Of a DNA stretch of 63,957 bases, positions 1 to 63,957 are shown piece after piece (position 1 is the stretch's first letter; the number at the start of each line of letters is the position of its first letter). The notes under the pieces are model-generated. The model did not search any database. It had not been told where the DNA came from and was given only the letters and a program-made list of their open reading frames with translations. Where the stretch lies: positions 1 to 63,957 of IMG/VR virus record IMGVR_UViG_3300028025_006013, one strand, 5' to 3'. The translations under genes were made by a program, and so were the position numbers. Source of the stretch: a virus.

Positions 1-5
1 GTCAA

Positions 6-21
6 CATATGTATAACTGTA
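6..21 (+). promoter_or_regulatory. late-type promoter box plus conserved adhesin leader
   Basis: CATATGTATAACTGTA lies upstream of the first adhesin gene. It is followed by a leader (TAATAACTTTAAACAATTTA) that recurs almost unchanged before the adhesin genes starting at 33588 and 42268. Confidence 0.5.
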
Positions 22-44
22 ATAACTTTAAACAATTTACACAT

Positions 45-893
45 ATGGCAATTTTATCTTATGGTCAAGTTGGTTGGCGCTCAGCAGTAGCTGCACCCGT
101 ATCCGGGATAGACGCAGATGCTCAAGCATTCATCACCGCGGCTTCAATCACTGACAACACACAAAAATCCGCAATTAACACGTTGGTGACGCAACTGAAA
201 ACGTATGGAATTTGGACCAAACTTAAAGCGGTTTATCCGTTTGTAGGTGGTACTGCTAGTTCACATAAGTGGAACTTAAAAGACCCACGTGATTTAGATG
301 CGGCTTTCCGATTGAGGTTTGATGGTGGAGGTACTCATAGTTCAACTGGTTATCTACCTAATGGAATAAATAGTTCTGCCCTTACTTTTCTATCACCATC
401 GGCTAATCAAACATTAACATCTGCACATTTTTCTTTATATTCAAGAACATCTGGTAAATCATTATCTACATCCTATTACGCAGCTTCAGGATGTTATAAC
501 TCAGCGTCAAATGCTTCTTATATTATCACGAATAGATATATAGATAACACAATTGGAGGTCCGATGTGGTCTGAGTCAGGAGGGGGTGTAGTTGCAACTG
601 TGGCTTCAACACCTGATGGGCGTGGTTTCTGGATGACTTCAAGAACTGCTAATAATGCTTTGAACTTCTATAAGAATGGAACTTCCATTATTTCCAACAC
701 TACAACTCAATCATCTACATCACTTCCAACTTATGCGTATCGTTTAGGTTCTATCAATGGTACACCTACTGGTGAACACGATAATAAAGAACTGGCATTC
801 GCCTCATTAGGTGAAGGTTTATCTTCAACAGAATCAGCAAACTTCTACACAGCAGTACAAACATTCCAATCCACTTTAGGAAGAGCAGTTTAA
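45..893 (+). CDS. putative tail-tip adhesin / receptor-binding protein (copy 1)
   Basis: A 282-residue protein starting MAILSYGQVGWRS. The upstream in-frame ATG at 9 lies inside the conserved leader, so 45 is the preferred start; the paralogue at 42268 begins at the matching position. The first ~90 residues and the last ~35 (ending FQSTLGRAV) closely match that paralogue, while the Ser/Thr/Asn-rich middle differs. Conserved ends around a variable centre suggest a receptor-binding tail component, which is an inference. A 72-residue gene follows 21 bases downstream, as in the paralogous cassette. Confidence 0.6.
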   Translation: MAILSYGQVGWRSAVAAPVSGIDADAQAFITAASITDNTQKSAINTLVTQLKTYGIWTKLKAVYPFVGGTASSHKWNLKDPRDLDAAFRLRFDGGGTHSSTGYLPNGINSSALTFLSPSANQTLTSAHFSLYSRTSGKSLSTSYYAASGCYNSASNASYIITNRYIDNTIGGPMWSESGGGVVATVASTPDGRGFWMTSRTANNALNFYKNGTSIISNTTTQSSTSLPTYAYRLGSINGTPTGEHDNKELAFASLGEGLSSTESANFYTAVQTFQSTLGRAV

Positions 894-914
894 CCCATTA
901 AACATATTTAAGCA

Positions 915-1133
915 ATGAAAGTAAGACAATTAACACAAGAACAAAAAGACGCGCTAGTTGGACAAACATACGACGGTGTGCAATTCTTTAATCCTACATT
1001 AGATGCAAACGGTGTATGGTTCATCTCAAATGAAGAGGTAAACAACTGCACACATGCAAACGGTGCATTCGAGTGGATTCACGAGTTACCAGAGATCGAC
1101 CACAATCCAGTGGTAAGCGAATTACCATTTTAA
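915..1133 (+). CDS. small adhesin-partner protein (copy 1)
   Basis: A 72-residue acidic protein starting MKVRQLTQEQKD and ending VVSELPF. It is nearly identical to the 71-residue product at 43119, which also sits directly behind an adhesin gene. The repeated pairing suggests a fibre-assembly or capping partner, but no family was recognised and there is no visible signal peptide or membrane segment. Confidence 0.65.
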   Translation: MKVRQLTQEQKDALVGQTYDGVQFFNPTLDANGVWFISNEEVNNCTHANGAFEWIHELPEIDHNPVVSELPF

Positions 1134-1159
1134 TTTAAAGTTATCTACACAACACAATT

Positions 1160-1189
1160 ATAGCCACCCTCACAGGTGGCTATTTTTTT
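1160..1189 (+). terminator. rho-independent terminator
   Basis: ATAGCCACC and GGTGGCTAT form a 9-bp stem with a 6-base loop, followed by a run of seven T. It closes the first adhesin cassette. Confidence 0.85.
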
Positions 1190-1201
1190 CTGCCATCCAC
1201 T

Positions 1202-1211
1202 CATATTTATA
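1202..1211 (+). promoter_or_regulatory. late-type promoter box
   Basis: CATATTTATA is located 6 bases before the ATG at 1218 and just after the terminator. Confidence 0.45.
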
Positions 1212-1217
1212 CACGAT

Positions 1218-2126
1218 ATGGCAAAAACAAGAAAACCCAGACCCAAACCGCAGAAGCAGATTGCAAATGAGCTAATCGAACCATATGTTAACCCAGAGAA
1301 CGGGCAAACATTAGGTAACCCAAACGAGCCAACCTCATTTGAACCAATCACACCCGATGAACAATCCGGAACGGGATTTAACCGCTCAGAAAAACTTTCA
1401 TCTCGCGGCGATACACACAAACCGTTTACTGTTGGTATACAGGACATGGACGAGTCCATCATGTACTACTTCAACGAAATCATCAAACCCACAGTACAGC
1501 AAAACGGACAACGCATAGCGGTACCAATCATGTACGGTGCACCAGAACGCTGGAAATCGGCACAAAAGGACGGGTACTACAAAGACAAAAATGGCCGCAT
1601 CATGGCGCCCATCATCATGTTCAAGCGCGACAACATTGAAAAAAACCGTAGCTTGCCATACAAAATTGACGCCAATCAACCCCATTTGTATGTAACTTGG
1701 GCAACCGGATACAACGCAAAAAACACATATTCAAACTTTGACGTACTGAACAACCGTGTTCCCGTTAAAACATATCAACTTATTGTTGTACCCGACTATG
1801 TTTACTTAACATATAGCTGTACAATACAGACATACTACGTTGACCAATTGAATAAAATAATCGAGGCCATCAACTACGCATCCGATTCATATTGGGGTGA
1901 TCCAGAGCGCTTCAAATTCAAATCATCCATTGACTCATTCAGCACCACCACTGAATTAAACGATGGGCAAGATCGTATAGTGAAAGGCACATTCACACTT
2001 AAATTGTCGGGCTATATAGTTCCAGACAACATACAGAAAGAAATCGCCTCTATACGCAAAGTAAACAGCAAAGCGCAATTTGTGGTCACAACTGAAACAT
2101 TCATTTCAAATAAACCGAATAGTTAG
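1218..2126 (+). CDS. phage virion protein, family not recognised
   Basis: A 302-residue protein. The start MAKTRKPRPK is chosen because it follows the late-type box; an earlier in-frame ATG lies inside the terminator tail. The N-terminus is basic and Pro/Lys-rich, residues ~20-65 look disordered, and the rest is a mixed alpha/beta domain. Its position at the head of the structural block suggests a neck or tail-completion role, but this is only positional. Confidence 0.55.
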   Translation: MAKTRKPRPKPQKQIANELIEPYVNPENGQTLGNPNEPTSFEPITPDEQSGTGFNRSEKLSSRGDTHKPFTVGIQDMDESIMYYFNEIIKPTVQQNGQRIAVPIMYGAPERWKSAQKDGYYKDKNGRIMAPIIMFKRDNIEKNRSLPYKIDANQPHLYVTWATGYNAKNTYSNFDVLNNRVPVKTYQLIVVPDYVYLTYSCTIQTYYVDQLNKIIEAINYASDSYWGDPERFKFKSSIDSFSTTTELNDGQDRIVKGTFTLKLSGYIVPDNIQKEIASIRKVNSKAQFVVTTETFISNKPNS

Positions 2127-2136
2127 TATATATTAA

Positions 2137-2150
2137 CATATTTATAATCA
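2137..2150 (+). promoter_or_regulatory. late-type promoter box
   Basis: CATATTTATAATCA ends 10 bases before the ATG of the long fibre gene at 2161. Confidence 0.55.
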
Positions 2151-2160
2151 AAAATATCAG

Positions 2161-5100
2161 ATGGCAAAAACACTATCGAACAATGGCATAGTTCTTAACC
2201 AAATCATATACCCTCAACAAGTATCCCAATCCATAGACGCATTAACTGGTGCAGACAACTACGATATAACCATATCGGGTTCATTTACCGTAACCGGTTC
2301 CACATCAATCGATGGTAATGTAACTGTGGATGGCGCTATTACCATGGAAGGTAATGTAGTTGCACCTAATTTAACCGATACAGCACAGTCCAATGTAGTA
2401 ACATATAACTCAATCAATGGGCAATTCTACTACACATCATCAAATGCTATATCCCCAGCTACCGCATCAAACTCTGTAAGCGCATCATATGCTGCTACCG
2501 CTTCGTATGTACAAAATGCACAAACAGCCTCGTATGTTGCTACCGCATCATGGGCATTTAACGCAGTGACTGCCTCGTATGTACAAAATGCACAAACAGC
2601 CTCGTATGTACTGAACGCTGTATCTGCTTCGTATGCAACTACAGCAAGCTATGTTGCAAATGCACAAACCGCTAGTTATGTTACACTAGCGCAAACCGCA
2701 TCATACGTTAACCAAGCTGTATCTGCTTCATATGCAACAACCGCTTCGTACGCTGTGAGTTCATCTGCCGCTGACAGCGCTATATCTGCGAGTTACTCAA
2801 CGACAGCATCGTTTGCACAGAACGCCACATCCGCTTCATACGCTGCAAGCGCTTCACACGCTGATTCAAGCAACACTGCCTCGTATGCATTAACCGCATC
2901 GTATTTAGAGGGATATATTTCACCATTTCCATACACTGGTTCGGCACAAATTACTGGCTCGTTGGGTGTAACTGGTAGCGCTACTGTAAACGGTGATTTA
3001 GTTGTAAACGGTACCGCATCATTCAATGTATTCCATACAATATACAATTCGTCATCAATCATTTACGCATCCGGTTCAACCAAATTCGGAGACACATCAG
3101 ACGATACGCACCAATTCACAGGTAGCTTGTACGTTAGTGGAAGTGTGACCGCAGATACATTTACCGGAACCGCATCATATGCTACCCAGGCCGCTACCGC
3201 ATCATTCGTTACGTTAGCTCAAACGGCTTCATTCGTTACATTAGCGCAAACCGCGTCATACGTTAACCAAGCGGTATCCGCTTCATATGCTGCTACTGCA
3301 TCGTTCGTTGCGAATGCACAAACCGCATCATACGTTACACTAGCACAAACTGCCTCGTATGTTGCTACAGCGTCATATTCAAACAATTCACTATCGTCAT
3401 CATACGCATTAACCGCATCTCATGTAACGGGAATTGTTGCCGCGTTCCCATACACAGGTTCGGCACAAATCACAGGTTCATTGGGTGTAACCGGTAGCGT
3501 AGACATATACAAATCTGGCTCAACTGTGTTGTCAGTCAATGGTTCAACTGGAGCATTAATTACTGTAACCGATTCAATTTCCGGCCCGCTATTAACAGTG
3601 GCAACTGGATCCACAAATATATTGGTGGTAGATTCATCGCTAGTTACCACAATCACAGGTAGCTTGAATGTACAAAACGGAGTTACCGCATCGCTATTTG
3701 GTACTGCATCGTGGGCACAAAACACCACAACGGCATCATTCGTTACACTGGCACAAACCGCATCGTATGTACTTAATGCTGTATCCGCATCGTTTGCCTC
3801 AACTGCATCGTATGTTAATCAGTTAAACCAAACCGTAAACATATCTGGTTCATTGAACGCAACAGGTAGTGTAAACATATACAAATCTGGTTCATCCCCA
3901 CTTGTAGTTAGTGGATCGCAAGGTCCGTTATTTGAAATTACCGATTCTGTATCCGGTTCATTGTGGACGATATATACTGGATCGTTACCTATATTTGATG
4001 TATCATCAGATCGCACCATGACTTTAAGCGGTTCTGCAACAATCACTGGCAGCTTAACCGTACAAAACGGAATTACCGGCTCATTATTCGGTACTGCATC
4101 ATGGGCACAAAACGCTACAACTGCATCATTCGTTACACTGGCACAAACCGCGTCATATGTGCTTAATGCTGTATCCGCATCATTTGCCTCTACCGCATCA
4201 TTCGTTAACCAACTTAACCAAACCGTAAGAATATCCGGCTCGTTATTTGCAACCGGTAGCGTAGACATATACAAATCGGGTTCAACCGTATTTGCCGTTA
4301 GTGGATCAAACGGACCGTTATTTGATGTAACAGATGTTGTATCTGGTTCGCTGTTTACAGTATGGACTGGATCTACACCAATACTACAAGTTAATTCGGG
4401 ATTGACCACAACAATCACCGGTAGCTTAGATGTACAAAATGGAATTACTGGATCGCTATTTGGTACTGCATCGTGGGCACAAAACGCTGTAACCGCATCA
4501 TATGCATTATCTGCACTATCATCATCATATGCTGGTACTGCATCGTTATCCGATAGAACGCTCCAAACAGATATACTCGCAATAAACCAAACCGGTTTCA
4601 CCATTGAAAAAGGGATGGTTGTACGCATCACGGGTTCAAACACCTCCAGCGATATACCACGTATCACCACTGCATCTTACGAAACAGATGGTGTATCAGC
4701 AAATACATTAGGTATTGCCACTCAACAAATCACAAACGGCTCGCAAGGGTTCGTTATCACCGAGGGTGTATTACTTGGAATTGACACAACCAACTACATT
4801 TCAGGTCAGTTGTTGTATTTAGGTGCAAGCGGTGCCATTACCGGTTCTGCTCCACAAGCACCATTGCATACAGTACGATTGGGTCAAGTTGTCCGTCAAC
4901 AATCAAACAATGGATCCATTCACGTTCGTGTTGACAATGGATACGAGTTGGGTGAATTGCACGATACACACGATACTACCACAACTGCATCATACGGTGA
5001 CTTGTTAGTTAAATCGGGTAGTTTGTGGACCAATTCAAAACAATTAACTGGCTCGTATGGGTTAACCGGTTCATTAACCGCTACATCATTCACTGGATCT

Positions 5101-5673
5101 TTAGAGGGTACCGCATCGTATGCAACACAAGCATTGTCAGCATCTTTTGCTTCCACTGCATCATTCGTTAACTCGTTAGTTCAGAAAGTAAACTTAACCG
5201 GTTCACTCCACATCACCTCATCACTAGCACAAACATCGTCATCCATTCAAATCACGTTGCCATCTGGCTCATCCAGACAAGACTACAGTGTGCCTGTAAC
5301 CAAATACAAACAATTCAGTTACTTAACCACAACACGACCAGTATACCAAGATGACTACATTAACTTAGGGTACGATTCATCTGGAAACGATTTTGAAATG
5401 GACATCAACACAGACCCAGCATCTGGTAGAGTTCAGGTACACGCATTCTGCACCACAGCAACATCAGTAACCGCTACATCGGATTTAATAGTGGCTAGTG
5501 TAACCACTGACATTTACCCGAATGGTATAAACACAGATAGCCGATTGGAAATAACAGTGCATGCTGGTTTGGATCCGAATTACCCATTCTACAAAATCAC
5601 CGCATATAGAAGCAATACCACGTATGGTGGAAACATTAGCGTATTGGTAGAGCGATTCTTCCCGAACAATTAA
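2161..5673 (+). CDS. long tail fibre with TASYV/SGSL repeats
   Basis: A 1170-residue fibre protein. Residues 1-45 share an anchor-like sequence (VSQSxDAxTG, then SGSFxVTGS) with the fibre at 5906. Residues ~100-830 are made of many imperfect repeats of TASYVxNAQ and SGSLxVTGS type, with module pairs around YKSGS. Around residues 800-930 there is a non-repetitive domain containing MVVRITGSN and GIATQQITNG. A distinct C-terminal domain ends VLVERFFPNN. This layout fits a trimeric fibre with an N-terminal virion attachment and a C-terminal tip. Ala and Ser are mostly encoded by GCA and TCA. Confidence 0.85.
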   Translation: MAKTLSNNGIVLNQIIYPQQVSQSIDALTGADNYDITISGSFTVTGSTSIDGNVTVDGAITMEGNVVAPNLTDTAQSNVVTYNSINGQFYYTSSNAISPATASNSVSASYAATASYVQNAQTASYVATASWAFNAVTASYVQNAQTASYVLNAVSASYATTASYVANAQTASYVTLAQTASYVNQAVSASYATTASYAVSSSAADSAISASYSTTASFAQNATSASYAASASHADSSNTASYALTASYLEGYISPFPYTGSAQITGSLGVTGSATVNGDLVVNGTASFNVFHTIYNSSSIIYASGSTKFGDTSDDTHQFTGSLYVSGSVTADTFTGTASYATQAATASFVTLAQTASFVTLAQTASYVNQAVSASYAATASFVANAQTASYVTLAQTASYVATASYSNNSLSSSYALTASHVTGIVAAFPYTGSAQITGSLGVTGSVDIYKSGSTVLSVNGSTGALITVTDSISGPLLTVATGSTNILVVDSSLVTTITGSLNVQNGVTASLFGTASWAQNTTTASFVTLAQTASYVLNAVSASFASTASYVNQLNQTVNISGSLNATGSVNIYKSGSSPLVVSGSQGPLFEITDSVSGSLWTIYTGSLPIFDVSSDRTMTLSGSATITGSLTVQNGITGSLFGTASWAQNATTASFVTLAQTASYVLNAVSASFASTASFVNQLNQTVRISGSLFATGSVDIYKSGSTVFAVSGSNGPLFDVTDVVSGSLFTVWTGSTPILQVNSGLTTTITGSLDVQNGITGSLFGTASWAQNAVTASYALSALSSSYAGTASLSDRTLQTDILAINQTGFTIEKGMVVRITGSNTSSDIPRITTASYETDGVSANTLGIATQQITNGSQGFVITEGVLLGIDTTNYISGQLLYLGASGAITGSAPQAPLHTVRLGQVVRQQSNNGSIHVRVDNGYELGELHDTHDTTTTASYGDLLVKSGSLWTNSKQLTGSYGLTGSLTATSFTGSLEGTASYATQALSASFASTASFVNSLVQKVNLTGSLHITSSLAQTSSSIQITLPSGSSRQDYSVPVTKYKQFSYLTTTRPVYQDDYINLGYDSSGNDFEMDINTDPASGRVQVHAFCTTATSVTATSDLIVASVTTDIYPNGINTDSRLEITVHAGLDPNYPFYKITAYRSNTTYGGNISVLVERFFPNN

Positions 5674-5686
5674 ATAAACTAACCGT

Positions 5687-5890
5687 ATGTTATATATAGC
5701 AAACATTCAAAAAACAACCATCAACGCATCCACTCCGAACCAGCGCATATCAAATGCTGAAGTTCATATAGTGGATGCTATTGATCAAACCGAAGCAGAA
5801 TCAAAATTAACCCAACACTATGTGGATTTAAGCACGGTGGATACATCGTACGAAATATCGATATTAAGTTGCAACCAATTAATCAGTTAG
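5687..5890 (+). CDS. small hypothetical protein
   Basis: A 67-residue protein (MLYIANIQKTTINAS) starting 13 bases after the long fibre stop and ending 15 bases before the next fibre. Its location between two fibre genes suggests a fibre accessory role. No motif recognised. Confidence 0.55.
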   Translation: MLYIANIQKTTINASTPNQRISNAEVHIVDAIDQTEAESKLTQHYVDLSTVDTSYEISILSCNQLIS

Positions 5891-5905
5891 TAATACAATA
5901 AATTT

Positions 5906-7783
5906 ATGGCAAAAAGATTAGACAAATCAGACATAGCATCGCTCAACACTATCCGCCCATACCATGTATCCCAATCAGTGGATGCATTTACAGGAGAGGT
6001 AGCATATGATATCAATGTATCTGGTTCATTCCAGGTTACGGGATCCACAGTATTGTCGGGCAGCACTTATGTTCGTACATTAACCCAAACCAACCAACCC
6101 AATGTTGTAACCATCAACACAGCAACTGGGCAATTATTCTACACAGCATCAACTGCATTTGGTGCACCATTAGATACTGGTTCATTTTTTAAACAAAATG
6201 GAAACTCATTCGGTGCCACAGCGGTATTAGGTACAAACGACAACTATGCGTTGCGTTTTGAAACAAACTCAACTACCAAAATGCACATTGGTACTGACGG
6301 AAACGTTGGTGTAAACACATTAAATCCTACATCTCATTTACACGTGAGCGGTACATTAGCAAACGGTAGAACAGTATCAGCCGTTGGCTTATTTTCACAC
6401 GCGGAAGGTAGGGAAACACTTGCATATGGTGCCCATTCACATGCCGAAGGTTACCTAACCACATCATCCGGTGATTATTCACACGCAGAAGGTAGAGAAA
6501 CATTTGCATCTGGTGCCTATTCACATGCCGAAGGCATCCAAACCCTATCCAGCGGTGCATATTCACACACCGAAGGTTACCTAACCACAGCATTCGGTGA
6601 TTATTCACACGCGGAAGGCAGGGAAACACTTACACTTGGTGCCGGTTCCCACACTGAAGGTTACCTAACCACAGCATCCGACTTTTATTCACACGCGGAA
6701 GGCAGTAAAACACTTGCATTTGGTATAGGTTCACATGCAGAAGGATCTGGAAGTGCAGCCATGGGTAACTTTTCACACGCAGAAGGTAAAGGAACATACG
6801 CAGAAGGTGTAGTATCACATGCAGAAGGATCAGGAAGTATATCATCCGGTGCCGGTTCCCATTCAGAAGGTTTTTTCACCAGAGCATCCGGTGATTATTC
6901 ACATGCAGAGGGAGTGGAAACCCTATCATCTGGTACAGGTTCCCACTCAGACGGTTATCTAACCACAGCATCCGGTGATTATTCACACGCGGAAGGTAGA
7001 GAAACATTTGCATTCGGTGATTATTCACACGCTGAAGGTTCATCAAGTATAGCGTGGGGATTTGCAGCAAATGCTACTGGAAGAGAAACACTTGCATATG
7101 GTTTGGGTTCCCACACTGAAGGTTACTTAACCACAGCATCCGGTGACTACTCACACACCGAAGGTAAAGAAACATTTGCCTTGGGTACAAATTCACACGC
7201 AGAAGGATCTGGAAGTAGAGCCATAGGTGATTATTCACATGCTGAAGGTTACCTCACTTCAGCTAGTGGGGTATCTTCACACGCGGAAGGCAGGGAAACA
7301 TTTGCACTTGGCGTAGGCTCACATGCAGAAGGATATTTAACCACAGCATCCGGTATTTATTCACACGCGGAAGGCAGGGAAACATTTGCATCTGGTGCAT
7401 ATTCACATGCCGAAGGTATAGAAAGTATAGCATACGGTTATGTATCAAAATCAACAGGTCGAGAGTCCCAAGCCCTCGGAGATTATTCATACGCTGGTGG
7501 TCGTTCCACGGTTGCATCTGGTTCATCGCAATATGTTGTAGGAAAATACAATACCCACAATGACGATACATCATTGTTTATTGTTGGGAATGGTACTTCA
7601 TTAGCAACAAAAGACGCATTCAAAGTAACCCACAGTAGCTCAATTGTTGTACCACCTCGAACATCAGCTCCATCATGGGTAGGCACAGATGGTGAAATGG
7701 TACCAGCAGTTGTAAGTGGCGCCTATTACATATACGTCTATTTCAGTGCAATCCCAGGTTGGAGAAGAACTGCACTTACATAA
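5906..7783 (+). CDS. tail fibre with YadA-like SHAEG repeats
   Basis: A 625-residue protein. Residues 1-50 match the anchor of the fibre at 2161. Residues ~150-545 consist of about two dozen ~14-residue repeats of the form YSHAEGxETxASGD. This periodicity is typical of the left-handed beta-roll head of trimeric adhesins such as YadA. The C-terminus (DGEMVPAVVSGAYYIYVY, then GWRR) resembles the end of the short fibre at 51698, suggesting a shared tip fold. Confidence 0.85.
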   Translation: MAKRLDKSDIASLNTIRPYHVSQSVDAFTGEVAYDINVSGSFQVTGSTVLSGSTYVRTLTQTNQPNVVTINTATGQLFYTASTAFGAPLDTGSFFKQNGNSFGATAVLGTNDNYALRFETNSTTKMHIGTDGNVGVNTLNPTSHLHVSGTLANGRTVSAVGLFSHAEGRETLAYGAHSHAEGYLTTSSGDYSHAEGRETFASGAYSHAEGIQTLSSGAYSHTEGYLTTAFGDYSHAEGRETLTLGAGSHTEGYLTTASDFYSHAEGSKTLAFGIGSHAEGSGSAAMGNFSHAEGKGTYAEGVVSHAEGSGSISSGAGSHSEGFFTRASGDYSHAEGVETLSSGTGSHSDGYLTTASGDYSHAEGRETFAFGDYSHAEGSSSIAWGFAANATGRETLAYGLGSHTEGYLTTASGDYSHTEGKETFALGTNSHAEGSGSRAIGDYSHAEGYLTSASGVSSHAEGRETFALGVGSHAEGYLTTASGIYSHAEGRETFASGAYSHAEGIESIAYGYVSKSTGRESQALGDYSYAGGRSTVASGSSQYVVGKYNTHNDDTSLFIVGNGTSLATKDAFKVTHSSSIVVPPRTSAPSWVGTDGEMVPAVVSGAYYIYVYFSAIPGWRRTALT

Positions 7784-7791
7784 TCCAGATA

Positions 7792-7807
7792 TATATTTAT
7801 AGACAAA
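7792..7807 (+). promoter_or_regulatory. late-type promoter box
   Basis: TATATTTATAGACAAA ends 10 bases before the ATG at 7818. Confidence 0.45.
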
Positions 7808-7817
7808 AATAAAAGTC

Positions 7818-8081
7818 ATGTCAATCATCACAGAAAAAAAATCCATCACCCCAGATGAACTAACCACACTACGTGGCATACAAGAAGAAACTCAAACCCT
7901 AGTGTTTACACTAGGGGAAATTGAGATCATGCGCCTCCAATTGAACGAACGTCACGATGAAGCAAAAAAGCAATTGCTTGACCTTACAAACCGTGAAAAC
8001 ACATTCAACGAGTTAGTATCCCAAAAATACGGCGACATTGACCTAGATCCATCAACTGGTGAATTTACCACATCCAACTAA
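7818..8081 (+). CDS. small coiled-coil protein
   Basis: An 87-residue protein. Residues ~10-70 are strongly helical with heptad-like Leu/Ile spacing and many Glu/Lys/Arg, followed by a short polar tail. It lies between the fibres and the first sheath. A structural or assembly role is inferred from position only. Confidence 0.6.
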   Translation: MSIITEKKSITPDELTTLRGIQEETQTLVFTLGEIEIMRLQLNERHDEAKKQLLDLTNRENTFNELVSQKYGDIDLDPSTGEFTTSN

Positions 8082-8097
8082 TGGTTTGTGATTTACG

Positions 8098-8113
8098 CAT
8101 ATTTATAATTAAA
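8098..8113 (+). promoter_or_regulatory. late-type promoter box
   Basis: CATATTTATAATTAAA is the full form of the box, 19 bases before the sheath ATG at 8133. Confidence 0.6.
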
Positions 8114-8132
8114 TAAAACCATATATTAAACC

Positions 8133-9851
8133 ATGTCTGAAACTTTAATATCCCCGGGTGTACAAATAAACGAAAATGACCAGTCATTCATCACTCAGCA
8201 AGTACTGCAAGCTGGTGCAGCAATAATTGGCCCTACCGTTAAAGGACCCGTAAACATACCTACTGTAGTTACCACATATTCAGATTACAAAAATATTTTT
8301 GGTGAAACATTCACCAGTGGTTCCCAAACATACGAATATTTTACGTCCATATCAGCTCAAAACTATTTCGCTGCCGAGGGAGGTGGTTCATTGTTAGTTA
8401 CTCGCGTTGTAAGCGGCTCATTCACACCCGCTACCGCATCCATAAACATGTCTGGTTCATCATCACCAGCGTTCATCATTGAAACATTATCTGAGGGTGT
8501 AATCATGAACAATGATTACCCGCAAAATTTAAATGGTACATTACCTAGTGGATCGCTAGACAATATTCGATGGGGAATTGAAGCAGCAAATACTGCATCA
8601 GGTACATTTACATTACTTATCAGAAAAGGAAACGACAATACCAATGAAAAATCTGTACTTGAAACATTCAACAATTTATCGCTGGATCCATACTCAAACA
8701 ACTACATTGAGAAACGCATTGGTAACTCAACACAAAACATTGCAAGCGATAGTGGTGATTTCTATTTGTCATCAACTGGAAGTTTCGCAAATATATCCAG
8801 GTACATTCGAATCAGAGAAGTACTTGCCACTACACCAAACTATTTAGACAATTCAAGCCTACCTAAAGCAATATACACGGGAAGTTTACCATTTCCATCC
8901 AGTGGCTCATTTGGTGGTGCTCAAGGAAGTAACATCCCATCAACACCAGGTGAATATTACGGAAATATAACCGGCAACTTACCACAAGGTATACCAACAT
9001 CATCATACAATGATGTAATACAATTGTTAGCAAATAAAGAGGCATATTTATTCAAATACATTACCGCACCTGGATTAATATATTCAAACCACTTTCAGAC
9101 AGTTACATCGTTAATCAACATGGTGCAAGAGCGAAACGACACAATGGCGATAATCGATTCATCACCATATGGTATGGCATCTAATGTAGGTGGAGTTGTA
9201 TCAAACGTTCAATCACTCGATACATCATTTGCAGCTACTTATTGGCCATGGGTTCAATTAAACAATTCACAGAACACTCAAGTGTGGGTACCTGCATCCA
9301 CAATCATTCCAAACGTATATGCATTCAATGATCGTGTATCTAAACCATGGTTCGCACCAGCGGGTATAAACCGTGGAAGACTTACACAGGTATCTCAACT
9401 TGAGAGAGTTGTTACCCAATCAGTGCGCGATGATTTATACAAAGCAAACATCAACCCAGTTACATTATTCCCTGGATCTGGCGTAACCGTTTACGGTCAG
9501 AAAACGTTATCGAAAAAACCAAGCGCATTAGACAGAGTAAACGTAAGACGTTTGTTAATCGAATTGAAAAGCTTCATTGGCCAATTCGCAAACACATTAG
9601 TGTTCGAGCAAAACAACCAAGTCACACGTGACCGATTCTTGACCCAAGTTAACTCATACCTAAACCAGGTACAGTTGCAACAAGGTTTAGACGATTTTAA
9701 TGTAGTGATGGACGAAACAAACAACACACCTGATGTAATTGACAACAATCAATTAGTTGGACAGGTATACATTAAACCAACACGCTCTGCAGAGTTCATT
9801 TTACTTGAATTCAACATATTACCAAGCAGTGCCACACTAGATGGGCAATAA
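8133..9851 (+). CDS. contractile tail sheath protein (paralogue A)
   Basis: A 572-residue sheath. The N-terminus (SPGVQINENDQS, then GAAIIGPTVKGPVNIPT) is the usual phage sheath opening. The C-terminal third (RVNVRRLLIELKSFIG, then NQLVGQVYIKPTRSAEF) is the conserved sheath core that packs on the tube. Subunits polymerise around the tube and contract to drive injection. It is about half identical by eye to the sheath immediately downstream. Confidence 0.93.
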   Translation: MSETLISPGVQINENDQSFITQQVLQAGAAIIGPTVKGPVNIPTVVTTYSDYKNIFGETFTSGSQTYEYFTSISAQNYFAAEGGGSLLVTRVVSGSFTPATASINMSGSSSPAFIIETLSEGVIMNNDYPQNLNGTLPSGSLDNIRWGIEAANTASGTFTLLIRKGNDNTNEKSVLETFNNLSLDPYSNNYIEKRIGNSTQNIASDSGDFYLSSTGSFANISRYIRIREVLATTPNYLDNSSLPKAIYTGSLPFPSSGSFGGAQGSNIPSTPGEYYGNITGNLPQGIPTSSYNDVIQLLANKEAYLFKYITAPGLIYSNHFQTVTSLINMVQERNDTMAIIDSSPYGMASNVGGVVSNVQSLDTSFAATYWPWVQLNNSQNTQVWVPASTIIPNVYAFNDRVSKPWFAPAGINRGRLTQVSQLERVVTQSVRDDLYKANINPVTLFPGSGVTVYGQKTLSKKPSALDRVNVRRLLIELKSFIGQFANTLVFEQNNQVTRDRFLTQVNSYLNQVQLQQGLDDFNVVMDETNNTPDVIDNNQLVGQVYIKPTRSAEFILLEFNILPSSATLDGQ

Positions 9852-9873
9852 TTTGACTTTACATAGACATATT

Positions 9874-9889
9874 AATATTTATAACTAAA
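9874..9889 (+). promoter_or_regulatory. late-type promoter box
   Basis: AATATTTATAACTAAA, 7 bases before the second sheath ATG at 9897, allows independent expression of paralogue B. Confidence 0.55.
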
Positions 9890-9896
9890 AATAAAC

Positions 9897-11591
9897 ATGG
9901 GCAATTTCACAACTTCACCAGGAGTAACATTAAACGAGGTAGACAGAACATACCTTTCCGGCCAGCCAATCCAAGTTGGTGCAGCTATAATAGGACCTAC
10001 AGTTAAGGGTCCAGTCGAAATTCCAACTGTGGTTACATCATATTCAGAATACAAAAATATATTCGGAGATGTTTTGACAAGTGGAAGCGATGTATATTCA
10101 TACTTCACATCAATAGCAGCATATAATTATTTCAATTATGGCGGTGAATCATTATTAGTAGCTAGAGTAGCACATGGTTCATTCACATCAGCAACTTCAT
10201 CTATAATTGAAAACGACTCATTAGACGATGTATTTCAGCTTGAAACATTATCGCAAGGTGTAATCATGAATAATAATGTTACAGGTTCTGGAGGTGCATT
10301 AACTAACGGAACAGTAGACAACATCCGATGTGAAATTACTAAAACAAATGATGCAGCTGGTACATTTAACTTAGTAGTGCGTCAAGGTAATGATTTGACA
10401 AGTAAAAAAATAATACTTGAAACATTCAACAACTTAAGTTTAGATCCGAAAGCACCAACATATGTTGCTAGAGTAATCGGTGACCAAACATATAGCTACA
10501 ATTCATCAACTAACCAAATGGAAATTGAAGGTTCGTTCCCGAACCGTTCAAAATACATTCGTGTAGCTCAAGTAAACGTAACTACACCAGATTATTTAGA
10601 CGCAAACGGTCAGCCAAAAGCCATTTACGCAGATACAATACCTGTAGTTCAACAAATCGTTTTCGGTGGTGCAGCAGGAACAATAATGGGTGGTGCAAAT
10701 TTCTACCACAACATCAACTCAACAAATACACAAGGTTTAGTTGCATCTAACTACGACAATATGATTAATTTGTTGTCAAACAAAGACGAATACCGTTTTA
10801 ACTTACTTGTTGCCCCTGGATTAACTAGCGATTTATACACTACTGAAATCAATACAATCATCAGCAATACACAAGAGAGAGGCGACAGTTTATTTATTGT
10901 AGACTTAGCCGCCTATGATGCAACAGGATTTGACGCGGTTGATCAAGCACAATCAATTGACAATTCATACGCTGCAGCATATTGGCCATGGTTAAACATT
11001 GTGGATCCAGCTACAGGAAAATATGTTTGGGTTCCAGCATCAACATTGATACCAGGTGTATACGCATATAACGATAAAGTATCCGCTCCATGGTTTGCTC
11101 CAGCAGGTATAAACAGAGGTGGTTTATCAACTGTACTACGTGCTCAATATAAATTGACACAAAATCAAAAAGACGAGCTATACATAAACAACATCAACCC
11201 AATCAACACATTCCCAAAACAAGGTGTAGTTGTATTCGGTCAGAAAACATTGCAAAAAGGTAATTCTGCACTGGATAGAGTAAACGTAAGACGTTTATTG
11301 ATTGAGTTGAAAGGATATATTGGTCAATTAGCAGACAACATTGTATTTGAACAAAACACAGCACAAACTCGTTTTTCATTTACAAACAAAGTAGAGCCAT
11401 ATTTGCAAAGCATTCAACAACGTCAAGGTTTATATGCATATAAAATAATAATGGACGAAAGCAACAACGGACCTGATGTAATAGACAGAAACCAATTAGT
11501 AGGTCAAATTTACATTCAACCAACTAGAACAGCAGAATTTATTTCATTGGATTTCGTACTTTTACCAACTGGGGTAAATTTCCCGGAGTAA
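9897..11591 (+). CDS. contractile tail sheath protein (paralogue B)
   Basis: A 564-residue sheath with the same opening (SPGVTLNEVDRTYLSG, then GAAIIGPTVKGPVEIPT) and the same C-terminal core (NQLVGQIYIQPTRTAEF) as paralogue A. The region around residues 90-270 is the most divergent. Codon choice differs: paralogue B uses more AGA. Both copies are intact, so the tail may contain two sheath types or one may be specialised for an end of the tail. Confidence 0.92.
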   Translation: MGNFTTSPGVTLNEVDRTYLSGQPIQVGAAIIGPTVKGPVEIPTVVTSYSEYKNIFGDVLTSGSDVYSYFTSIAAYNYFNYGGESLLVARVAHGSFTSATSSIIENDSLDDVFQLETLSQGVIMNNNVTGSGGALTNGTVDNIRCEITKTNDAAGTFNLVVRQGNDLTSKKIILETFNNLSLDPKAPTYVARVIGDQTYSYNSSTNQMEIEGSFPNRSKYIRVAQVNVTTPDYLDANGQPKAIYADTIPVVQQIVFGGAAGTIMGGANFYHNINSTNTQGLVASNYDNMINLLSNKDEYRFNLLVAPGLTSDLYTTEINTIISNTQERGDSLFIVDLAAYDATGFDAVDQAQSIDNSYAAAYWPWLNIVDPATGKYVWVPASTLIPGVYAYNDKVSAPWFAPAGINRGGLSTVLRAQYKLTQNQKDELYINNINPINTFPKQGVVVFGQKTLQKGNSALDRVNVRRLLIELKGYIGQLADNIVFEQNTAQTRFSFTNKVEPYLQSIQQRQGLYAYKIIMDESNNGPDVIDRNQLVGQIYIQPTRTAEFISLDFVLLPTGVNFPE

Positions 11592-11604
11592 AATTAAATC
11601 CACA

Positions 11605-11620
11605 CATATTTATAATTAAA
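11605..11620 (+). promoter_or_regulatory. late-type promoter box
   Basis: CATATTTATAATTAAA, 15 bases before the tail tube ATG at 11636. Confidence 0.6.
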
Positions 11621-11635
11621 TAAAATTAGACAAAG

Positions 11636-12124
11636 ATGCCTATAATTGACTCAACACAAATACTTGGAACTCCATTCGAACCAATACAATCCAACCGATT
11701 CTTGTTGAAAGTAGATGGAATACCTTCATACCTAGTAAAAGGAGTATCCGCTATATCGCTTGACCAAACACCAGTAGAATTAAACCACATTAACGTTCAA
11801 CGTTTCGTTAAAGGTAAAACTAAATGGAACACAGTTGATTTGACTTTATTCAGCGCTATCTCACCATCCGGAGCACAAGCAGTAATGGAATGGATCCGTT
11901 TAGGTCACGAATCAGTAACCGGTAGAAATGGTTACTCGGATTTCTACAAAAAGAATTTAACATTGCAAGTACTTGGTCCCGTAGGAGACGTAGCATCGGA
12001 GTGGATACTTTACGGGTGTTTTCCAACCAACGTTAATTTCGGTGATTTTAGCTACGATGACGATGGTACTGCAGTTAATATTAAAATGACAGTCAGACCA
12101 GATTACGCAGTCTTGAACTACTAA
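11636..12124 (+). CDS. tail tube protein, gp19-like
   Basis: A 162-residue protein of the T4 gp19 tube family. The size, the opening PFEPIQSNRFLLKVDGIPSY, the central strands and the position directly behind the sheaths all fit. It would stack as hexameric rings to form the DNA conduit inside the sheath. A strong terminator follows. Confidence 0.88.
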   Translation: MPIIDSTQILGTPFEPIQSNRFLLKVDGIPSYLVKGVSAISLDQTPVELNHINVQRFVKGKTKWNTVDLTLFSAISPSGAQAVMEWIRLGHESVTGRNGYSDFYKKNLTLQVLGPVGDVASEWILYGCFPTNVNFGDFSYDDDGTAVNIKMTVRPDYAVLNY

Positions 12125-12152
12125 AATATCCAGTACATATATTTCCATTTTA

Positions 12153-12180
12153 CCCCACACCTCAAATGTGGGGTTTTTTA
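12153..12180 (+). terminator. rho-independent terminator
   Basis: CCCCACA and TGTGGGG pair around a 7-base loop, followed by TTTTTT, after the tail tube gene. Confidence 0.88.
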
Positions 12181-12210
12181 TTTTCCCTTGCCCACCCCAC
12201 ATCCATTTAA

Positions 12211-12223
12211 TATATTTATACAC
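12211..12223 (+). promoter_or_regulatory. late-type promoter box
   Basis: TATATTTATACAC, 14 bases before the ATG at 12238. Confidence 0.4.
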
Positions 12224-12237
12224 ATATAATACATTAT

Positions 12238-12606
12238 ATGAAATCAGACATAAAACAACTCATACGCGAAGAAATCAAACGCATATTATCCGAGGAATAC
12301 CAAGACAAATACAAAATGTCAGGTGGACTAGTTACCAACCTTGAGGCACGCCCACAAAAAGAAATATTGTCGGATATACGCGCAATCACTGGAGTCACCA
12401 TAGTATCCGAAAAGGAGCTACTCCCATACAACGAACAAGACAAACGTAACTTCAAAGCGGTACTAACCGTAAAAGTAGACGGTTACCCATTCATCAAATC
12501 GGGTGGATTTGACCGCAAAAAAATGGAAGAAATAGCGGCACAAATCCGCAAAGTGGAAGGAGTTGTTGGATTTACCATGAATCCTGAGACTATCGAGACC
12601 ATTTAA
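12238..12606 (+). CDS. hypothetical protein with helical N-terminus
   Basis: A 122-residue protein. Residues 1-22 form a charged amphipathic helix (LIREEIKRILSEE). Residues ~40-115 look like a small alpha/beta domain (TIVSEKELL, AVLTVKVDGYPF, KVEGVVGF), possibly ferredoxin- or ACT-like. It lies between tube and baseplate genes. Function unknown. Confidence 0.65.
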   Translation: MKSDIKQLIREEIKRILSEEYQDKYKMSGGLVTNLEARPQKEILSDIRAITGVTIVSEKELLPYNEQDKRNFKAVLTVKVDGYPFIKSGGFDRKKMEEIAAQIRKVEGVVGFTMNPETIETI

Positions 12607-12653
12607 TATATGTATATAAGAACACACAACAAGTTATAATTAAATTCAAATCT

Positions 12654-13382
12654 ATGAGCGAATTCAAAGCACCAACCGAAACTATCGCGTTGCCATCCAG
12701 AGGTTTACTTTATTCACCAGACAGTCCATTATCAAAAGGCGAAGTGGAAGTAAAGTACATGGGAACAAAAGAAGAAGACATTCTTACCAACCAAGCATTC
12801 ATCAAAAACGGTACCGTTTTAGACAAACTATTGCAATCCGTAATTGTTACCCCAATCAACTACGATGATTTACTAATTGGAGACAAAAACGCAATCATGG
12901 TTGCGGCACGAGTATTGGGTTATGGAGGTGAATATTCATTTGAGTACAATGGTGAAACACACAAAATCGATTTAGCTCAAATAGACAGCAAACCATTGCA
13001 CGCTGAAATTGAAAAAAACAAACAAAACAATTTCACCTTCACCCTACCTCATTCAAAAAACACCGTCACATTCAAATTACTAACCCACAAAGACGAGCAG
13101 ACAATCCAGGGTGAATTGGATGGTTTGAAAAAAATCAACAAAGATGCAGCTCCTGAACTGTCAACCAGATTGAAATACATGATCACTTCGGTGGAAGGTA
13201 AAACGGATACTGCGTCAATCAGGGACTTCGTCGACAACTATTTGATCGCGCGAGATTCACGCGCGTTACGCGAATATATCAGAGAAGTACAACCAGATGT
13301 TGACTTAACTTTCTTCCCATCTAGTGGTAGTGACCGTATCAACATCCCAATTGGCATAAGTTTCTTTTGGCCAGACATTTAA
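12654..13382 (+). CDS. T4 gp26-type baseplate protein
   Basis: A 242-residue protein. LPSRGLLYSPDSPLSKGEVEVKYM and KEEDILTNQAFIKNGTVLDKLL (residues ~13-62) are typical of the T4 baseplate hub protein family (gp26-like), which acts in hub assembly. The C-terminal part around residues 200-240 ends IPIGISFFWPDI. It sits between tube and tape measure, as in related phages. Confidence 0.75.
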   Translation: MSEFKAPTETIALPSRGLLYSPDSPLSKGEVEVKYMGTKEEDILTNQAFIKNGTVLDKLLQSVIVTPINYDDLLIGDKNAIMVAARVLGYGGEYSFEYNGETHKIDLAQIDSKPLHAEIEKNKQNNFTFTLPHSKNTVTFKLLTHKDEQTIQGELDGLKKINKDAAPELSTRLKYMITSVEGKTDTASIRDFVDNYLIARDSRALREYIREVQPDVDLTFFPSSGSDRINIPIGISFFWPDI

Positions 13383-13392
13383 TATGAACTAA

Positions 13393-13427
13393 AACATGGC
13401 TTCCCAAACATAGGAAGCCATTGTTTT
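13393..13427 (+). terminator. terminator-like hairpin
   Basis: ATGGCTTCC and GGAAGCCAT pair around an 8-base loop and are followed by TGTTTT, directly after the baseplate gene. Confidence 0.65.
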
Positions 13428-13487
13428 CTGCAACATTTATTCACATTGAATAATTGAACGCAATACGCATTAAAAACAGTACATATC

Positions 13488-13826
13488 ATGGATGTCAGTG
13501 ACAAAGTTAGAAACCAATTAGCATTCTTCGGAATCACCCCCGAGAGCGCACCACAAATTAGAGAGGGCATATACACTCAAATACATGAGATTGTATTTCA
13601 TGGTAATGGTGGATACGATTGGAATACGGTATACAACATGCCAATTTATCTCCGCCGCTTTACATTCAACAAAATACAGGAATACTTCAACAAACAAAAC
13701 GAGCCAGCAAATCAACCATCAAACGGTACATCCACTACATTGATGGATCCCAGCGGTAACATTAACAAATCAGAGGCCGCCAAACTCAAACAAACACAAC
13801 CCACACCTAAAGTAAGCTACCAATAA
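13488..13826 (+). CDS. tail/hub assembly protein candidate
   Basis: A 112-residue protein. Residues ~1-70 form a compact helical domain with NMPIYLRRFTFNKI; the C-terminal 40 residues are Gln/Pro/Ser/Thr-rich and probably disordered. Its position between the gp26-type gene and the tape measure is where phages often encode a tail-assembly chaperone. This role is inferred. Confidence 0.6.
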   Translation: MDVSDKVRNQLAFFGITPESAPQIREGIYTQIHEIVFHGNGGYDWNTVYNMPIYLRRFTFNKIQEYFNKQNEPANQPSNGTSTTLMDPSGNINKSEAAKLKQTQPTPKVSYQ

Positions 13827-13840
13827 AGTTATATTTACCC

Positions 13841-13856
13841 AATATTTATAACGAAA
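13841..13856 (+). promoter_or_regulatory. late-type promoter box
   Basis: AATATTTATAACGAAA, 12 bases before the tape measure ATG at 13869. Confidence 0.5.
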
Positions 13857-13868
13857 AATATCCCATAG

Positions 13869-16289
13869 ATGGCCAACAATAATCAAAACTTAAAAGATAC
13901 CAATGATTTATTGCGTGAACAACTTGAGCTACTTAGACAAGTAAACGAACTTCAGCAAAGTTCATTCGATGTATCTTCAGCAGCTGTTGATTCCATTAAA
14001 GAGGCACTGGGTATTAATTCACGTAGATCTACATTTGATGATAATACATTAAAAGTCAACAAAGCCATTGCTCAATCCATCCTAGACCAAAAAACAGGAT
14101 TGCGCGATTTAGAATCCATCGGTAAACAAATAAGCAAAAACCAGGATTTAATCAACAAGGCGAAAATAATCGAGCAAGGTTTAAACACCAGATTAGCGGG
14201 GCAGAATTTAACCAAAGTAAAAGAATTTACCGAGCTGTATCAATCACAGCAAGAGTTAGTAGATAAACTTGAAAAATCAAATGATTTATCTGCGGATCAA
14301 ATACAAAAAACTATCAAGGAAATATCCTTAAATGATGTTAAACTTGACCAATTAACCCAGCAATTAAGCGCCCAACAACTCCAACTTGCATATACCCAAA
14401 TCAATACAAAGGAGCTGGAAAAACAGCAAGGACTCAGAGAAAACGAGGGAAACATCCAGGCACAGCTTGAAACACAGTTAGGGTTAGTTGGTAAAATTGC
14501 AAAAACACTTGGACATTTCAGGGGTATAGCCGATGATGTGCATAAAGCACTAGCAGATACTACCGCAGAGATGCAACGATTAGCTACCGAAAATAAGAAA
14601 GTACTCAACAGGTGGCAATCATTTGGTATGTTAATAGGTAAATTGGGTAGTAACTTAATGGCCCATTTATCCGATCCATTAACCACTATCACCACTATGG
14701 TGAAAGTGTTCAAAATGATGGTGGAGGCTGGTTTTGCTGCTGATACGCAAGTTACTAACTTATCCAAATCGCTAGCAACATCGAAAGATGAAGCAGATGC
14801 ACTACGTGACAGATATGTAGCTATTCAAAACTCTGGAGAGAGTATATTTGAAACCACCAAAAACTTAGTTGAAGCACAACTTCAATTAGCAGATGCATTT
14901 GGAACATCTCGTGGTTTCACCGAGCAACAAGTTCGCGACCAAGTAAAATTAACCAAACAAATCGGGCTGGAAGAAGAGGCAACCGCTGGTTTGCAACAAT
15001 TGATGTTGAAAAATGGGCAAACTGCTGACCAAGCAACCATGTCTATTATTAAACAAACAGCATCCCTCTCCAAACAAACTGGAATCCAGTTAAACAACAA
15101 AAAGATACTTTCGGATGTAGCTAAAGTAAATGGACAGTTACGTTTGCAATACGGCAACAATACTGACCAGTTAGCTAAAGCAGTAATCCAATCAAATAAA
15201 CTTGGGTTTAGCCTTGAACAATCCAAGAAGATAGCTGAATCGCTACTCAACTTTGAGTCATCAATCGAAGCTGAATTGTCAGCTGAGCTATTAACTGGAC
15301 GCGATCTCAACTTAGAACGAGCGCGTTTACTTGCGTTAAATGGTAAATCCGCGGAAGCGGTTAAAGAAATGGCCTCTGCAATGGGTAGCGCGGCGGATTT
15401 CACCAACATGAACGTACTCCAACAAGAAGCTTTAGCGAAAGCAGTTGGAATGAGCGCGGATGAATTAGCCAACACATTAGTATTCCAGGAAAACTTAAAC
15501 AAACTTGGTGATAATGCCCGTAAACAATTAGAGGATCAAGTAAATGCTAAAATGAAAGCTGGGCAAATCGACGAAGCAAATCGTTTGATGGCGGCCGCTG
15601 GTAATGAGAAAGAGGCACTGGAAGCACTGAAAAGAGTAGATGCACAGACACAATTCAACACTGCAGTAGAGCGACTTCAAGGTATAGTTGGTAGCTTTTT
15701 AGAAGGACCTGGAAAAGGATTTGTAAACTTATTAGCGTCTGCTGTCAGCCATGCCGAAGCATTGAAAAACATATTCATTGGTGTTGTTAGCTTGATGGCT
15801 GGTATGAAGGCCTATAAAGCTGTTGATTCATTAATGAATGCAAAAATCATTCGAGATGAATCTACAATACTTGGACTTAAAGTAGGTCAAGCAACCGCAT
15901 CTGCTATTATAAATCCATGGGCCGCCATAGCCGGAATAGCAGCTGCTGCTACTGTAGGTGGACTTATATATAGTTCCATGAAAGGAAACGACGTAGTATC
16001 TGCCGGAGAAGGCACTGGCTACGGTAAACGTACCCTACTAATGGATAAAAACGCAATCCAGCTCAACAACCAAGACACCGTAATAGCAGGCACCAATTTA
16101 TTTGGTGGTAAACAAAACCAATCCACAACCGTGGATAATTCATCGTTAATTGCCGAAATCAAAGCACTCCGCAATGAAATAAACAGCAGACCAGTTGTAG
16201 TACATAGCAAGGTCCAGTTACCAAACGGTGAAGTACTCGCTAGAGCAACCAATGAAGAAAATCGTAAAGGATGGCGTGAAATCCAATAA
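13869..16289 (+). CDS. tail tape measure protein
   Basis: An 806-residue protein. Residues 1-250 are long coiled coils rich in Gln, Leu and Lys. Residues ~250-300 and ~610-700 contain hydrophobic helices (e.g. IINPWAAIAGIAAAAT). The C-terminus has a short domain ending NRKGWREIQ. This coiled-coil plus hydrophobic-segment layout, and the location after tube and gp26-like genes, are typical of tape measures, which set tail length. Confidence 0.78.
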   Translation: MANNNQNLKDTNDLLREQLELLRQVNELQQSSFDVSSAAVDSIKEALGINSRRSTFDDNTLKVNKAIAQSILDQKTGLRDLESIGKQISKNQDLINKAKIIEQGLNTRLAGQNLTKVKEFTELYQSQQELVDKLEKSNDLSADQIQKTIKEISLNDVKLDQLTQQLSAQQLQLAYTQINTKELEKQQGLRENEGNIQAQLETQLGLVGKIAKTLGHFRGIADDVHKALADTTAEMQRLATENKKVLNRWQSFGMLIGKLGSNLMAHLSDPLTTITTMVKVFKMMVEAGFAADTQVTNLSKSLATSKDEADALRDRYVAIQNSGESIFETTKNLVEAQLQLADAFGTSRGFTEQQVRDQVKLTKQIGLEEEATAGLQQLMLKNGQTADQATMSIIKQTASLSKQTGIQLNNKKILSDVAKVNGQLRLQYGNNTDQLAKAVIQSNKLGFSLEQSKKIAESLLNFESSIEAELSAELLTGRDLNLERARLLALNGKSAEAVKEMASAMGSAADFTNMNVLQQEALAKAVGMSADELANTLVFQENLNKLGDNARKQLEDQVNAKMKAGQIDEANRLMAAAGNEKEALEALKRVDAQTQFNTAVERLQGIVGSFLEGPGKGFVNLLASAVSHAEALKNIFIGVVSLMAGMKAYKAVDSLMNAKIIRDESTILGLKVGQATASAIINPWAAIAGIAAAATVGGLIYSSMKGNDVVSAGEGTGYGKRTLLMDKNAIQLNNQDTVIAGTNLFGGKQNQSTTVDNSSLIAEIKALRNEINSRPVVVHSKVQLPNGEVLARATNEENRKGWREIQ

Positions 16290-16294
16290 TTAAA

Positions 16295-16310
16295 CATATT
16301 TATAATTAAA
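16295..16310 (+). promoter_or_regulatory. late-type promoter box
   Basis: CATATTTATAATTAAA, 11 bases before the ATG at 16322. Confidence 0.6.
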
Positions 16311-16321
16311 CTTGGTGTATT

Positions 16322-16714
16322 ATGGGAATATTCGATAGATTAACAACTCCAGCTATAAACGAATTTAAAACATTCAGTCCAAACGGTTCAATATATGCAC
16401 CCAATTATGTTGTTAATAATTCTTTACCTTCATCATCATTAGCATCTCTACAATCCAATCTACATGCAATTGATGGTGATGGGGTTGCTGAACCTGGATA
16501 TTCAACTGGTGAAAACGGTGATGTAAATAGGGAGGTCTTTAAGCAAGCACAGCAATACGATGACGGACATTCAGATACATTACCCAATAAAAGTCAATTG
16601 TATTTACATAAACCAAGACCAACCCGATACACATCCCCAACCAAAGATTGGGTATATGTAAACTACAATAGTGAAAACACATATTTGAATTCATTTAAAC
16701 CTGGAAGTAAATAA
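16322..16714 (+). CDS. virion-associated hypothetical protein (MGIFD family, copy 1)
   Basis: A 130-residue hydrophilic protein opening MGIFDRLTTP, then YAPNYVVNNSLPSSSLAS and LHAIDGDG. It is a diverged paralogue of the next gene, which has the same order of motifs. Low complexity and no membrane segment. A minor tail or baseplate component is inferred from location. Confidence 0.6.
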   Translation: MGIFDRLTTPAINEFKTFSPNGSIYAPNYVVNNSLPSSSLASLQSNLHAIDGDGVAEPGYSTGENGDVNREVFKQAQQYDDGHSDTLPNKSQLYLHKPRPTRYTSPTKDWVYVNYNSENTYLNSFKPGSK

Positions 16715-16715
16715 A

Positions 16716-16731
16716 CATATTTATAATTAAA
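16716..16731 (+). promoter_or_regulatory. late-type promoter box
   Basis: CATATTTATAATTAAA immediately after the previous stop and 12 bases before the ATG at 16744. Confidence 0.6.
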
Positions 16732-16743
16732 AATTAACATATC

Positions 16744-17139
16744 ATGGGAATACTAGACAAATTTAAAACACCAAAAAGTACCGAATTGAAAAACGGATCG
16801 GAATTTGCACCAAAATACAATGCAAATGACGGGGCTGTACCTAAAACACTATTAGCTAGTGATAATTCACCACTACACGCTGACAAAGATGGAAAAGAGG
16901 GATTTTCATTAAACGGTAAAGACTTAAATGGAGTTACCAAATTATACAATGCATATGACGATGGGGCAGTTAATGCATTACCAACACCAACTGAACTTGA
17001 AGACTCAAACAGATATTCCAGTGAATTCACCCAAAAATACGATTCAAAAACAAAATACTCAAACCCAGAATCCACATCTACTGAGACAAATGGTAATCCA
17101 CTTTCAGGTGGTGGATTTGGCCCTGCCGTAGGTTCATAA
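16744..17139 (+). CDS. virion-associated hypothetical protein (MGIFD family, copy 2)
   Basis: A 131-residue protein opening MGILDKFKTP with FAPKYNANDGAVPKTLLAS and LHADKDGK, matching copy 1. The Gly-rich C-terminus ends GGGFGPAVGS. The following gene also starts MGLF, hinting at a shared N-terminal signal or docking segment. Confidence 0.6.
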   Translation: MGILDKFKTPKSTELKNGSEFAPKYNANDGAVPKTLLASDNSPLHADKDGKEGFSLNGKDLNGVTKLYNAYDDGAVNALPTPTELEDSNRYSSEFTQKYDSKTKYSNPESTSTETNGNPLSGGGFGPAVGS

Positions 17140-17170
17140 TACATTACAATACTAACAGTACACACATCAC

Positions 17171-19195
17171 ATGGGTTTATTCACTACATATAAGGGACTT
17201 GAAGATGAACAGAATGTAAAATACAAAAACATTCCATTCAACGAGGACAACTCGTTCAACTCCCAACCATTTATCCAAACGGCACCCCCGGGTGATGGTG
17301 GTGGATTTAAAGTAGCATCCAATGTGAAAGGGTTTATCCCTAAACTTACTAGTGGATTAACCGCGGGTGCACTTAATTTAACGGATGGACTTAGTAAAAC
17401 GGCTCCATCAATTGGATCTATAGCTAGAGGAGCATATCGTAGTGCAGCAGATGTAGTTAGGTTAACGAAATTCATGACCACACCAATTGGACTTGAATTT
17501 ATAGCTAAACAAGAACTACTGTCACGAATGGCAGTTCAAACTGAAACCAGTAATATATCAAATGGTAGTGTGTATAGTCCATTAACTACATTAGCTCAAG
17601 CTGGTGTTAGTTTTGCTGGAATCCATTTACCACCATATGAACCCCTTATAGGATATGGTGAAGTAGCATATTCTGCAGGACAGATTAACCCCAATTTATA
17701 CAGTAACAACAGGTTAGTTGGATTACATGATATCCATATTCTTAACCAATCCCCAGTTCCCAATATATTGCGTAGATATGATGGTGGGCCTGGTTCTATA
17801 TTCGGTGTAGGAGCTACCGACATTAAATTCGCCACTAACCCAGCAGGAGTTACTCCTGTTCGCACTATGGGGGCTAATTTTATATTCCTTGAAGGTACAC
17901 CAAAAAATCCACGACTATACCAAGCACAATATGATTCATCTCTTGTGCCAGAATATGAAGAGGGAAAAAATACTTTAGCGGAATACTACAATATGGGTAG
18001 ACCAGGTAGAGTATCGTATGGACCTGATGGTAACCGTACACCTAAATCAAAATCATTTCCATTAGATCGAGTAAATGCTCGTTTCATATACTCATCAGAT
18101 AGTGAACCTTTAAACGAACCGGAACAATACAAGGATTTAGTTACATTCAAAATAGGTATATTGGATGTAGGGAGTAAAAAAACCAACTACATGCAATTCC
18201 GATCCATCATAGATTCATTCTCGGACTCGTATAGTTCAGATTGGTCTTCACAAACATACATGGGTCGAGGTGAAAAGCTATACAAATACAATTCATTTGA
18301 CCGCTCCATTAACATGTCATTTACTGTGGTTGCACAATCCCAAGCTGAAATATTTGGTATGTACCAAAAACTAAACTATCTAGCCTCCACTGTTACCCCT
18401 CAATATACCGATTATGGCTATATGACAGGCAATATAGCTAAATTAACTGTTGGTAATTATGCCAAAGACCAACACGGTAAAATAGACAGTATATCGTTTG
18501 AAATCCCAGAAGAATCGCCATGGGTAACTGATGGGATTGACTTCCTTCAAACCCGAATGAATGAAATGCCATTCATTATTAAAGTACAAATGAGGTACAC
18601 AGTTATACATGATTTCAGACCTGAATTAGTAACTAATATATTAGATACAACCAAAAGTGGTGACATTATACCTAAGTTTGGTGACCAACGTTATATAACT
18701 AGTAAAATAGATAAAGATAATCCTGACTACCAGATTAATTTAACCAAAGAATTAGATGAAATAACAGCTACAGCACAATCTGTTAATAGAGGTAATGTGA
18801 TACCATCATTATATTATTCAAAACCAAAAGAAACCCCACCACCCGTATCCCCATCAATCCCACGAGATACCCAAGGTAATGTATTATTTTTTAACCCCAA
18901 TCAAACTGTAACCACTAACAAATACCAGCCCTCATCTACATCAATCCCACGAGATACTCAAGGTAACGTGTTATTTTTCAATCCCAATCAAACTGTAACC
19001 ACAAATAAATACCAACCAACACCTACATCCCCCGTAATTAACCAATCAATGTTATCCGTCAATAATTATTCCTCCTCATCTACCCCTTCTGCAAACAATC
19101 CATCTTCCTCCCCATATAAACCAATCAAAAAACAAAACATATTTCAAAAATTGAAAGGTTTATTTAAAAAAACAACAGTTGCTGTTAGTAAATAG
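17171..19195 (+). CDS. large baseplate/tail protein, family not recognised
   Basis: A 674-residue protein. Residues ~1-45 are polar and Gly-rich, ~55-115 amphipathic, and ~160-540 a large mixed domain including a strand-rich part (SIIDSFSDSYSSDWSSQT). Residues ~560-620 contain two tandem 29-residue repeats beginning SIPRDTQGNVLFF, followed by a Ser/Pro/Asn linker and a basic tail. Placed between the tape measure and the LysM baseplate protein, it is probably a baseplate component. Confidence 0.65.
   Translation: MGLFTTYKGLEDEQNVKYKNIPFNEDNSFNSQPFIQTAPPGDGGGFKVASNVKGFIPKLTSGLTAGALNLTDGLSKTAPSIGSIARGAYRSAADVVRLTKFMTTPIGLEFIAKQELLSRMAVQTETSNISNGSVYSPLTTLAQAGVSFAGIHLPPYEPLIGYGEVAYSAGQINPNLYSNNRLVGLHDIHILNQSPVPNILRRYDGGPGSIFGVGATDIKFATNPAGVTPVRTMGANFIFLEGTPKNPRLYQAQYDSSLVPEYEEGKNTLAEYYNMGRPGRVSYGPDGNRTPKSKSFPLDRVNARFIYSSDSEPLNEPEQYKDLVTFKIGILDVGSKKTNYMQFRSIIDSFSDSYSSDWSSQTYMGRGEKLYKYNSFDRSINMSFTVVAQSQAEIFGMYQKLNYLASTVTPQYTDYGYMTGNIAKLTVGNYAKDQHGKIDSISFEIPEESPWVTDGIDFLQTRMNEMPFIIKVQMRYTVIHDFRPELVTNILDTTKSGDIIPKFGDQRYITSKIDKDNPDYQINLTKELDEITATAQSVNRGNVIPSLYYSKPKETPPPVSPSIPRDTQGNVLFFNPNQTVTTNKYQPSSTSIPRDTQGNVLFFNPNQTVTTNKYQPTPTSPVINQSMLSVNNYSSSSTPSANNPSSSPYKPIKKQNIFQKLKGLFKKTTVAVSK
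18854..19027 (+). repeat. two tandem 87-base in-frame repeats
   Basis: Units 18854-18940 and 18941-19027 encode two nearly identical 29-residue segments (SIPRDTQGNVLFFNPNQTV...). The differences are mostly at third codon positions, indicating an older duplication kept in frame. Confidence 0.85.
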
Positions 19196-19215
19196 TCCCC
19201 AACACCCCCACAAAA

Positions 19216-19238
19216 AAAGCTTGGCCTAGCCAGGCTTT
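19216..19238 (+). terminator. hairpin, weak terminator combined with a promoter
   Basis: AAAGCTTGGC and GCCAGGCTTT form a 10-bp stem with one G-T pair. There is only a short T-rich tail. The stem includes the TTGG of the promoter at 19221. Confidence 0.5.
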
Positions 19239-19250
19239 CATTGTATATTA
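19221..19250 (+). promoter_or_regulatory. host-type promoter TTGG-N19-TATATTA
   Basis: TTGG at 19221 and TATATTA at 19244 are 19 bases apart, overlapping a terminator-like hairpin and followed directly by a late-type box. Confidence 0.45.
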
Positions 19251-19265
19251 ATATTTATAATTAAA
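19250..19265 (+). promoter_or_regulatory. late-type promoter box
   Basis: AATATTTATAATTAAA, 8 bases before the ATG at 19274. Confidence 0.55.
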
Positions 19266-19273
19266 ATATACAT

Positions 19274-19588
19274 ATGTCCCGTTATACATCAACACCCATA
19301 ATCACAACCCCGGATCAACCACAACGTAGATACATCAACGTTAAATATCCTGAAATAACCCGTGATTTTGCAGACATATACGTGTATGCATCTTTAGGTG
19401 ACCGCTATGATTTAATAGCCAATTCATATTACAATGATACTGAATTGTGGTGGGTAATTCTTAGAGCCAATCCAACACAACCAACCGACTCACTTTACCC
19501 AAACCCAGGCGATCAAATACGCATCCCTGCACCGTTTCGTATACCTACCATATTAGCGCAATATGATAGTTTAAACCAAAATATATAG
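19274..19588 (+). CDS. LysM-like baseplate wedge protein (gp53/gpX type)
   Basis: A 104-residue protein. GDRYDLIANSYYNDTELWWVILRAN and GDQIRIP (residues ~38-82) form the LysM-like fold found in T4 gp53 and P2 gpX baseplate proteins, where it contributes to hub/wedge contacts rather than secretion. The next gene starts 4 bases later. Confidence 0.75.
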   Translation: MSRYTSTPIITTPDQPQRRYINVKYPEITRDFADIYVYASLGDRYDLIANSYYNDTELWWVILRANPTQPTDSLYPNPGDQIRIPAPFRIPTILAQYDSLNQNI

Positions 19589-19592
19589 TTTT

Positions 19593-22055
19593 ATGTCAAA
19601 AATAGTAGGAGAAGAAATTCCATCGTATGTAGCACAACAAATCAATAAGCGTCAAGCGACCCAAGGTAAAACATCCCGCAATGACAAGGATATGCTGTAC
19701 TTAAACGCTAGAACGTCATGGGTTAAATTAGCATCGGGTATTGTTAAAGATGATGAACCTAACATTGCCCAAAACAATATTTTATATAATGGTATATCTT
19801 CTGGTGGAGGATACGATGGCGCATTAAGACAAAAACACTCATTCGAATCCAAATATGGGTATGGCCCATCAAAATATGGCTCCCACATATCCGAATATGG
19901 CTACCAACCAATGCCAGGTATCGTTAGCGCTGACATTAGGTGTATGAACCGTGGTTCAATTAAAAAAGCAACCGTTCAAATCAAAGCATTCACCCCAGAA
20001 CAATTCCATATTCTCGATCAACTATATCTTCGTATAGGATATACCATGTTTTTGGAGTGGGGACATAGTATATATTTAGATGACAAAGGTGATGTTGTTA
20101 ACATGGGATACACGTTAATCGAAGCCGATCAAGGATTTTTCGCATCAACCGATTACTACCAAATGCTCGGTAAAATTGAATATTACCGTAAAAGTAAATT
20201 CGGTAACTACGATGGACTCATATGCAAAGTAGTAAACTTTAACTGGCATATAGCACAGGATGGTTCGTACGATATCACACTAGAGTTAATCAGTGTGGGT
20301 GATGTAGTGGAATCACTTAAAACAAACATATCACCAAACAAAGAACTAGCAGATGGTATTGACCAGGTGATGAGTTCATTGAAGAGTGAGGAAACGGATG
20401 CTCCATCACAAATATCCCCATCTTCAAATATCATTTCAGCATACTTATACTTCCAGCATCTGCTTAATAAGGATTCTGCCAATTATTCAAAGGAAAAAAT
20501 ATTTGCACATATTGTACAGAAAAACGACAAATTGAAGTTAGGTCATTTCATTAAACTTAACCATCTTCCTCCACTTTTCAAATCAAATCCTGAGGCAGGT
20601 AACTTTAAAACATCTACTAGTTTTTTATCGGAAGATGCCGCTAGAACATGGGCTGTGCAAACATATCCTACTGCAACAGAATCTAATTCATCATTGCCTG
20701 GCCCGCAATCATATACTATACAAAGTACTACCCAAACACTAGTACCGAACGTAAAGGGTTTACCTAGCACTAGTGGATTGTATTATGTGGTATATAATGA
20801 TGCTGAACCTCTTCAAAAATTCAAATTTGGTAAAGTAGGACAGGGTGAACGAAACGTAATGTTTATCAACTACGAAAACCCCAAAGAAAACAAAAACGAC
20901 TCATCCACTGGATACTACATGCGTTTTGGGCATTTACTAGATTTTTTAGACAAATATGTGGTACCCAGATCAAAAACTGACAGATCGATTAAAATGGTCA
21001 AAATATACTCTGAACAGTCACTAATGTACCGCCACCCATACCAGTACTCAGCAGATCCTAGAGTATGTGTGGTTGCCATACCTCAAAATGAACCAATAAA
21101 TTCCAAAATATTTTTAGTTGACGAGAAGGGTAGCGATTTTGATTCACGAGTTCAGTGGAAAATATCAAAAGGAGGATACTCGGCTAATTCAATGAACATA
21201 TACATTTCCCACACCCAAATCCTCCAATCACTTGAAGCTAATTTAGACGACAAGGGCAATTTATCGTTATTCAATTTCTTGAAAGACATATGCAATGCAT
21301 TGAACAGAGCATTGTGTGGGTTAAATAACCTAGAGCCAGTAATTGACGAAACCGACAACATATTATATATAATTGATTCCAGCTACCATGTTAAAAAATC
21401 AAAAACATATGAATTGGAATTATATGGTTACAATAACGATTGGAACACATCCAATTTCGTTCGTAACTTCAACTTGAAAACCGAAATCACCCCAGAATTC
21501 GCAACCATGGCCTCCATCGGTGCTACCGCAGCTGGATATGTTAAGGGAACTGAAAACACCATGTTTTCACGCTTCAACAAGGGTTTAATTGACCGCTTCC
21601 AAGACGAGTGGCATGCACCAACATCAGACACTGCTAAAGAAGCAAGAGAAGACGTACTCGACTTGTACCGAAATAAAATATGGTGGGGAATGTGGAACGC
21701 ATTTGGTATGATTAAAAAAGGCACAAAACCACAACTACAAATCAACATCATTGATCGTAATGTATCAATAATGACCGAATTCTTCAAGTACATACAATCT
21801 GAACAGCGCAACAAAAAAGAAAAGTATGCATCAACCCAAAACGGTTTTATCCCAATCAGCTTGGGTGTAACCATGGATGGTATATCAGGCATTAAAATAT
21901 ACAATTCATTAAATGTATCCACTCGATTTTTACCAGCTAATTACCCAGAAAATCTGGTGTTTATCATCAAAGGCGTAAACCACAAATTATCAAACAGTGA
22001 CTGGGAAACCACACTGGAAACCGTAGTTGTATCCAAAGTTGACACAAGCAAATAG
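19593..22055 (+). CDS. large baseplate hub-like protein
   Basis: An 820-residue protein. Residues ~110-250 (MPGIVSADIRCMNRGSIKK, FTPEQFHILDQLYLRIGYTM, LICKVVNFNWHI) read like a tail-hub domain of the gp27/gpD type. The C-terminal part (residues ~700-820, ISLGVTMDGISGIKIYN, VFIIKGVNHKLSNSDWETTLE) resembles the end of many hub proteins. It lies directly after the LysM baseplate protein and before two wall hydrolases, which would be mounted on the hub. Confidence 0.65.
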   Translation: MSKIVGEEIPSYVAQQINKRQATQGKTSRNDKDMLYLNARTSWVKLASGIVKDDEPNIAQNNILYNGISSGGGYDGALRQKHSFESKYGYGPSKYGSHISEYGYQPMPGIVSADIRCMNRGSIKKATVQIKAFTPEQFHILDQLYLRIGYTMFLEWGHSIYLDDKGDVVNMGYTLIEADQGFFASTDYYQMLGKIEYYRKSKFGNYDGLICKVVNFNWHIAQDGSYDITLELISVGDVVESLKTNISPNKELADGIDQVMSSLKSEETDAPSQISPSSNIISAYLYFQHLLNKDSANYSKEKIFAHIVQKNDKLKLGHFIKLNHLPPLFKSNPEAGNFKTSTSFLSEDAARTWAVQTYPTATESNSSLPGPQSYTIQSTTQTLVPNVKGLPSTSGLYYVVYNDAEPLQKFKFGKVGQGERNVMFINYENPKENKNDSSTGYYMRFGHLLDFLDKYVVPRSKTDRSIKMVKIYSEQSLMYRHPYQYSADPRVCVVAIPQNEPINSKIFLVDEKGSDFDSRVQWKISKGGYSANSMNIYISHTQILQSLEANLDDKGNLSLFNFLKDICNALNRALCGLNNLEPVIDETDNILYIIDSSYHVKKSKTYELELYGYNNDWNTSNFVRNFNLKTEITPEFATMASIGATAAGYVKGTENTMFSRFNKGLIDRFQDEWHAPTSDTAKEAREDVLDLYRNKIWWGMWNAFGMIKKGTKPQLQINIIDRNVSIMTEFFKYIQSEQRNKKEKYASTQNGFIPISLGVTMDGISGIKIYNSLNVSTRFLPANYPENLVFIIKGVNHKLSNSDWETTLETVVVSKVDTSK

Positions 22056-22057
22056 TT

Positions 22058-22648
22058 ATGGAAAACGAAACAGACTACATCGAATATCAAAAAATTGTAC
22101 TTGACATAATTGGGTTATCCTCACCAAAACAAAATGTTTCCGCACCTGGAGCAAACCGGTTAGTTAAAAGTTCCAAACGGGCAACATCCGATGAAACCAA
22201 ATTATTCTACCAAAAGCTATTCACCTACCTAGGCATACCAGAGACACAAGGTAATTTGCTATTTGTTCGCGCATGGGCTCAAATTGAGGGATCTGAAAGA
22301 ACCGGCTCTCGACCAACATACAATCCATTGAGTACAACCCTTTCTAGCGGTGCTACATCATCATTCAATTCAATTGGTGTACGAAATTACCCAACATTGA
22401 ATGTAGGTGTTATTGCAACTGCAAATACCATTAAAGGTAAATTGTATTCTAAAATATACACAGAACTAAAAAAAGGCATACCAGATAAAGCAACCGCTAT
22501 TTCATTATCCAAAAAATGGGAGAAAAAATATGGTCCGCTTTGGACGTGGGTAAATGGATCAGACATTACAAAGAGTGATCTTCCACCATACATTTCGGGT
22601 GTATTAGCTGGAAATGTATCCTCTGGAACAATACACATACCTAATTAA
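22058..22648 (+). CDS. tail-associated cell-wall hydrolase-like protein
   Basis: A 196-residue protein. The segment FVRAWAQIEGS followed by YNPLSTT, SFNSIGVRNYP and VGVIATANTIK (residues ~68-130) matches a lysozyme-like phage family in which the Glu of the first helix would be catalytic and NPLxTT/GVxNY are signature motifs. No signal peptide. Its location between the hub and an M23 peptidase suggests it opens peptidoglycan during infection. Confidence 0.6.
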   Translation: MENETDYIEYQKIVLDIIGLSSPKQNVSAPGANRLVKSSKRATSDETKLFYQKLFTYLGIPETQGNLLFVRAWAQIEGSERTGSRPTYNPLSTTLSSGATSSFNSIGVRNYPTLNVGVIATANTIKGKLYSKIYTELKKGIPDKATAISLSKKWEKKYGPLWTWVNGSDITKSDLPPYISGVLAGNVSSGTIHIPN

Positions 22649-22661
22649 TACATAATACACT

Positions 22662-23210
22662 ATGGACGAAGAAGACTTCTATGAAACGATGCGAGCAATA
22701 GTATTCAAAATTGTGGATGGAGATGCACCCAAAATCTCAAAAAACTACCCAGCGGCATCCCCATTCATAGGCAAAAAATACACCACTGGTGGATTACCGA
22801 TTACCTCTCATTTTGGTCCTAGGTGGGGTAAATTCCACTACGGAATGGATATTGCTGGACTTACCCAAGGCGGGGTACAGGTAAAAGAGGGTACCCCCAT
22901 GTACTACAACGGAGACTCAGGTACCGTAACATCAACCGTAACTAAGGGTTATGGTAATGGGTATGGTCTTAAGGTCATTATAAAAAATCAAGATGGTTCA
23001 ATCATAATATGCGCCCACCTTAGTAAAGTTAGTGTCAAAAATGGACAAACCGTAACCAGTGGTACATTATTAGGTAATATAGGAAATACAGGACATTCAT
23101 TTGGTGCCCATCTCCATTTCGAATACAAACCTTTGGGGGCTCCATCAACATCTAATGGTTCCATAGACCCATACCCATACATAGACAAATACATAAAATT
23201 CAAACAATAA
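22662..23210 (+). CDS. M23 family metallopeptidase, tail-associated
   Basis: A 182-residue protein. The LytM/M23 zinc motifs are present: HYGMD (residues ~59-63) and HLHF (~150-153), with GNTGHSFGAHLHFEY typical of the family. The likely activity is cleavage of peptidoglycan peptide cross-links. A ~45-residue N-terminal helix may attach it to the baseplate. It shares the same tail neighbourhood as the preceding hydrolase. Confidence 0.85.
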   Translation: MDEEDFYETMRAIVFKIVDGDAPKISKNYPAASPFIGKKYTTGGLPITSHFGPRWGKFHYGMDIAGLTQGGVQVKEGTPMYYNGDSGTVTSTVTKGYGNGYGLKVIIKNQDGSIIICAHLSKVSVKNGQTVTSGTLLGNIGNTGHSFGAHLHFEYKPLGAPSTSNGSIDPYPYIDKYIKFKQ

Positions 23211-23212
23211 AC

Positions 23213-23803
23213 ATGTACTTCCCAAAATCACAATACACCGGAAACCTATACACTGATGGAACCAGGTATGCTGTTGCCACTAACGGTAACCCGTACACTG
23301 GATACTACTTCAAAACATTTGCCAATGAATTGTATACCGGGAAAACACCAGAAGATGGCCCAACCCAATTATTGGTTGAAATCCAGCAACCCATGTTGGA
23401 TGACATTACCCCCGCTACTCAACCATTGTATGTATATCCTATCTCCACTACAGCATACAACAATAAAGAACCAGAAATCCGTTACCTTCCACAACCCAAC
23501 GTAACATTACCCACACCGGATGACTATAAACAGGGTGTATTCACCCGCTATTTTTGCAAGAAAACAAACGAGTTAAAATATATCGAAATCGATCAAAAAA
23601 CACATTCCAAACTTGCATCCCAATCCAGTGAAGTAGCGTGGGATCTATATATACCTCAATCAATTGATTGGTATATAACGGGAAACATGGAAAACATATA
23701 CAACTTAAACAAGTCAATTGTGAACATGGTTGAAACGGAGGAGAAATGGTACGGTTTCTCGCAATACTTTAAACAAAACTTTGCAAAATACTTTGCTACT
23801 TAA
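23213..23803 (+). CDS. hypothetical structural protein
   Basis: A 196-residue protein starting 2 bases after the M23 gene. Tyr/Thr/Pro-rich N-terminal half (GNLYTDGTRYAVATNGNPYTGYYF), mixed C-terminal half ending FAKYFAT. It closes the virion block and is probably a minor tail component. Confidence 0.6.
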   Translation: MYFPKSQYTGNLYTDGTRYAVATNGNPYTGYYFKTFANELYTGKTPEDGPTQLLVEIQQPMLDDITPATQPLYVYPISTTAYNNKEPEIRYLPQPNVTLPTPDDYKQGVFTRYFCKKTNELKYIEIDQKTHSKLASQSSEVAWDLYIPQSIDWYITGNMENIYNLNKSIVNMVETEEKWYGFSQYFKQNFAKYFAT

Positions 23804-23826
23804 CATATCCTTCATATATTTAACCT

Positions 23827-25074
23827 ATGTTTTGGTTAATAGAAGATGTCAGTAAAGTAGAAACGCTATGTAGAATACGCCACAAAAACGTATACGTAGA
23901 TATACTACCGGTATCCCACACTCACCACGCACAGGAAAACGAAATATGCGCCATATACCTTAAACCCACACAAAACGACAAAGGGTATATATTACCCGTA
24001 AACCACAACGACACACTCAATTTACCAATTGATTTAATCCAGAGCGTGTTGGACAGCATTGAAACCATACACGTTCACGACAAAAAGGAATTCCTGCACT
24101 ATTTCACACACAAAAACATTGCGTGCCCGGTTCCAGGCATTCACACACAATTACCAACACATACATCAACACACGAGCACTTTTACCGTTTGTATCCAAA
24201 CCGAGCAGATGTTAACACAATCATACCAATTGTAAAACACTACGAGTGGTTTGAGCAACGGTTTGCTGCTTTACCCGAAACAAACACCACACACTTCTAC
24301 AACAAAGCATCCATCGTATACAACATGCTGGAGAGCAGTGGAATATCAGTTAATACAAGCGATTATATGCGATATTTCCAACGAGACGATGTACAACGTG
24401 TCTACACACACTACAATTTAAATACCACAACAACTAGACCATCGAATACATTCGGTGGTATTAGCTTTAACACATTAAACAAAGACAATGGAGAACGAGA
24501 GTGTTTTATTCCGAGCAACGATATATTCATTGAGTTGGATGTCAGTGCTTATCATGTTATTCTTTTATGCCATCTGGTGGACCATGATTTCGGCGGTGAA
24601 GATATTCATCAAAGTTTTGCTACTTTGTATGGGGTGGATTACCAGAGAGCAAAAGAAATAACCTTTCAGCAGCTGTATGGAGGAATTTGGAAACAATACG
24701 AAAATTTAGTATATTTCCGCAAAGTAAAAGAATACACTGACCAATTGTGGAACCAATTCACCACCCAGGGATACATTGAATGTCCCGTATCGCAATACAG
24801 ATTTGAGCGTGATAAGCTGGATGAAATGAACCCACAAAAACTACTCAACTACGTGTTGCAAAATTTTGAAACAGCAACCAATGTTAAACTGATGTGGAAG
24901 ATATTTAGAGTATTGCGTGGTAAAAACACCAAACTCATATTAACTGTGTACGATTCATTTTTATTTGACGTTGATGAATCCGAAACAGAGGTCATGCCAC
25001 AAATAGTAGAAATATTTAAACAACACCGCTTGAATGTGAAGACCAAAGTGGGCAACACATATAATTTCAAATAA
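23827..25074 (+). CDS. small family A DNA polymerase-like protein
   Basis: A 415-residue protein. The C-terminal half preserves the order of family A polymerase motifs: motif A-like ELDVSAYH (~236), then DIHQSFATLYGVD, motif B-like RAKEITFQQLYGG (~273-285), and motif C-like TVYDSF (~373-378) in place of VHDE. The acidic residues expected in motifs A and C (LDVSA, VYDS) are present. The first ~200 residues show no recognisable exonuclease motifs. It opens the replication block even though the phage also has a family B polymerase; whether it is active is unknown. Confidence 0.6.
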   Translation: MFWLIEDVSKVETLCRIRHKNVYVDILPVSHTHHAQENEICAIYLKPTQNDKGYILPVNHNDTLNLPIDLIQSVLDSIETIHVHDKKEFLHYFTHKNIACPVPGIHTQLPTHTSTHEHFYRLYPNRADVNTIIPIVKHYEWFEQRFAALPETNTTHFYNKASIVYNMLESSGISVNTSDYMRYFQRDDVQRVYTHYNLNTTTTRPSNTFGGISFNTLNKDNGERECFIPSNDIFIELDVSAYHVILLCHLVDHDFGGEDIHQSFATLYGVDYQRAKEITFQQLYGGIWKQYENLVYFRKVKEYTDQLWNQFTTQGYIECPVSQYRFERDKLDEMNPQKLLNYVLQNFETATNVKLMWKIFRVLRGKNTKLILTVYDSFLFDVDESETEVMPQIVEIFKQHRLNVKTKVGNTYNFK

Positions 25075-25082
25075 AACCAGTT

Positions 25083-25556
25083 ATGTATCCGAATTTCGAA
25101 GAAGCTCTGTATATGTATGATACGAGTCATAGCTATGACTATGACCATTTCATGAACACAGAACTTATGATCAACAACAGACTACTATGTACTTTCACAA
25201 CCCTTGACACACTCGACGAGTTAATTTCAGGTTTGACACAAAAGTACTCCATACTATACAATAAAATGTTTGTATTGCACGTTAAATCAAACAACGAATA
25301 CGTGGTAACATACAACATAGACCAAGGCAATACATCCGAGATACCTGAAAATACCATTTTGGTGCACCGCAAAAAGGAACACAATGTGCTATACACAATC
25401 AATTCATTGAATGAGTTAATTAAGCGATTGAATGGTGGTGTAGTTGATCCAAAATTCCCAATTAACTGGCAACACTACAGAAACAGCATATTGCTAACAC
25501 AAAATTCCGATTTGAAGCAATTGAACACCAAAATATATAAAATAATTGAATTGTAA
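25083..25556 (+). CDS. hypothetical protein, replication block
   Basis: A 157-residue acidic/aromatic protein. Central part FVLHVKSNNEYVVTYNID, then ILVHRKKEHNVLYTINSLNELI. No signal or membrane segment. Starts 8 bases after the polymerase-like gene, so probably co-transcribed. Function not recognised. Confidence 0.7.
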   Translation: MYPNFEEALYMYDTSHSYDYDHFMNTELMINNRLLCTFTTLDTLDELISGLTQKYSILYNKMFVLHVKSNNEYVVTYNIDQGNTSEIPENTILVHRKKEHNVLYTINSLNELIKRLNGGVVDPKFPINWQHYRNSILLTQNSDLKQLNTKIYKIIEL

Positions 25557-25557
25557 T

Positions 25558-25577
25558 CCAGCCAACAAAATGGCTGG
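25558..25577 (+). terminator. hairpin after the polymerase-like operon
   Basis: CCAGCCA and TGGCTGG pair around a 6-base loop. There is no good T-run, so it is only a possible terminator. Confidence 0.4.
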
Positions 25578-25593
25578 TTACTTGGCAAAAACA

Positions 25594-25624
25594 TTTGCCT
25601 ACCAAATAAAGGTTACGTATATTC
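25594..25624 (+). promoter_or_regulatory. host-type promoter TTTG-N20-TATATTC
   Basis: TTTG at 25594-25597 and TATATTC at 25618-25624 precede the SSB gene at 25654. Near-consensus for a Bacteroidota primary-sigma promoter. Confidence 0.6.
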
Positions 25625-25653
25625 AAGTTGTAAACAAATAAAATAAGTTATAT

Positions 25654-26484
25654 ATGAACATTGATGCAATCAAACGCAAATTAGAGGCAATGCAAGCGCC
25701 TAAGTCATCATCAAAAGGTGGTGAAAAAAACTACCCGGAAAAATTCAAACCAACCATCGGTAAACAATCGATTCGTGTAGTACCATTCAAATTCAACAAA
25801 GAAAATCCATTCACTGAGTTGAAATTCTATTACAACATCGGCAGTAAAAAAGTAATCGCATCACCATTAAACTGGGGCGAAAAAGACCCTATCGCTGAAT
25901 TCGCAAAACAATTGAGAGGCACAAACGACAAAGAAAACTGGCGTTTAGCGAAAAAACTTGACCCGAAAGTTCGCATCCAAGTTCCAATCGTGGTACGCGG
26001 TGCAGAGGAAGAGGGAGTGAAAATGTGGGAATTCGGTAAAGAAATCTACGAAGCGTTCTTGCAATTAGCAGCAGACGAGGAAGTAGGTGATTTCACAGAC
26101 ATCATGGTAGGTAGAGATATCAAACTGAACACAGTAGGACCAGACGTAACTGGAACAGCATACAACAAAACAACTATTTCAGTTGCAATCAAAACATCGC
26201 CATTGTACGATGACGAGGCTGTAATTGAGCGTATATTGGAAGAACAGAAAAATCCATTAGACACGTACAAATCACTCCCATTTGACGAAATCAAAGCAGC
26301 ATTACAAGAATGGTTAGCGCCAGTGGGTGAAGAAGACGAAGACAGCATCACATTCACAACTGAAACAAAAGCTGAACCAAAATCAAACTACAGCATTTCA
26401 ACAAAACCTGCAGCAAAAACCACCAAATCAGACAAATTCGACGAATTGTTTGGCGATGATGAAGACGACGATATGCCGTTCTAA
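25654..26484 (+). CDS. single-stranded DNA-binding protein, gp32-like
   Basis: A 276-residue protein. A basic N-terminal helix (IDAIKRKLEAM) is followed by an OB-type core with IGKQSIRVVPFKFNKENPFTELKFYYN, and the protein ends in a very acidic tail (GDDEDDDMPF) that normally binds replication partners. The Cys/His zinc ribbon of T4 gp32 is not present. It is immediately upstream of UvsX, consistent with replication and recombination. Confidence 0.82.
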   Translation: MNIDAIKRKLEAMQAPKSSSKGGEKNYPEKFKPTIGKQSIRVVPFKFNKENPFTELKFYYNIGSKKVIASPLNWGEKDPIAEFAKQLRGTNDKENWRLAKKLDPKVRIQVPIVVRGAEEEGVKMWEFGKEIYEAFLQLAADEEVGDFTDIMVGRDIKLNTVGPDVTGTAYNKTTISVAIKTSPLYDDEAVIERILEEQKNPLDTYKSLPFDEIKAALQEWLAPVGEEDEDSITFTTETKAEPKSNYSISTKPAAKTTKSDKFDELFGDDEDDDMPF

Positions 26485-26521
26485 TTCACACACAAAATTA
26501 TTTACTACTTAAAATAAAGTT

Positions 26522-27622
26522 ATGGCTAAAGGAAGAAAATCATTGTCAGCAGCCGCTGACGAAGCAATCAAATCAAGTTTTAGTTTAGACAAATTTAAGC
26601 AAAGTAAAGGATTGGCATCCAACGTAAAGTTCAAGGAACAACGTTGGATTCCTTTTTCTCCCGCTTTGCAAGACGCATTGTCTATTCCTGGGTGTCCTAT
26701 GGGGCACCTAGTTATCGCTCGGGGACGATCTGACTCGGGTAAAACCACATTAATGATCGAGCTTGCCATTGAGGCACAAAAGATGAAAGTATTGCCTGTA
26801 TTCATCATTACTGAGATGAAATGGGACTTTTTGCATGCCGAGAAGATGGGCTTTCAGTTAACCAAAAACATCGACCCAGAAGACCCAGACAACATAGACT
26901 ACGAAGGGTTTTTCATTTACGTTGACCGCAGTACATTAAACACAATTGAGGATGTATCCGCGTTCATAGCAGACATACTTCAGTCACAAAAGAAAGGTGA
27001 TTTACCATTCGATCTATTGTTCCTGTGGGATTCAGTTGGTTCCATCCCATGTGAAATGTCAGTAAGCGCAAATAAAAATAACCCACAGTGGAATGCTGGA
27101 GCAATGGCTACACAATTTGGTAATTTCATCAACCAGAAATTTCCTATGTCTCGCAAAGTGAGTTACCCGTACACCAATACATTATTCGTAATCAATAAAG
27201 TGGGTGTTCAACCTGCAGCAACACCAATGTCTCAACCGAAAATGACAAACAAAGGAGGCGACGCTATGTACTGGGATGCATCATTAGTAATTACATTTGG
27301 TAATGTAACCAACAGCGGTACATCGAAAATCAAGGCCATCAAAAACAAGAAAAACGTCGAATTCGCTAAACGAACCAAAATCGCAATCGACAAAATCCAC
27401 TTAAGCGATGGAGTTTGCACCCAATCAACAGTAATAGTTACCCCACACGGTTTTATTCCAGATACTGATACTGCAATAAAAAACTACAAAGCAACATACT
27501 CAAACGAATGGTTCCAGGATGCGTCAGGTGAAATTGACATAATTGAGGACAATTCGGAATGGAGCGAAAAACCAGATATATCCGATGTCATAGACATGAT
27601 TAGCCGGGAAGATGTTGTGTAG
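26522..27622 (+). CDS. uvsX: UvsX/RecA-type recombinase
   Basis: A 366-residue RecA-fold ATPase. Walker A is GRSDSGKTT (~66-74), Walker B LLFLWDSVGS (~160-169), and a loop region lies at NNPQWNAGAMATQFGNF. It forms filaments on ssDNA for strand exchange and recombination-dependent replication, together with the SSB encoded just upstream. Confidence 0.9.
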   Translation: MAKGRKSLSAAADEAIKSSFSLDKFKQSKGLASNVKFKEQRWIPFSPALQDALSIPGCPMGHLVIARGRSDSGKTTLMIELAIEAQKMKVLPVFIITEMKWDFLHAEKMGFQLTKNIDPEDPDNIDYEGFFIYVDRSTLNTIEDVSAFIADILQSQKKGDLPFDLLFLWDSVGSIPCEMSVSANKNNPQWNAGAMATQFGNFINQKFPMSRKVSYPYTNTLFVINKVGVQPAATPMSQPKMTNKGGDAMYWDASLVITFGNVTNSGTSKIKAIKNKKNVEFAKRTKIAIDKIHLSDGVCTQSTVIVTPHGFIPDTDTAIKNYKATYSNEWFQDASGEIDIIEDNSEWSEKPDISDVIDMISREDVV

Positions 27623-27660
27623 TTAACTGATCATCCTCCGTTCATCTCCTTGAATTGCAC

Positions 27661-27676
27661 CATATTTATAATAAAA
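27661..27676 (+). promoter_or_regulatory. late-type promoter box of the HNH gene
   Basis: CATATTTATAATAAAA, inside a 20-base stretch (27658-27677) identical to 41270-41289 upstream of another HNH gene. Confidence 0.5.
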
Positions 27677-27688
27677 CACAAATTTATT

Positions 27689-28342
27689 ATGAAAAAATGC
27701 AATTCATGTTTGGGGGAGTACCCATTCGATATGTTCCATGTAAAAAGAGCATCAGATGACGGTTACAACAATGTGTGTAAGCCATGTAAAAAAATCAAAA
27801 ACGAGTTATTTTATGCAAATAACCGTGAGTCAAAATTGGTATACCAAAAAGAATACCGGGAGAAAAACAAGGAAGTAGTTGACGCGTACAAAAAAGCATA
27901 CAATAAAACATATTTACCTGAATACTACAAGAAAAACAAAGAAAAACGACTAGCATATAGTTACGAATACAACAAGGAACGTAAGAAAACAGACGAAAAT
28001 TTCCGTTTAGCGTCCCTGCTACGATCTCGTTTCCATCATGCATTGAAAAATGGATTCAAAATGAAATCGGTAATCGAGTTAGTAGGATGTACTATTGAAG
28101 AATTCAAGTTGTATGTTGAATCTTTATTTTATCCGGAAATGACTTGGGAAAACCACGGGGATATCTGGGAAATAGACCATATATTACCATGTGCCTCATT
28201 TGATTTAACATTGTTGGAGGAGCAGAAAAAATGTTTCCATTTTTCGAACCATCAACCATTATTTAAAACAACAGCTATTGCCCAATCGTTGGGATACAAT
28301 GATATAGTTGGGAACAGAAACAAGTTACATAAAATAATTTAA
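27689..28342 (+). CDS. HNH homing endonuclease
   Basis: A 217-residue protein starting MKKCNSCLGEYPFD; an earlier in-frame ATG at 27650 precedes the promoter box and is rejected. N-terminal zinc ribbon with CNSC and CKPC, a Lys/Tyr-rich helical linker, and the HNH core WEIDHILPCASFD with FSNHQPL (~165-200). It separates uvsX from the RNase H gene and is probably a mobile insertion with its own promoter. Confidence 0.85.
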   Translation: MKKCNSCLGEYPFDMFHVKRASDDGYNNVCKPCKKIKNELFYANNRESKLVYQKEYREKNKEVVDAYKKAYNKTYLPEYYKKNKEKRLAYSYEYNKERKKTDENFRLASLLRSRFHHALKNGFKMKSVIELVGCTIEEFKLYVESLFYPEMTWENHGDIWEIDHILPCASFDLTLLEEQKKCFHFSNHQPLFKTTAIAQSLGYNDIVGNRNKLHKII

Positions 28343-28346
28343 ACCC

Positions 28347-29372
28347 ATGAAGAAAGACCTATTCAACCTACTAGACAACATCCAGGAAAACCAGGAAACA
28401 CCAACCGGTGAACGTTACCTAATCTGCGACGGACTTAACTTGTTCTTTAGAAACTTCTCCGCCATCAACGCAGTTAATTCAAACGGGGCCCACATTGGTG
28501 GTTTGGGTGGGTTCTTTCGCTCATTGGGTGCATTAATTCGCCAAATCCAACCTACACAAGTAATCATGGTGTTTGATGGAATTGGCTCATCCACATCACG
28601 TAAAAACATCATCCCCGAATACAAATCGGGGAGAAATGTTACCCGTGTAACCAAACATGAACTGTTTGACAATATAGACGACGAGGACGAATCCAAAATT
28701 GGACAAATCGTTCGCATCATTCAATACTTGAAAACGTTGCCCGTGAAAACAATCACCTTGGGTAATGTAGAAGCGGACGATGTCATAGCATATTTAGCAA
28801 GTACCTTGCCTGTAAACGAGAACGATCGTGTATTCATAGTATCTAGCGACAAAGACTATTTACAGTTGATTACGCGCCAAGTAATCGTTTATCGACCAGT
28901 TGAACGTGAATTCTATACTGAAGAAACAGTACGTGAAAAATTCAACCTGGATCCGCACAATTTCATATTGTACAAAACACTATTGGGTGATGCTTCAGAT
29001 GCATTGCCTGGCATTAAAGGATTGGGCGCTGGTAAACTATTCAAGTTATTTCCAGAGTTATCCACACAACCACTCACATTCGAGGACATACTCGATATTT
29101 CAGAGAAAAACATGAGCAAACATGTAATTTACGCTAGAGTGTTACATGACATAGAATTGCTTGAAAACAAATACAAAATCATGGATTTATCCAACCCCAT
29201 GATGAGCGACCAAGACAAACTAGACGTTGACCATTTAATCAAACATACCCCACTTGAATACCATCCAGAGGCATTCGTGGAGTTATACAACGAGGACCAG
29301 TTGGGTGGTTTAATCAGAAACGTAGAATATTGGATTCGCGATACCTTCAAAGATTTGTTGGTAACCCAATAG
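28347..29372 (+). CDS. RNase H / 5'-3' flap exonuclease (T4 Rnh-like)
   Basis: A 341-residue FEN-family nuclease. Metal-binding acidic clusters: LICDGLNLFFRN (~27), MVFDGIGSS (~75), VEADDVIAYLA (~138), VSSDKDYLQL (~168), then a helix-hairpin-helix at GDASDALPGIKGLGAGKL (~213-230). It would remove RNA primers and flaps on the lagging strand. Starts 4 bases after the HNH gene. Confidence 0.88.
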   Translation: MKKDLFNLLDNIQENQETPTGERYLICDGLNLFFRNFSAINAVNSNGAHIGGLGGFFRSLGALIRQIQPTQVIMVFDGIGSSTSRKNIIPEYKSGRNVTRVTKHELFDNIDDEDESKIGQIVRIIQYLKTLPVKTITLGNVEADDVIAYLASTLPVNENDRVFIVSSDKDYLQLITRQVIVYRPVEREFYTEETVREKFNLDPHNFILYKTLLGDASDALPGIKGLGAGKLFKLFPELSTQPLTFEDILDISEKNMSKHVIYARVLHDIELLENKYKIMDLSNPMMSDQDKLDVDHLIKHTPLEYHPEAFVELYNEDQLGGLIRNVEYWIRDTFKDLLVTQ

Positions 29373-29410
29373 ATAATTCATACATTTAATACAAATAAAA
29401 GTTATAAAAT

Positions 29411-30775
29411 ATGGCAGCACTCCAATCAATGGAAGAGTATGGTGTACCTTTTCAAATGAAGGTAATCTCATCGCTACTCAACCACAAAGAATTCTTGCAA
29501 AACATTCACGATGTGCTCACCGAAGAACACTTCAGCAACCCTTCACACAAGTGGATAATTGGCGAAATATTAAAGTACTACAGTCGATTCCACACAACCA
29601 TATCAATGGATATGTTGAAGGTGGAAATGAAAAAACTCGACAACGAGGTGCTCAAGGTAGCCATCAAAGAACAATTGCGTGAAGCGTACAAAACAGATGT
29701 ATCTGATTTACCTTACGTGCAAGAGGAATTCAGCACATTCTGCAAAAACCAGCAACTTAAAAAAGCGCTTCTATCCAGCGTTGATTTACTTAAAGCGGGC
29801 GACTACGAGTCAATCAAATACATGATTGAATCAGCCATGAAAGCGGGACAAGACAAGAACATTGGCCACGAGTACAAACGCGACACTGAGTCGAGATACC
29901 GTGAAGACCATAGAAAAACCGTACCTACACCATGGGAACAAATCAACGAGTTGATTCAAGGTGGTATTGGCAATGGCGATTTGGGACTGATATTTGGTGG
30001 TCCTGGTGGTGGTAAATCATGGTCACTAGTTGCCATGGGAGGATTAGCGGTGAAAATGGGATACAACGTTATCCACTACACACTGGAATTAAGCGAGGCA
30101 TACACTGGTAGACGATACGATGCGTTTTTCACCGGTGTTGACGTTGACCAACTAGACAAACACAAAGAACAGGTGGAGGAAGTTACCTCGCAATTACCTG
30201 GCGAATTAATCATTCGCGAATTTGCAATGGGTAAAACAACCATATCCACACTTGAATCGCACATCAATAAAGTGAGAGAAATGGGAATCGAGCCCGATTT
30301 AATCATTATCGATTATTTAGATTTATTATCCAGTAAAAAACGAAACACGGATACTAAAGGCGAAATAGACGATATTTATACTAGCGCGAAGGGCCTTGCA
30401 CGCCAACTTAACCTACCAATTTGGTCGGTTTCGCAGGTAAACAGAGCCGGAGCAAAAGATAGCGTTATTGAAGGAGACAAAGCAGCAGGAAGTTATGCGA
30501 AAATGGCCGTAGCCGATTTATGTATGTCATTATCCAGAAAAAAAGAAGACAAAGTAAACGGTACCGGACGATTGCACATCATGAAAAACAGATATGGTGG
30601 TGATGGTATGACTTACGAAGTGGATATAAACACTAAAACCGGTAACATAGTAATCGGAGACGCATACGATGAAGAAGCAGATACCGTACCCGCTAGACAA
30701 AGTCGCAAATTTGAAGACTTCGATAACCTAGACAAGCAATTATTGAAAGAAAAATTTTTCGAATTAAACACGTAA
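29411..30775 (+). CDS. replicative DNA helicase, DnaB/gp41-like
   Basis: A 454-residue protein. A helical N-terminal domain (~1-160) is followed by a RecA-like domain with Walker A GGPGGGKSW (~197-205), Walker B LIIIDYLDLL (~298), VSQVNRAG (~340) and RLHIMKNRYGGDG (~388). The hexamer would unwind DNA 5'-3' at the fork. The start is preceded by AAAGTTATAAA. Confidence 0.9.
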   Translation: MAALQSMEEYGVPFQMKVISSLLNHKEFLQNIHDVLTEEHFSNPSHKWIIGEILKYYSRFHTTISMDMLKVEMKKLDNEVLKVAIKEQLREAYKTDVSDLPYVQEEFSTFCKNQQLKKALLSSVDLLKAGDYESIKYMIESAMKAGQDKNIGHEYKRDTESRYREDHRKTVPTPWEQINELIQGGIGNGDLGLIFGGPGGGKSWSLVAMGGLAVKMGYNVIHYTLELSEAYTGRRYDAFFTGVDVDQLDKHKEQVEEVTSQLPGELIIREFAMGKTTISTLESHINKVREMGIEPDLIIIDYLDLLSSKKRNTDTKGEIDDIYTSAKGLARQLNLPIWSVSQVNRAGAKDSVIEGDKAAGSYAKMAVADLCMSLSRKKEDKVNGTGRLHIMKNRYGGDGMTYEVDINTKTGNIVIGDAYDEEADTVPARQSRKFEDFDNLDKQLLKEKFFELNT

Positions 30776-30779
30776 AACT

Positions 30780-31733
30780 ATGGCATTAACAGAACCACGC
30801 TTACATTACAAACCATTTGAATATCCACAGGCATTTGAATTCTACAAAGACCAGCATCGTGTGCATTGGCTTGCAGATGAGATTCCTTTAGCATCCGATT
30901 TATCTGACTGGAAGGGCAAATTAACCGAAAGTGAGAAAAATTTAGTGGGCAACATATTGAAATCGTTCGCTCAAACCGAAGTACACGTGAATGACTACTG
31001 GTCAACTAAAGTGTCAGCATGGTTCCCGAAGCCAGAAATTCAAGCAGCGGCTCGCGCATGTGCTGATTTCGAGTCGATACACGCTGAGAGCTACTTTCGC
31101 TTAAACGAGGAACTTGGCCTTGACAATATTGTTGAATTCATGGAGGACCCAGCTATATCAAGTAAACTTGAGCGACTAATTGAAACACCTGGAGATACAT
31201 TAGAGGAACGCGCGTTATCATTAGCTATATTTTCAGCATTCACTGAGGGTGTAAATTTATTCTCATCATTCGCTATATTGATGTCATTCCAGTTGCGTAA
31301 CTTAATGAAAGGAACTGGACAAATAGTGGAATATTCAGTACGTGACGAATCGTTACACTCCAGATTTGGGTGTTGGTTATTCAGAATATTGATCGATGAA
31401 AACCCAGAACTTGGCACACCAAAATTCACACAAGCTATATATGAAGCATGTGATATGTCTGTACAGTTGGAATTCAATTTCATCGACAAAGCATTTGAAA
31501 TGGGTGATATTGAGGGGCTATCCAAAGCACAATTGAAAAATTTCATCAAAGAACGCGCCAACCAAAAACTAATTGAGCTTGGATATAACCGTTTATACAA
31601 TGACATTGATCCAAACATGTTAAAACAAATGGAATGGTTCGGACATTTAACCAATGGTAAAAGTCACACCGATTTCTTCAGCACACGCGTTACCGACTAC
31701 TCCAAATCTACCGCAGACTGGAGCGACTTATAA
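30780..31733 (+). CDS. nrdB: ribonucleotide reductase class I beta subunit
   Basis: A 317-residue ferritin-like protein. ESIHAESY (~101-108) has the spacing of E. coli NrdB E115-x2-H118-x3-Y122, so the radical tyrosine is kept. A second metal motif is RDESLHS (~186). It would pair with the alpha subunit encoded 23 bases downstream to make dNTPs. Confidence 0.92.
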   Translation: MALTEPRLHYKPFEYPQAFEFYKDQHRVHWLADEIPLASDLSDWKGKLTESEKNLVGNILKSFAQTEVHVNDYWSTKVSAWFPKPEIQAAARACADFESIHAESYFRLNEELGLDNIVEFMEDPAISSKLERLIETPGDTLEERALSLAIFSAFTEGVNLFSSFAILMSFQLRNLMKGTGQIVEYSVRDESLHSRFGCWLFRILIDENPELGTPKFTQAIYEACDMSVQLEFNFIDKAFEMGDIEGLSKAQLKNFIKERANQKLIELGYNRLYNDIDPNMLKQMEWFGHLTNGKSHTDFFSTRVTDYSKSTADWSDL

Positions 31734-31756
31734 TCAAATAAACAAAACAAACATAT

Positions 31757-33484
31757 ATGAGCAAAATAAACGTAGATACATCAAACTGGGTAAAAAATCG
31801 TGACTACCCAGCATGGCTCGACCAAATAGGTATGGCCACTATCTCACAAGGTTACCTGTTACCACACGAAAACGTATTCAAAGCATTCACACGCGTATCT
31901 AAAGCAGCGGCTCGCCGCCTTAAACGCAAAGATTTGCAACAATACTTTTACGAGGCGATGGAGAAAAATTGGCTGTGCTTAGCATCACCTGTGCTTTCAA
32001 ACATGGGTACAGAGCGCGGTATGCCTATTTCATGTTTCGGCATTGATACACACGATTCCATTGATGGTATTGCATATTCAAATGCAGAGTTAATGCGATT
32101 GGGTGCCTCCGGTGGTGGAGTTGGAATTGGTGTATCCCGCATCAGAGGACGTGGCAAAGAAATATCCGGCAACGGTGTGAGCGAGGGTGTTGTTCCATGG
32201 TGCAAAATTTACGATTCAACCATCCTAGCAACAAACCAGGGTTCCGTTAGACGTGGTGCTGCATCAGTTAACCTATCCATTAACCACCCAGATATCGAGG
32301 AATTTTTGGGTATCAGACGACCAAAAGGAGACGTAAACAGACAGTGCTTGAACTTGCACCAGTGTGTTGTAATTGACGATTCATTCATGAACCGAGTGGA
32401 GGAAAGAGATCCGCACGCAATTAAATTGTGGGGTGAAATATTGAAAACACGTTTGGAAACAGGTGAACCGTATATCATGTTCGAAGACAATGTGAACAAT
32501 GCAAACCCGGAAGCATACAAGAACTTCAACTTGAACGTGTCAATGACCAATATATGCTCTGAAATCACATTGTATACCGATGAACTTCACTCATTCATTT
32601 GCTGTTTATCGTCATTGAATTTAGCAAAATGGGACGAATGGTCAACGTATAAATTCGCAAACGGAATGGATTTACCTGAACTTGCATGTTGGTTTTTGGA
32701 GGGTGTATTGCAGGAATTCATCGACCGTTCAAAAAACGTGAAATTGCTAGAAAACACATACCGCTCCGCGGTAAAAGGTAGAGCAATTGGTATTGGCGTG
32801 TTGGGATGGCATACATTTTTGCAAGAACACAACATTCCATTTGCTGGATTGCAAGCAAATTCATACACACGTTTGATGTTCGATTTCATCGAAAAAGGTG
32901 CATTGCGCGCATCAAAAGAGCAAGCCACACTGTATGGCGAACCTGAATGGTGTAAAGGAACAGGGTTGCGCCACACGCACCATTGTGCTATAGCACCAAC
33001 TGTATCGAATGCAAACATTTCAGGTGGTGTATCGGCATCAATTGAACCAATCCCAGCAAACATATTCAATTTGAAAACAGCAAAGGGCACATTCATCAAG
33101 AAAAACCCGGTACTCGAGCGCGTGTTGGAGGCAAAAGGCTACAACATTGACAGTGTTTGGAAGCAAATCCAGGAAGACAAAGGAAGCGTACTTAACTTAC
33201 CCGACTATATATTGTCGGCGGAAGAAAAGGAGGTGTTCTTGACATTCAAAGAAATCAACCCATTCGAGATAGTTAGACAGAACGGAATCCGTCAAAAATA
33301 CGTAGATCAAGCAATATCGCTTAACCTTATGTTTGACCCAAACACACCACCAAAAGTAATTAGCGATGTGCATAAATTAGCGTGGCGTGAGGGAATCAAA
33401 TGTTTGTACTACATGCGAAGTGAGAGCTCGTTGCGTGGTGATAGTATCGCTACAGACAATGAATGTATCAGCTGTCACGCGTAG
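31757..33484 (+). CDS. nrdA: ribonucleotide reductase class I alpha subunit
   Basis: A 575-residue alpha subunit lacking the N-terminal ATP-cone, so probably without overall activity control by dATP. Catalytic features: ISCFGIDTHDS, TNICSEITL (N-x-C-x-E), CCLSSLNL, and YYMRSESS for radical transfer. The C-terminal ECISCHA supplies the redox Cys pair for re-reduction, possibly by the thioredoxin encoded at 51377. Confidence 0.92.
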   Translation: MSKINVDTSNWVKNRDYPAWLDQIGMATISQGYLLPHENVFKAFTRVSKAAARRLKRKDLQQYFYEAMEKNWLCLASPVLSNMGTERGMPISCFGIDTHDSIDGIAYSNAELMRLGASGGGVGIGVSRIRGRGKEISGNGVSEGVVPWCKIYDSTILATNQGSVRRGAASVNLSINHPDIEEFLGIRRPKGDVNRQCLNLHQCVVIDDSFMNRVEERDPHAIKLWGEILKTRLETGEPYIMFEDNVNNANPEAYKNFNLNVSMTNICSEITLYTDELHSFICCLSSLNLAKWDEWSTYKFANGMDLPELACWFLEGVLQEFIDRSKNVKLLENTYRSAVKGRAIGIGVLGWHTFLQEHNIPFAGLQANSYTRLMFDFIEKGALRASKEQATLYGEPEWCKGTGLRHTHHCAIAPTVSNANISGGVSASIEPIPANIFNLKTAKGTFIKKNPVLERVLEAKGYNIDSVWKQIQEDKGSVLNLPDYILSAEEKEVFLTFKEINPFEIVRQNGIRQKYVDQAISLNLMFDPNTPPKVISDVHKLAWREGIKCLYYMRSESSLRGDSIATDNECISCHA

Positions 33485-33507
33485 ACAATATGTAATGTAA
33501 AATAATT

Positions 33508-33540
33508 TAGCTATCTGGAAAACAGGTAGCTATTTTTTTA
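33508..33540 (+). terminator. rho-independent terminator
   Basis: TAGCTATCTG and CAGGTAGCTA form a 10-bp stem with one G-T pair, followed by T7. Ends the replication/RNR block. Confidence 0.85.
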
Positions 33541-33549
33541 CCTTTGCGA

Positions 33550-33587
33550 CATATGTATTATAGTAATAACTTTAAACATTTTAACTT
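33550..33587 (+). promoter_or_regulatory. late-type box and conserved adhesin leader
   Basis: CATATGTATTA, then TAATAACTTTAAACA, matching the leaders at 6-44 and 42229-42267. Confidence 0.5.
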
Positions 33588-34307
33588 ATGAACATTTATG
33601 GACGAGTTGGTTGGAGAGCAGCTAGTAATGCACCTGCACCAGAAATCATAACCAGCGGACTTATACTTAACCTAGATGCTGGTAACGCATCATCGTATCC
33701 TGGAACGGGTACAACATGGAACGATTTATCGGGGAATGGTAGAAATGCAACATTAGCAAATGGTGTTGGATATTCATCATCAAATGGGGGGGTATTAACA
33801 TTTGACGGTATTAATGATTATGGTCAAGTACCTACATTTACATATCCTAATTCATATAGTGTTGCGGTTTGGGTTAGAATTAACTATACTAATTCAACAA
33901 ATTATGCTAGAATACTTGAAAAAGGACTTAATAATGAATTCGCATTAACAATTAATAAACCTGCACGACCAGATAGTTATGTATATCAATTGGGTGATTC
34001 TTCCGCCGCCCTTCGTTCAAATAGTGCGGTTCTTTCAAATTATACGCTATTAACAACAACTGTTGAAAATACATCAAGTAGTAATTATACTATTAAATTT
34101 TACATTAATAGTACTCTCGATAATACTACAACTTATACTATATCATTCACTAAAACAAATCCATTATACTTTGGAGGTAACCCAGCAGCATTAAACCTTA
34201 CTGCTATGTTTGGAGAAATAGGTCAAATATTCATGTACGATAAAATATTATCTCAGAGCGAAATTACACAAAACTACAACGCAGCTAAAACTAGATTCGG
34301 TCTATAA
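33588..34307 (+). CDS. tail-tip adhesin with LamG/concanavalin-like domain
   Basis: A 239-residue protein opening MNIYGRVGWRAAS, the same start motif as the adhesins at 45 and 42268. Residues ~22-235 form a LamG3-type lectin fold: GLILNLDAGNASSYPG, WNDLSGNGRNATL, LTFDGINDYGQV, FMYDKILSQSEITQNYNA. Probably recognises surface glycans on the host. Confidence 0.75.
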   Translation: MNIYGRVGWRAASNAPAPEIITSGLILNLDAGNASSYPGTGTTWNDLSGNGRNATLANGVGYSSSNGGVLTFDGINDYGQVPTFTYPNSYSVAVWVRINYTNSTNYARILEKGLNNEFALTINKPARPDSYVYQLGDSSAALRSNSAVLSNYTLLTTTVENTSSSNYTIKFYINSTLDNTTTYTISFTKTNPLYFGGNPAALNLTAMFGEIGQIFMYDKILSQSEITQNYNAAKTRFGL

Positions 34308-34327
34308 CCCACTAAACTATACACATT

Positions 34328-34552
34328 ATGGAATACAATAATAACACATATATCACTATCGCCCACACAACTTGTGAAGCGTTAGGTTTGGGTGAAACAC
34401 ATCGCATGAACAAGGAACAAACAATTTGTATATTGGAGTTTGGACAAGGTGAACCAATTCCTGCAGAAATAGCAGAACATGTAATTGATACCTACACACA
34501 CCAAGAAGCACTTGAACTTGTTGCTGGTGCTGAGTGGGTATCAGAATGGTAA
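34328..34552 (+). CDS. small adhesin-partner protein (cassette 2)
   Basis: A 74-residue acidic protein (MEYNNNTYITIAHTTCEALG) directly after the LamG adhesin. It occupies the same place as the small partner genes at 915 and 43119 but is not visibly homologous to them. Function unknown. Confidence 0.6.
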   Translation: MEYNNNTYITIAHTTCEALGLGETHRMNKEQTICILEFGQGEPIPAEIAEHVIDTYTHQEALELVAGAEWVSEW

Positions 34553-34582
34553 TTCTAACCCAATCCCACAATTACCACAAAC

Positions 34583-34611
34583 TAGCCACCCCTCAAAAGG
34601 TGGCTTTTTTT
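34583..34611 (+). terminator. rho-independent terminator
   Basis: TAGCCACC and GGTGGCT pair around CCTCAAAA, followed by T7. Confidence 0.82.
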
Positions 34612-34613
34612 CT

Positions 34614-34623
34614 GCATATTTAT
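34614..34623 (+). promoter_or_regulatory. late-type promoter box of the lysis cassette
   Basis: CATATTTATC, 16 bases before the holin ATG at 34640. Confidence 0.4.
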
Positions 34624-34639
34624 CCCCAAACCATTAACC

Positions 34640-34849
34640 ATGAAACAATTAATGAAAAACTACTGGTCACCAACACCAAAAAAATGGCGTAAACTAGGCG
34701 ATGCACTACTAGGGGCTAGCACAACCATCACTGGATTTGCCATAGCAAACGACAACCACTACATTGCGTATACAGCACTTATATGCGGTGTGTTAGGTAA
34801 AGTAATCACTAATTTATTCACTGAAACAGAACAAACCGAAAACATATGA
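34640..34849 (+). CDS. putative holin
   Basis: A 69-residue protein with a basic N-terminus (PTPKKWRK), two hydrophobic segments (~22-38 and ~44-60) and an acidic tail. Its stop overlaps the start of the endolysin gene (ATGA), a typical lysis-cassette arrangement. It would permeabilise the inner membrane to release the endolysin. Confidence 0.7.
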   Translation: MKQLMKNYWSPTPKKWRKLGDALLGASTTITGFAIANDNHYIAYTALICGVLGKVITNLFTETEQTENI

Positions 34850-35475
34850 GCCTTAAAGCACTGCAAGCAAAAATAGGCGTGTTGGCCGACGGTAATTTTG
34901 GCCCGAAAACACTTAAAGCCGCAGCCGCATACTTCAAATTCACACCTGAACGTGCCGCACATTTCTTCGGGCAAGTTGCAACTGAAACAGGCAACTTTGC
35001 AGCATTCAGCGAGAACTTAAACTATTCAGCAGATGGACTGCAACGCATATTTGGCAAATATTTCCCAGGCGACCTAGAGCAACAATACGCTAGACAACCA
35101 GAGAAAATAGCCAATCGTGTATACGGTAGCAGAATGGGCAACGGTTCGGAGGCAAGCGGGGATGGTTGGAAATACCGTGGCAGAGGTGCCATACAATTGA
35201 CAGGTAAATCAAACTACCAAACATTTGCAACGTACTTGAAAAACGCGGAAATCATGGCCAATCCAGATTTGGTTGCCACCACATACGCATTTGAATCAGC
35301 TATATTTTTCTTTGAGCGAAACAAATTGTGGCAATACACAGTGAAAGTAGACCATCCATCTATACTTAAACTATCGCGCGCAATCAATTTAGGCAACGCT
35401 AACTCAACCGCTACCCCACATGGGCTAGAGGGTCGCATCAAATTCACAGAACAATTTTATTCTTGGGTAAAATAA
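34846..35475 (+). CDS. GH19-type endolysin
   Basis: A 209-residue glycoside hydrolase family 19 enzyme. HFFGQVATETGNFAAFSENL (~37-55, with catalytic Glu) and YRGRGAIQLTGKSNYQTF (~108-125) are the family signatures. A short N-terminal segment (LADGNFGPKTLKA) resembles a peptidoglycan-binding helix pair. No signal peptide, so it is probably holin-dependent. Confidence 0.87.
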   Translation: MSLKALQAKIGVLADGNFGPKTLKAAAAYFKFTPERAAHFFGQVATETGNFAAFSENLNYSADGLQRIFGKYFPGDLEQQYARQPEKIANRVYGSRMGNGSEASGDGWKYRGRGAIQLTGKSNYQTFATYLKNAEIMANPDLVATTYAFESAIFFFERNKLWQYTVKVDHPSILKLSRAINLGNANSTATPHGLEGRIKFTEQFYSWVK

Positions 35476-35482
35476 CACAACC

Positions 35483-35950
35483 ATGCAACTAAGTAAACAT
35501 CTATCATTGGCTGAAGTAACTCGCAGCGATTCAGCAAAACGCAAAGGTATATCAAACATGCCTACACCAGCGCATATTGAAAACTTCAAACTATTGGCCG
35601 AAAAGGTATTTGAACCAATGCGCGAATATTTTGGCAAACCAATCCACATTTCATCTGGCTACCGCTCAGATGCACTAAACAAAGTAGTGGGTGGCTCCAA
35701 AACATCGCAACATTGTTCAGGCGAGGCAATCGACATTGACATGGACAGTAGCGCAAGCGGTATCACCAACAAAATGATATTCGACTATATCAAAGACAAT
35801 TTAAACTTTGACCAGCTAATCTGGGAATTCGGAACAGCATCCAATCCAGACTGGGTGCATGTATCGTACGAATCAACTGGAAAACAACGCAAGCAAATAT
35901 TGCGCGCGGTGAAAAAAGGAGGAGCTACCACATACGTGCCATTTAAGTAG
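35483..35950 (+). CDS. M15-type peptidoglycan peptidase
   Basis: A 155-residue protein. HISSGYRSDALNKVVGGS, SQHCSGEAIDIDMD (~75-88) and WVHVSYE (~130) contain the His/Asp/His zinc ligands of the peptidase M15 family. It starts 7 bases after the endolysin and would cleave stem peptides, complementing the glycosidase. Confidence 0.85.
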   Translation: MQLSKHLSLAEVTRSDSAKRKGISNMPTPAHIENFKLLAEKVFEPMREYFGKPIHISSGYRSDALNKVVGGSKTSQHCSGEAIDIDMDSSASGITNKMIFDYIKDNLNFDQLIWEFGTASNPDWVHVSYESTGKQRKQILRAVKKGGATTYVPFK

Positions 35951-35957
35951 AAAATAA

Positions 35958-35989
35958 TTTGGATCTCCGCAAGGAGATCCATATATTTA
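35958..35989 (+). promoter_or_regulatory. host-type promoter overlapping a terminator
   Basis: TTTG at 35958-35961, 20-base spacer, TATATTTA at 35982-35989. The spacer contains the hairpin that ends the lysis cassette. Confidence 0.6.
35961..35988 (+). terminator. rho-independent-type hairpin
   Basis: GGATCTCC and AGGAGATCC pair around a short loop, with an ATATATTT tail that doubles as the next -7 element. Confidence 0.6.
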
Positions 35990-35994
35990 CACTC

Positions 35995-36990
35995 ATGAAA
36001 CAAACATACTTACCTTATCTTTTGCTGTTTTGCGCACTTGGATTGTCCGCAACAGCAGCATACTACAGTGTAGTTGGACTAGCGGTGATATTCTCCAGCG
36101 TAGCCATACCAGTTGTAATCATGGGCACATTTTTGGAAATATCCAAAATATCCATTGCCACTTACCTGCACAATTCATGGAGTAAAATATACACAGCAAT
36201 GAAAGTATATTTGGTTGTTGCTGTGGTAGTGTTATCATTCATCACCTCACTGGGTATCTATGGTTTATTGAGTGGTGGTTTCCACCAAAATATATCCAAA
36301 CTAGAGGTGGGCGAGCGTGTAATTCAAAGCGTGGAGGTGAAAAAGCAACGCTATGAGCAAATCAAGCAGGAATACCTGCAGGAAAAACACACGCTAGACA
36401 GAGACATATCTGCGCTTAGAGGCGCATTGTCAAACAAAACCACATTGTCCCATGTAGACAAAAAGACCGGCGCTGTTATCAACACAGAAAGCGCAGGTAA
36501 CCGTAAAGCATACGAGGCACAACTCAAAGAAACATCCACACAACGCGAGCAATTGTCCCGCAAAATCGAGTCACTGAACGATTCAATTACCGCACTTGAC
36601 ATGCATGTACTGGATTTGGAAAACACCGAAAATACATCGGGTGAATTGGGTGTAATCAAATACGTACATGAGTTAACCGGGTGGAGTATGAACGGGATAG
36701 CCAACACATTCATATTGCTACTCATATTTGTGTTCGATCCATTAGCAATCATGCTTGTGATTGCAACCAACCAAGCATTTGAATCCAGTAAACCAAAATA
36801 CAACATATACGGTGAGGTAAAGTCACGTGAAACATCATTTGACGAGAGCGATGAACCCGTAGCGCCCATGCCCATATACAATGTAGAGGACGTTATATAT
36901 CCCATAGCGGAAGAAAAACCGGCACGTGATGTCACTAGCGAATTGAGAAAACAGTTGTTTGGCAATGACGATACTTCCAAAACCTACTAG
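35995..36990 (+). CDS. membrane protein with coiled-coil domain
   Basis: A 331-residue protein. The ATG at 35995 follows the promoter; an upstream in-frame start lies in the terminator. Hydrophobic segments at ~5-50 (probably two), ~65-88 and ~235-260 (FILLLIFVFDPLAIMLVIAT) flank a coiled coil at ~100-220. The C-terminal ~70 residues are acidic and cytoplasmic-looking. Overall layout resembles multi-pass DUF4407-like proteins. Function unknown. Confidence 0.65.
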   Translation: MKQTYLPYLLLFCALGLSATAAYYSVVGLAVIFSSVAIPVVIMGTFLEISKISIATYLHNSWSKIYTAMKVYLVVAVVVLSFITSLGIYGLLSGGFHQNISKLEVGERVIQSVEVKKQRYEQIKQEYLQEKHTLDRDISALRGALSNKTTLSHVDKKTGAVINTESAGNRKAYEAQLKETSTQREQLSRKIESLNDSITALDMHVLDLENTENTSGELGVIKYVHELTGWSMNGIANTFILLLIFVFDPLAIMLVIATNQAFESSKPKYNIYGEVKSRETSFDESDEPVAPMPIYNVEDVIYPIAEEKPARDVTSELRKQLFGNDDTSKTY

Positions 36991-37074
36991 AGTTGTTGCA
37001 TACGTATAAACATAACCACACAGAGAAAAAGTGGAACGTTTTGTTTATGTAAAATGCATTAACACTATATTTAA

Positions 37075-37794
37075 ATGGAGAAAATATTTAACGCACTTGT
37101 AAACAAATTAAGCAATTTATCGCCACTATTAACATTTATTGTCATTGTTTTAGCAACAGCCATGTACTTATTCAAGGATGTAATATCCAAGAAAATACAA
37201 GACTATAAGCTACGCAAAAACTGTGACTCGACAACAGAAGACGGGCAGTACGATTTCGAAGATTTATCCTACCATGACCTGTTTAGCGTCATATTTGAGG
37301 TAAAATCCGCAATCAAACGCTACCATTTCGCAGAAGAGGATGGAGGCGAAACCAAAACACGCATCTTCCACGATTTCCTCAACATCATGTTAAACGAGAT
37401 ATTCGAAAACATGAAGCAACTAATTCAAACCATTTCGGCACAACACAAAGCAGGAGATGTATCGCGCGATGAGCTGAAACAAACCATCCGCAAATCACTA
37501 AACGTTATCGTAGACAATTATTGCATGAAAGGCGAGCACCATTTAATCGACAAAGGACTCACCAAAGCAGATGCAACATACGTTGTAGAACTATTTGAAA
37601 ATTGGAGAAGCGAAACGCGCGCATCCATTAATTCCAGAATTGACGCAATGTTTGCCAGTTCATTCCACACTACCAATTTTCAACGAACCCTAGCTGTATA
37701 CGAGTTAATCAGCGTATCGGTATCATTAATACCGAAAGACGGAATCCGCTCATTCAAGGAAATGAACGGCAAATTCAAAACCATCCAATACTAG
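37075..37794 (+). CDS. single-pass membrane-anchored hypothetical protein
   Basis: A 239-residue protein. One N-terminal membrane helix (LLTFIVIVLATAMYLF, ~18-33) followed by a helical soluble domain. It probably works with the preceding membrane protein, 84 bases upstream. No family recognised. Confidence 0.6.
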   Translation: MEKIFNALVNKLSNLSPLLTFIVIVLATAMYLFKDVISKKIQDYKLRKNCDSTTEDGQYDFEDLSYHDLFSVIFEVKSAIKRYHFAEEDGGETKTRIFHDFLNIMLNEIFENMKQLIQTISAQHKAGDVSRDELKQTIRKSLNVIVDNYCMKGEHHLIDKGLTKADATYVVELFENWRSETRASINSRIDAMFASSFHTTNFQRTLAVYELISVSVSLIPKDGIRSFKEMNGKFKTIQY

Positions 37795-37827
37795 TAGGGG
37801 GTATATTTAAAGTTATTTACAGCATAT

Positions 37828-37850
37828 TTGGCTCCCTTGTGGAGCCATTT
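37828..37850 (+). terminator. terminator-like hairpin
   Basis: TGGCTCC and GGAGCCA pair around CTTGT, then ATTTGTGT. Same family as the hairpins at 43361 and 52167. Confidence 0.55.
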
Positions 37851-37863
37851 GTGTATAAAATAC

Positions 37864-37893
37864 TTGGCTACCTCAATATTTATTCGTATATTG
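37864..37893 (+). promoter_or_regulatory. host-type promoter TTGG-N19-TATATTG
   Basis: TTGG at 37864 and TATATTG at 37887, before the gene at 37913. Confidence 0.55.
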
Positions 37894-37912
37894 CGCCATA
37901 TTAATAAAGGTT

Positions 37913-38419
37913 ATGCTATACTCAACACACACCCCCGAACTAATCGACAAACACATCTCGCGTTTGCAACCACTCAACTACAACCAGTTCAGATGGTGGA
38001 GACGATTCGACACAAAATACAAACCACTACCAAAAGGCGCATCATTTTACCAGCGTATACGCAACGGTGAATTTGAATTCAGCCACTACTTTTGGCAAGC
38101 ACACCACTGCGAACACGAAATTAACCAAAAATACCTCGAGTGCCGCTCAGATATGCAAAAAATGCTGGAAAAATACGCAGTTGATTTTGCTCGCCGCAAA
38201 CGATTGTGGGAAGATTTCCACACACATGAAGCGGATATGCTGGATTCAATATGCAAAAACTTCATGCGTGAATTTGGGTTAACCAAAGAACAGTATATGC
38301 TTGAAGTAGAAACATTTGACGGTACACTAGAGGAACTGTACATTCACATCCAGAGAAAACACCCCACACTCACAACCAAAGTAGAGCGTCGCGGTAGACC
38401 AAAAAAACAAACCATATGA
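37913..38419 (+). CDS. hypothetical protein with AT-hook-like tail
   Basis: A 168-residue protein rich in aromatic, His, Arg and Glu residues (FRWWRRFDTKYK, HYFWQAHHCEHEINQKY). The C-terminus RRGRPKK is an AT-hook-like motif, suggesting DNA binding. The stop overlaps the lipoprotein start (ATGA). Confidence 0.6.
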   Translation: MLYSTHTPELIDKHISRLQPLNYNQFRWWRRFDTKYKPLPKGASFYQRIRNGEFEFSHYFWQAHHCEHEINQKYLECRSDMQKMLEKYAVDFARRKRLWEDFHTHEADMLDSICKNFMREFGLTKEQYMLEVETFDGTLEELYIHIQRKHPTLTTKVERRGRPKKQTI

Positions 38420-38649
38420 AATACACAACATGCCTATTGCTAGCGTTGCTCGCTAGTTGCAACTACAAACCCAAACCACGTGAAACGGTGAAGTGCGTAA
38501 TTGATTCAATCTCGTGCGATATACAGCATTCACCCATATACGCTGAACCATCATTCACGTTACATACAGATTGTAACGTAAACATTCATGTAAATCGTCA
38601 CCACACTTACAGTGTGGGCGACACTATAGTATATATTAAAACCAAGTAA
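38416..38649 (+). CDS. small lipoprotein
   Basis: A 77-residue protein with a short signal sequence and lipobox LLALLASC; the acylated Cys would be residue 15. The mature part has four Cys/His-rich beta-like segments. Translationally coupled to the previous gene. An envelope role such as superinfection exclusion is possible but only inferred. Confidence 0.6.
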   Translation: MKYTTCLLLALLASCNYKPKPRETVKCVIDSISCDIQHSPIYAEPSFTLHTDCNVNIHVNRHHTYSVGDTIVYIKTK

Positions 38650-38651
38650 AT

Positions 38652-39170
38652 ATGAGACAATTTATTCAAGGTGTACGCAATTTAATCAAATGGTTTCCCA
38701 TCGTGTGGGCAGATCGTGACTGGGACTATTCATTTACATACCGTGCACTCCAATTCAAAATGGAGCAACAAGCAAACCACTTGAGCGAGAACACCGTATT
38801 TGTAAACTCACAAGCATATGCGGACCATGCTCGCACCATGGCTAAATTAATCGAGCATAATCTCGACAATTACTATGGAATGGAATATTTCGACTACCAC
38901 GAAGCAGATTGGGAATTCACCCCAGTAGAGGACAAACCAGGATGCACCACTTTGGATATACGCGTTATATCTGAAGATTTCGACTCGTATTTCGCAAAGT
39001 ATCCTCGCGTATACAAGCAAATACTTGCGGGTAAAATTAATACCGGGTGGGAAGTGGACATACTCGACAAAGCAAACATTGCATTCGCTATATCGCAGTA
39101 CAATGAACAACGTTGCAAACGCATATTGTATGCTATGTTGGAGAAAGACTTGGAGAAACTATGGACTTAA
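38652..39170 (+). CDS. hypothetical phage protein
   Basis: A 172-residue protein (NLIKWFPIVWADRDWDYSF, HARTMAKLIEHNLDNYY, RCKRILYAMLEKDLEKLW). Mostly helical, with no signal peptide. It sits 2 bases after the lipoprotein gene in an apparent operon. Confidence 0.6.
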   Translation: MRQFIQGVRNLIKWFPIVWADRDWDYSFTYRALQFKMEQQANHLSENTVFVNSQAYADHARTMAKLIEHNLDNYYGMEYFDYHEADWEFTPVEDKPGCTTLDIRVISEDFDSYFAKYPRVYKQILAGKINTGWEVDILDKANIAFAISQYNEQRCKRILYAMLEKDLEKLWT

Positions 39171-39183
39171 CATATATTTAAAC

Positions 39184-39900
39184 ATGCTCAAACTTACACT
39201 AATTTCAGACACTCACGCAAAACATCACCAGTTAAACGGTGATTTACCTGGTGGCGATATACTTTTACATGCGGGCGATTTCATGACAGATGGTTATAGC
39301 CAAACCGAAGCGTGTCAATTTTTCGAATGGTTCAACAACATCAACACATACGAGCACAAAATATTCATCGCTGGTAACCATGATCGCATCATGCAAAATC
39401 ATCCACAAACCATGCGCGGTGTATTAACCGAATACAAAACCATCGACTATCTTGAAGACGAGGAGTGCGTGTTGTATTTAGATGGAGTGAATGGTGATGA
39501 GCCAGAGCAAAACATTCGCATTTACGGATCGCCATGGCAACCTGAATTCTATTCGTGGGCTTTCAACCTACCACGCAATGGTCCCGGACTAGCAAGCAAG
39601 TGGGAAGCCATACCAGCAAACACGGATATACTCATCACACACGGACCAGCGTGGGGATACAACGATACAACACAATACAGACGTGACACGCATTTGGGTT
39701 GTGAGCTATTGCGCGAGCGAATTGATGTAATCCGACCGAAAATACACTTGAGCGGTCACATTCATAGTGGAAATGGCTACTACTACGATGGACATACACA
39801 CCACTTTAACGCATCGGTTTTAAACGAGCGATACAATTACGCAAATTTGCCATTCACATTCAACTGGAACCCAATCACAAACGAAATCATTTGGATATGA
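39184..39900 (+). CDS. calcineurin-like metallophosphoesterase
   Basis: A 238-residue protein; the start at 39184 gives MLKLTLISDTH, placing the first metal motif at the usual N-terminal position. Motifs in order: SDTH (~8), HAGDF (~29), GNHD (~64), THGP (~152), SGHIH (~195). A phosphodiesterase/phosphatase of unknown substrate. Confidence 0.85.
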   Translation: MLKLTLISDTHAKHHQLNGDLPGGDILLHAGDFMTDGYSQTEACQFFEWFNNINTYEHKIFIAGNHDRIMQNHPQTMRGVLTEYKTIDYLEDEECVLYLDGVNGDEPEQNIRIYGSPWQPEFYSWAFNLPRNGPGLASKWEAIPANTDILITHGPAWGYNDTTQYRRDTHLGCELLRERIDVIRPKIHLSGHIHSGNGYYYDGHTHHFNASVLNERYNYANLPFTFNWNPITNEIIWI

Positions 39901-40148
39901 CCTTGGAGGAATTCAACACAAAATGGAAAAAGAACATAGTTCGGCGATTTCCGGGGCTGCAAATCGATGATCCTAGCGTAATTGAATACTGCGATAAGCG
40001 ATTTGAGCAATTGAAACAAACGTACCCTGGCTTCAAATGTTCATCCATACACAATCGGTATGGCATTGTTCGATGCAATTTCTCGAGTGCAGAGGAGGAC
40101 ATTGACTTGGAGATGAGCAACGAAATTAGCAAACTACTAAACGAATGA
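39897..40148 (+). CDS. small hypothetical protein
   Basis: An 83-residue protein. The ATG at 39897 overlaps the preceding TGA and is preferred over an upstream TTG. It contains EFNTKWKKNIVRRFPGL and ends in acidic helices. It overlaps the next start (ATGA at 40145), so all three genes are coupled. Confidence 0.6.
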   Translation: MTLEEFNTKWKKNIVRRFPGLQIDDPSVIEYCDKRFEQLKQTYPGFKCSSIHNRYGIVRCNFSSAEEDIDLEMSNEISKLLNE

Positions 40149-41080
40149 AAAAATATCTACTTTACCTATTTTTGCTCTTGCCCATCCCATGTTGGAGCCA
40201 AACCACCATTGCAACCCAGCAATTCTCATCGGTTGCACCATCTGGATGGTCATCCACCACCTCATCGTGGAATTTTGCATACAATGCAGCATCAACTGGC
40301 AATTCATTATCCGGTACATATTCAGCAAGATTGTCATCCGCATCCACGGGCAATGGCAAGTACATTTACATTCCAGTTGCAGTAATCACCGGAAACACAT
40401 ACAGAGTGAAATTCTACACAAAGCGGGCATGTGGTGTTACCGTTAACCTAAACGAGACAGCAAATCAAACCACACTCATAGCCACATCATCCGCAACCAA
40501 TGCCTCGTGTTCATCCAATTTTGGTTCGTGGTATATGTGGGAGGTGGATTTGTTTTCAACATATAGCGGAACCGCATATATTCAAATACTAATTGGCACT
40601 GTATATGGTGGGCCTACATCCGTGTATTTAGATGATGTAACCATCACATACACAGAACCCATATCGCTCCCAATTGAGCTACTGTATTTCAAAGCATATG
40701 GTAATCCAAAATTCAACCGAATCAAATGGTGTAGCGCAACCGAGACCATGAACTGGTATTTCACTGTGTACCGCAGTGAAGATGGAATGGTGTGGTTACC
40801 TATAGCAAAACAACCTGGTGCTGGAACTACATCCAATCAAACGTGCTATCAGCATGTAGATTATCGTGTATCGGATACAATTGTATACTACAAGTTAACC
40901 CAAACCGATTTCGATGGTAGCGAACACGAATGTGAAATAGTTTCACTATTTAACCCAATTTCCCCCAAACATATATCCTATGTAATTGACATTGAAGGGA
41001 GATACGTTGGCGAGGAATATGTGGGGTGGGTTATTGTTATTTATTCTGATTCATCTACTCATTTGATGTACCAAGAGTGA
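40145..41080 (+). CDS. secreted beta-sandwich protein with T9SS cargo-like C-terminus
   Basis: A 311-residue protein. Signal peptide YLLYLFLLLPIPCWSQ, then a carbohydrate-binding-like jelly-roll (~20-172, ending VYLDDVTITY). Residues ~176-270 (LPIELLYFKAYG, TETMNWYFTVYRSEDG, YYKLTQTDFDGSE) are the domain that precedes the sorting signal in many Bacteroidota secreted proteins. The last ~35 residues (YVIDIEGRYV, then GWVIVIYSD) resemble a shortened type IX secretion C-terminal signal. Probably host-derived. Confidence 0.7.
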   Translation: MKKYLLYLFLLLPIPCWSQTTIATQQFSSVAPSGWSSTTSSWNFAYNAASTGNSLSGTYSARLSSASTGNGKYIYIPVAVITGNTYRVKFYTKRACGVTVNLNETANQTTLIATSSATNASCSSNFGSWYMWEVDLFSTYSGTAYIQILIGTVYGGPTSVYLDDVTITYTEPISLPIELLYFKAYGNPKFNRIKWCSATETMNWYFTVYRSEDGMVWLPIAKQPGAGTTSNQTCYQHVDYRVSDTIVYYKLTQTDFDGSEHECEIVSLFNPISPKHISYVIDIEGRYVGEEYVGWVIVIYSDSSTHLMYQE

Positions 41081-41137
41081 AATATTTTTGCATGGTATGC
41101 GACTTTGATGGAATCCAGTAATATGTATGGGTGTAAT

Positions 41138-41210
41138 GGGGGTATAGCTCAGTTGGTAGAGCACTACACTTGCAATGTAGAAGTCGTGGATTCGAATTCC
41201 TCTACCTCCA
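41138..41210 (+). tRNA. tRNA-Ala (anticodon UGC)
   Basis: Full cloverleaf: acceptor GGGGGTA/TACCTCC with the G3-U70 alanine identity pair, anticodon stem CTACA/TGTAG around loop CTTGCAA (anticodon TGC), T loop TTCGAAT. Discriminator A; CCA is not encoded. Reads GCA, a dominant Ala codon in the fibre genes. Confidence 0.95.
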
Positions 41211-41225
41211 CTCCATTTTGCGCAG

Positions 41226-41268
41226 AAGGTTTGAATTCTTTTCGGAGGGTTCGAACCTTTCTGTTTTT
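41226..41268 (+). terminator. terminator after tRNA-Ala
   Basis: AAGGTTTGAA and TTCGAACCTT form a long stem with one G-T pair, followed by TCTGTTTTT. The 3' half recurs near 42206 as part of a direct repeat. Confidence 0.6.
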
Positions 41269-41282
41269 CCACCATATTTATA
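41250..41282 (+). repeat. direct repeat flanking the HNH pair (left copy)
   Basis: TTCGAACCTTTCTG... through CCACCATATTTATA matches 42206-42238 with a few differences. The two copies bracket both HNH genes. Confidence 0.6.
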
Positions 41283-41288
41283 ATAAAA
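41273..41288 (+). promoter_or_regulatory. late-type promoter box of HNH gene
   Basis: CATATTTATAATAAAA, 6 bases before the ATG at 41295; identical over 20 bases to the HNH promoter at 27658. Confidence 0.5.
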
Positions 41289-41294
41289 CGCAAA

Positions 41295-41753
41295 ATGGAA
41301 ACAAAACATTGCCCTAAATGTGGCGAAACAAAAACAATCGATTTATTTCGCAACAACAAGAAACAACCAGACGGGTTGTATCGAATATGCAAAGCTTGCT
41401 GCAAGGCATACGAACAAAAAGCATACCGCAATAATCCCAAACGATATATCGAAAGGAGTGTAAAACGCATTCAATCCAACCGGGAATGGATAAACCAATA
41501 CAAACAAAATGCATCTTGTACCAGATGCAAAGAAGATAGGTGGTGGATCATTGATTTCCACCATATAAATCCAGCTGAAAAAGAATACACTATCAGTGAC
41601 ATAGCAGGGAGATTTCCATATGATATAATCATGAAAGAAATTGAGAAATGCATAACCCTATGCCGTAATTGTCATTACGAATTTCATCATTTGGAACGCA
41701 CGGAAAATATCAGTTTAGACGAATACTTAAACAACCAACAACATGGAAACTAA
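41295..41753 (+). CDS. HNH endonuclease (tandem copy 1)
   Basis: A 152-residue protein. N-terminal zinc ribbon CPKCGETK with CKAC, a second zinc pair CTRC, then the HNH core IIDFHHINP and CRNCHYEFHHLE (~112-135). Free-standing homing endonuclease type. Overlaps the next gene by 11 bases. Confidence 0.85.
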   Translation: METKHCPKCGETKTIDLFRNNKKQPDGLYRICKACCKAYEQKAYRNNPKRYIERSVKRIQSNREWINQYKQNASCTRCKEDRWWIIDFHHINPAEKEYTISDIAGRFPYDIIMKEIEKCITLCRNCHYEFHHLERTENISLDEYLNNQQHGN

Positions 41754-42201
41754 AACATGTCCCAAATGCAAGGAAACCAAACAGGTTGAATTGTTTTCCC
41801 GCAATAGACACAAAGAGGATGGCCTGCAACGAACATGTAAACAATGTATCCGAGAAGCCGGTATCAAATCATACAACAAAAACAAAAAATCCTATTTGTC
41901 ACGCGTATCAAAACACAATAAATCTATATTAGACAATGTGAACCAATACAAAGCTAACCAGACATGCCAAAAATGCGGAAACGACAAATACTATTTACTC
42001 GATTTCCACCATATTGACCCATCCATAAAAGATGATAATGTCAACACTATAGCCAGGACTAGAGGAAAGCAAGCACTATCGGACGAAATAGCAAAATGTA
42101 CCATACTATGCAAAAATTGCCACTCCGATTTCCACCACCTCGAACGTACATCCAGTATTACCATATTCGATTATTTACCTAATTTACCTCGAACTGTTTG
42201 A
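41743..42201 (+). CDS. HNH endonuclease (tandem copy 2)
   Basis: A 152-residue paralogue of the preceding gene with the same layout: CPKCKETK, CKQC, CQKC, LLDFHHIDP and CKNCHSDFHHLE. Equal lengths and similar ends indicate tandem duplication followed by divergence. Both lie between tRNA-Ala and the third adhesin cassette. Confidence 0.85.
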   Translation: METKTCPKCKETKQVELFSRNRHKEDGLQRTCKQCIREAGIKSYNKNKKSYLSRVSKHNKSILDNVNQYKANQTCQKCGNDKYYLLDFHHIDPSIKDDNVNTIARTRGKQALSDEIAKCTILCKNCHSDFHHLERTSSITIFDYLPNLPRTV

Positions 42202-42205
42202 TTCA

Positions 42206-42238
42206 GTTTGAACCTTTCCTTTTTTCACCATATTTATA
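42206..42238 (+). repeat. direct repeat flanking the HNH pair (right copy)
   Basis: TTTGAACCTTTCC... through CACCATATTTATA matches 41250-41282 and includes the late-type box (CATATTTATA at 42229) of the adhesin gene. Confidence 0.6.
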
Positions 42239-42267
42239 CTTGTAATAACTTTAAACAATTTAAAAAA
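42239..42267 (+). promoter_or_regulatory. conserved adhesin leader
   Basis: TTGTAATAACTTTAAACAAT repeats the leaders before the adhesin genes at 45 and 33588, placed between the late-type box and the ATG. Confidence 0.5.
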
Positions 42268-43098
42268 ATGGGAATACTCATAAACGGACAAGTTGGATGG
42301 CGTAGCGCTACTGTGGTAGGAGCACCATCTGGGGGATGTGGTTATGCAGATACTGATGTATGTAATTTCATCACGGCTGCATCAATCACTGACACAACAC
42401 AAAAAAACGCAATTAATACCCTGGTAGCACAATTAAAAACATATGGTATATGGACGAAACTAAAAGCGGTTTATCCATTTGTAGGTGGGACTGCTTCAAG
42501 TCACAAATTTAACTTGAAAGACCCACGTGATTTGGATGCAGCGTATAGATTGACATTTAATGGTGGATGGACACATTCAAGCACTGGTGCTAAACCAAAT
42601 GGTACTACAGGATATGCAAATCCATATTACACAAATGTTACGGATAATTCGTCTATGTGGTATTATTCAAGAACTAATAATACAACTAATGGTCTTGAGA
42701 TGGGTGTATATAATAACCCATACTCAGACACTGCATTGATTGTATATTGGAATGGTGGCTCTAGCGGATATATTAGGGCATTATCCAATGGTTATTCTGG
42801 GTTAGACTGGGCTGCAACAACATCCCAAGGTTTTTATGGCGCAAATAGAACTTCATCTACATTAGCCAATTCTTGGCATAATGGTCTTAAAAAAGGTACG
42901 AATACAAATACATCATCACAAGACGCATTTACTAAAACATTATTTATTGGCGCATATAATAGTAATGCTGGTGCTACGTATTTTTCAAATAAAGAATCGG
43001 CATTTGCATCAATCGGAGATGGTTTAACTGACACTGACGCAGCTAACTTCTACACAGCAGTTCAAACATTCCAAACCACACTAGGCAGAGCAGTATAA
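42268..43098 (+). CDS. putative tail-tip adhesin / receptor-binding protein (copy 3)
   Basis: A 276-residue protein starting MGILINGQVGWRS; an in-frame TTG at 42208 is upstream of the promoter and rejected. N-terminal ~95 residues (FITAASITDTTQKNAINTL, VYPFVGGTASSHK, LKDPRDLDAA) and the C-terminus (FYTAVQTFQTTLGRAV) match the adhesin at 45; the middle differs. This supports exchangeable receptor-binding modules. Confidence 0.6.
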   Translation: MGILINGQVGWRSATVVGAPSGGCGYADTDVCNFITAASITDTTQKNAINTLVAQLKTYGIWTKLKAVYPFVGGTASSHKFNLKDPRDLDAAYRLTFNGGWTHSSTGAKPNGTTGYANPYYTNVTDNSSMWYYSRTNNTTNGLEMGVYNNPYSDTALIVYWNGGSSGYIRALSNGYSGLDWAATTSQGFYGANRTSSTLANSWHNGLKKGTNTNTSSQDAFTKTLFIGAYNSNAGATYFSNKESAFASIGDGLTDTDAANFYTAVQTFQTTLGRAV

Positions 43099-43118
43099 CC
43101 CACTAAACATACACAACA

Positions 43119-43334
43119 ATGAAAGTAAGACAATTAACCGAAGAACAAAAAAATCAATTAGTTGGCCAAACATACGATGGTGTACAATTTTTCAACCCAA
43201 CACTTGACGCGAACGGTGTATGGTTCATTTCAAACGAGGAAGTAAACAACTGTACACATCAAGGCGTTACCGAATGGATACATGACCTACCTGAAATCGA
43301 CTACAACCCAGTAGTAAGCGAATTACCATTCTAA
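43119..43334 (+). CDS. small adhesin-partner protein (copy 3)
   Basis: A 71-residue protein nearly identical to the one at 915 (MKVRQLTEEQKNQLVGQTYD ... VVSELPF), 20 bases after its adhesin. Strong conservation beside a diverged adhesin suggests it contacts the conserved end or acts in assembly. Confidence 0.65.
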   Translation: MKVRQLTEEQKNQLVGQTYDGVQFFNPTLDANGVWFISNEEVNNCTHQGVTEWIHDLPEIDYNPVVSELPF

Positions 43335-43358
43335 CCCACACTACATTTCAAAAAAACA

Positions 43359-43390
43359 TTTGGCTCCGCAAGGAGCCATTTGTATGTTTA
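43359..43390 (+). promoter_or_regulatory. host-type promoter TTTG-N20-TATGTTTA overlapping a terminator
   Basis: TTTG at 43359-43362 and TATGTTTA at 43383-43390, the closest match here to TTTG/TAnnTTTG. It would transcribe the small gene and the AlaRS-like gene. Confidence 0.65.
43361..43377 (+). terminator. hairpin, terminator type
   Basis: TGGCTCC-GCA-AGGAGCC(A), the same hairpin as at 52167, followed by TTTG. Confidence 0.6.
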
Positions 43391-43414
43391 CACATAATTT
43401 AAAATAAAACATTT

Positions 43415-43561
43415 ATGTCAAAATCAACAACAAGACAACGAGTAGAAACATTGCAAGGATGGTTAGCATTCATCACCCGCAACACACCTAAAAAAACAAC
43501 CCGCGTATCACACGAGAGTAAACCATCGCTAGATCAAATCATGCGCGAACACAACAAGTAA
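43415..43561 (+). CDS. small basic protein
   Basis: A 48-residue open frame (MSKSTTRQRVETLQGWLAF) ending 6 bases before the AlaRS-like gene and positioned just after a good promoter. Basic and polar; function unknown. Probably the first gene of the AlaRS operon. Confidence 0.5.
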   Translation: MSKSTTRQRVETLQGWLAFITRNTPKKTTRVSHESKPSLDQIMREHNK

Positions 43562-43567
43562 ACCACA

Positions 43568-44410
43568 ATGAAAGACATCCGCACACTATACCAACAGTAC
43601 TGCGAATCCCATTCAATCCCATTCAGACACGACAACAAAGTAAATCCATACGATGATACTACATTGTTTTGCCCAGCGGGAATGCAACAATTCAAACCGA
43701 AATTCAAAAACCCAGACAACACAACCATAGCAAACATACAATCGTGTATACGTTTGCAGGACATTGCGGAAATTGGAGACGGTACACATTTGTTGCATTT
43801 CAACATGCTTGGCTTGTTTTCATTCGGTGAAATGAACATGCAACAAGCGGTTGACTTTTGGATGGAATTCATTGAACGTGTACTCGAAATCAAAGTAGAC
43901 ACAATCACCATTCACCCCCACAAACTGGATGAGTGGAGACACATGTACGATGCGTATCCACACCTCAACATCACCACAGACGAGGAATGTATCTGGTCAG
44001 ATGGTGAGATGGGTGGCTACTGTACCGAATTTTATGTAAACGGGGTGGAAATAGGCAACATAGTTAACACGTTAGATCAATTCATAGATGTTGGATTCGG
44101 CATGGAGCGACTTGAGCTCATGGCAAATGGCGAACAAGTAAAGTCAGCGCTGGATACGCTGCGAGAAACAATCGAGCGCATCATCGACTCGGGCTACAAA
44201 CCTGGACCACAAAAGCAAGGGTACATTTTACGCAAATTGCTTCGTGAACTGTATGTACAGGGCGGAGAAATGGAGCACCCATTTTTCACCCAAGAGGTGG
44301 AACGTCAAGCGAAAGCAAAAGCGCGCTATGAGCGATTGGTAGTTAAACATCCAGGTATGCCAAAAGAGTGGTGGTTCGATACACATGGAGTAGATTTAGA
44401 TCTCTTGTAA
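43568..44410 (+). CDS. minimal alanyl-tRNA synthetase-like protein
   Basis: A 280-residue class II synthetase resembling the N-terminal part of AlaRS. Visible matches: TTLFCPAGMQQFKP (~35), SCIRLQDIAEIGD with the motif 2 Arg (~59), HFNMLGLFSFGE (~77-88), GGYCTEFYVNG (~148), IGNIVN (~161), motif 3 IDVGFGMERLE (~173-183), KQGYILRKLLREL (~215) and WWFDTHGVDLDLL at the C-terminus, equivalent to the DTYGFPxDLT end of the tRNA-recognition domain. Most of that domain, all of the editing domain and C-Ala are missing (bacterial AlaRS is ~870 residues). It lies ~380 bases upstream of an alanine-type tmRNA. Confidence 0.82.
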   Translation: MKDIRTLYQQYCESHSIPFRHDNKVNPYDDTTLFCPAGMQQFKPKFKNPDNTTIANIQSCIRLQDIAEIGDGTHLLHFNMLGLFSFGEMNMQQAVDFWMEFIERVLEIKVDTITIHPHKLDEWRHMYDAYPHLNITTDEECIWSDGEMGGYCTEFYVNGVEIGNIVNTLDQFIDVGFGMERLELMANGEQVKSALDTLRETIERIIDSGYKPGPQKQGYILRKLLRELYVQGGEMEHPFFTQEVERQAKAKARYERLVVKHPGMPKEWWFDTHGVDLDLL

Positions 44411-44420
44411 AAAAACGTGA

Positions 44421-44446
44421 TTGCCACATATGTATGTCGTATATTG
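44421..44446 (+). promoter_or_regulatory. host-type promoter of the tRNA/tmRNA operon
   Basis: TTG at 44421 and CGTATATTG ending 44446. The TATATTG box matches the others; the -33 element and spacing (16-17 bases) are weaker. Confidence 0.4.
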
Positions 44447-44452
44447 GTTGAA

Positions 44453-44624
44453 AACGCATTTAAAACATTAGCCCGAAGTACAAGGGAACGTAAGCAGCGC
44501 AAGGCGGTCATTTAGGTGAGTAAAACGAAATTGAGGTATCCTCATTCACCGCACACTCGGCTCCAAAACGTATGTTGGCACAAGTTTGTATGTTTTAGTG
44601 GTGCTCTCAGCAAAACATACACAT
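44453..44624 (+). ncRNA. structured leader RNA upstream of tRNA-Glu
   Basis: About 170 bases without a credible gene. It contains a strong hairpin, TGTATGTTTT (44587-44596) with AAAACATACA (44612-44621), and a smaller GAG/CTC-centred hairpin near 44530. It may be a long leader, or contain an RNA not identified here. Confidence 0.35.
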
Positions 44625-44696
44625 GCTCCGTTAGTGAAGCGGTTAACACGCTGCCCTTTCACGGCAGAAGCGCGGATTCGAATTCCGCACGGAGTA
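44625..44696 (+). tRNA. tRNA-Glu (anticodon UUC)
   Basis: Acceptor GCTCCGT/ACGGAGT (terminal G-T pair), anticodon stem CTGCC/GGCAG around CTTTCAC (anticodon TTC), T loop TTCGAAT. Discriminator A, no encoded CCA. Its 3' end directly abuts the acceptor piece of the tmRNA. Confidence 0.92.
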
Positions 44697-44763
44697 CAAA
44701 TAGTTCGTTGATTTATATTGGAAAACATGTAAGACCCAGGTTCGACTCCTGGCACGTCCACCA
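44697..44763 (+). ncRNA. ssrA: permuted tmRNA, acceptor piece
   Basis: 3' half of a tRNA-like domain: T arm CCAGG-TTCGACT-CCTGG (44736-44752), acceptor strand CACGTCC (44753-44759), discriminator A and encoded CCA. Upstream, TATATTG (44714-44720) and CATGT (44726-44730) pair with segments of the coding piece as the P2-type helix. There is no D arm or anticodon arm, so it is not a tRNA remnant. A 23-base spacer separates it from the coding piece. Confidence 0.82.
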
Positions 44764-44786
44764 CAAACCGACAATACATCACACAT

Positions 44787-44938
44787 GGGCGTGTACTTGG
44801 ATTTGATTGCATGCGACGTACGGTATATTGAGAATTGTTTAACGCTTTAAACGGCAACCAAAACCATATGAGCATTGCTGCCTAGTAGGTAGTTTTACTC
44901 AAAGCATTTTACCCATTTGGCTTAGTTAAATGGGAACT
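44787..44938 (+). ncRNA. ssrA: permuted tmRNA, coding piece with tag GNQNHMSIAA
   Basis: Begins with acceptor strand GGGCGTG (44787-44793), which pairs with CACGTCC of the acceptor piece and gives a G3-U70 alanine identity pair. TTGGATTTGATTG (44797-44809) matches the tmRNA 5' consensus. GCATG and CGGTATA pair with the acceptor piece. The tag frame starts at GGC 44853 and reads GNQNHMSIAA followed by TAG TAG (44883-44888). A small stem GTTTA/TAAAC precedes the tag; a hairpin CCCATTT/AAATGGG (44912-44934) ends the piece just before tRNA-Ser. Confidence 0.82.
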
Positions 44939-45025
44939 GGAAGGGTGGGTGAGTGGTTTAAACCAGAGCACTTGAAATGCTCCGAACTTGAGAAAGTTCC
45001 GCGGGTTCGAAACCCGCCCCTTCCT
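44939..45025 (+). tRNA. tRNA-Ser (anticodon UGA)
   Basis: Class II tRNA: acceptor GGAAGGG/CCCTTCC, anticodon stem GAGCA/TGCTC around CTTGAAA (anticodon TGA), a long variable arm (GAACTTGAGAAAGTTC) and T arm GCGGG-TTCGAAA-CCCGC. The discriminator position is T rather than the usual G for Ser. Reads TCA, the main Ser codon of the fibre genes. Confidence 0.92.
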
Positions 45026-45035
45026 CTGAACTATA

Positions 45036-45246
45036 TAGTGTCTCGGTACGCTCTGATGTTATTTATTCATCAACGACGAGGTCCCGGTAGGCAGAACGCG
45101 TCTGATCCTACCCAAATTTATCCCCCCTGTCAATTCCATTTGGCAGGTTTAGATCCTGTGGTCACACCATCAGAACTGCTCACTGGACTTTCTCGTTGCA
45201 TGGGAAAGCAATGCGTCGCTCGAGCAACCATTGTATAACCGGCACC
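45036..45246 (+). ncRNA. unidentified structured RNA between tRNA-Ser and terminator
   Basis: About 210 bases with several hairpins in series: TGATG/CATCA (45054-45072), GGTAGG-CAGA/TCTG-CCTACC (45086-45112), CTGTC/GGCAG, a T-arm-like CAGG-TTTAGAT-CCTG (45144-45158), and CGTTGC/GCAATG. No open frame, and it ends in a strong terminator. It does not form a full tRNA. May be a phage small RNA; family not recognised. Confidence 0.45.
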
Positions 45247-45295
45247 GCCCCCAACCATACCCACAGACGTGCGGGTTTTTGGTTGGGGTTTTTAA
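45247..45295 (+). terminator. strong rho-independent terminator of the tRNA/tmRNA operon
   Basis: CCCCAACCA and TGGTTGGGG form the outer stem, CCC/GGG an inner one, followed by T5. Confidence 0.88.
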
Positions 45296-45308
45296 TTTAA
45301 TTCAATTT

Positions 45309-45407
45309 ATGGTATTGCTAATTTATTTCGGGTTTGTTGGTTTAGTGGTGGTGTTAGCCGCGCTAGTGAAAGAACTCATCGAACGAATCAAAAAACGCTT
45401 GTTTTAG
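45309..45407 (+). CDS. small single-pass membrane protein
   Basis: A 32-residue open frame: hydrophobic helix (LLIYFGFVGLVVVLAALV) followed by a basic tail (ELIERIKKRLF). It starts just after the operon terminator. Composition is typical of a phage membrane micropeptide, but the evidence is limited to the frame itself. Confidence 0.4.
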   Translation: MVLLIYFGFVGLVVVLAALVKELIERIKKRLF

Positions 45408-45428
45408 CAGATATCCATTCGTATATTG
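45399..45428 (+). promoter_or_regulatory. host-type promoter TTGT-N19-TATATTG
   Basis: TTGT at 45399 and TATATTG at 45422, overlapping the end of the micropeptide gene and preceding the gene at 45449. Confidence 0.45.
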
Positions 45429-45448
45429 TGGTTATAATTTAAAACAAA

Positions 45449-45733
45449 ATGGTTATGAAACGAAACACACTCACCTATTTCTTGCTGTTTTTGCGCAGAA
45501 ATGGTTTCCTTTGCCGCATCCCACGCCGCAAACCATCCAAACTACTCATTTCCCACACTGTATACCCAGATGTGCAATTGTCTTCAATTGACACTGAAGT
45601 ACACATTTACCTGCAAAACAAGAAGTCATCCGCAAAAAATTGCGTATTCAACGTAATGACACGCTCTTGTGTGTGTGGTATATCACTGGACAAATTTGGA
45701 GAAAAAGGTTGCCCCAACAAAGCAAACAAGTAG
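45449..45733 (+). CDS. hypothetical basic protein
   Basis: A 94-residue protein (or 92 from the ATG at 45455). Hydrophobic/basic N-terminus (TLTYFLLFLRRNG, RIPRRKPSK), Cys-rich C-terminal part (NCVFNVMTRSCVCGISLD). No family recognised. Confidence 0.55.
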   Translation: MVMKRNTLTYFLLFLRRNGFLCRIPRRKPSKLLISHTVYPDVQLSSIDTEVHIYLQNKKSSAKNCVFNVMTRSCVCGISLDKFGEKGCPNKANK

Positions 45734-45760
45734 AATATTTATACGTAAACATTTAGCTAT

Positions 45761-45826
45761 ATGGAGGCAACACAAATGGTACTAGCCGAATATTTGTTGA
45801 GCTATATAGCCAGACACCCAAACTAA
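45761..45826 (+). CDS. possible micropeptide
   Basis: A 21-residue frame (MEATQMVLAEYLLSYIARHPN) between two genes, 6 bases before the HAD gene. Possible leader or coupled peptide; weak evidence. Confidence 0.25.
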   Translation: MEATQMVLAEYLLSYIARHPN

Positions 45827-45832
45827 ACACGC

Positions 45833-46213
45833 ATGAAGGACAAAATACTACTTATCGACATTGACGGAACAATATGCTGCGATATACGCAACGAAGATTC
45901 GCATTTATTTCCAGAAGCCAAACCATACGATGGTGCAGTAGAGCACATTAACCGATGGTTTGAAAATGGCAACACAATCATATTCTTCACCGCACGTGAA
46001 GAAAAAGACCGCACCGTTACAATCCAGTGGCTGAACGACCATAATTTCAAATTCCATAATTTAATCATGGACAAGCCACGATGCAAAGACGGACAGGAAT
46101 ATGTGTGGATAGACAACAGACCTGTACGCGCGGTAACATACAAGGGCATGTGGGGCGAATTTGTACCACAAACGCACATGATCATGACCTTTGGGAACAT
46201 ATCAAGTAACTAA
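45833..46213 (+). CDS. HAD-superfamily phosphatase
   Basis: A 126-residue protein. Motif I LIDIDGTIC (~6-14) with nucleophile Asp and general acid Asp; motif II FFTARE (~46-51); a conserved MDKPR; acidic VWIDNRP (~92-98). The size fits a single-domain phosphatase like the T4 PseT phosphatase half. Substrate unknown. Confidence 0.75.
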   Translation: MKDKILLIDIDGTICCDIRNEDSHLFPEAKPYDGAVEHINRWFENGNTIIFFTAREEKDRTVTIQWLNDHNFKFHNLIMDKPRCKDGQEYVWIDNRPVRAVTYKGMWGEFVPQTHMIMTFGNISSN

Positions 46214-46228
46214 TAAACCCAACATAAT

Positions 46229-46564
46229 ATGAAATCAGTTTTGAACAAGGAAAACGTTGTATCAACGTTAAACAAGGTAAAGCAATATGTCATTATTGCC
46301 GTTGCATTAACAATTGGATTTTTCGTGGGTAATTACACTCACAAAATCGAATTAAACACCAAGATGTCAAAAGACATATACCGCGATAACCCATATCGCA
46401 ATATGCGTTCTACAAAGGATATTTCCATTGCTGTAGATGAACACAACGAATTGTTGTTAATCAATAAGCAAACCGGCAAATATCAAGTGTACTCAGACTC
46501 AATTGGAATGTGTATATTCAGGATGTACTCGTACCGAATTTACCAAAAAGCAACACAACAATGA
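46229..46564 (+). CDS. small membrane-anchored protein
   Basis: A 111-residue protein with one membrane segment (YVIIAVALTIGFFVGNY, ~20-36) and a soluble domain (DISIAVDEHNELLLINKQTGKYQVY). The stop overlaps the next start (ATGA). Possibly an envelope partner of the transglycosylase. Confidence 0.6.
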   Translation: MKSVLNKENVVSTLNKVKQYVIIAVALTIGFFVGNYTHKIELNTKMSKDIYRDNPYRNMRSTKDISIAVDEHNELLLINKQTGKYQVYSDSIGMCIFRMYSYRIYQKATQQ

Positions 46565-47085
46565 AACCAATCAAATTTTTACTAGTGGCCACCATAGTTA
46601 TGGTGGTACTGGTAGCATTCAGGAAACCCCATCCGGCGGATTCAACCCAAACCACCCCACCACCATCCAGTAAACCACAAACACACAAAGATCCACCGTG
46701 CCTTCAAATGTACTACCATATTGAACGATACGCTGATTCATTCAGAATACCGAAGCGATTCGCATACGGTATTGCATATAGTGAAACACGATACGAGGGT
46801 CCATTCCACTGGGAATACAACCATGCAAAATCATCCGGTTCGGGTGCATATGGTCCCATGCAAATATTGCTCTCAACAGCATATAGTGTAAACCGGGAGA
46901 GGGTAACCGTACATAAACTACGCAACGACATTGGATACAATGTGATGACCTCAATGAAATTGTTGCGCAAATTGCACAACAAGTACGGAGACTGGAAAAC
47001 CACATTTGGTGCATACAATTGTGGCTATCCTTGTGTAAATGGATATGCAGTTAAAATATACAATCACAGAATACAATGGAAGTAA
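46561..47085 (+). CDS. membrane-anchored lytic transglycosylase (SLT-like)
   Basis: A 174-residue protein; the start is fixed by the ATGA overlap. N-terminal anchor (FLLVATIVMVVLVAF), a Pro/Thr linker, then the SLT fold: YGIAYSETRYEG with catalytic Glu (~75), SGAYGPMQILL (~99), NDIGYNVMTSMKLL, and TFGAYNCGYP (~150). May process peptidoglycan from the periplasm during infection. Confidence 0.8.
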   Translation: MKPIKFLLVATIVMVVLVAFRKPHPADSTQTTPPPSSKPQTHKDPPCLQMYYHIERYADSFRIPKRFAYGIAYSETRYEGPFHWEYNHAKSSGSGAYGPMQILLSTAYSVNRERVTVHKLRNDIGYNVMTSMKLLRKLHNKYGDWKTTFGAYNCGYPCVNGYAVKIYNHRIQWK

Positions 47086-47330
47086 AAAAAGTAATATGCG
47101 TAGATGACAGTAATCTACCAGAGGGAGCGTACCTCATGTTTGACATGGAATACGAAGTGGAACACGAATACGTGAACGCGTTAGATCAGCGAGTATACAT
47201 TATTAAAGGCGCAGTAAACGAGGGAACCACCAAGTGGGGCATGCGCTGGATAGGCTATCGAGCAGATCGCTTCAGATGCGTTGAATACGATTACGCGGAA
47301 AGTTACGAACACAATTACGCATTAAATTAA
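47076..47330 (+). CDS. hypothetical protein
   Basis: An 84-residue acidic, aromatic protein (YLMFDMEYEVEHEYVNALDQRVYII) overlapping the transglycosylase gene by 10 bases. Short beta-rich domain. Function unknown. Confidence 0.6.
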   Translation: MEVKKVICVDDSNLPEGAYLMFDMEYEVEHEYVNALDQRVYIIKGAVNEGTTKWGMRWIGYRADRFRCVEYDYAESYEHNYALN

Positions 47331-47336
47331 AAAACC

Positions 47337-47366
47337 TAGGCTCCGTTACGGAGCCTTTGTATATTC
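47337..47366 (+). promoter_or_regulatory. host-type promoter overlapping a terminator
   Basis: TAGG at 47337-47340, 19-base spacer, TATATTC at 47360-47366. The -33 element is one base off TTGG. Confidence 0.4.
47338..47356 (+). terminator. terminator-like hairpin
   Basis: AGGCTCCG and CGGAGCCT pair around TTA, followed by TTGT. Confidence 0.65.
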
Positions 47367-47385
47367 AATTAAAAATCAAAGTTAT

Positions 47386-48048
47386 ATGAAACGAATTGCA
47401 CTTGCGATAACCCTCCTCACCCAACCCATACGCGGGCAGGACACGCTAGAGCAAACCCTATCCAATTCAATTGGTGGTAGTGCAGCTAGTCATACAAAAC
47501 AAATCAACTTTACAGCCAACGGAGACAATTCACACAAATACAAATCGTACGCGTTATCCAACCAAACCAATTATTCGGTTTCGTGGGTGGATAGGAAGGT
47601 AGCAGAGGAAATATCCCACAAATCCAATTTGACCCGAGGTAAATGGTTTTGCCTCTACATGTTCACCCATTCGTTAACCCGTAAAATAGACTACGACAAT
47701 TCAATTGGTGTGGGGTATGTACATTGGTGGGAAAATATATCACTTTCATATGGTGTGATGTATGGACGAACTATTTATACAACCTTACCCAATGTAAACG
47801 TGCTTAGACACTCAATACGAGCTAAAGCAACACACAAATGGGTAACCATAGAATACTACATTCAACCAAATATCAACATGCTGAGCGATCTCATAGTCAC
47901 TGGATACACTAAACTTAATTTATTCCAGGGTAAAATAGTTGGTCTTTCCGTGGTAGATGTCGTAAATTTCCGCAGTAACAGTAATACCAAATTAATTCAC
48001 ACAACCAGTTTAACCATAAATTTAAACATAAAATACAAAGTTATATGA
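47386..48048 (+). CDS. putative outer membrane beta-barrel (DUF481-like)
   Basis: A 220-residue protein. Signal peptide (RIALAITLLTQPIRGQ), then alternating amphipathic strands (INFTANGDNSHKYKSY, YSVSWVDRK, ISLSYGVMYGRTIY, SLTINLNIKYKVI) as in the DUF481/YdiY family of small outer membrane barrels. Might alter the host surface after infection. Overlaps the next start (ATGA). Confidence 0.55.
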   Translation: MKRIALAITLLTQPIRGQDTLEQTLSNSIGGSAASHTKQINFTANGDNSHKYKSYALSNQTNYSVSWVDRKVAEEISHKSNLTRGKWFCLYMFTHSLTRKIDYDNSIGVGYVHWWENISLSYGVMYGRTIYTTLPNVNVLRHSIRAKATHKWVTIEYYIQPNINMLSDLIVTGYTKLNLFQGKIVGLSVVDVVNFRSNSNTKLIHTTSLTINLNIKYKVI

Positions 48049-48839
48049 AAAAAATCAAAGTATCCCACGAAACTCCATTTTCACTACTTGAAAAAAGCCT
48101 CGAATTCAATGACATGCAATATGCTTTGCCGCATTTGCTAGAGGACAACAAGAAATACCGTGAATTTTTCTTCAAATGTCAAAAGAACGGTGTCGAAATA
48201 TACCTCGACAATTCATTGCATGAACTTTCATATGCGATGCCCGATAATACATTAGTTAAATGGACAAACATACTAATGCCATCTACATTTTTCGTTCCGG
48301 ACGTGTGGGAAGACTACGATGCATCAGTTGTAAACGCGAGAAGATGGGCACAATTGCCGGTTCCAATTAAAACCACAAAATGTGCCGTAGTTCAAGCAAA
48401 ATCATTGCACGAGGCAATGCTGTGTGTGCAAGCGTACCGTGATTTAGGATACACTAAATTCGCATTCTCATATGGTGCATCGTACTACAATGAGCTATGC
48501 CCACACACAAACAAAGACTTCGGTAAAGCAATCGGGCGATTCACAGCCATATCCAGAATGCGAGAAGAGGGAATATTGCGCGATTCAGATCGTGTACATT
48601 TACTAGGCACTGCATTTCCATACGAATTTGGACTATACAAAGACATGCCATTCATCGAATCAATCGATACATCAAATCCAGTTATGGCCACACTTGAGGG
48701 TTCCATTTACACTGACATGGGCTTAACCAAAAAACCAGTGGCAAACATGAACAATTTTCAAGACATACACATTGATGATGTAAACCTGGATTTACTCGAG
48801 TACAATGTGCGTAGATTTCGCGAGATAAACGGGCTCTAA
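48045..48839 (+). CDS. dpdA: 7-deazaguanine DNA transglycosylase, DpdA-like
   Basis: A 264-residue TGT-superfamily protein. EIYLDNSLHELSYAM (~51-65) corresponds to the general-acid region, and VHLLGTAFPYEFGLY, then SIDTSNPVMAT (~184-212), to the LMGVG...D(M/C)VxPTR region with the nucleophilic Asp. The tRNA-TGT zinc site is not seen. With folE, queC, queD and queE in the same 6 kb, the likely role is replacing guanine in phage DNA with a preQ0-type base to resist restriction. Confidence 0.78.
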   Translation: MKKIKVSHETPFSLLEKSLEFNDMQYALPHLLEDNKKYREFFFKCQKNGVEIYLDNSLHELSYAMPDNTLVKWTNILMPSTFFVPDVWEDYDASVVNARRWAQLPVPIKTTKCAVVQAKSLHEAMLCVQAYRDLGYTKFAFSYGASYYNELCPHTNKDFGKAIGRFTAISRMREEGILRDSDRVHLLGTAFPYEFGLYKDMPFIESIDTSNPVMATLEGSIYTDMGLTKKPVANMNNFQDIHIDDVNLDLLEYNVRRFREINGL

Positions 48840-48858
48840 TTTGGAGCCCATATTTTTA
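48831..48858 (+). terminator. terminator-like hairpin at the dpdA stop
   Basis: GGGCTC and GAGCCC pair around the TAA stop region, followed by ATATTTTTATT. Confidence 0.6.
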
Positions 48859-48870
48859 TTTCGTATATTC
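48840..48870 (+). promoter_or_regulatory. host-type promoter TTTG-N20-TATATTC overlapping a terminator
   Basis: TTTG at 48840-48843 lies in the hairpin loop of the preceding terminator; TATATTC at 48864-48870. Confidence 0.6.
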
Positions 48871-48926
48871 AATATAAAGCAAGTAAAACGAAATGGTTTT
48901 ACTTTAAATTTAAAACAATATAGGTT

Positions 48927-49181
48927 ATGGAATCAAGAGAAACATTTTTGTCGTTGTACGACTATTTAGGTAAAGCAGCTGGACCTGAACTTGGAAAAAA
49001 AGTAGCGGCAGCAGCTAGAAAATCGCGTTTGAACTTAAAAACACGCGCTGTATCTAACCCAACATACGCTGGATTCGTGTATTTGTACCCGAAAGATTTC
49101 CTGGACGCATTCTTTGGAGATACACACCCAGATGATGCACCATCAGTAGGTGATATGCAAGACTATGATTTACCATTTTAA
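48927..49181 (+). CDS. hypothetical protein
   Basis: An 84-residue protein with a helical N-terminus (FLSLYDYLGKAAGPELGKKVAAAARKS), a basic middle and acidic C-terminus (DMQDYDLPF). First gene of the operon leading to queC. Function unknown. Confidence 0.65.
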   Translation: MESRETFLSLYDYLGKAAGPELGKKVAAAARKSRLNLKTRAVSNPTYAGFVYLYPKDFLDAFFGDTHPDDAPSVGDMQDYDLPF

Positions 49182-49183
49182 AC

Positions 49184-49621
49184 ATGTATAAACTGTTGGA
49201 CATACTGATGGAAACACGTATATTTGAGTTAGCATATCATCGCAAAAATGCTATGGACAAAGTACGCGACATCAGCCTCAACACAAGCATGGAATTGCTC
49301 AAAATACTAATGTACAAAGACTCCCGCAACCAAAACCATTGGCGCGGTAAATTTGATGGGTGGATGGCTGGAATCAAACGTTATTCCAAAGGTACCCTAA
49401 AAGTACATGACCTGTTCAATTTGCTATGGGTGGAGCCATTGGGTGAAATAGACCAATTGGAAGATTTGATTAGCATGGTTGAAGCCGATTACTATACACC
49501 ATCATACCATATCGACTACAATGATTTACCCGCATTGCACAACCAAATGAAAAATATATTTGCGGATATATCCAGGGATATAGTAAACAATAAACGCATA
49601 ACTATAAACAATTACATATGA
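49184..49621 (+). CDS. hypothetical helical protein
   Basis: A 145-residue protein (HRKNAMDKVRDISLNTS, HWRGKFDGWMAGIKRY). Starts 2 bases after the previous gene and overlaps the queC start. Probably co-expressed with the deazaguanine pathway; no family recognised. Confidence 0.65.
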   Translation: MYKLLDILMETRIFELAYHRKNAMDKVRDISLNTSMELLKILMYKDSRNQNHWRGKFDGWMAGIKRYSKGTLKVHDLFNLLWVEPLGEIDQLEDLISMVEADYYTPSYHIDYNDLPALHNQMKNIFADISRDIVNNKRITINNYI

Positions 49622-50424
49622 AACAAGAAAAAAAACACGCCGTAGTTTCACTGAGTGGGGGAATGGATTCAAGCACATTACTGCTACGTTGCTTAAAAGA
49701 ATTCGATACTGTAACCGCTATTTCATTTGACTATGGTCAAAAACATAGAGTAGAATTGGAACGCGCTCAATCGTTGGTAAACTATTTAAACTCAAAAGAA
49801 GACATATACATTAACTATCGCGTAATCAAATTAGACGGTTTAGTTGATTTACTTAACTCTACATTAGTGGAAGGTGGTGCAGATGTGCCTGAAGGTCACT
49901 ACGCTGAGGAAAACATGAAAGCAACTGTAGTTCCAAACCGCAACAAGATATTTGCTTCCATCACTCAAGCAATCGCTTTATCCGTAGCAGACAAAACAGG
50001 CGAAACATGTGACATTGCGTTAGGTATCCATAGCGGTGACCACTCTGTTTATCCTGATACTACTGAAGAATTTAGACAAGCAGATACACATGCATTCAGA
50101 ATAGGCAATTGGGGCTCAGAAAACGTTGGTTTCTTTACACCATACATGGAGGGAGACAAATTTACTATTCTACAAGACGGAGAAACGTTATGCCGTGAGT
50201 TAGGACTGGAATTTAATGAAGTATATAAACGCACAAATACTTCATACAAACCATACCCATCTGGTAATTCAGACTACAAATCAGCATCTTCAGTTGAACG
50301 TATTGAAGCATTCATCAAATTAGGTAAACCCGATCCAGTACAATACGAAGACGAAACTGGTGAAGTAAGTTGGGAGGTAGCCCGAGCACATGCAGAACAT
50401 GTATTAGCTTCACACAATTCGTAA
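49618..50424 (+). CDS. queC: QueC-like 7-cyano-7-deazaguanine synthase without zinc-site cysteines
   Basis: A 268-residue protein. PP-loop SLSGGMDSSTLL (~11-22), IAISFDYGQKHRVEL (~33-48), PNRNKIFASIT. In canonical QueC the C-terminus carries SCY...C-x2-C-x2-C-VER; here the equivalent is TSYKPY ... KSASSVERIEAF (~207-230), with Ser at all or nearly all of the Cys positions. The enzyme would convert CDG to preQ0 with ATP and ammonia, but the missing structural zinc site makes it a divergent subtype. Confidence 0.85.
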   Translation: MKQEKKHAVVSLSGGMDSSTLLLRCLKEFDTVTAISFDYGQKHRVELERAQSLVNYLNSKEDIYINYRVIKLDGLVDLLNSTLVEGGADVPEGHYAEENMKATVVPNRNKIFASITQAIALSVADKTGETCDIALGIHSGDHSVYPDTTEEFRQADTHAFRIGNWGSENVGFFTPYMEGDKFTILQDGETLCRELGLEFNEVYKRTNTSYKPYPSGNSDYKSASSVERIEAFIKLGKPDPVQYEDETGEVSWEVARAHAEHVLASHNS

Positions 50425-50446
50425 TCATTACTAAACATACAAAAAC

Positions 50447-50602
50447 ATGAACCAACCAGATCCAAAAATGCACCAAATCGTTAGCTTCGTGAAATCCGGA
50501 GCACGTATAGTCGGATACGTGTTGATATTAATAGACATTAACATGGCCGTATCTACATTAGTATTATCCGAGGTAATCGGTATTGTAGAAGAACTTGTAT
50601 AG
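50447..50602 (+). CDS. small membrane-associated protein
   Basis: A 51-residue frame (MNQPDPKMHQIVSFVKSG) with one long hydrophobic stretch (IVGYVLILIDINMAVSTLVL). It sits between queC and queD, with the queD promoter overlapping its 3' end. Function unknown. Confidence 0.45.
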   Translation: MNQPDPKMHQIVSFVKSGARIVGYVLILIDINMAVSTLVLSEVIGIVEELV

Positions 50603-50624
50603 CTCAAAACAAATTTGTATATTA
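50595..50624 (+). promoter_or_regulatory. host-type promoter TTGT-N19-TATATTA
   Basis: TTGT at 50595-50598 and TATATTA at 50618-50624, 14 bases before the queD ATG. Confidence 0.5.
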
Positions 50625-50638
50625 AAACAAAAAACAAT

Positions 50639-51103
50639 ATGTCAACATTTACATCATCAAAATTATACGATGGGTATTCTACATGCTTCAGACAATGGGG
50701 AGCAGATGGTACTCATTGCAAATTCCTCCATGGATATGCGGTTTCGTTTCGCGTATGGTTCGAAGGCGAACTAGATCACCGCAATTGGGTGATGGACTTT
50801 GGTGCAGCAAAACGCGCAAAACATACAATTGAGGGCATGAACCCAAAAGACTATTTCGCGTACTTGCTAGACCACACTACCATCATCGCAGAAGACGATC
50901 CGTATTTAGAGCATTTCAAGCAAATGGATGCAGACGGAATCATCCAACTACGCATACTACCTATGGTAGGATGTGAGCGTTTCGCTGAACATTTATACAA
51001 TGTAATTAACAACTGGACACAAGCTGAAACAGACGGGCGTGTTAGAGTATCTAAAGTAGAAGTATATGAACATGAACGAAACTCAGCATCGTATGAGGGG
51101 TAG
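50639..51103 (+). CDS. queD: 6-carboxytetrahydropterin synthase-like QueD
   Basis: A 154-residue T-fold protein. The ATG at 50639 follows the promoter; an upstream in-frame ATG overlaps it. STCFRQWGADGTHCKFLHGYAVSF (~13-36) contains the catalytic-type Cys and LHG segment, and WVMDFGAAKRA (~46-56) and VEVYEHERNSA (C-terminus, with conserved Glu) complete the family pattern. It would make CPH4 from H2NTP supplied by FolE. Confidence 0.85.
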   Translation: MSTFTSSKLYDGYSTCFRQWGADGTHCKFLHGYAVSFRVWFEGELDHRNWVMDFGAAKRAKHTIEGMNPKDYFAYLLDHTTIIAEDDPYLEHFKQMDADGIIQLRILPMVGCERFAEHLYNVINNWTQAETDGRVRVSKVEVYEHERNSASYEG

Positions 51104-51263
51104 TAAGCCCCCATACACTAACACTACGGACAATCTATATACATTTCTGTTAATAGCTATGTCCCTGGAAGCACATCTAAACATCAACATAACAGATGAT
51201 GAATGGGGTGAAATTTCAGACATAGACGATATTATTGAATTAGTAAACGAAAAATTAAGTTAA
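51066..51263 (+). CDS. acyl carrier protein-like small protein
   Basis: A 65-residue frame (possible internal start at 51093, 56 residues). TDNLYTFLLIAMSLEAHLNINITDDEWGEISDIDDIIELVNEKL reads like helices II-IV of an acyl carrier protein, but the phosphopantetheine Ser of DSL is Asn (DNL). It overlaps the queD end by 38 bases from the upstream start. Degenerate ACP or similar fold; moderate confidence. Confidence 0.5.
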   Translation: MNMNETQHRMRGSKPPYTNTTDNLYTFLLIAMSLEAHLNINITDDEWGEISDIDDIIELVNEKLS

Positions 51264-51266
51264 CAT

Positions 51267-51380
51267 ATGGATGGTCAAACAGTTAGACAGTACGGAAATG
51301 TTCAATTAGCTTGGACGACCACAACCACATGGGATATTTATTTCCCTCAACCACTGATAGTAAAATACATCATCACATGA
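51267..51380 (+). CDS. micropeptide coupled to thioredoxin
   Basis: A 37-residue frame (MDGQTVRQYGNVQLAWTTTT) whose TGA overlaps the thioredoxin ATG (ATGA at 51377). The coupling suggests it is translated; function unknown. Confidence 0.4.
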   Translation: MDGQTVRQYGNVQLAWTTTTTWDIYFPQPLIVKYIIT

Positions 51381-51619
51381 AACAACTAATTTACTTTTAC
51401 GGCACATTTTGCAATCCTTGCAAATCGTTCCGCCCCACCATTGACACAATAAGCAGGGAATACCCAGTGCGATACGTTGATGTCGATCAAGAACCACAAC
51501 TTGTAACAGAGTATGGAATTCGTTCAGTACCCACAATTGTGGTAGTGGAAAATGGACGCCCAGTTGGAAAACAATCGGGCGTGCTGACAGAAGGTCAGTT
51601 GCGTGGTATGTTAAATTAA
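51377..51619 (+). CDS. thioredoxin/glutaredoxin-like protein
   Basis: An 80-residue protein; the start is set by the ATGA overlap, which puts YFYGTFCNPCKSFRP at residues ~7-21. The active site is CNPC; the cis-Pro loop is RSVPTIVV (~48-55). Likely electron donor for the phage class I RNR. Confidence 0.85.
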   Translation: MKQLIYFYGTFCNPCKSFRPTIDTISREYPVRYVDVDQEPQLVTEYGIRSVPTIVVVENGRPVGKQSGVLTEGQLRGMLN

Positions 51620-51623
51620 TAGA

Positions 51624-51648
51624 TGACCCCAATTTGGGGTCATTTTTA
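51624..51648 (+). terminator. rho-independent terminator
   Basis: TGACCCC-AATTT-GGGGTCA followed by T5, after the thioredoxin gene. Confidence 0.8.
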
Positions 51649-51673
51649 TCCATATACTTTCCATATCATTCAC

Positions 51674-51689
51674 CATATGTATAACTAAA
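51674..51689 (+). promoter_or_regulatory. late-type promoter box
   Basis: CATATGTATAACTAAA, 8 bases before the short fibre ATG at 51698; a late signal inside a metabolic region. Confidence 0.5.
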
Positions 51690-51697
51690 ATTAAAAC

Positions 51698-52138
51698 ATG
51701 GGAAATTTAACCTTGCGTTCCGTTAAAGGATCTGCACTTACACATACAGAATTAGACAATAACTTCAGATATTTCACTGGTTCACACGCCATTACTGGCT
51801 CACTTACCGCATCTGATGGTTTTGTAGGAAATGTAGTTGGTACAGCTTCATATGCTACATTAGCTGTAACTGCATCATACGCTATTAGCGCGTCATATGC
51901 TACAACCTCATCATATGTTAAAAATGCACAAACAGCAAGCTACGTTGCAAACGCGGTATCCGCTTCATACTCCACAACATCCAGCTACGTTGAACTTGCA
52001 TCCAGAATCCCAACTGTTGCATATGTCCCTACATCATCAGCAGATGAAGGAACCATAGTTGGTTCATGGGCTGGATCAGCATATTCACTATATGTTTACA
52101 TTGGTGGAGGTTGGAGAAAATTTGAATCAACCCCATAA
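51698..52138 (+). CDS. short tail fibre-like protein
   Basis: A 146-residue protein. N-terminus MGNLTLRSVKGSALTHTELD is a common phage fibre opening; residues ~30-105 contain the same TASYA/SASYA repeats as the 1170-residue fibre; the C-terminus (SLYVYIGGGWRKFES) resembles the end of the YadA-like fibre. A compact fibre placed between thioredoxin and queE with its own late-type box and terminator. Confidence 0.75.
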   Translation: MGNLTLRSVKGSALTHTELDNNFRYFTGSHAITGSLTASDGFVGNVVGTASYATLAVTASYAISASYATTSSYVKNAQTASYVANAVSASYSTTSSYVELASRIPTVAYVPTSSADEGTIVGSWAGSAYSLYVYIGGGWRKFESTP

Positions 52139-52164
52139 TTTAAAACAAACACATTCAAAAAATA

Positions 52165-52196
52165 TTTGGCTCCGCAAGGAGCCATTTGTATCTTTA
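52165..52196 (+). promoter_or_regulatory. host-type promoter TTTG-N20-TATCTTTA overlapping a terminator
   Basis: TTTG at 52165-52168 and TATCTTTA at 52189-52196, upstream of queE; nearly the same composite element as at 43359. Confidence 0.6.
52167..52184 (+). terminator. hairpin, terminator type
   Basis: TGGCTCC-GCA-AGGAGCCA followed by TTTG. Confidence 0.6.
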
Positions 52197-52211
52197 ATCA
52201 AAAACAGTTAT

Positions 52212-52997
52212 ATGAGTGAAAAGAAACTAGGTCGCGTTAGCGACTACAATAAAGTACTACCGGTACTAGAGTTATATCGAGCAGTTCAATCCGAAGGATC
52301 GCGATTTGGTCGCCCCACAATCATTGTTCGTACCACTGGATGCACGCACAGGTGTTGGTTTAACGGGGGTGGATGGTGTGATTCATGGCAAACTTCCATA
52401 CACCCAGAGAAAGGGCAATACACATTCAACGATATCGTTAAAATGTACGAGGACAATCCACAGATACATGAAATGATGATCACTGGTGGTTCCCCTACAA
52501 TGCATGGTGATTTAGTGAATGAATTAATGTATTTTGCTCGCGAGCACAATATATTTGTTACCATTGAAACTGAAGGATCCCATTTTTTACCTACGGATCA
52601 TCCAATTGATCTAATTTCATTGTCACCTAAATTTTCAAACAGTGTACCTAAAATAGGTGTGCCTACACCACAAGGTAAACCAACCGATCAGAAAATGATC
52701 GACCAGCACAACAAATTTAGACTAAACGTGAGCGCTATTAAACAAACCCTGGCATACCACAAAGACTACCACTACAAGCCAGTGTGGGATGGAACCGATA
52801 CCAATTTAATTGAAATTGAGGCATTCAGGGTACAATTAAACATCCCACGAGACAAAACATTCGTCATGCCCGCAGGAGATACCCGAGAGGAACTCATTCG
52901 CATGTACCCTATTGTATTTGAGATGTGTGCTGAAAAAGGATACAACATGACAGGACGCGATCACATAATCGCATACAACAAAGAACGCTATGTCTGA
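52212..52997 (+). CDS. queE: 7-carboxy-7-deazaguanine synthase QueE
   Basis: A 261-residue radical SAM protein; the start follows AGTTAT and the promoter, not the long in-frame extension into the fibre gene. RTTGCTHRCWFNGGGWCDSW (~40-59) holds the three cluster Cys with C-x3-C-x7-C spacing, longer than the usual C-x3-C-x2-C. MMITGGSPTMHG (~91-102) and FVTIETEGS are typical of QueE. It would convert CPH4 to CDG. Confidence 0.85.
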   Translation: MSEKKLGRVSDYNKVLPVLELYRAVQSEGSRFGRPTIIVRTTGCTHRCWFNGGGWCDSWQTSIHPEKGQYTFNDIVKMYEDNPQIHEMMITGGSPTMHGDLVNELMYFAREHNIFVTIETEGSHFLPTDHPIDLISLSPKFSNSVPKIGVPTPQGKPTDQKMIDQHNKFRLNVSAIKQTLAYHKDYHYKPVWDGTDTNLIEIEAFRVQLNIPRDKTFVMPAGDTREELIRMYPIVFEMCAEKGYNMTGRDHIIAYNKERYV

Positions 52998-53018
52998 CCC
53001 ACAAAACACAATTTAGTT

Positions 53019-53519
53019 ATGAACGAATTAATAAGCAAAGCATCCCTCAACCACCACGTGCGAAAAATAGGTGCCACCATCACCAAAAAACACCAACCAG
53101 ACATGAACAATGTAGTGATGGTATGTTTATTGAACGGCGCATTTGTATTTTTCGCCGATTTAGTTAGACAAACTCACTTAAATATCCAGTGCGATTTCAT
53201 GCGCGTTAAATCATACGATGGGCAGGAACAATCCGAGATACAAATACTCAAAGACGTGGAAACGGATTTGACTGGAAAACACGTGTATATCGTTGATGAC
53301 TTTTTCGACACGGGCAATACTATGAACGCTGTTTATTCCCACTTACAATCGCATAATCCTGCGTCGTTAACGGCGGTTACTTTACTTAAACGCTACCGTT
53401 GTAAACGTCCAACCTACCCATTCATATATGGCATTGAAATCAAAAAAGACTGGGTGTTTGGTTACGGGTTAGACAATATTGGATACTGTCGAAATTTATC
53501 ATCCATTTTCAAAGTTTAG
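53019..53519 (+). CDS. purine phosphoribosyltransferase (HPRT-like)
   Basis: A 166-residue protein. CLLNGAFVFFADLVR (~37-50), MRVKSYDGQEQS (~67-78), and the PRPP loop VYIVDDFFDTGNTM (~89-102), with an aromatic WVFGYGLDN near the C-terminus as in hypoxanthine phosphoribosyltransferases. Could salvage purines or act on a deazapurine base. Confidence 0.82.
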   Translation: MNELISKASLNHHVRKIGATITKKHQPDMNNVVMVCLLNGAFVFFADLVRQTHLNIQCDFMRVKSYDGQEQSEIQILKDVETDLTGKHVYIVDDFFDTGNTMNAVYSHLQSHNPASLTAVTLLKRYRCKRPTYPFIYGIEIKKDWVFGYGLDNIGYCRNLSSIFKV

Positions 53520-53520
53520 C

Positions 53521-53550
53521 TTGGATACCGCAATTCAATTTAGTATATTT
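53521..53550 (+). promoter_or_regulatory. host-type promoter TTGG-N19-TATATTT
   Basis: TTGG at 53521-53524 and TATATTT at 53544-53550 upstream of folE. Confidence 0.6.
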
Positions 53551-53568
53551 ACATAAAAACAAGAACAT

Positions 53569-54279
53569 ATGAGTAGAAACGAAAAGACAGTACGAGTGGA
53601 AGACCTCGAAATTGCAACACCTGGATTTGCAAACGGTATTTCCACACAATTGAAAGCATTGCTAGACTCTGGTGAGCACCGTTCACTAAACGATGAAGAA
53701 AAAAGCGCCATCATCGAAGATGCAACAGTACATTTCGGTAATTTTTTAACAGCATTGGGTTGCAATTGGCAAGAAGACCCGAATTCATCAAACACTCCGC
53801 GTCGTGTCGCTAAAGCATACGTAAACGATTTATGGGCTGGTCGATATAACATCATGTCACCAGTTACATCGTTCCCACACGACGGATACCAGGGTATCGT
53901 GCTAGAAAAAAACATAGCATTAACCAGCCAGTGCTCGCACCACCACCAAACAATCAAAGGTGTTGTGCACATTGCATATATCCCAGGCAAGGATGGGAAA
54001 GTGATAGGTTTATCCAAACTTAACAGAACAGTTGAGTTGTATGGTCGCCGCGGTGCTATACAAGAGCAATTAACCGTTGCCATCCACAACGCTATCAACA
54101 AGATATGCGAAGGTAATATTGGCGTTATGGTAGTAATTGACTCTGCACATAATTGTGTCTCGTGTAGGGGGGTGAAGCATCAAGGTGCATCCATGGTTAC
54201 ATCTGAGGTATCTGGTGTATTTGCTAACCACGACAAAACAGCAAAGCAAGAAGTAATGGAAATGATTAAATTAAAATAG
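53569..54279 (+). CDS. folE: GTP cyclohydrolase I
   Basis: A 236-residue protein. SSNTPRRVAKAYVNDLWAG (~72-90), TSQCSHHHQTIKGVVHIAYIP (~118-138) and VIGLSKLNRTVELY with AHNCVSCRGVKHQGASM (~191-207) give the zinc Cys/His set and catalytic region. Makes dihydroneopterin triphosphate from GTP, the first step of the preQ0 pathway. Confidence 0.92.
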   Translation: MSRNEKTVRVEDLEIATPGFANGISTQLKALLDSGEHRSLNDEEKSAIIEDATVHFGNFLTALGCNWQEDPNSSNTPRRVAKAYVNDLWAGRYNIMSPVTSFPHDGYQGIVLEKNIALTSQCSHHHQTIKGVVHIAYIPGKDGKVIGLSKLNRTVELYGRRGAIQEQLTVAIHNAINKICEGNIGVMVVIDSAHNCVSCRGVKHQGASMVTSEVSGVFANHDKTAKQEVMEMIKLK

Positions 54280-54281
54280 AC

Positions 54282-54833
54282 ATGAAGAAAATATTTCAGC
54301 AATTAGCAGATTTCAGTGTTGGCTTGCACAAGTCAAACTATGTACCATTCATTTCGGAAGTGGAAGAATTCAATACGTTAATGGGAAAAGAATGGCAGAA
54401 CAGAACCACCCCAACCATTAACCCAGATGACGCAAAGTTTGTAGTTGATTTTATCCAGGAAGAACTTGATGAATTGAAAGAATCCATTGCGGACAATGAT
54501 ATAGTGGGGATATTCGATGCATTGTTAGACATCACATACGTTTGCACTGGAAATGGTGCATTGGTATTCGGTTTGAAAGATAGATTTTTGGAAGGATATG
54601 CAGAGGTGCAAGCCTCTAATTTATCCAAAATATGTATGACCGAAGAGGATGCCATAGAAACGGTTAAAGTACGCTCTGAGCAACAAGGTCGCCCATGCCA
54701 CTTCGAGAAAGTAGGAGACGGATATGTTGTATATCGCGATGATATGAAAGTCATGAAAAACGTAAAATACTTCAGCCCGAACTTAACGCAATTCTTCACA
54801 CAAGACGAAATTAACAATTGTAAATTAAAATAA
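54282..54833 (+). CDS. MazG-like nucleotide pyrophosphohydrolase
   Basis: A 183-residue all-alpha protein. DFIQEELDELKESI (~53-66) and FDALLDITYVCTGNG (~77-91) carry the EExxE...DxxxD metal motif, followed by FLEGYAEVQASNLSKI. Starts 2 bases after folE. May clean the nucleotide pool of modified or excess NTPs. Confidence 0.82.
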   Translation: MKKIFQQLADFSVGLHKSNYVPFISEVEEFNTLMGKEWQNRTTPTINPDDAKFVVDFIQEELDELKESIADNDIVGIFDALLDITYVCTGNGALVFGLKDRFLEGYAEVQASNLSKICMTEEDAIETVKVRSEQQGRPCHFEKVGDGYVVYRDDMKVMKNVKYFSPNLTQFFTQDEINNCKLK

Positions 54834-54844
54834 ACCAAACATAC

Positions 54845-55087
54845 ATGAGAACAACACAACAAATTTTAGCAGATTTGAAACACACCACTGAATGGTCCCA
54901 ACCAAATATCAAATACGGTGAAACAATGGCACTAATCAATGAACTAGAAGCGGTATTGAACGAAGTTAAAACCACAATCGACAAAGCATCTAAACCAGCC
55001 AAAGCTGAACCAGTTGCTGAAGTAGCAGAGGTAGTAGAAAAAACAGTAGCTACACCTAAAGCAAAAGCAACACCTGCGAAAAAGTAA
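54845..55087 (+). CDS. small Ala/Lys-rich protein
   Basis: An 80-residue protein. Helical N-terminal half (ALINELEAVLNEVKTTID); C-terminal half is Ala/Pro/Lys/Val-rich (KAKATPAKK), like histone-like tails. Possibly nucleic-acid binding; not assigned. Confidence 0.6.
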   Translation: MRTTQQILADLKHTTEWSQPNIKYGETMALINELEAVLNEVKTTIDKASKPAKAEPVAEVAEVVEKTVATPKAKATPAKK

Positions 55088-55103
55088 CATATTTATATCT
55101 AAA
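55088..55103 (+). promoter_or_regulatory. late-type promoter box
   Basis: CATATTTATATCTAAA, 9 bases before the ATG at 55113. Confidence 0.45.
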
Positions 55104-55112
55104 CACACAATC

Positions 55113-55469
55113 ATGAACAAAGAAACACTAAGAATGCAAATGTTGGCGGGTGTAATCACTGAAAGCCAGTATAAACAAAAATTGAATGAAGAGTATGTTG
55201 TATCTGTAGCTGATCATCTAAATTCAAATAAGGATGAATTTTTGGAGAAACTATCACATAAAGGTGAACTTTATGGAATTGATTATAGCTCTTTCTTCCC
55301 ATTTGAACAAACTTCAGATAAAATAGCAACATCAACTGGAGGAGATGGGGTTATCCATGCCGCGTATACAACAGATGACCTATTCAACTCCCACCCAGAA
55401 GATGAAGGGATGGATGTTAAATTAGATGGAAAAAATATCGTCTTTGGAACCCCTGATGGTTTGTGGTAA
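55113..55469 (+). CDS. hypothetical protein with LRMQ-LAGVITE motif
   Basis: A 118-residue protein. Residues 6-19 (LRMQMLAGVITESQ) match a motif in the protein at 62722 (LRMQKLAGVITEAE). The rest is acidic and Ser/Asp-rich. Its late-type box suggests it is made with virion proteins. Function unknown. Confidence 0.6.
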   Translation: MNKETLRMQMLAGVITESQYKQKLNEEYVVSVADHLNSNKDEFLEKLSHKGELYGIDYSSFFPFEQTSDKIATSTGGDGVIHAAYTTDDLFNSHPEDEGMDVKLDGKNIVFGTPDGLW

Positions 55470-55495
55470 TCAATAATCTTCATACAATTTAATTC

Positions 55496-55523
55496 AAAAG
55501 CTTGGCTCCGCCAGGCTTTTTTT
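55496..55523 (+). terminator. rho-independent terminator
   Basis: AAAGCTTGGC and GCCAGGCTTT form a 10-bp stem with one G-T pair around TCC, followed by a T7 run. Its TTGG is also a promoter -33 element. Confidence 0.8.
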
Positions 55524-55531
55524 GTATATTC
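55502..55531 (+). promoter_or_regulatory. host-type promoter TTGG-N19-TATATTC overlapping a terminator
   Basis: TTGG at 55502-55505 and TATATTC at 55525-55531, 16 bases before the polymerase ATG at 55548. Confidence 0.65.
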
Positions 55532-55547
55532 CAATAAAATTCAAGTT

Positions 55548-57389
55548 ATGTTTCAAAGTGTATATTTTTCACGCAACGGAGAAGACGCATACCACTACTT
55601 TCTCCGCGATGACAAGGGTGGTATAAACAAATTCCAGTACCGTCCAACCGTATACAAGTTAGACGAATATGGTGAGCATACAACCCTATTTGGAGACAAG
55701 TGTTCCCCTATTTCCGGCAAATACGATTGGAAGGACCCCACCATATTGGAAAAAGACATAGACAAAGAACTCGTTTTGTTGCGCGATTTATACTACGAGA
55801 CAGACGATATGCCATCCTACCACAATTTGGTATACCTGGATATCGAAATTGAAATCATTGGCGCACTTAACCCAACCACCATTCGTGAAGCAAATGCGGA
55901 AATAACCGCAATTGCATTAATTGATGCAACCACAAAGGAAAAGACATGTTTCATTTTGGACAAGCAAAATCAAATCCAGGAAGTATCTGCGGACGGTAAA
56001 TCGGTTGTACCATGTATCGATGAAAATACGTTGCTACGTAAATTCCTAAACAAGTGGGAACAAATGGATCCAACCATATGCGTTGGCTTCAACTCGGACT
56101 ATTTCGATATGCCATATTTGTACTATCGCATTAAAAAACGTTTGGGTGATGATGTATATCGCTTATCCCCAATTGGTAAAATTGACGAGAATCCAAACAA
56201 TCCGAATTCACCAATTCGCATTGGTTTAATCAATTGTCTGGATTTCATGTTGTTACTTAAAAAGTACATCATGAAAGAAGAACCGTCGTACAAGTTGGGA
56301 GACATTGGCGAAAAATACGCCAAGTTAGGCAAAATTGAATACAATGGTAACCTGGATGCATTATTTCGGGAAGACCCAAACAAATACATAGACTACAACA
56401 TTCGCGATGTTGAGATATTGGAAGCGTTGGAAGACAAATTGAAATTCATCGAGTTAACCATATTGATTTCACATTTGTGTCACACTCCATATGAATCGAT
56501 ATATTTCAACACCATACTGAACGAGGGAGCCATATTAACTTACCTAAAGCGAAAAGGAATTGTTTCACCTAACAAACCTACCACTACAAATCCTAGCATA
56601 CGTGAGATTGAGGTGGGTGATTTAGTGGTACATCAGCGTGGTACCCCCACGATTGAAGGGCATATCCACAGCATAGAAGGGCATAGCGTTATAGTTAAAA
56701 CAATTTCAGGCTCATTCATGCAACGTAAACTTCATACTGTTAGAAAGAAAGAAGGATATGCTGGGGGGTATTTGCTTCCACCTATGGTTGGGCTTCATAG
56801 TTGGCTTATAAATGCGGATTACGCATCACTGTATCCTTCCATAATTCGTTCACTCAATTTAGGTATCGAAACAATCAAGGGTAGAATTGTAATTGAAAAT
56901 CCAAACTACAATTGCTGGTGCAGTTACGAAGAGTTGAAAGAAGAAGATCCCGATAAGGTATTAACCATAGAAAAAATTAACCGGAAAAACTATACCCTCA
57001 AACAAGGGAAAATATCTGCGAAGGATCTAATCGAACTCATACACAAAAACAACTGGACTATATCAGCCAACGGGGTTATATTCTCAACCGATAAACCCAG
57101 TATTGTATCTGAACTTTTAGCTGACTGGTTTAGACTCAGACAAGAATACAAGAAAGTAATGAAAGATGCATATAATTCAGGTGATTTTGAAAAAGGTAAA
57201 CTGTATAACCAAAAACAACACTCAATCAAAATCTTACTGAACAGTGTATATGGGTGCTTTAGTATCAATTCATGGCGCTATACGGATGGATATAAAATGT
57301 GCTCATCAGCCATAACCACATTCGGGCAACGCTCCATCCAGGAAACCATAAGATATGCGAACAAACTTATCGAAAGTGAATACTTGTAG
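55548..57389 (+). CDS. DNA polymerase family B, N-terminal part (split gene)
   Basis: A 613-residue protein. 3'-5' exonuclease region with VYLDIEIEI (~95-103), GFNSDYFDMPYLYYR (~182-196) and YNIRDVEILEAL (~282-293). Polymerase motif A INADYASLYPSII (~420-432) and motif B IKILLNSVYGCFS (~560-572). It stops at IESEYL, before the catalytic motif C, which is encoded ~1 kb downstream after a homing endonuclease gene. The two parts must associate to form an active polymerase. Confidence 0.92.
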   Translation: MFQSVYFSRNGEDAYHYFLRDDKGGINKFQYRPTVYKLDEYGEHTTLFGDKCSPISGKYDWKDPTILEKDIDKELVLLRDLYYETDDMPSYHNLVYLDIEIEIIGALNPTTIREANAEITAIALIDATTKEKTCFILDKQNQIQEVSADGKSVVPCIDENTLLRKFLNKWEQMDPTICVGFNSDYFDMPYLYYRIKKRLGDDVYRLSPIGKIDENPNNPNSPIRIGLINCLDFMLLLKKYIMKEEPSYKLGDIGEKYAKLGKIEYNGNLDALFREDPNKYIDYNIRDVEILEALEDKLKFIELTILISHLCHTPYESIYFNTILNEGAILTYLKRKGIVSPNKPTTTNPSIREIEVGDLVVHQRGTPTIEGHIHSIEGHSVIVKTISGSFMQRKLHTVRKKEGYAGGYLLPPMVGLHSWLINADYASLYPSIIRSLNLGIETIKGRIVIENPNYNCWCSYEELKEEDPDKVLTIEKINRKNYTLKQGKISAKDLIELIHKNNWTISANGVIFSTDKPSIVSELLADWFRLRQEYKKVMKDAYNSGDFEKGKLYNQKQHSIKILLNSVYGCFSINSWRYTDGYKMCSSAITTFGQRSIQETIRYANKLIESEYL

Positions 57390-57399
57390 CATATTTTAC

Positions 57400-57413
57400 C
57401 ATATGTATAACCG
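57400..57413 (+). promoter_or_regulatory. late-type box of the homing endonuclease
   Basis: CATATGTATAACCG, 24 bases before the endonuclease ATG at 57438, in the short gap after the polymerase N-part. Confidence 0.4.
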
Positions 57414-57437
57414 TACGAGACATTAAAAACGCAACAT

Positions 57438-58352
57438 ATGGGAAAACGACTTACATTGGATGAAGCTATTCAAAAATCAATAAACGTTCATGGAAACAAA
57501 TACGATTATTCGTTAATTACTGAATACAAGGGAGTAATGGAAAAATATCCCATAGTATGTCCCACTCATGGGATGTGGGAGGTGTCATTAGATAACCATA
57601 TTACTAAAAAATCAAAGTGCCCCAAATGTGTTGGAAAATACCATACATTTACAGAAAAAATAGAAACCGCAACTAAAATACATAAACATATATATGATTA
57701 TTCATTGATTACTTCGGATTTTCAAACTATGGACAAAGTTCCCATCACCTGCAAAAAACATGGTGTATTTGAGATGCTTTGGACTAACCATGTACACGGT
57801 AAACAAGGATGTCCTAAATGTAAACCCCATAGAAAACCTATTTCACTCGACGTTCTTAAACAAAGAACTGTTGAGTTGGATTTAGGTTACACATACGACT
57901 GGGATTCATATACTGGATATTTTGACAATACATTTAGGATTGAATGCTCTCAACATGGGTGGTTCAATCAACAACTTTCAAACCATCTGCAAGGGCAGAG
58001 ATGCCCCAAATGTAGCTGGAGTAAAGGAGAGGAATCTATAGAGTTATTTTTACAAGCAAAAAATATTCCGTATATTACTCAGAAAACATTTGATGGTTGT
58101 AGGAATCCAAACACCAACAGTATTTTGCGATTTGATTTCTTCATCCCCCATTTGAATTTATGTATTGAATTTGATGGTGAATTACATTATAAACCAGTTA
58201 AATTTTTTGGGGGGCAAGAATCATTTGAAAAAGCCCAATTTTTAGACCAAGTGAAAAATGATTTTTGTACCCAAAACAAAATCAATTTACTTCGAATATC
58301 CTACATGCAGTTTAATGATATAGACAAAATACTAGAAAATATAGTTATATGA
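57438..58352 (+). CDS. homing endonuclease, DUF723/Vsr-like, interrupting the polymerase
   Basis: A 304-residue protein. Three ~65-residue repeats of the form KYDYSLI...CPTHGMWE...HxxxxxxCPKC (~15-190) are zinc-binding DNA-recognition modules seen in phage homing endonucleases. The C-terminal part (IPYITQKTFDGC, LRFDFFIPHLNLCIEFDGELHY, ~210-255) is a Vsr/EDxHD-type nuclease fold. Its stop overlaps the start of the polymerase C-part. Confidence 0.85.
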   Translation: MGKRLTLDEAIQKSINVHGNKYDYSLITEYKGVMEKYPIVCPTHGMWEVSLDNHITKKSKCPKCVGKYHTFTEKIETATKIHKHIYDYSLITSDFQTMDKVPITCKKHGVFEMLWTNHVHGKQGCPKCKPHRKPISLDVLKQRTVELDLGYTYDWDSYTGYFDNTFRIECSQHGWFNQQLSNHLQGQRCPKCSWSKGEESIELFLQAKNIPYITQKTFDGCRNPNTNSILRFDFFIPHLNLCIEFDGELHYKPVKFFGGQESFEKAQFLDQVKNDFCTQNKINLLRISYMQFNDIDKILENIVI

Positions 58353-59251
58353 AATTTAACGTAGAAGAATTGAATTCCCATGTGCGTGGAAGCGACACCG
58401 ACTCATTAATTATAGGACTCGAATCCATTTTGAGACGCCGAATCCCGGACTACGAAAACACATCAGACGATACCATAATTGAAGAAGTAAAGAAACTCCA
58501 ATCATCCATAGGCGATAAACTAAACGACTTCCAAAACGACATAGCATCCAGGTGTTTTAATTCCACCCAACACTATTTGGATCTTAAACCAGAATATATC
58601 ATCAAACGAGTATACTGGTCGGGTAAACGCAGGTATGCACAATATATAATAGACAAAGAGGGCGTTAAGGTAGAGGAGTTGGACACTAAAGGTTTGGATT
58701 TGATCAAATCAAACTTCCCTCCTCTATTCCGCAACTTCGGCGAGAAGGTAATCAAGGACATACTATTTGGTAAATCAAAAGCAGACATAGACCAAGACGT
58801 ACTCGCATTTAAATCATCACTCAACACGATAGACTGGAAGCATTTACTCAAACCAACCGGACTTAAAAAACTAGGCGAGTACATTGAACGCGCACCCATG
58901 CCCGGTGAGTTATTCTCGACACTCAAGAAAAAATGCCCTGTCAACACTAAAGCCGCCATCATCACGAATGATTTCATTCGCTTCAAAAAACAATCCGCAA
59001 AATACCCGGAATTTTCACTTGGAGACAAAATGTACTACGCGCAACTCAAACCAAACCCATACAAGATTGATGTAATTGGATTCAATGGCTACAATGATAT
59101 GCCAGAAATAACCGAAATCATAAACAAATACATCGACCGTGAAGGACTATTCGATTCAATCATGCGCAATAAACTTGAAACACTATATTCAGATATAGGT
59201 TGGGAGTTACGCATGAACACATTCGTGGACGATTTCTTCAATTTTGGCTAG
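58349..59251 (+). CDS. DNA polymerase family B, C-terminal part (split gene)
   Basis: A 300-residue protein. Motif C GSDTDSLII is at residues ~14-22, followed by the thumb domain (YWSGKRRYAQYIID, LKKLGEYIERAPM, LKPNPYKIDVIGF). The first ~13 residues have no obvious equivalent in intact polymerases and may be newly acquired. Translationally coupled to the endonuclease gene (ATGA overlap). Confidence 0.9.
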   Translation: MKFNVEELNSHVRGSDTDSLIIGLESILRRRIPDYENTSDDTIIEEVKKLQSSIGDKLNDFQNDIASRCFNSTQHYLDLKPEYIIKRVYWSGKRRYAQYIIDKEGVKVEELDTKGLDLIKSNFPPLFRNFGEKVIKDILFGKSKADIDQDVLAFKSSLNTIDWKHLLKPTGLKKLGEYIERAPMPGELFSTLKKKCPVNTKAAIITNDFIRFKKQSAKYPEFSLGDKMYYAQLKPNPYKIDVIGFNGYNDMPEITEIINKYIDREGLFDSIMRNKLETLYSDIGWELRMNTFVDDFFNFG

Positions 59252-59296
59252 GATACCCAGCTTTCCATTCGTATATTATATTCAAAAATAAGTTAT

Positions 59297-60031
59297 ATGG
59301 TTAATAAATTAATTTTCAAATCAGTTATAGACAAATATCATTTGGGCGAGAACGAATCCGTTAAATGGATCACTCGCAACAAGCAACTCACAGTTGACTT
59401 CATGTCACTAAGTAAAGAGGTAATTGGCCGTGTAGTACATGATGAATTTGATCTAGAGGACAGTGATTTAGCCATATTTGACACGAAAAAACTACTTAAC
59501 TTAATTAGCATCACCTCAGGTGATTTACTTCTCACCCTTGAGAAAACAAAATCAACCTTCACCAAACTCCATTTAGCCGATAATGCTTTCAACTTGACGT
59601 ATGCATTAGCAGATCCCCTCCTCATAGGCAAAGTCGGCACAGTAAATTCACCTGAATGGGATGCTACAGCAACAATACAACCAGAGGACATAGCTAATCT
59701 AGTGAAAGCAAAAGGTGCACTAGGTGATGTAAACAACATGCTCATTTCCACTGGAGCCGATTCAAACGGCGACGATATTATCCTATTTACATTTGGCGAT
59801 GAGAACGGCCACAACAACAAAATCACATACCAGGTATACGCTGAAATAAGCCCATCGGATGTTTCCATCCCATTCAACTCAGATGCGTTCCGTAACATAT
59901 TGCACGTGAATAGGGACATGACTGATGGTAAAATGTACTTGAGCTACAAGGGTTTGATGAAACTCGAATTCAAATCACCCACTACATCCAGCGAATACTA
60001 TTTAATTCGCAAAGAAAAAACTACATTTTAA
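59297..60031 (+). CDS. sliding clamp, gp45-like
   Basis: A 244-residue clamp. Two repeated beta-alpha-beta halves: KSVIDKYHLGENESVKWITRN, IFDTKKLLNLISIT (~57-70), and PEDIANLVKAKGALG, FNSDAFRNILHVNRDM (~194-209), as in T4 gp45. A trimer would tether the polymerase. It lies directly after the split polymerase and is preceded by AAGTTAT. Confidence 0.82.
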   Translation: MVNKLIFKSVIDKYHLGENESVKWITRNKQLTVDFMSLSKEVIGRVVHDEFDLEDSDLAIFDTKKLLNLISITSGDLLLTLEKTKSTFTKLHLADNAFNLTYALADPLLIGKVGTVNSPEWDATATIQPEDIANLVKAKGALGDVNNMLISTGADSNGDDIILFTFGDENGHNNKITYQVYAEISPSDVSIPFNSDAFRNILHVNRDMTDGKMYLSYKGLMKLEFKSPTTSSEYYLIRKEKTTF

Positions 60032-60049
60032 TATGTATAATCAAATAAA

Positions 60050-60080
60050 TTTGGCTCATCCAATCAGTTTTCGTATATTC
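60050..60080 (+). promoter_or_regulatory. host-type promoter TTTG-N20-TATATTC
   Basis: TTTG at 60050-60053 and TATATTC at 60074-60080, before the gene at 60103 and the chaperonin operon. Confidence 0.6.
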
Positions 60081-60102
60081 AGTTATAATTTAAAATATAG
60101 TT

Positions 60103-60471
60103 ATGGTAGAAACAACAACTAAACGCAAGGGCCGTCCGGCTCGTGACACAAACAACGTAGACACTCAATCAAACGTGTGCATCATCACGGATCCTGCAAT
60201 GGAACCATTTTACATTTCAAAAGACAATTCAAATTTCACCGTAATCGAAAAAACCACAGTTAAACGTGGATTCAGAGGTGCTGTTGCATCTGGGAAAGAC
60301 ACTGAAAATGTAATTGGATACTATAGTAGCTTCAAAAATGCATTAAATGCAATCGCAAAACAAAAATTCTATGTAAACAAAGGACACTATTCCTCCATCC
60401 AGGAATACATCGGTACATGGAATGAAGTAAAAGACGGAATCAATAATTTATTAAACAAAGTAGAAATATGA
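60103..60471 (+). CDS. hypothetical protein with AT-hook-like N-terminus
   Basis: A 122-residue protein. N-terminal KRKGRPAR is AT-hook-like; residues ~65-100 (GYYSSFKNALNAIAKQKFY) look like a helical domain found in many phage proteins. The stop overlaps the groES start (ATGA). Possible DNA-binding regulator, inferred. Confidence 0.6.
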   Translation: MVETTTKRKGRPARDTNNVDTQSNVCIITDPAMEPFYISKDNSNFTVIEKTTVKRGFRGAVASGKDTENVIGYYSSFKNALNAIAKQKFYVNKGHYSSIQEYIGTWNEVKDGINNLLNKVEI

Positions 60472-60767
60472 GCAGTGAAATGATTTTCGAACCTCTATTT
60501 GACGCAGTTATCGTTAAACCATTAGAGACAGAAGAAACAATGTATGGCTCTATCGTAATACCAGACGCTGGTAAAGATAGAAACCCAAAAGGAACAGTAG
60601 TAGCAGTTGGACCAGGTTCACACACCGTAACTGGAACATTCATCGAAACGGTACTAAAAGTAGGCGATGTGGTGGTTTTACCAACACAGGGCTTCACTAA
60701 AATCGAGCACGATGGAGTAGAGTATTTTGTAGGTAATGAGAAAACAGTTCTATCTAAAATTAAATAA
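60468..60767 (+). CDS. groES: GroES co-chaperonin
   Basis: A 99-residue protein. LFDAVIVKPLETEET, mobile-loop region MYGSIVIPDAGKDR (~24-37), GTVVAVGPG (~42-50), VGDVVVLPTQG and FVGNEKTVLSKI match GroES in order. It caps the phage GroEL encoded 6 bases downstream. Confidence 0.9.
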   Translation: MSSEMIFEPLFDAVIVKPLETEETMYGSIVIPDAGKDRNPKGTVVAVGPGSHTVTGTFIETVLKVGDVVVLPTQGFTKIEHDGVEYFVGNEKTVLSKIK

Positions 60768-60773
60768 AGTTAT

Positions 60774-62408
60774 ATGAGTAAACAAATCAAACTTGGTGCT
60801 GAAGCACGTAAAAAATTAGCAAACGGAATCGATACATTAGCAGACGCTGTGGTATCCAGTTTAGGCCCGCAAGGTAGAAACACAGTATACTTCAATGACG
60901 GTGTTGCTGTATCAACAAAAGACGGTGTATCTATCGCGAAACACATTTCGGAATTGGAAGATCCAATCGAAAACTTGGGCGCGCAAATGATCAAGCAAGC
61001 CGCAATCAAAACAGCAGACAATGCGGGTGACGGTACAACTACATCCACATTATTAGCTCGTGAAATCGTTAAGCAAGGTTTGCAACGTTTAAACGAGGGT
61101 GGAAACGCAGTTGAAATCAAACGCGGTATCGACGATGCAGTAAAGCAAGTAATCGAATCACTTAAACAAAACTCGGAAAAAATCACTTCGGAAGAGCAAC
61201 TTGAGCAAATCGCTTCCATATCTGCAAACAATGACCCAGAAACTGGTAAATTGATTGCTCGCGCAATGGAGAAAGTAGGCCGTGAAGGTGTGGTACACAT
61301 CGAGGAATCTCGCACTGGCGAAACATACCTGGAGGTAGTTGAAGGTATGCAATTTGACCGTGGCTACAAGTCACCATATTTCGTTACCAACAACAACAAT
61401 ATGTCAGCTGTATTAACTGACGCGTTAGTGTTGATCGCTGACCATAGATTCACACAAGTGAAAGAATTGCTACCTATTTTAGATGGTGTAGCTCGCACTG
61501 GAAAATCGTTACTTATCATCGCGGAGGACATTGACGGTGAAGCGCTAGCAACACTAATTGTAAACAAAATGCGTGGTACATTAAAAGTGGTAGCTGTTAA
61601 AGCACCTGACTTTGGCGACCGTAGAAAGTTGATCTTGGAAGATATCGCTGTATTGACTGGCGGTACCGTATTCGACAAAGACAAGGGTATGAAATTGGAC
61701 AAATTCCAGGACGAGTGGTTCGGTAAAGCGCGTACAATCACTGTAACCAAAGAACAAACCACAATCGTGGATGGTCAAGGTGCAGAGGAAACAATCACTA
61801 AACGTGTGGAAGAGTTGGAAGCACAAATCGATAAATCAACCACTCCATTTGAAACTGAAAAATTGCAGGAACGTTTGGCAAAATTCATTGGTGGTGTTGC
61901 TTTAGTGCACGTAGGTGGAAACACTGAAACCGAAATGAAAGAAAAGAAAGACCGTGTAGACGATGCATTGCACGCAACTAAATGTGCTTTGGAAGACGGT
62001 ATTGTTCCTGGTGGTGGTACAGCATTATTATATGCTAGAGAAAACATCAAATTCACTGAGGACGCAAGTAGTGATTTCGTTTACGGTCAAAACATCGTAT
62101 ACAAATCTTGCGGTAAACCGTTTGAGCAAATCTTAACCAACGCTGGATATGATCAAGTTGATTCAATCATTTTATCGCGCCAATTACGCGATGGAGACGC
62201 GAAATGGAGCGGATACAACATCAAAACAAAATCCATCGTAGACATGAAAGAAGCAGGCATACTTGACCCAACCAAAGTAACCCGCAACGCATTATTGAAT
62301 GGATCCAGTATCGCAGGTACTATTTTATTAACCGAGTGTGTTATCGTAGACAAGCCAGAAGACAAGAAAGAAGACGGTGGCTACGATCCATCTCAAATGA
62401 TGATGTAA
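60774..62408 (+). CDS. groEL: GroEL chaperonin
   Basis: A 544-residue full-length chaperonin. SSLGPQGRNTVY (~30), GDGTTTSTLLA (~85-95, nucleotide binding), apical PYFVTNNNNM, and DRVDDALHATKCALEDGIVPGGG (~394-416, with the catalytic Asp). The C-terminus ends YDPSQMMM. Together with GroES it may fold large phage proteins such as the sheath, fibres or capsid. Confidence 0.95.
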   Translation: MSKQIKLGAEARKKLANGIDTLADAVVSSLGPQGRNTVYFNDGVAVSTKDGVSIAKHISELEDPIENLGAQMIKQAAIKTADNAGDGTTTSTLLAREIVKQGLQRLNEGGNAVEIKRGIDDAVKQVIESLKQNSEKITSEEQLEQIASISANNDPETGKLIARAMEKVGREGVVHIEESRTGETYLEVVEGMQFDRGYKSPYFVTNNNNMSAVLTDALVLIADHRFTQVKELLPILDGVARTGKSLLIIAEDIDGEALATLIVNKMRGTLKVVAVKAPDFGDRRKLILEDIAVLTGGTVFDKDKGMKLDKFQDEWFGKARTITVTKEQTTIVDGQGAEETITKRVEELEAQIDKSTTPFETEKLQERLAKFIGGVALVHVGGNTETEMKEKKDRVDDALHATKCALEDGIVPGGGTALLYARENIKFTEDASSDFVYGQNIVYKSCGKPFEQILTNAGYDQVDSIILSRQLRDGDAKWSGYNIKTKSIVDMKEAGILDPTKVTRNALLNGSSIAGTILLTECVIVDKPEDKKEDGGYDPSQMMM

Positions 62409-62409
62409 T

Positions 62410-62676
62410 ATGGAAACACAGGTAGTAGAAACGTTGGAGTTGTTAGCAAATCGCGTTAAAGGCAAAGGTGATTCTTGGATCTTGGTAGGCGACACTAAAA
62501 AAGTGGTACACCCATCACTAACCGATACACTTGAGGCATGGTTTGACAAGAATCAAGAACAAGTTGAATTTCGTTTAGCTCCACTCGACAGTAAGCTATA
62601 TGTCATTCGAACTGAGGAAAAAGCAATCGAACCTGAACCTGTAAAAAGATACAATTTATACGGTGACGCTATTTAA
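62410..62676 (+). CDS. hypothetical protein
   Basis: An 88-residue protein starting 1 base after groEL (METQVVETLELLANRVKGKG). Small alpha/beta domain (SWILVGDTKKVV, EFRLAPLDSKLYVI) with an acidic C-terminus. Its stop is within a terminator stem. Function unknown. Confidence 0.65.
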   Translation: METQVVETLELLANRVKGKGDSWILVGDTKKVVHPSLTDTLEAWFDKNQEQVEFRLAPLDSKLYVIRTEEKAIEPEPVKRYNLYGDAI

Positions 62677-62691
62677 CAGCGTCACCTTTTT
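62662..62691 (+). terminator. rho-independent terminator of the chaperonin operon
   Basis: GGTGACGCT and AGCGTCACC pair around the stop codon region, followed by T5. Confidence 0.85.
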
Positions 62692-62721
62692 GTATATTTA
62701 TACATAAACACACATACAAAT

Positions 62722-63771
62722 ATGAAACTATTCGATATAATCCGTGAAATGGATGGAGAAGAAGATGGAATGAAAGGCCTTGGCCGCAACAGTTACGACT
62801 TAACTATCCAATCAACAGAGACACAAGCAGCCATAGACGCATTAAACAACATAGACAACTATGGTCCATATGCACAAAGTTTACGTGACCCGGAAGCCAT
62901 TAAGAAAGTATTTGGCCCATCAAATGACAATGAAAAATTAGGGGCATTATTAAAACAATGGGGTGGGCTAGATAAAGAAAAAAAAGAAGAAAAAATACTA
63001 GATATAGCAAGACGCCACCCAGAAGCATTCGACAAATCAAAAGAAGAGTGGGAAACTGCTGGTGGTGAAGGTGATTTTATTGAATATTTAATTTCTACCG
63101 AAGACCCATTACCTAAGACATTGAGAGGTCCTAAAGGGAAACACTATTTCCCATTGAAAACACCTGCAAACCTGAAAAAATACAGTGGTAAAATGGAGGA
63201 AGGCGTTCACTACATTGTAAACGGAGACGAGATCACATTCCCACAAAAAGACAGCCCGTTTGCAACTAAAGCATACCTTGAGAAAGTAGTCAAAACAATC
63301 ATGGACAATGCTGGAGTGAAATATACGGTATTGAAAGTTGAACCAAAAGACACTGAAACTGTACCTGGCGCAACCAAAGCAGCACCATCTGAGGCAACCG
63401 TTTCATTTAAAGTTACATTGGACCCAGCTAAAATCAAAGGTAAACGTGCCGAAATCAACAGCATCATCCAGCGTTTAAAAAACACATACGACAAAAACTT
63501 CGAATATTCAAATAACGTAATCACCATAAACAAAGTGAAAAACCAGCAGGTGAAATTGGATTTGATCAAATTGTTTGCTCCGTATGCACTTAAGGCTACA
63601 CCAACTGTAAACGAGGAATTCTTGCGCATGCAAAAATTGGCTGGTGTTATTACTGAAGCGGAATATAATGAATCAGTACATTTGTCAACCATTCAAGATT
63701 TTTCTGAGCGAATATCATCCGGTGTATCTAAAATCAAACAAATGTTAAAAGATGAAGGATTTAAAATTTAA
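62722..63771 (+). CDS. hypothetical protein with LRMQ-LAGVITE motif
   Basis: A 349-residue, mostly hydrophilic protein. N-terminal MKLFDIIREMDGEEDG helix, a charged middle (RHPEAFDKSKEEWE), a beta-alpha-beta-like segment (~170-285), and near the C-terminus LRMQKLAGVITEAEYNES (~299-316), shared with the protein at 55113. Role unknown. Confidence 0.65.
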   Translation: MKLFDIIREMDGEEDGMKGLGRNSYDLTIQSTETQAAIDALNNIDNYGPYAQSLRDPEAIKKVFGPSNDNEKLGALLKQWGGLDKEKKEEKILDIARRHPEAFDKSKEEWETAGGEGDFIEYLISTEDPLPKTLRGPKGKHYFPLKTPANLKKYSGKMEEGVHYIVNGDEITFPQKDSPFATKAYLEKVVKTIMDNAGVKYTVLKVEPKDTETVPGATKAAPSEATVSFKVTLDPAKIKGKRAEINSIIQRLKNTYDKNFEYSNNVITINKVKNQQVKLDLIKLFAPYALKATPTVNEEFLRMQKLAGVITEAEYNESVHLSTIQDFSERISSGVSKIKQMLKDEGFKI

Positions 63772-63957
63772 TTTAACCGAGGATATCAAGGAAGTGGATG
63801 GTGCTATCCATTATTTAGAGAGTATAATAAAACAATTAAAAGCAGAAAACAAACTACCTATTAATATCTTGCGTGAAATTGAAGTATTTTATTCTGGTAC
63901 TATTATTCCATATATGGAATATTACTATATAACTGGAAAAGAAATAGATGACCATTA
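63752..63957 (+). CDS. hypothetical protein, truncated by window end
   Basis: An open frame starting MKDLKFNLTEDIKEVDG, overlapping the previous stop by 20 bases and still open after 68 codons at the end of the window. Acidic, helical, with YMEYYYITGKEID near the edge. The true end lies outside the window. Confidence 0.55.
   Translation, partial: MKDLKFNLTEDIKEVDGAIHYLESIIKQLKAENKLPINILREIEVFYSGTIIPYMEYYYITGKEIDDH

What the first reader, a model, noticed from the sequence alone, without database searches (positions are those of the whole stretch)
43568..44410. 280-residue alanyl-tRNA synthetase-like protein beside an alanine-type tmRNA
Motifs 2 and 3 and the KQGYILRKLLREL and FDTHGVDLDLL segments of AlaRS appear in order, but the protein is about a third of normal length and lacks the editing and C-Ala domains. 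Catalytic residues (motif 2 Arg, NIV, DVGFGMER) are retained. AlaRS recognises mainly G3-U70, which a small enzyme could still read, so this may be a phage mini-AlaRS dedicated to tmRNA or tRNA-Ala.
Basis: partly seen in the sequence, partly recalled or inferred. Interest (0 to 1): 0.88.

Follow-up and report, generated by a model that had tools for sequence, protein, structure and literature searches.

The report
Phage mini alanyl-tRNA synthetase beside tmRNA
A virus of bacteria carries a stripped-down, one-third-size version of the enzyme that loads the amino acid alanine onto RNA; it belongs to a large, previously unnamed phage family, and in distant giant-phage relatives the enzyme can apparently be made only after the ribosome slips one letter at an alanine codon, which could be a built-in alanine sensor.

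Summary
Confirmed: window 43568-44410 encodes a 280-aa alanyl-tRNA synthetase (AlaRS)-like protein. It is under purifying selection, keeps the AlaRS active-site residues and the C-terminal FDTHG peptide that reads G3-U70, and its AlphaFold model matches AlaRS structures over 276 of 280 residues (Z 23.9; next family 14.9). About 70 viral contigs, two Rhizobiales contigs and a 634-kb huge phage encode relatives of about 270-300 aa, without editing and C-Ala domains. Phage tRNA-Ala and tmRNA keep G3-U70. I read it as a working minimal AlaRS for tRNA-Ala and tmRNA. Dedication to tmRNA is not supported: a 95%-identical relative lacks tmRNA, and tmRNA is common in related huge phages without AlaRS.

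Unexpected: in 19 relatives, including the family's deepest branches, the enzyme ORF lies out of frame behind a short leader (M..[R/L][D/N]A). Conservation stops exactly after RRAC-GC, and 8 of 17 independent copies have a stem starting at +7 nt. This looks like programmed -1 frameshifting at an alanine codon, a possible Ala-tRNA sensor; a 2016 review knew no functional product of hungry-codon frameshifting. The window's own gene has a plain ATG. No activity has been tested.

The parts
43568..44410 (+). mini-AlaRS gene, 280 aa, ordinary in-frame ATG
43733..43828 (+). class II motif 2 (NIQSCIRLQDIAEIGDGTHLLHFNMLGLFSFG; Arg62 = motif 2 Arg, invariant)
43994..44032 (+). W143 to F155: W-SDGEMGGYCTEF, counterpart of FWQMGDTGPCGPCTEI in E. 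coli AlaRS; W143, C152, E154 invariant in 29 members
44048..44068 (+). EIGNIVN (residues 161-167), counterpart of EIWNIVF; alanine pocket Val166
44084..44110 (+). motif 3 IDVGFGMER (residues 173-181); Asp174 and Arg181 invariant
44213..44251 (+). KQGYILRKLLREL, counterpart of the ENRGYVLRRIIRRA helix of the tRNA-recognition domain
44375..44407 (+). C-terminal FDTHGVDLDLL, counterpart of the YDTYGFPVDLT peptide that reads G3-U70
   Evidence: PMC6451123
44711..44885 (+). circularly permuted tmRNA, Rfam RF04321, 64.2 bits
   Evidence: T-arm compensatory changes against L002
44753..44763 (+). tmRNA 3' acceptor strand CACGTCC + ACCA (U70, encoded CCA)
44787..44793 (+). tmRNA 5' acceptor strand GGGCGTG (G3)
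44853..44888 (+). tmRNA tag reading frame GNQNHMSIAA**
41138..41210 (+). tRNA-Ala(UGC), acceptor GGGGGUA/UACCUCC-A = G3-U70
44625..44696 (+). tRNA-Glu(UUC)
44939..45025 (+). tRNA-Ser(UGA)

Best explanation
The ORF encodes a phage-specific minimal alanyl-tRNA synthetase. Shown: the class II AlaRS catalytic core is complete (Met39, motif 2 Arg62, Trp143, Val166, Asp174, motif 3 Arg181); the family is widespread and under purifying selection; the helical tRNA-recognition domain is cut down to the counterparts of two pieces of cellular AlaRS (the GYVLRR helix and the terminal peptide that contacts G3-U70); the editing and C-Ala domains are gone. Inferred: it makes Ala-AMP and transfers alanine to RNAs with a G3-U70 acceptor, i.e. 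the phage's and host's tRNA-Ala and the phage tmRNA, keeping up the supply of Ala-tRNA and Ala-tmRNA during infection; serine or glycine misloaded by it would have to be cleared by host editing factors in trans. Also inferred: in the ancestral form kept by huge-phage relatives the enzyme is made by -1 frameshifting at an alanine codon of a short leader, and the window's lineage replaced this by a plain ATG.
For: Family hits. Fold: model pLDDT 90.4, pTM 0.84; AlaRS Z 23.9 over 276 of 280 residues, including tRNA-bound A. fulgidus AlaRS 3wqy (Z 19.0); next GlyRS alpha Z 14.9. Invariant residues across 29 members map onto E. coli AlaRS. About 70 viral contigs, about 270-300 aa each. dN/dS 0.05-0.12. 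tRNA-Ala and all phage tmRNAs whose acceptor could be assembled keep G3-U70. FDTHG matches the G3-U70 peptide (PMC6451123). tRNA-Ala lies within 0.4 kb of the gene in LR745206 and within 2.4 kb in the window.
Against: No biochemistry. Several residues of motif 2 differ from cellular AlaRS (RHHTFFEM -> THLLHFNM). The position aligned with E. coli Asn303 is Pro in the window protein (Asn in some relatives), and the Asp of FDTHG is Glu, Ser or Asn in some relatives. L001 and many other contigs carry the enzyme without a tRNA-Ala or tmRNA gene nearby. The score is far below the curated alaS cut-off (80 vs 457 bits), mostly because two thirds of the enzyme is missing.
Confidence: 0.7

Rival explanations
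1. The enzyme is dedicated to the phage tmRNA rather than to tRNA-Ala.
For: Adjacent permuted tmRNA with G3-U70 in the window and L002; tmRNA over cut-off in 11 of 32 mini-AlaRS records, against 2.3% of phage genomes in a published survey (PMC9004378); LR745206 encodes SmpB.
Against: L001, 95% identical, has no tmRNA. 21 of 32 records show none. 9 of 11 records with the second gene family also carry a permuted tmRNA, and the 9 of these tested have no AlaRS hit, so tmRNA tracks phage type and not the enzyme.
Confidence: 0.1
2. It is a class II aminoacyl ligase that has left translation and attaches alanine to a protein or small molecule, as truncated SerRS-like and LysRS-like paralogs do.
For: Precedent for truncated class II paralogs (background knowledge); many contigs show no tRNA gene within 10 kb.
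Against: The C-terminal acceptor-stem pieces are conserved across the whole family (Trp268 and Thr272 invariant, Gly274 over 90%); huge-phage members sit inside tRNA arrays.
Confidence: 0.12
3. Catalytically dead or regulatory AlaRS fragment that only binds tRNA-Ala.
For: Missing much of the tRNA-recognition domain; altered motif 2 loop; motif 3 Glu replaced by Ser or Gln in some relatives.
Against: All catalytic and amino-acid-pocket positions examined are invariant among members that are only about 50% identical, with low dN/dS.
Confidence: 0.08
4. For the out-of-frame relatives: the ORF starts by non-AUG initiation or reinitiation, so there is no frameshift.
For: L061 has a TTG one codon after the site; a few loci have an in-frame ATT or CTG there; L065, L075, L076 and L108 have an in-frame ATG further upstream.
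Against: No common in-frame start codon: 14 of 19 loci have no ATG, GTG or TTG from the upstream in-frame stop to at least codon +11. Where present, the Shine-Dalgarno serves the out-of-frame ATG. Conservation is maximal at RRACGC and stops right after it. The leader's own stop lies at different distances. A stem-loop at a fixed +7 nt is a frameshift hallmark.
Confidence: 0.2

Closest known systems
Cellular bacterial AlaRS (alaS, TIGR00344; PF01411 catalytic domain)
   Same: Class II catalytic fold, motifs 2 and 3, alanine pocket, G3-U70 peptide; fold match over 276 residues
   Different: 280 instead of 876 aa; no editing or C-Ala domain; stretch after NIV and most of the helical tRNA-recognition domain deleted; about 20% identity
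Engineered N-terminal AlaRS fragments such as the E. coli 441-residue catalytic fragment (PDB 3hxu)
   Same: Catalytic core plus acceptor-stem recognition
   Different: Those are made by truncation and are about 160 residues longer; this is a natural, conserved stand-alone family
Aminoacyl-tRNA synthetases of huge phages (Al-Shayeb et al. 2020, PMC7162821)
   Same: Phage-encoded synthetases together with tRNAs, tmRNA and SmpB; the 634-kb record LR745206 is a phage of this kind
   Different: The word alanyl does not occur in its main text; LR745206 has no annotation, and its mini-AlaRS has no in-frame ATG
Permuted tmRNA of marine phages (PMC9004378; RF04321, PMC11915505)
   Same: Two-piece permuted phage tmRNA
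   Different: PMC9004378 does not mention an alanyl enzyme
Programmed frameshifts such as prfB and dnaX; doublet decoding of GCA by tRNA-Ser3 (PMC5009743, PMC12202706)
   Same: Autoregulatory recoding exists; -1 shift at GCA alanine codons is documented; stem-loop about 5 nt after the A-site codon
   Different: No X_XXY_YYZ slippery heptamer; the enzyme would feed back on charging of its own codon

Membership tests
AlaRS (class II, PF01411) | AlaRS catalytic fold | tested here: met
   Top structural matches are all AlaRS, Z 19-24; next GlyRS alpha 14.9
AlaRS (class II, PF01411) | Pfam tRNA-synt_2c curated cut-off | tested here: met
   80.2 bits vs 30.3
AlaRS (class II, PF01411) | Motif 2 Arg, motif 3 Arg, alanine pocket residues | tested here: met
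   Met39, Arg62, Trp143, Val166, Asp174, Arg181 invariant; which residues form the pocket is background knowledge
AlaRS (class II, PF01411) | Y/F-D/E-S/T-H/Y-G peptide that reads G3-U70 | tested here: met
   FDTHG at 270-274 (PMC6451123). Position aligned with E. coli Asn303 is Pro214
AlaRS (class II, PF01411) | Alanylation of tRNA-Ala | not testable with these tools
   needs enzyme assay
alaS equivalog (TIGR00344) | Curated whole-protein cut-off | tested here: not met
   80 bits vs 457
alaS equivalog (TIGR00344) | Editing domain and C-Ala domain | tested here: not met
   No such Pfam hit; protein ends at the G3-U70 peptide
Permuted tmRNA (RF04321) | Covariance model over cut-off, Ala-type acceptor with G3-U70, tag frame with stop | tested here: met
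   64.2 bits vs 47; G3-U70; GNQNHMSIAA; compensatory T-arm changes
Programmed -1 frameshift (relatives, not the window gene) | Leader frame with start, product frame without usable start | tested here: met
   14 of 19 loci have none up to at least codon +11; in the other 5 an in-frame start exists
Programmed -1 frameshift (relatives, not the window gene) | Slippery heptamer X_XXY_YYZ | tested here: not met
   Site is RRAC-GCN
Programmed -1 frameshift (relatives, not the window gene) | Stem-loop 5-9 nt downstream | tested here: inconclusive
   At exactly +7 in 8 of 17 independent loci, with covariation in one clade; not found in the rest
Programmed -1 frameshift (relatives, not the window gene) | Trans-frame protein product | not testable with these tools
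   needs proteomics or reporter assay

The most novel reading that the evidence does not exclude
The ancestral phage mini-AlaRS is made only when a ribosome shifts -1 at an alanine codon (RRAC-GCN, often with a stem-loop at +7) of a short leader. Shortage of Ala-tRNA makes that codon hungry and raises AlaRS synthesis: a translational feedback loop in which a synthetase senses the charging of its own tRNA. Related huge phages without AlaRS use the same leader for another small protein, i.e. a general Ala-tRNA alarm.
Probability: 0.35. Interest if true: 0.92.

Novelty: new variant of a known kind. Interest (0 to 1): 0.75.

Why it matters
It shows how small a natural AlaRS can get: the catalytic core plus the acceptor-stem pieces that face G3-U70, which makes the 'second genetic code' idea directly testable in a natural 280-residue enzyme with no editing. 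If the frameshift in the relatives is real and answers to Ala-tRNA, it would supply a natural example of hungry-codon frameshifting that yields a functional trans-frame product, a case for which the 2016 review of recoding says no examples are known (PMC5009743), and it would give a simple genetic sensor of tRNA charging.

Tried and rejected
Decayed or chance gene: rejected by about 70 relatives and low dN/dS. Other class II fold: rejected. tmRNA-only role: rejected by L001 and by the no-AlaRS records. ARAGORN tmRNA coordinates: rejected, they overlap two tRNAs. Genome-collection scan with P0001 alone found nothing. SmpB in the window: none (the record may be a fragment). Assembly error for the out-of-frame start: unlikely, since the same arrangement recurs in many unrelated assemblies and in the public phage record LR745206. 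Canonical slippery heptamer: not present. Second leader-carrying protein family as an AlaRS fragment: profile comparison gave probability 0.3% and the fold search no hit under E 1, so unsupported; its function is unknown. Papers: no report of a phage mini-AlaRS or of frameshifting in an AlaRS gene was found, but only open-licence papers were searchable.

Full report
OBSERVATION. AlaRS is the only family it clearly resembles: PF01411 E 1.6e-22, TIGR00344 E 1e-22, and AlaRS crystal structures by sequence. The window is a 63,957-base IMG/VR virus record with a contractile-tail phage gene set: tail sheath, UvsX-like recombinase, DnaB-like helicase, ribonucleotide reductase, family B DNA polymerase.

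ANATOMY. Aligned with E. coli AlaRS the protein keeps AGM (Met39), motif 2 Arg62, FSFG, W143, CTE, EIGNIV, motif 3 IDVGFGMER, the GYILRKLLREL helix and ends with FDTHGVDLDLL. It lacks the stretch after NIV, most of the helical tRNA-recognition domain between the last two segments, the editing domain and C-Ala. Most of these positions are invariant or nearly so in 29 members. The AlphaFold model (pLDDT 90.4) matches AlaRS structures over 276 of 280 residues at Z up to 23.9, including tRNA-bound A. fulgidus AlaRS (Z 19.0); GlyRS alpha follows at 14.9. In A. [quoted passage not shown] The phage protein ends with Phe-Asp-Thr-His-Gly plus six residues. So evolution appears to have kept the catalytic core and the part that reads the acceptor stem.

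RNA SUBSTRATES. A permuted tmRNA (RF04321) lies 300 bp downstream; acceptor GGGCGUG/CACGUCC-ACCA gives G3-U70. Against L002 its T-arm changes in compensation (CCAGG/CCTGG vs CTGGG/CCCAG) while the tag GNQNHMSIAA is identical. tRNA-Ala(UGC) with G3-U70 is at 41138. Phage tRNA-Ala near relatives and phage tmRNAs of relatives keep G3-U70 wherever I could assemble the acceptor; ARAGORN's ends include one to three CCA bases, so the printed '3:70' letters must be shifted, and the clear tRNA-Ala then show U70 in ...UCC-A.

FAMILY. About 70 IMG/VR contigs encode it, plus the 634-kb phage LR745206, which also encodes SmpB and 61 tRNA matches, and two Rhizobiales assemblies that also have a full-length alaS. 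Many carriers are huge phages with tRNA arrays. In the tree the phage family is separate from four cellular AlaRS. tmRNA over cut-off occurs in 11 of 32 mini-AlaRS records, but L001 (95% identical) has none, and 9 of 11 records with the second gene family described below carry a permuted tmRNA; the 9 IMG/VR records among these have no AlaRS hit. So the enzyme is not tied to tmRNA.

UNEXPECTED: OUT-OF-FRAME LEADER. In 19 relatives (L008, L034, L051, L059-L063, L065, L072, L075, L076, L098, L101, L108, L143, L144, L155, L161) the AlaRS frame lacks an ordinary start at the expected place. A start codon, often with a strong GGAGG, opens a short leader in another frame: MSQRDA*, MTSRDA*, MKRLDAF*, MTPLNAM*, and so on, and the AlaRS ORF continues in the -1 frame. 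In 14 of 19 there is no ATG, GTG or TTG in frame from the upstream stop to at least codon +11. A scan of 2.9 million viral contigs for GGAGGNNGYYATGNNNNNGCNGGACGC gave only four contigs, all in front of AlaRS, two of them new and very divergent. The AAACGC version found 16 contigs: AlaRS in four, other genes, mostly one second family, in the rest. Conservation ends exactly after RRAC-GC; the next base is free, although the pattern searches select for the upstream part in some loci. The leader type occupies the deepest branches of the tree and plain ATG starts are scattered inside it, so the leader looks ancestral and the window's clade derived (quick tree with some long branches).

A stem-loop starts exactly at the seventh base after GC, i.e. 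five bases after the GCN codon, in 7 of 17 independent loci as the best local hairpin (among 29 possible starts; roughly 1e-6 if starts were uniform, my own estimate), and L061 has a perfect 6-bp G-C stem starting there. In L008/L062/L063/L072/L098 the stem pairs in 98% of cells with compensatory changes, covariation 0.43 against 0.215 for shuffles and 0.01-0.11 for slid versions. Plain-start relatives have weaker structure (mean z -0.8 vs -2.65, Mann-Whitney p 0.008; near copies were included). About half of the leaders show no such stem.

READING. A programmed -1 frameshift with NAC in the P site and GCN (Ala) in the A site. The -1 frame is what doublet decoding of GC gives, and tRNA-Ser3 is known to do this on GCA (PMC12202706). 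Because the gene makes Ala-tRNA, a hungry Ala codon would raise AlaRS: an autoregulatory loop. This last step is a hypothesis. Nine IMG/VR records carry the same leader before a second small protein family or singletons (about 105-144 aa, no fold match) and have no AlaRS, while eleven with AlaRS lack that family; a second leader-driven gene weakens an AlaRS-specific story but fits a general Ala-tRNA sensor. The 2016 recoding review states that no examples are known of hungry-codon frameshifting giving a trans-frame protein with a function specific for starvation (PMC5009743).

VERDICT. It is a new, widespread, minimal variant of a known enzyme. The frameshift leader of its relatives is the most surprising part and is cheap to test with a reporter.

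Noticed in passing
L008 11966, L034, L051, L059, L060, L061, L062, L065, L075, L098, L101, L108, L143, L144, L155, L161 (just upstream of the mini-AlaRS ORF): Out-of-frame leader mini-ORF M..[R/L][D/N]A with the AlaRS ORF in the -1 frame, conserved RRAC-GCN site and a stem-loop at +7 in about half of them: candidate programmed -1 frameshift at an alanine codon.
   Followed up: yes
L149 1068-1451, L151, L154, L156, L157, L158, L159, L160, L162, L147 (broken copy): A second gene family of about 105-144 aa carries the same leader in huge phages that have no AlaRS hit; relatives with ordinary starts exist in cultured Acidovorax phage ACF1 and Xanthomonas phages XacN1 and X1. Function unknown, model mostly helical.
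   Followed up: partly
L076 near 10246 and L138/L070 near 10306: Mini-AlaRS reading frame broken by further frame changes in a Rhizobiales contig and one IMG/VR contig; may be errors or decay.
   Followed up: no
L209-L217: tmRNA tags of these phages vary widely (e.g. ANDNVAVSEYALAA, VTAPKAMAMAAAA, a long tag in L217); both permuted and standard forms occur in phages with mini-AlaRS.
   Followed up: partly
60774-62408: Phage-encoded Cpn60/TCP-1 chaperonin (PF00118, E 4.5e-69).
   Followed up: no
49618-50424: Phage QueC queuosine biosynthesis enzyme (PF06508, E 2.3e-37).
   Followed up: no
41295-41753 and 41743-42201: Two tandem paralogous small zinc/HNH-like proteins right after the tRNA-Ala gene.
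   Followed up: no
L012, L013, L062, L072: ARAGORN reports tRNA-like genes with two- or four-base anticodons in some leader-carrying huge phages; possible odd tRNAs or false calls.
   Followed up: no

Follow-up and report, generated by a model that had tools for sequence, protein, structure and literature searches.

A Circularly Permuted tmRNA Gene of Bacteroidota Type in the tRNA Array of a Phage

Results

A Permuted tmRNA Gene between Two tRNA Genes

The window, i.e., the whole stretch of 63,957 nucleotides analysed here, is a 64-kb linear virus record with myovirus genes. A tmRNA gene was located at 44698–44938, between the genes for tRNA-Glu (44625–44697) and tRNA-Ser (44939–45026). The features of the locus, in window coordinates, were as follows.

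43568–44410, + strand: compact alanyl-tRNA-synthetase-like (AlaRS-like) gene, 280 aa; a possible, unproven tmRNA partner
44625–44697, + strand: tRNA-Glu(TTC), directly upstream of the tmRNA
44698–44763, + strand: acceptor piece; predicted 5′ end at 44698, where it abuts tRNA-Glu
44698–44706, 44712–44715, 44717–44720 and 44725–44732, + strand: P2 5′ strand, within the acceptor piece
44736–44752, + strand: T stem-loop
44753–44759, + strand: acceptor 3′ strand CACGTCC
44760–44763, + strand: A and CCA
44764–44786, + strand: intervening sequence, 23 nt; removal by tRNA-type processing predicted
44787–44938, + strand: coding (mRNA-like) piece; 3′ end predicted
44787–44793, + strand: acceptor 5′ strand GGGCGTG
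after the acceptor 5′ strand, in the coding piece, + strand: D-like segment TACTTGGATTTGA
44807–44814, 44821–44824, 44826–44829 and 44832–44840, + strand: P2 3′ strand, within the coding piece
between P2 and the tag, in the coding piece, + strand: single strand of 12 nt
44853–44888, + strand: tag frame GNQNHMSIAA with TAG TAG stops, identical in the relative L003
44869–44901, + strand: P5-like helix GCTGCCT/AGGTAGT with the stops in its loop; outer 4-bp stem TGAG/CTCA
44912–44934, + strand: terminal hairpin CCCATTT-loop-AAATGGG, 3′ of the tag
44939–45026, + strand: tRNA-Ser(TGA), directly downstream of the tmRNA

An earlier note on this DNA had claimed a two-piece circularly permuted tmRNA gene and proposed a covariance model search with a permuted model as the check. 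The Rfam model RF04321 (tmRNA_permuted, cut-off 47 bits) matched the window at 44711–44885 over the full model length, with 64.2 bits and an E value of 4.4e-10. ARAGORN also called a permuted tmRNA, with the tag GNQNHMSIAA; for 60 dinucleotide-shuffled windows used as a control, it gave one tmRNA call and no permuted call. The same permuted tmRNA, with an identical tag and its structure kept, was present in L003, a locus in which the neighbouring gene is 93% identical. Backed by RF04321, ARAGORN and the conservation in L003, the element is a genuine permuted tmRNA gene, as had been claimed.

The acceptor piece is encoded upstream of the coding piece with the intervening sequence between them, the order of half-tRNAs read previously, and the individual features were found where the note had placed them. 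The tRNA-like domain is complete, with GGGCGTG and CACGTCC paired at seven of seven positions in a 7-bp acceptor stem containing G3.U70, a T arm and CCA; the CCA end lies at 44763 and the 5′ piece starts at 44787, after a spacer of 23 nt. Both the permuted architecture and the intact alanine identity pair are thus directly visible at the locus. The proposed tag was likewise found intact: its codons occupy 44853–44882, the resume codon GGC is preceded by TTTAAAC, and the two TAG stops lie inside the loop of the P5-like hairpin. The pairs proposed for P2 were essentially right, but the helix is longer than described, with an additional 9 bp formed between 44698–44706 and 44832–44840. Because this extension ends 12 nt before the tag, there is no room for PK1. 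PK1 is typical of known two-piece tmRNAs (PMC3985003) without defining them, as mitochondrial tmRNAs also lack pseudoknots.

In the two-sequence alignment of the window and L003, 97.3% of cells were standard over 55 pairs of the acceptor, T stem, P2, P5-like helix and terminal hairpin, and the slid-register control gave 32–45% pairing. Four double compensatory changes were observed, two in P2 and two in the T stem. P2 joins the two pieces and covaries, in accordance with these changes and with the class-wide pairing fit described below.

The gene was absent from L002, a close relative (95%) in which tRNA-Glu stands directly beside tRNA-Ser, which indicates that it is dispensable and forms an optional cassette of the tRNA array. 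A hairpin, GTATGTTTT...AAAACATAC, lies in the non-coding stretch of about 210 bp between the AlaRS-like gene and tRNA-Glu (44411–44624), which is well conserved in both L002 and L003.

The Phage and Its Host

The nearest cultured relative was Flavobacterium phage immuto, with GroEL 61% and the tail sheath 47% identical, and a Bacteroidota host is plausible for the window phage on these similarities. No match to RF04321 was found in phages immuto and Mel-JY01. The DNA polymerase gene (55548–59251) is apparently split, with an HNH homing-endonuclease-like gene (57438–58352) between the parts. Two different tail sheath genes are adjacent at 8133–11591, and QueC-like and QueE-like genes of the 7-deazaguanine pathway lie at 49618–52997.

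Relation to the tmRNAs of Bacteroidota

The window and the one-piece tmRNAs of Bacteroidia have in common TTTGAY, a Gly resume codon and the TTTAAACGGC context. The Bacteroidia one-piece tmRNAs carry TTTGAC where others carry TTCGAC; GENNYALAA is one example of their tags and CTTTAAACGGC one of their contexts. The window carries GGATTTGAT and L003 carries GGCTTTGAC; CTTTAAACGGC and a tag starting with Gly occur in both. Because the Bacteroidia sequences had been gathered by means of a pattern for tags with a G start, the statistics on their tags are not independent; the D-segment was left unselected. In a wider sample of the phylum (61 genomes), the 30 best-scoring tmRNAs were mostly TTCGAC with mixed tags, and the TTTGAC/Gly signature thus belongs to part of the phylum, taken as the class Bacteroidia. 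The assignment of the window to the Bacteroidota type is based on the TTTGAC D-segment, the Gly resume codon and the grouping with Bacteroidia in the 97/94 split of the tree (see below).

The statement of the earlier note that Bacteroidota hosts have one-piece tmRNAs held in the sampled genomes, 60 of 61 of which gave an RF00023 match over the cut-off. When about 790 Bacteroidota genomes were searched with RF04321, the only match over the cut-off was a copy in a phage region of genome G246. The degenerate tag pattern GNQNHMxIAA gave no match in bacterial genome contigs.

A Phage-Borne Class without Room for PK1

Two scans of IMG/VR with Bacteroidota-type ends, both requiring TTTGAC and leaving the tag free, revealed 54 different loci, 39 of which were called permuted by ARAGORN. 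A pattern scan of IMG/VR for the usual TTCGAC type (GGNTTCGAC) gave 71 loci, nearly all with permuted calls and Ala-starting tags. Among permuted sequences with tags ending in AA, a Gly start was found in 26 of 29 of the TTTGAC class (18 of 21 distinct tags) versus 1 of 66 of the TTCGAC class (1 of 35 distinct tags; Fisher p = 1e-10 for distinct tags). Two further class members were found without the scan pattern. One is the copy in the Bacteroidota genome G246, located in a phage region with DNA polymerase, helicase and exonuclease genes, this genome having an ordinary tmRNA too; the other is in Maribacter phage Panino (PP540027), with an RF04321 score of 62.2 bits. A survey from 2021 had reported 53 two-piece tmRNAs in 18,146 phage genomes, mostly aquatic (PMC9004378). 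Since phage permuted tmRNAs were already known and those of Bacteroidota type are common in phage contigs, the remark in the earlier note that one would not expect such a gene in this kind of phage can no longer be maintained.

The distance from the 5′ end to the tag was 57–66 nt in G-tagged class members including the window (66 nt), versus a median of 85 nt in TTCGAC permuted tmRNAs and 93–99 nt (median 95 nt) in Bacteroidia one-piece tmRNAs. The A-tagged TTTGAC sequences fell outside the 57–66 nt pattern, and the three included in the tree were placed with other groups. RNAalifold recovered part of P2 only from the class alignment because the distal helix is variable in length, and a partner-swap test was therefore used instead. 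The P2 strands of a member's own coding and acceptor pieces paired better than swapped ones, a result matched by none of 2000 permutations, and the same was observed for 14 non-redundant members. The G-tagged class members are without room for PK1 and have a long covarying P2 helix in its place.

BLASTN of the class tmRNAs against cultured phages revealed no close relative, and tblastn of the flanking genes of other class members was uninformative on the host. The data point to a widespread, stripped-down, phage-borne and apparently unrecorded class, closer to the one-piece tmRNAs of Bacteroidota than to the three recognised bacterial permuted lineages (PMC11915505). In the literature searched, no description of a Bacteroidota-type permuted class lacking PK1 was found. 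It is this class that looks new, not the presence of a permuted tmRNA in a phage in itself.

Other tmRNA genes were noticed alongside the class. Cellulophaga phages phi38:1 (L347) and Calle_1 (L348) carry a one-piece tmRNA of Bacteroidota type, for which the tag given by ARAGORN is odd (AQIEANMEAVNAILNLEVAVGV) and the true one may start upstream at GGAAACAAC. Two viral permuted tmRNA genes contain an intact tRNA-Ala(TGC), apparently in the intervening sequence (L335, 4786–4860; L338, 4462–4536); there is one earlier report of a tRNA inside a permuted tmRNA gene, in a nominally archaeal permuted tmRNA (PMC11915505).

Discussion

Origin of the Permutation

A tree was built from 71 conserved columns after masking of the site used in the scans. 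A 97/94 split placed the window, L003, the G246 prophage copy, Panino and 21 class members together with 23 one-piece sequences from the Bacteroidia set, and the TTCGAC-type permuted tmRNAs and other one-piece tmRNAs on the other side. An early profile score of the window was mixed; it included the fast-evolving P2 strand and was wrongly anchored at the 5′ end in some sequences, so it was not relied on. Permuted tmRNAs are recognised in three bacterial lineages and in mitochondria. On balance, we lean towards a fourth permuted lineage, the source of which was a one-piece tmRNA of host type. It would have arisen in Bacteroidota phages, shed PK1 and probably every other pseudoknot, and come to occupy unrelated phages, the host chromosomes having stayed one-piece. 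Descent of the class from a Bacteroidia one-piece tmRNA, and not from the alpha-, beta- or cyanobacterial permuted lineages, is supported as the most likely course, short of proof.

An alternative, in our opinion rather unlikely, is that one of these known permuted lineages was picked up from another phage or host and later converged on Bacteroidota motifs, which adaptation to the host could have brought about. A single origin would account for the common permuted architecture, genes of tRNA arrays are exchanged among phages, and permuted tmRNAs of the TTCGAC type are frequent among phages. Constraining all permuted tmRNAs to a single clade cost 29 log units, and with an AU p = 0.19 (71 columns) such a clade is not rejected, which makes an independent origin of the permutation in the Bacteroidota-type class likely rather than proven. 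The D-segment, resume context, tag start and T-side nevertheless jointly group with the Bacteroidia one-piece tmRNAs, and the G-tagged class is without PK1, whereas most TTCGAC permuted tmRNAs retain a PK1-sized segment. The window, moreover, fully matched none of the lineage-specific Rfam models, the only match listed being a partial one to beta_tmRNA (34.4 bits versus a cut-off of 84). If the fourth lineage, borne by phages and not by host chromosomes, is real, permutation recurs and phages are a site of the evolution of tmRNA architecture.

The Neighbouring AlaRS-like Gene

The AlaRS-like protein contains the Pfam domain tRNA-synt_2c, and its nearest PDB chains by sequence and fold were AlaRS catalytic fragments (E = 1.9e-15), with a confident AlaRS fold in the model (pLDDT 90.7). 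The end of the gene is separated by 287 nt from the acceptor piece downstream, and a tRNA-Ala(TGC) lies 2.4 kb upstream of the gene. The substrate of the protein could be the tmRNA or the nearby tRNA-Ala. The close spacing, the fold and the tRNA-Ala would all suit a dedicated phage module in which the adjacent compact AlaRS charges the phage tmRNA, yet most of the 55 viral loci of the family have no tmRNA close by, and L002 kept the enzyme where the tmRNA is absent. The gene was found in none of 44 other records examined, nearly all of them with Bacteroidota-type permuted tmRNAs, and a module of this kind was accordingly rejected as a feature of the class. For the window phage itself it appears unlikely and, as the family is broad and mostly not beside tmRNAs, the gene is treated as a lead only.

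Proteins of this compact family (L002–L007, L017–L071) have about 280 aa, with no room for editing or C-terminal domains, and some of the loci lie in tRNA arrays with tRNA-Ala. In L012 (LR745206.1, 361965–374774), from a 635-kb uncultured phage, a compact AlaRS-like gene stands beside a short class II synthetase-like gene; there are also 13 tRNAs and, by eye, what resemble a Thg1-like and a TilS-like gene.

Proposed Function

The best explanation overall is that the window carries a functional phage-borne permuted tmRNA of Bacteroidota type, belonging to a class without PK1 and working with host SmpB (probability of about 0.8). One precursor would probably be transcribed together with the flanking tRNA genes, and RNase P and 3′ tRNA-processing enzymes may cut out the 23-nt intervening sequence, giving two RNAs. 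These would be held together by the acceptor stem and the unusually long P2, which is supported by covariation. Alanine charging is expected because the G3.U70 identity element is intact, and it would be carried out by host AlaRS or possibly by the compact AlaRS-like protein of the phage. By homology, the tmRNA would enter stalled ribosomes with host SmpB, translation would resume at GGC and GNQNHMSIAA would be added, the ribosome and the product being released during infection.

The gene might instead encode an inhibitor or decoy, an RNA that resembles a tmRNA, ties up SmpB or ribosomes of the host and so prevents trans-translation there, as has been proposed for mycobacteriophage DS6A. A phage tmRNA consisting of the tRNA domain only inhibits the endogenous tmRNA (PMC11915505; PMC4131195), PK1 is missing here, and a search of the window and of 28 related or class records revealed no phage-encoded SmpB. 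However, the gene retains an intact tag frame, double stop, P5-like hairpin and resume context, all of them identical to those of L003, and a tag ending in IAA would be superfluous for a decoy, which makes this explanation improbable. A functionless relic, i.e., a captured or decaying copy of a host tmRNA left by integration, is very improbable: tmRNA genes do serve as integration sites and the gene is absent from L002, but the permuted form differs from the host form, the full-length structure is kept with compensatory changes between the window and L003, and the class is widespread with a covarying P2.

The class makes it directly testable why phages bring their own rescue RNA and their own tag despite those of the host. 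It is also a natural experiment on whether trans-translation needs PK1, a simple long P2 standing in its place.

Comparison with Known tmRNAs

The permuted tmRNAs of Alphaproteobacteria, Betaproteobacteria and Cyanobacteria (RF04321; RF01849, RF01850, RF01851) have the same order of acceptor piece, intervening sequence and coding piece as the window, and they also share with it the G3.U70 acceptor, the T arm, P2 between the pieces and a tag frame that ends in AA and has its stops in P5. The window differs in having TTTGAY where theirs is a conserved TTCGAC, in its Gly resume codon where theirs is usually Ala, and in the short segment from the 5′ end to the tag (66 nt), which leaves no room for PK1; the coding piece of known two-piece tmRNAs typically has PK1 and PK2 (PMC3985003). 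The tmRNAs of phages Melnitz and Mosig and of cyanophages are likewise phage-borne and permuted, but PMC9004378 groups them with the alpha, gamma and cyanobacterial lineages and gives no Bacteroidota-type lineage.

The Bacteroidia one-piece tmRNA (RF00023) has the same TTTGAC D-segment, the same Gly resume codon after TTTAAAC or similar, the tag pattern G-x-x-N-(Y/H)-..-(L/I)-A-A and, in class members, the same T-side sequence. In contrast to it, the window tmRNA is permuted in two pieces, without a PK1-sized segment and without detectable PK2–PK4, and is about 240 bp long as compared with about 395 bp. The tmRNA of Maribacter phage Panino, a gene given only as tmRNA in PMC11590407, differs from that of the window in its tag, GKVMNVSFAPTVRQFA, and its longer intervening sequence. 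It is nevertheless permuted in the same way, with TTTGAC, a Gly tag, a distance of 60 nt from the 5′ end to the tag and a position inside a tRNA array, in a phage with a cultured flavobacterial host.
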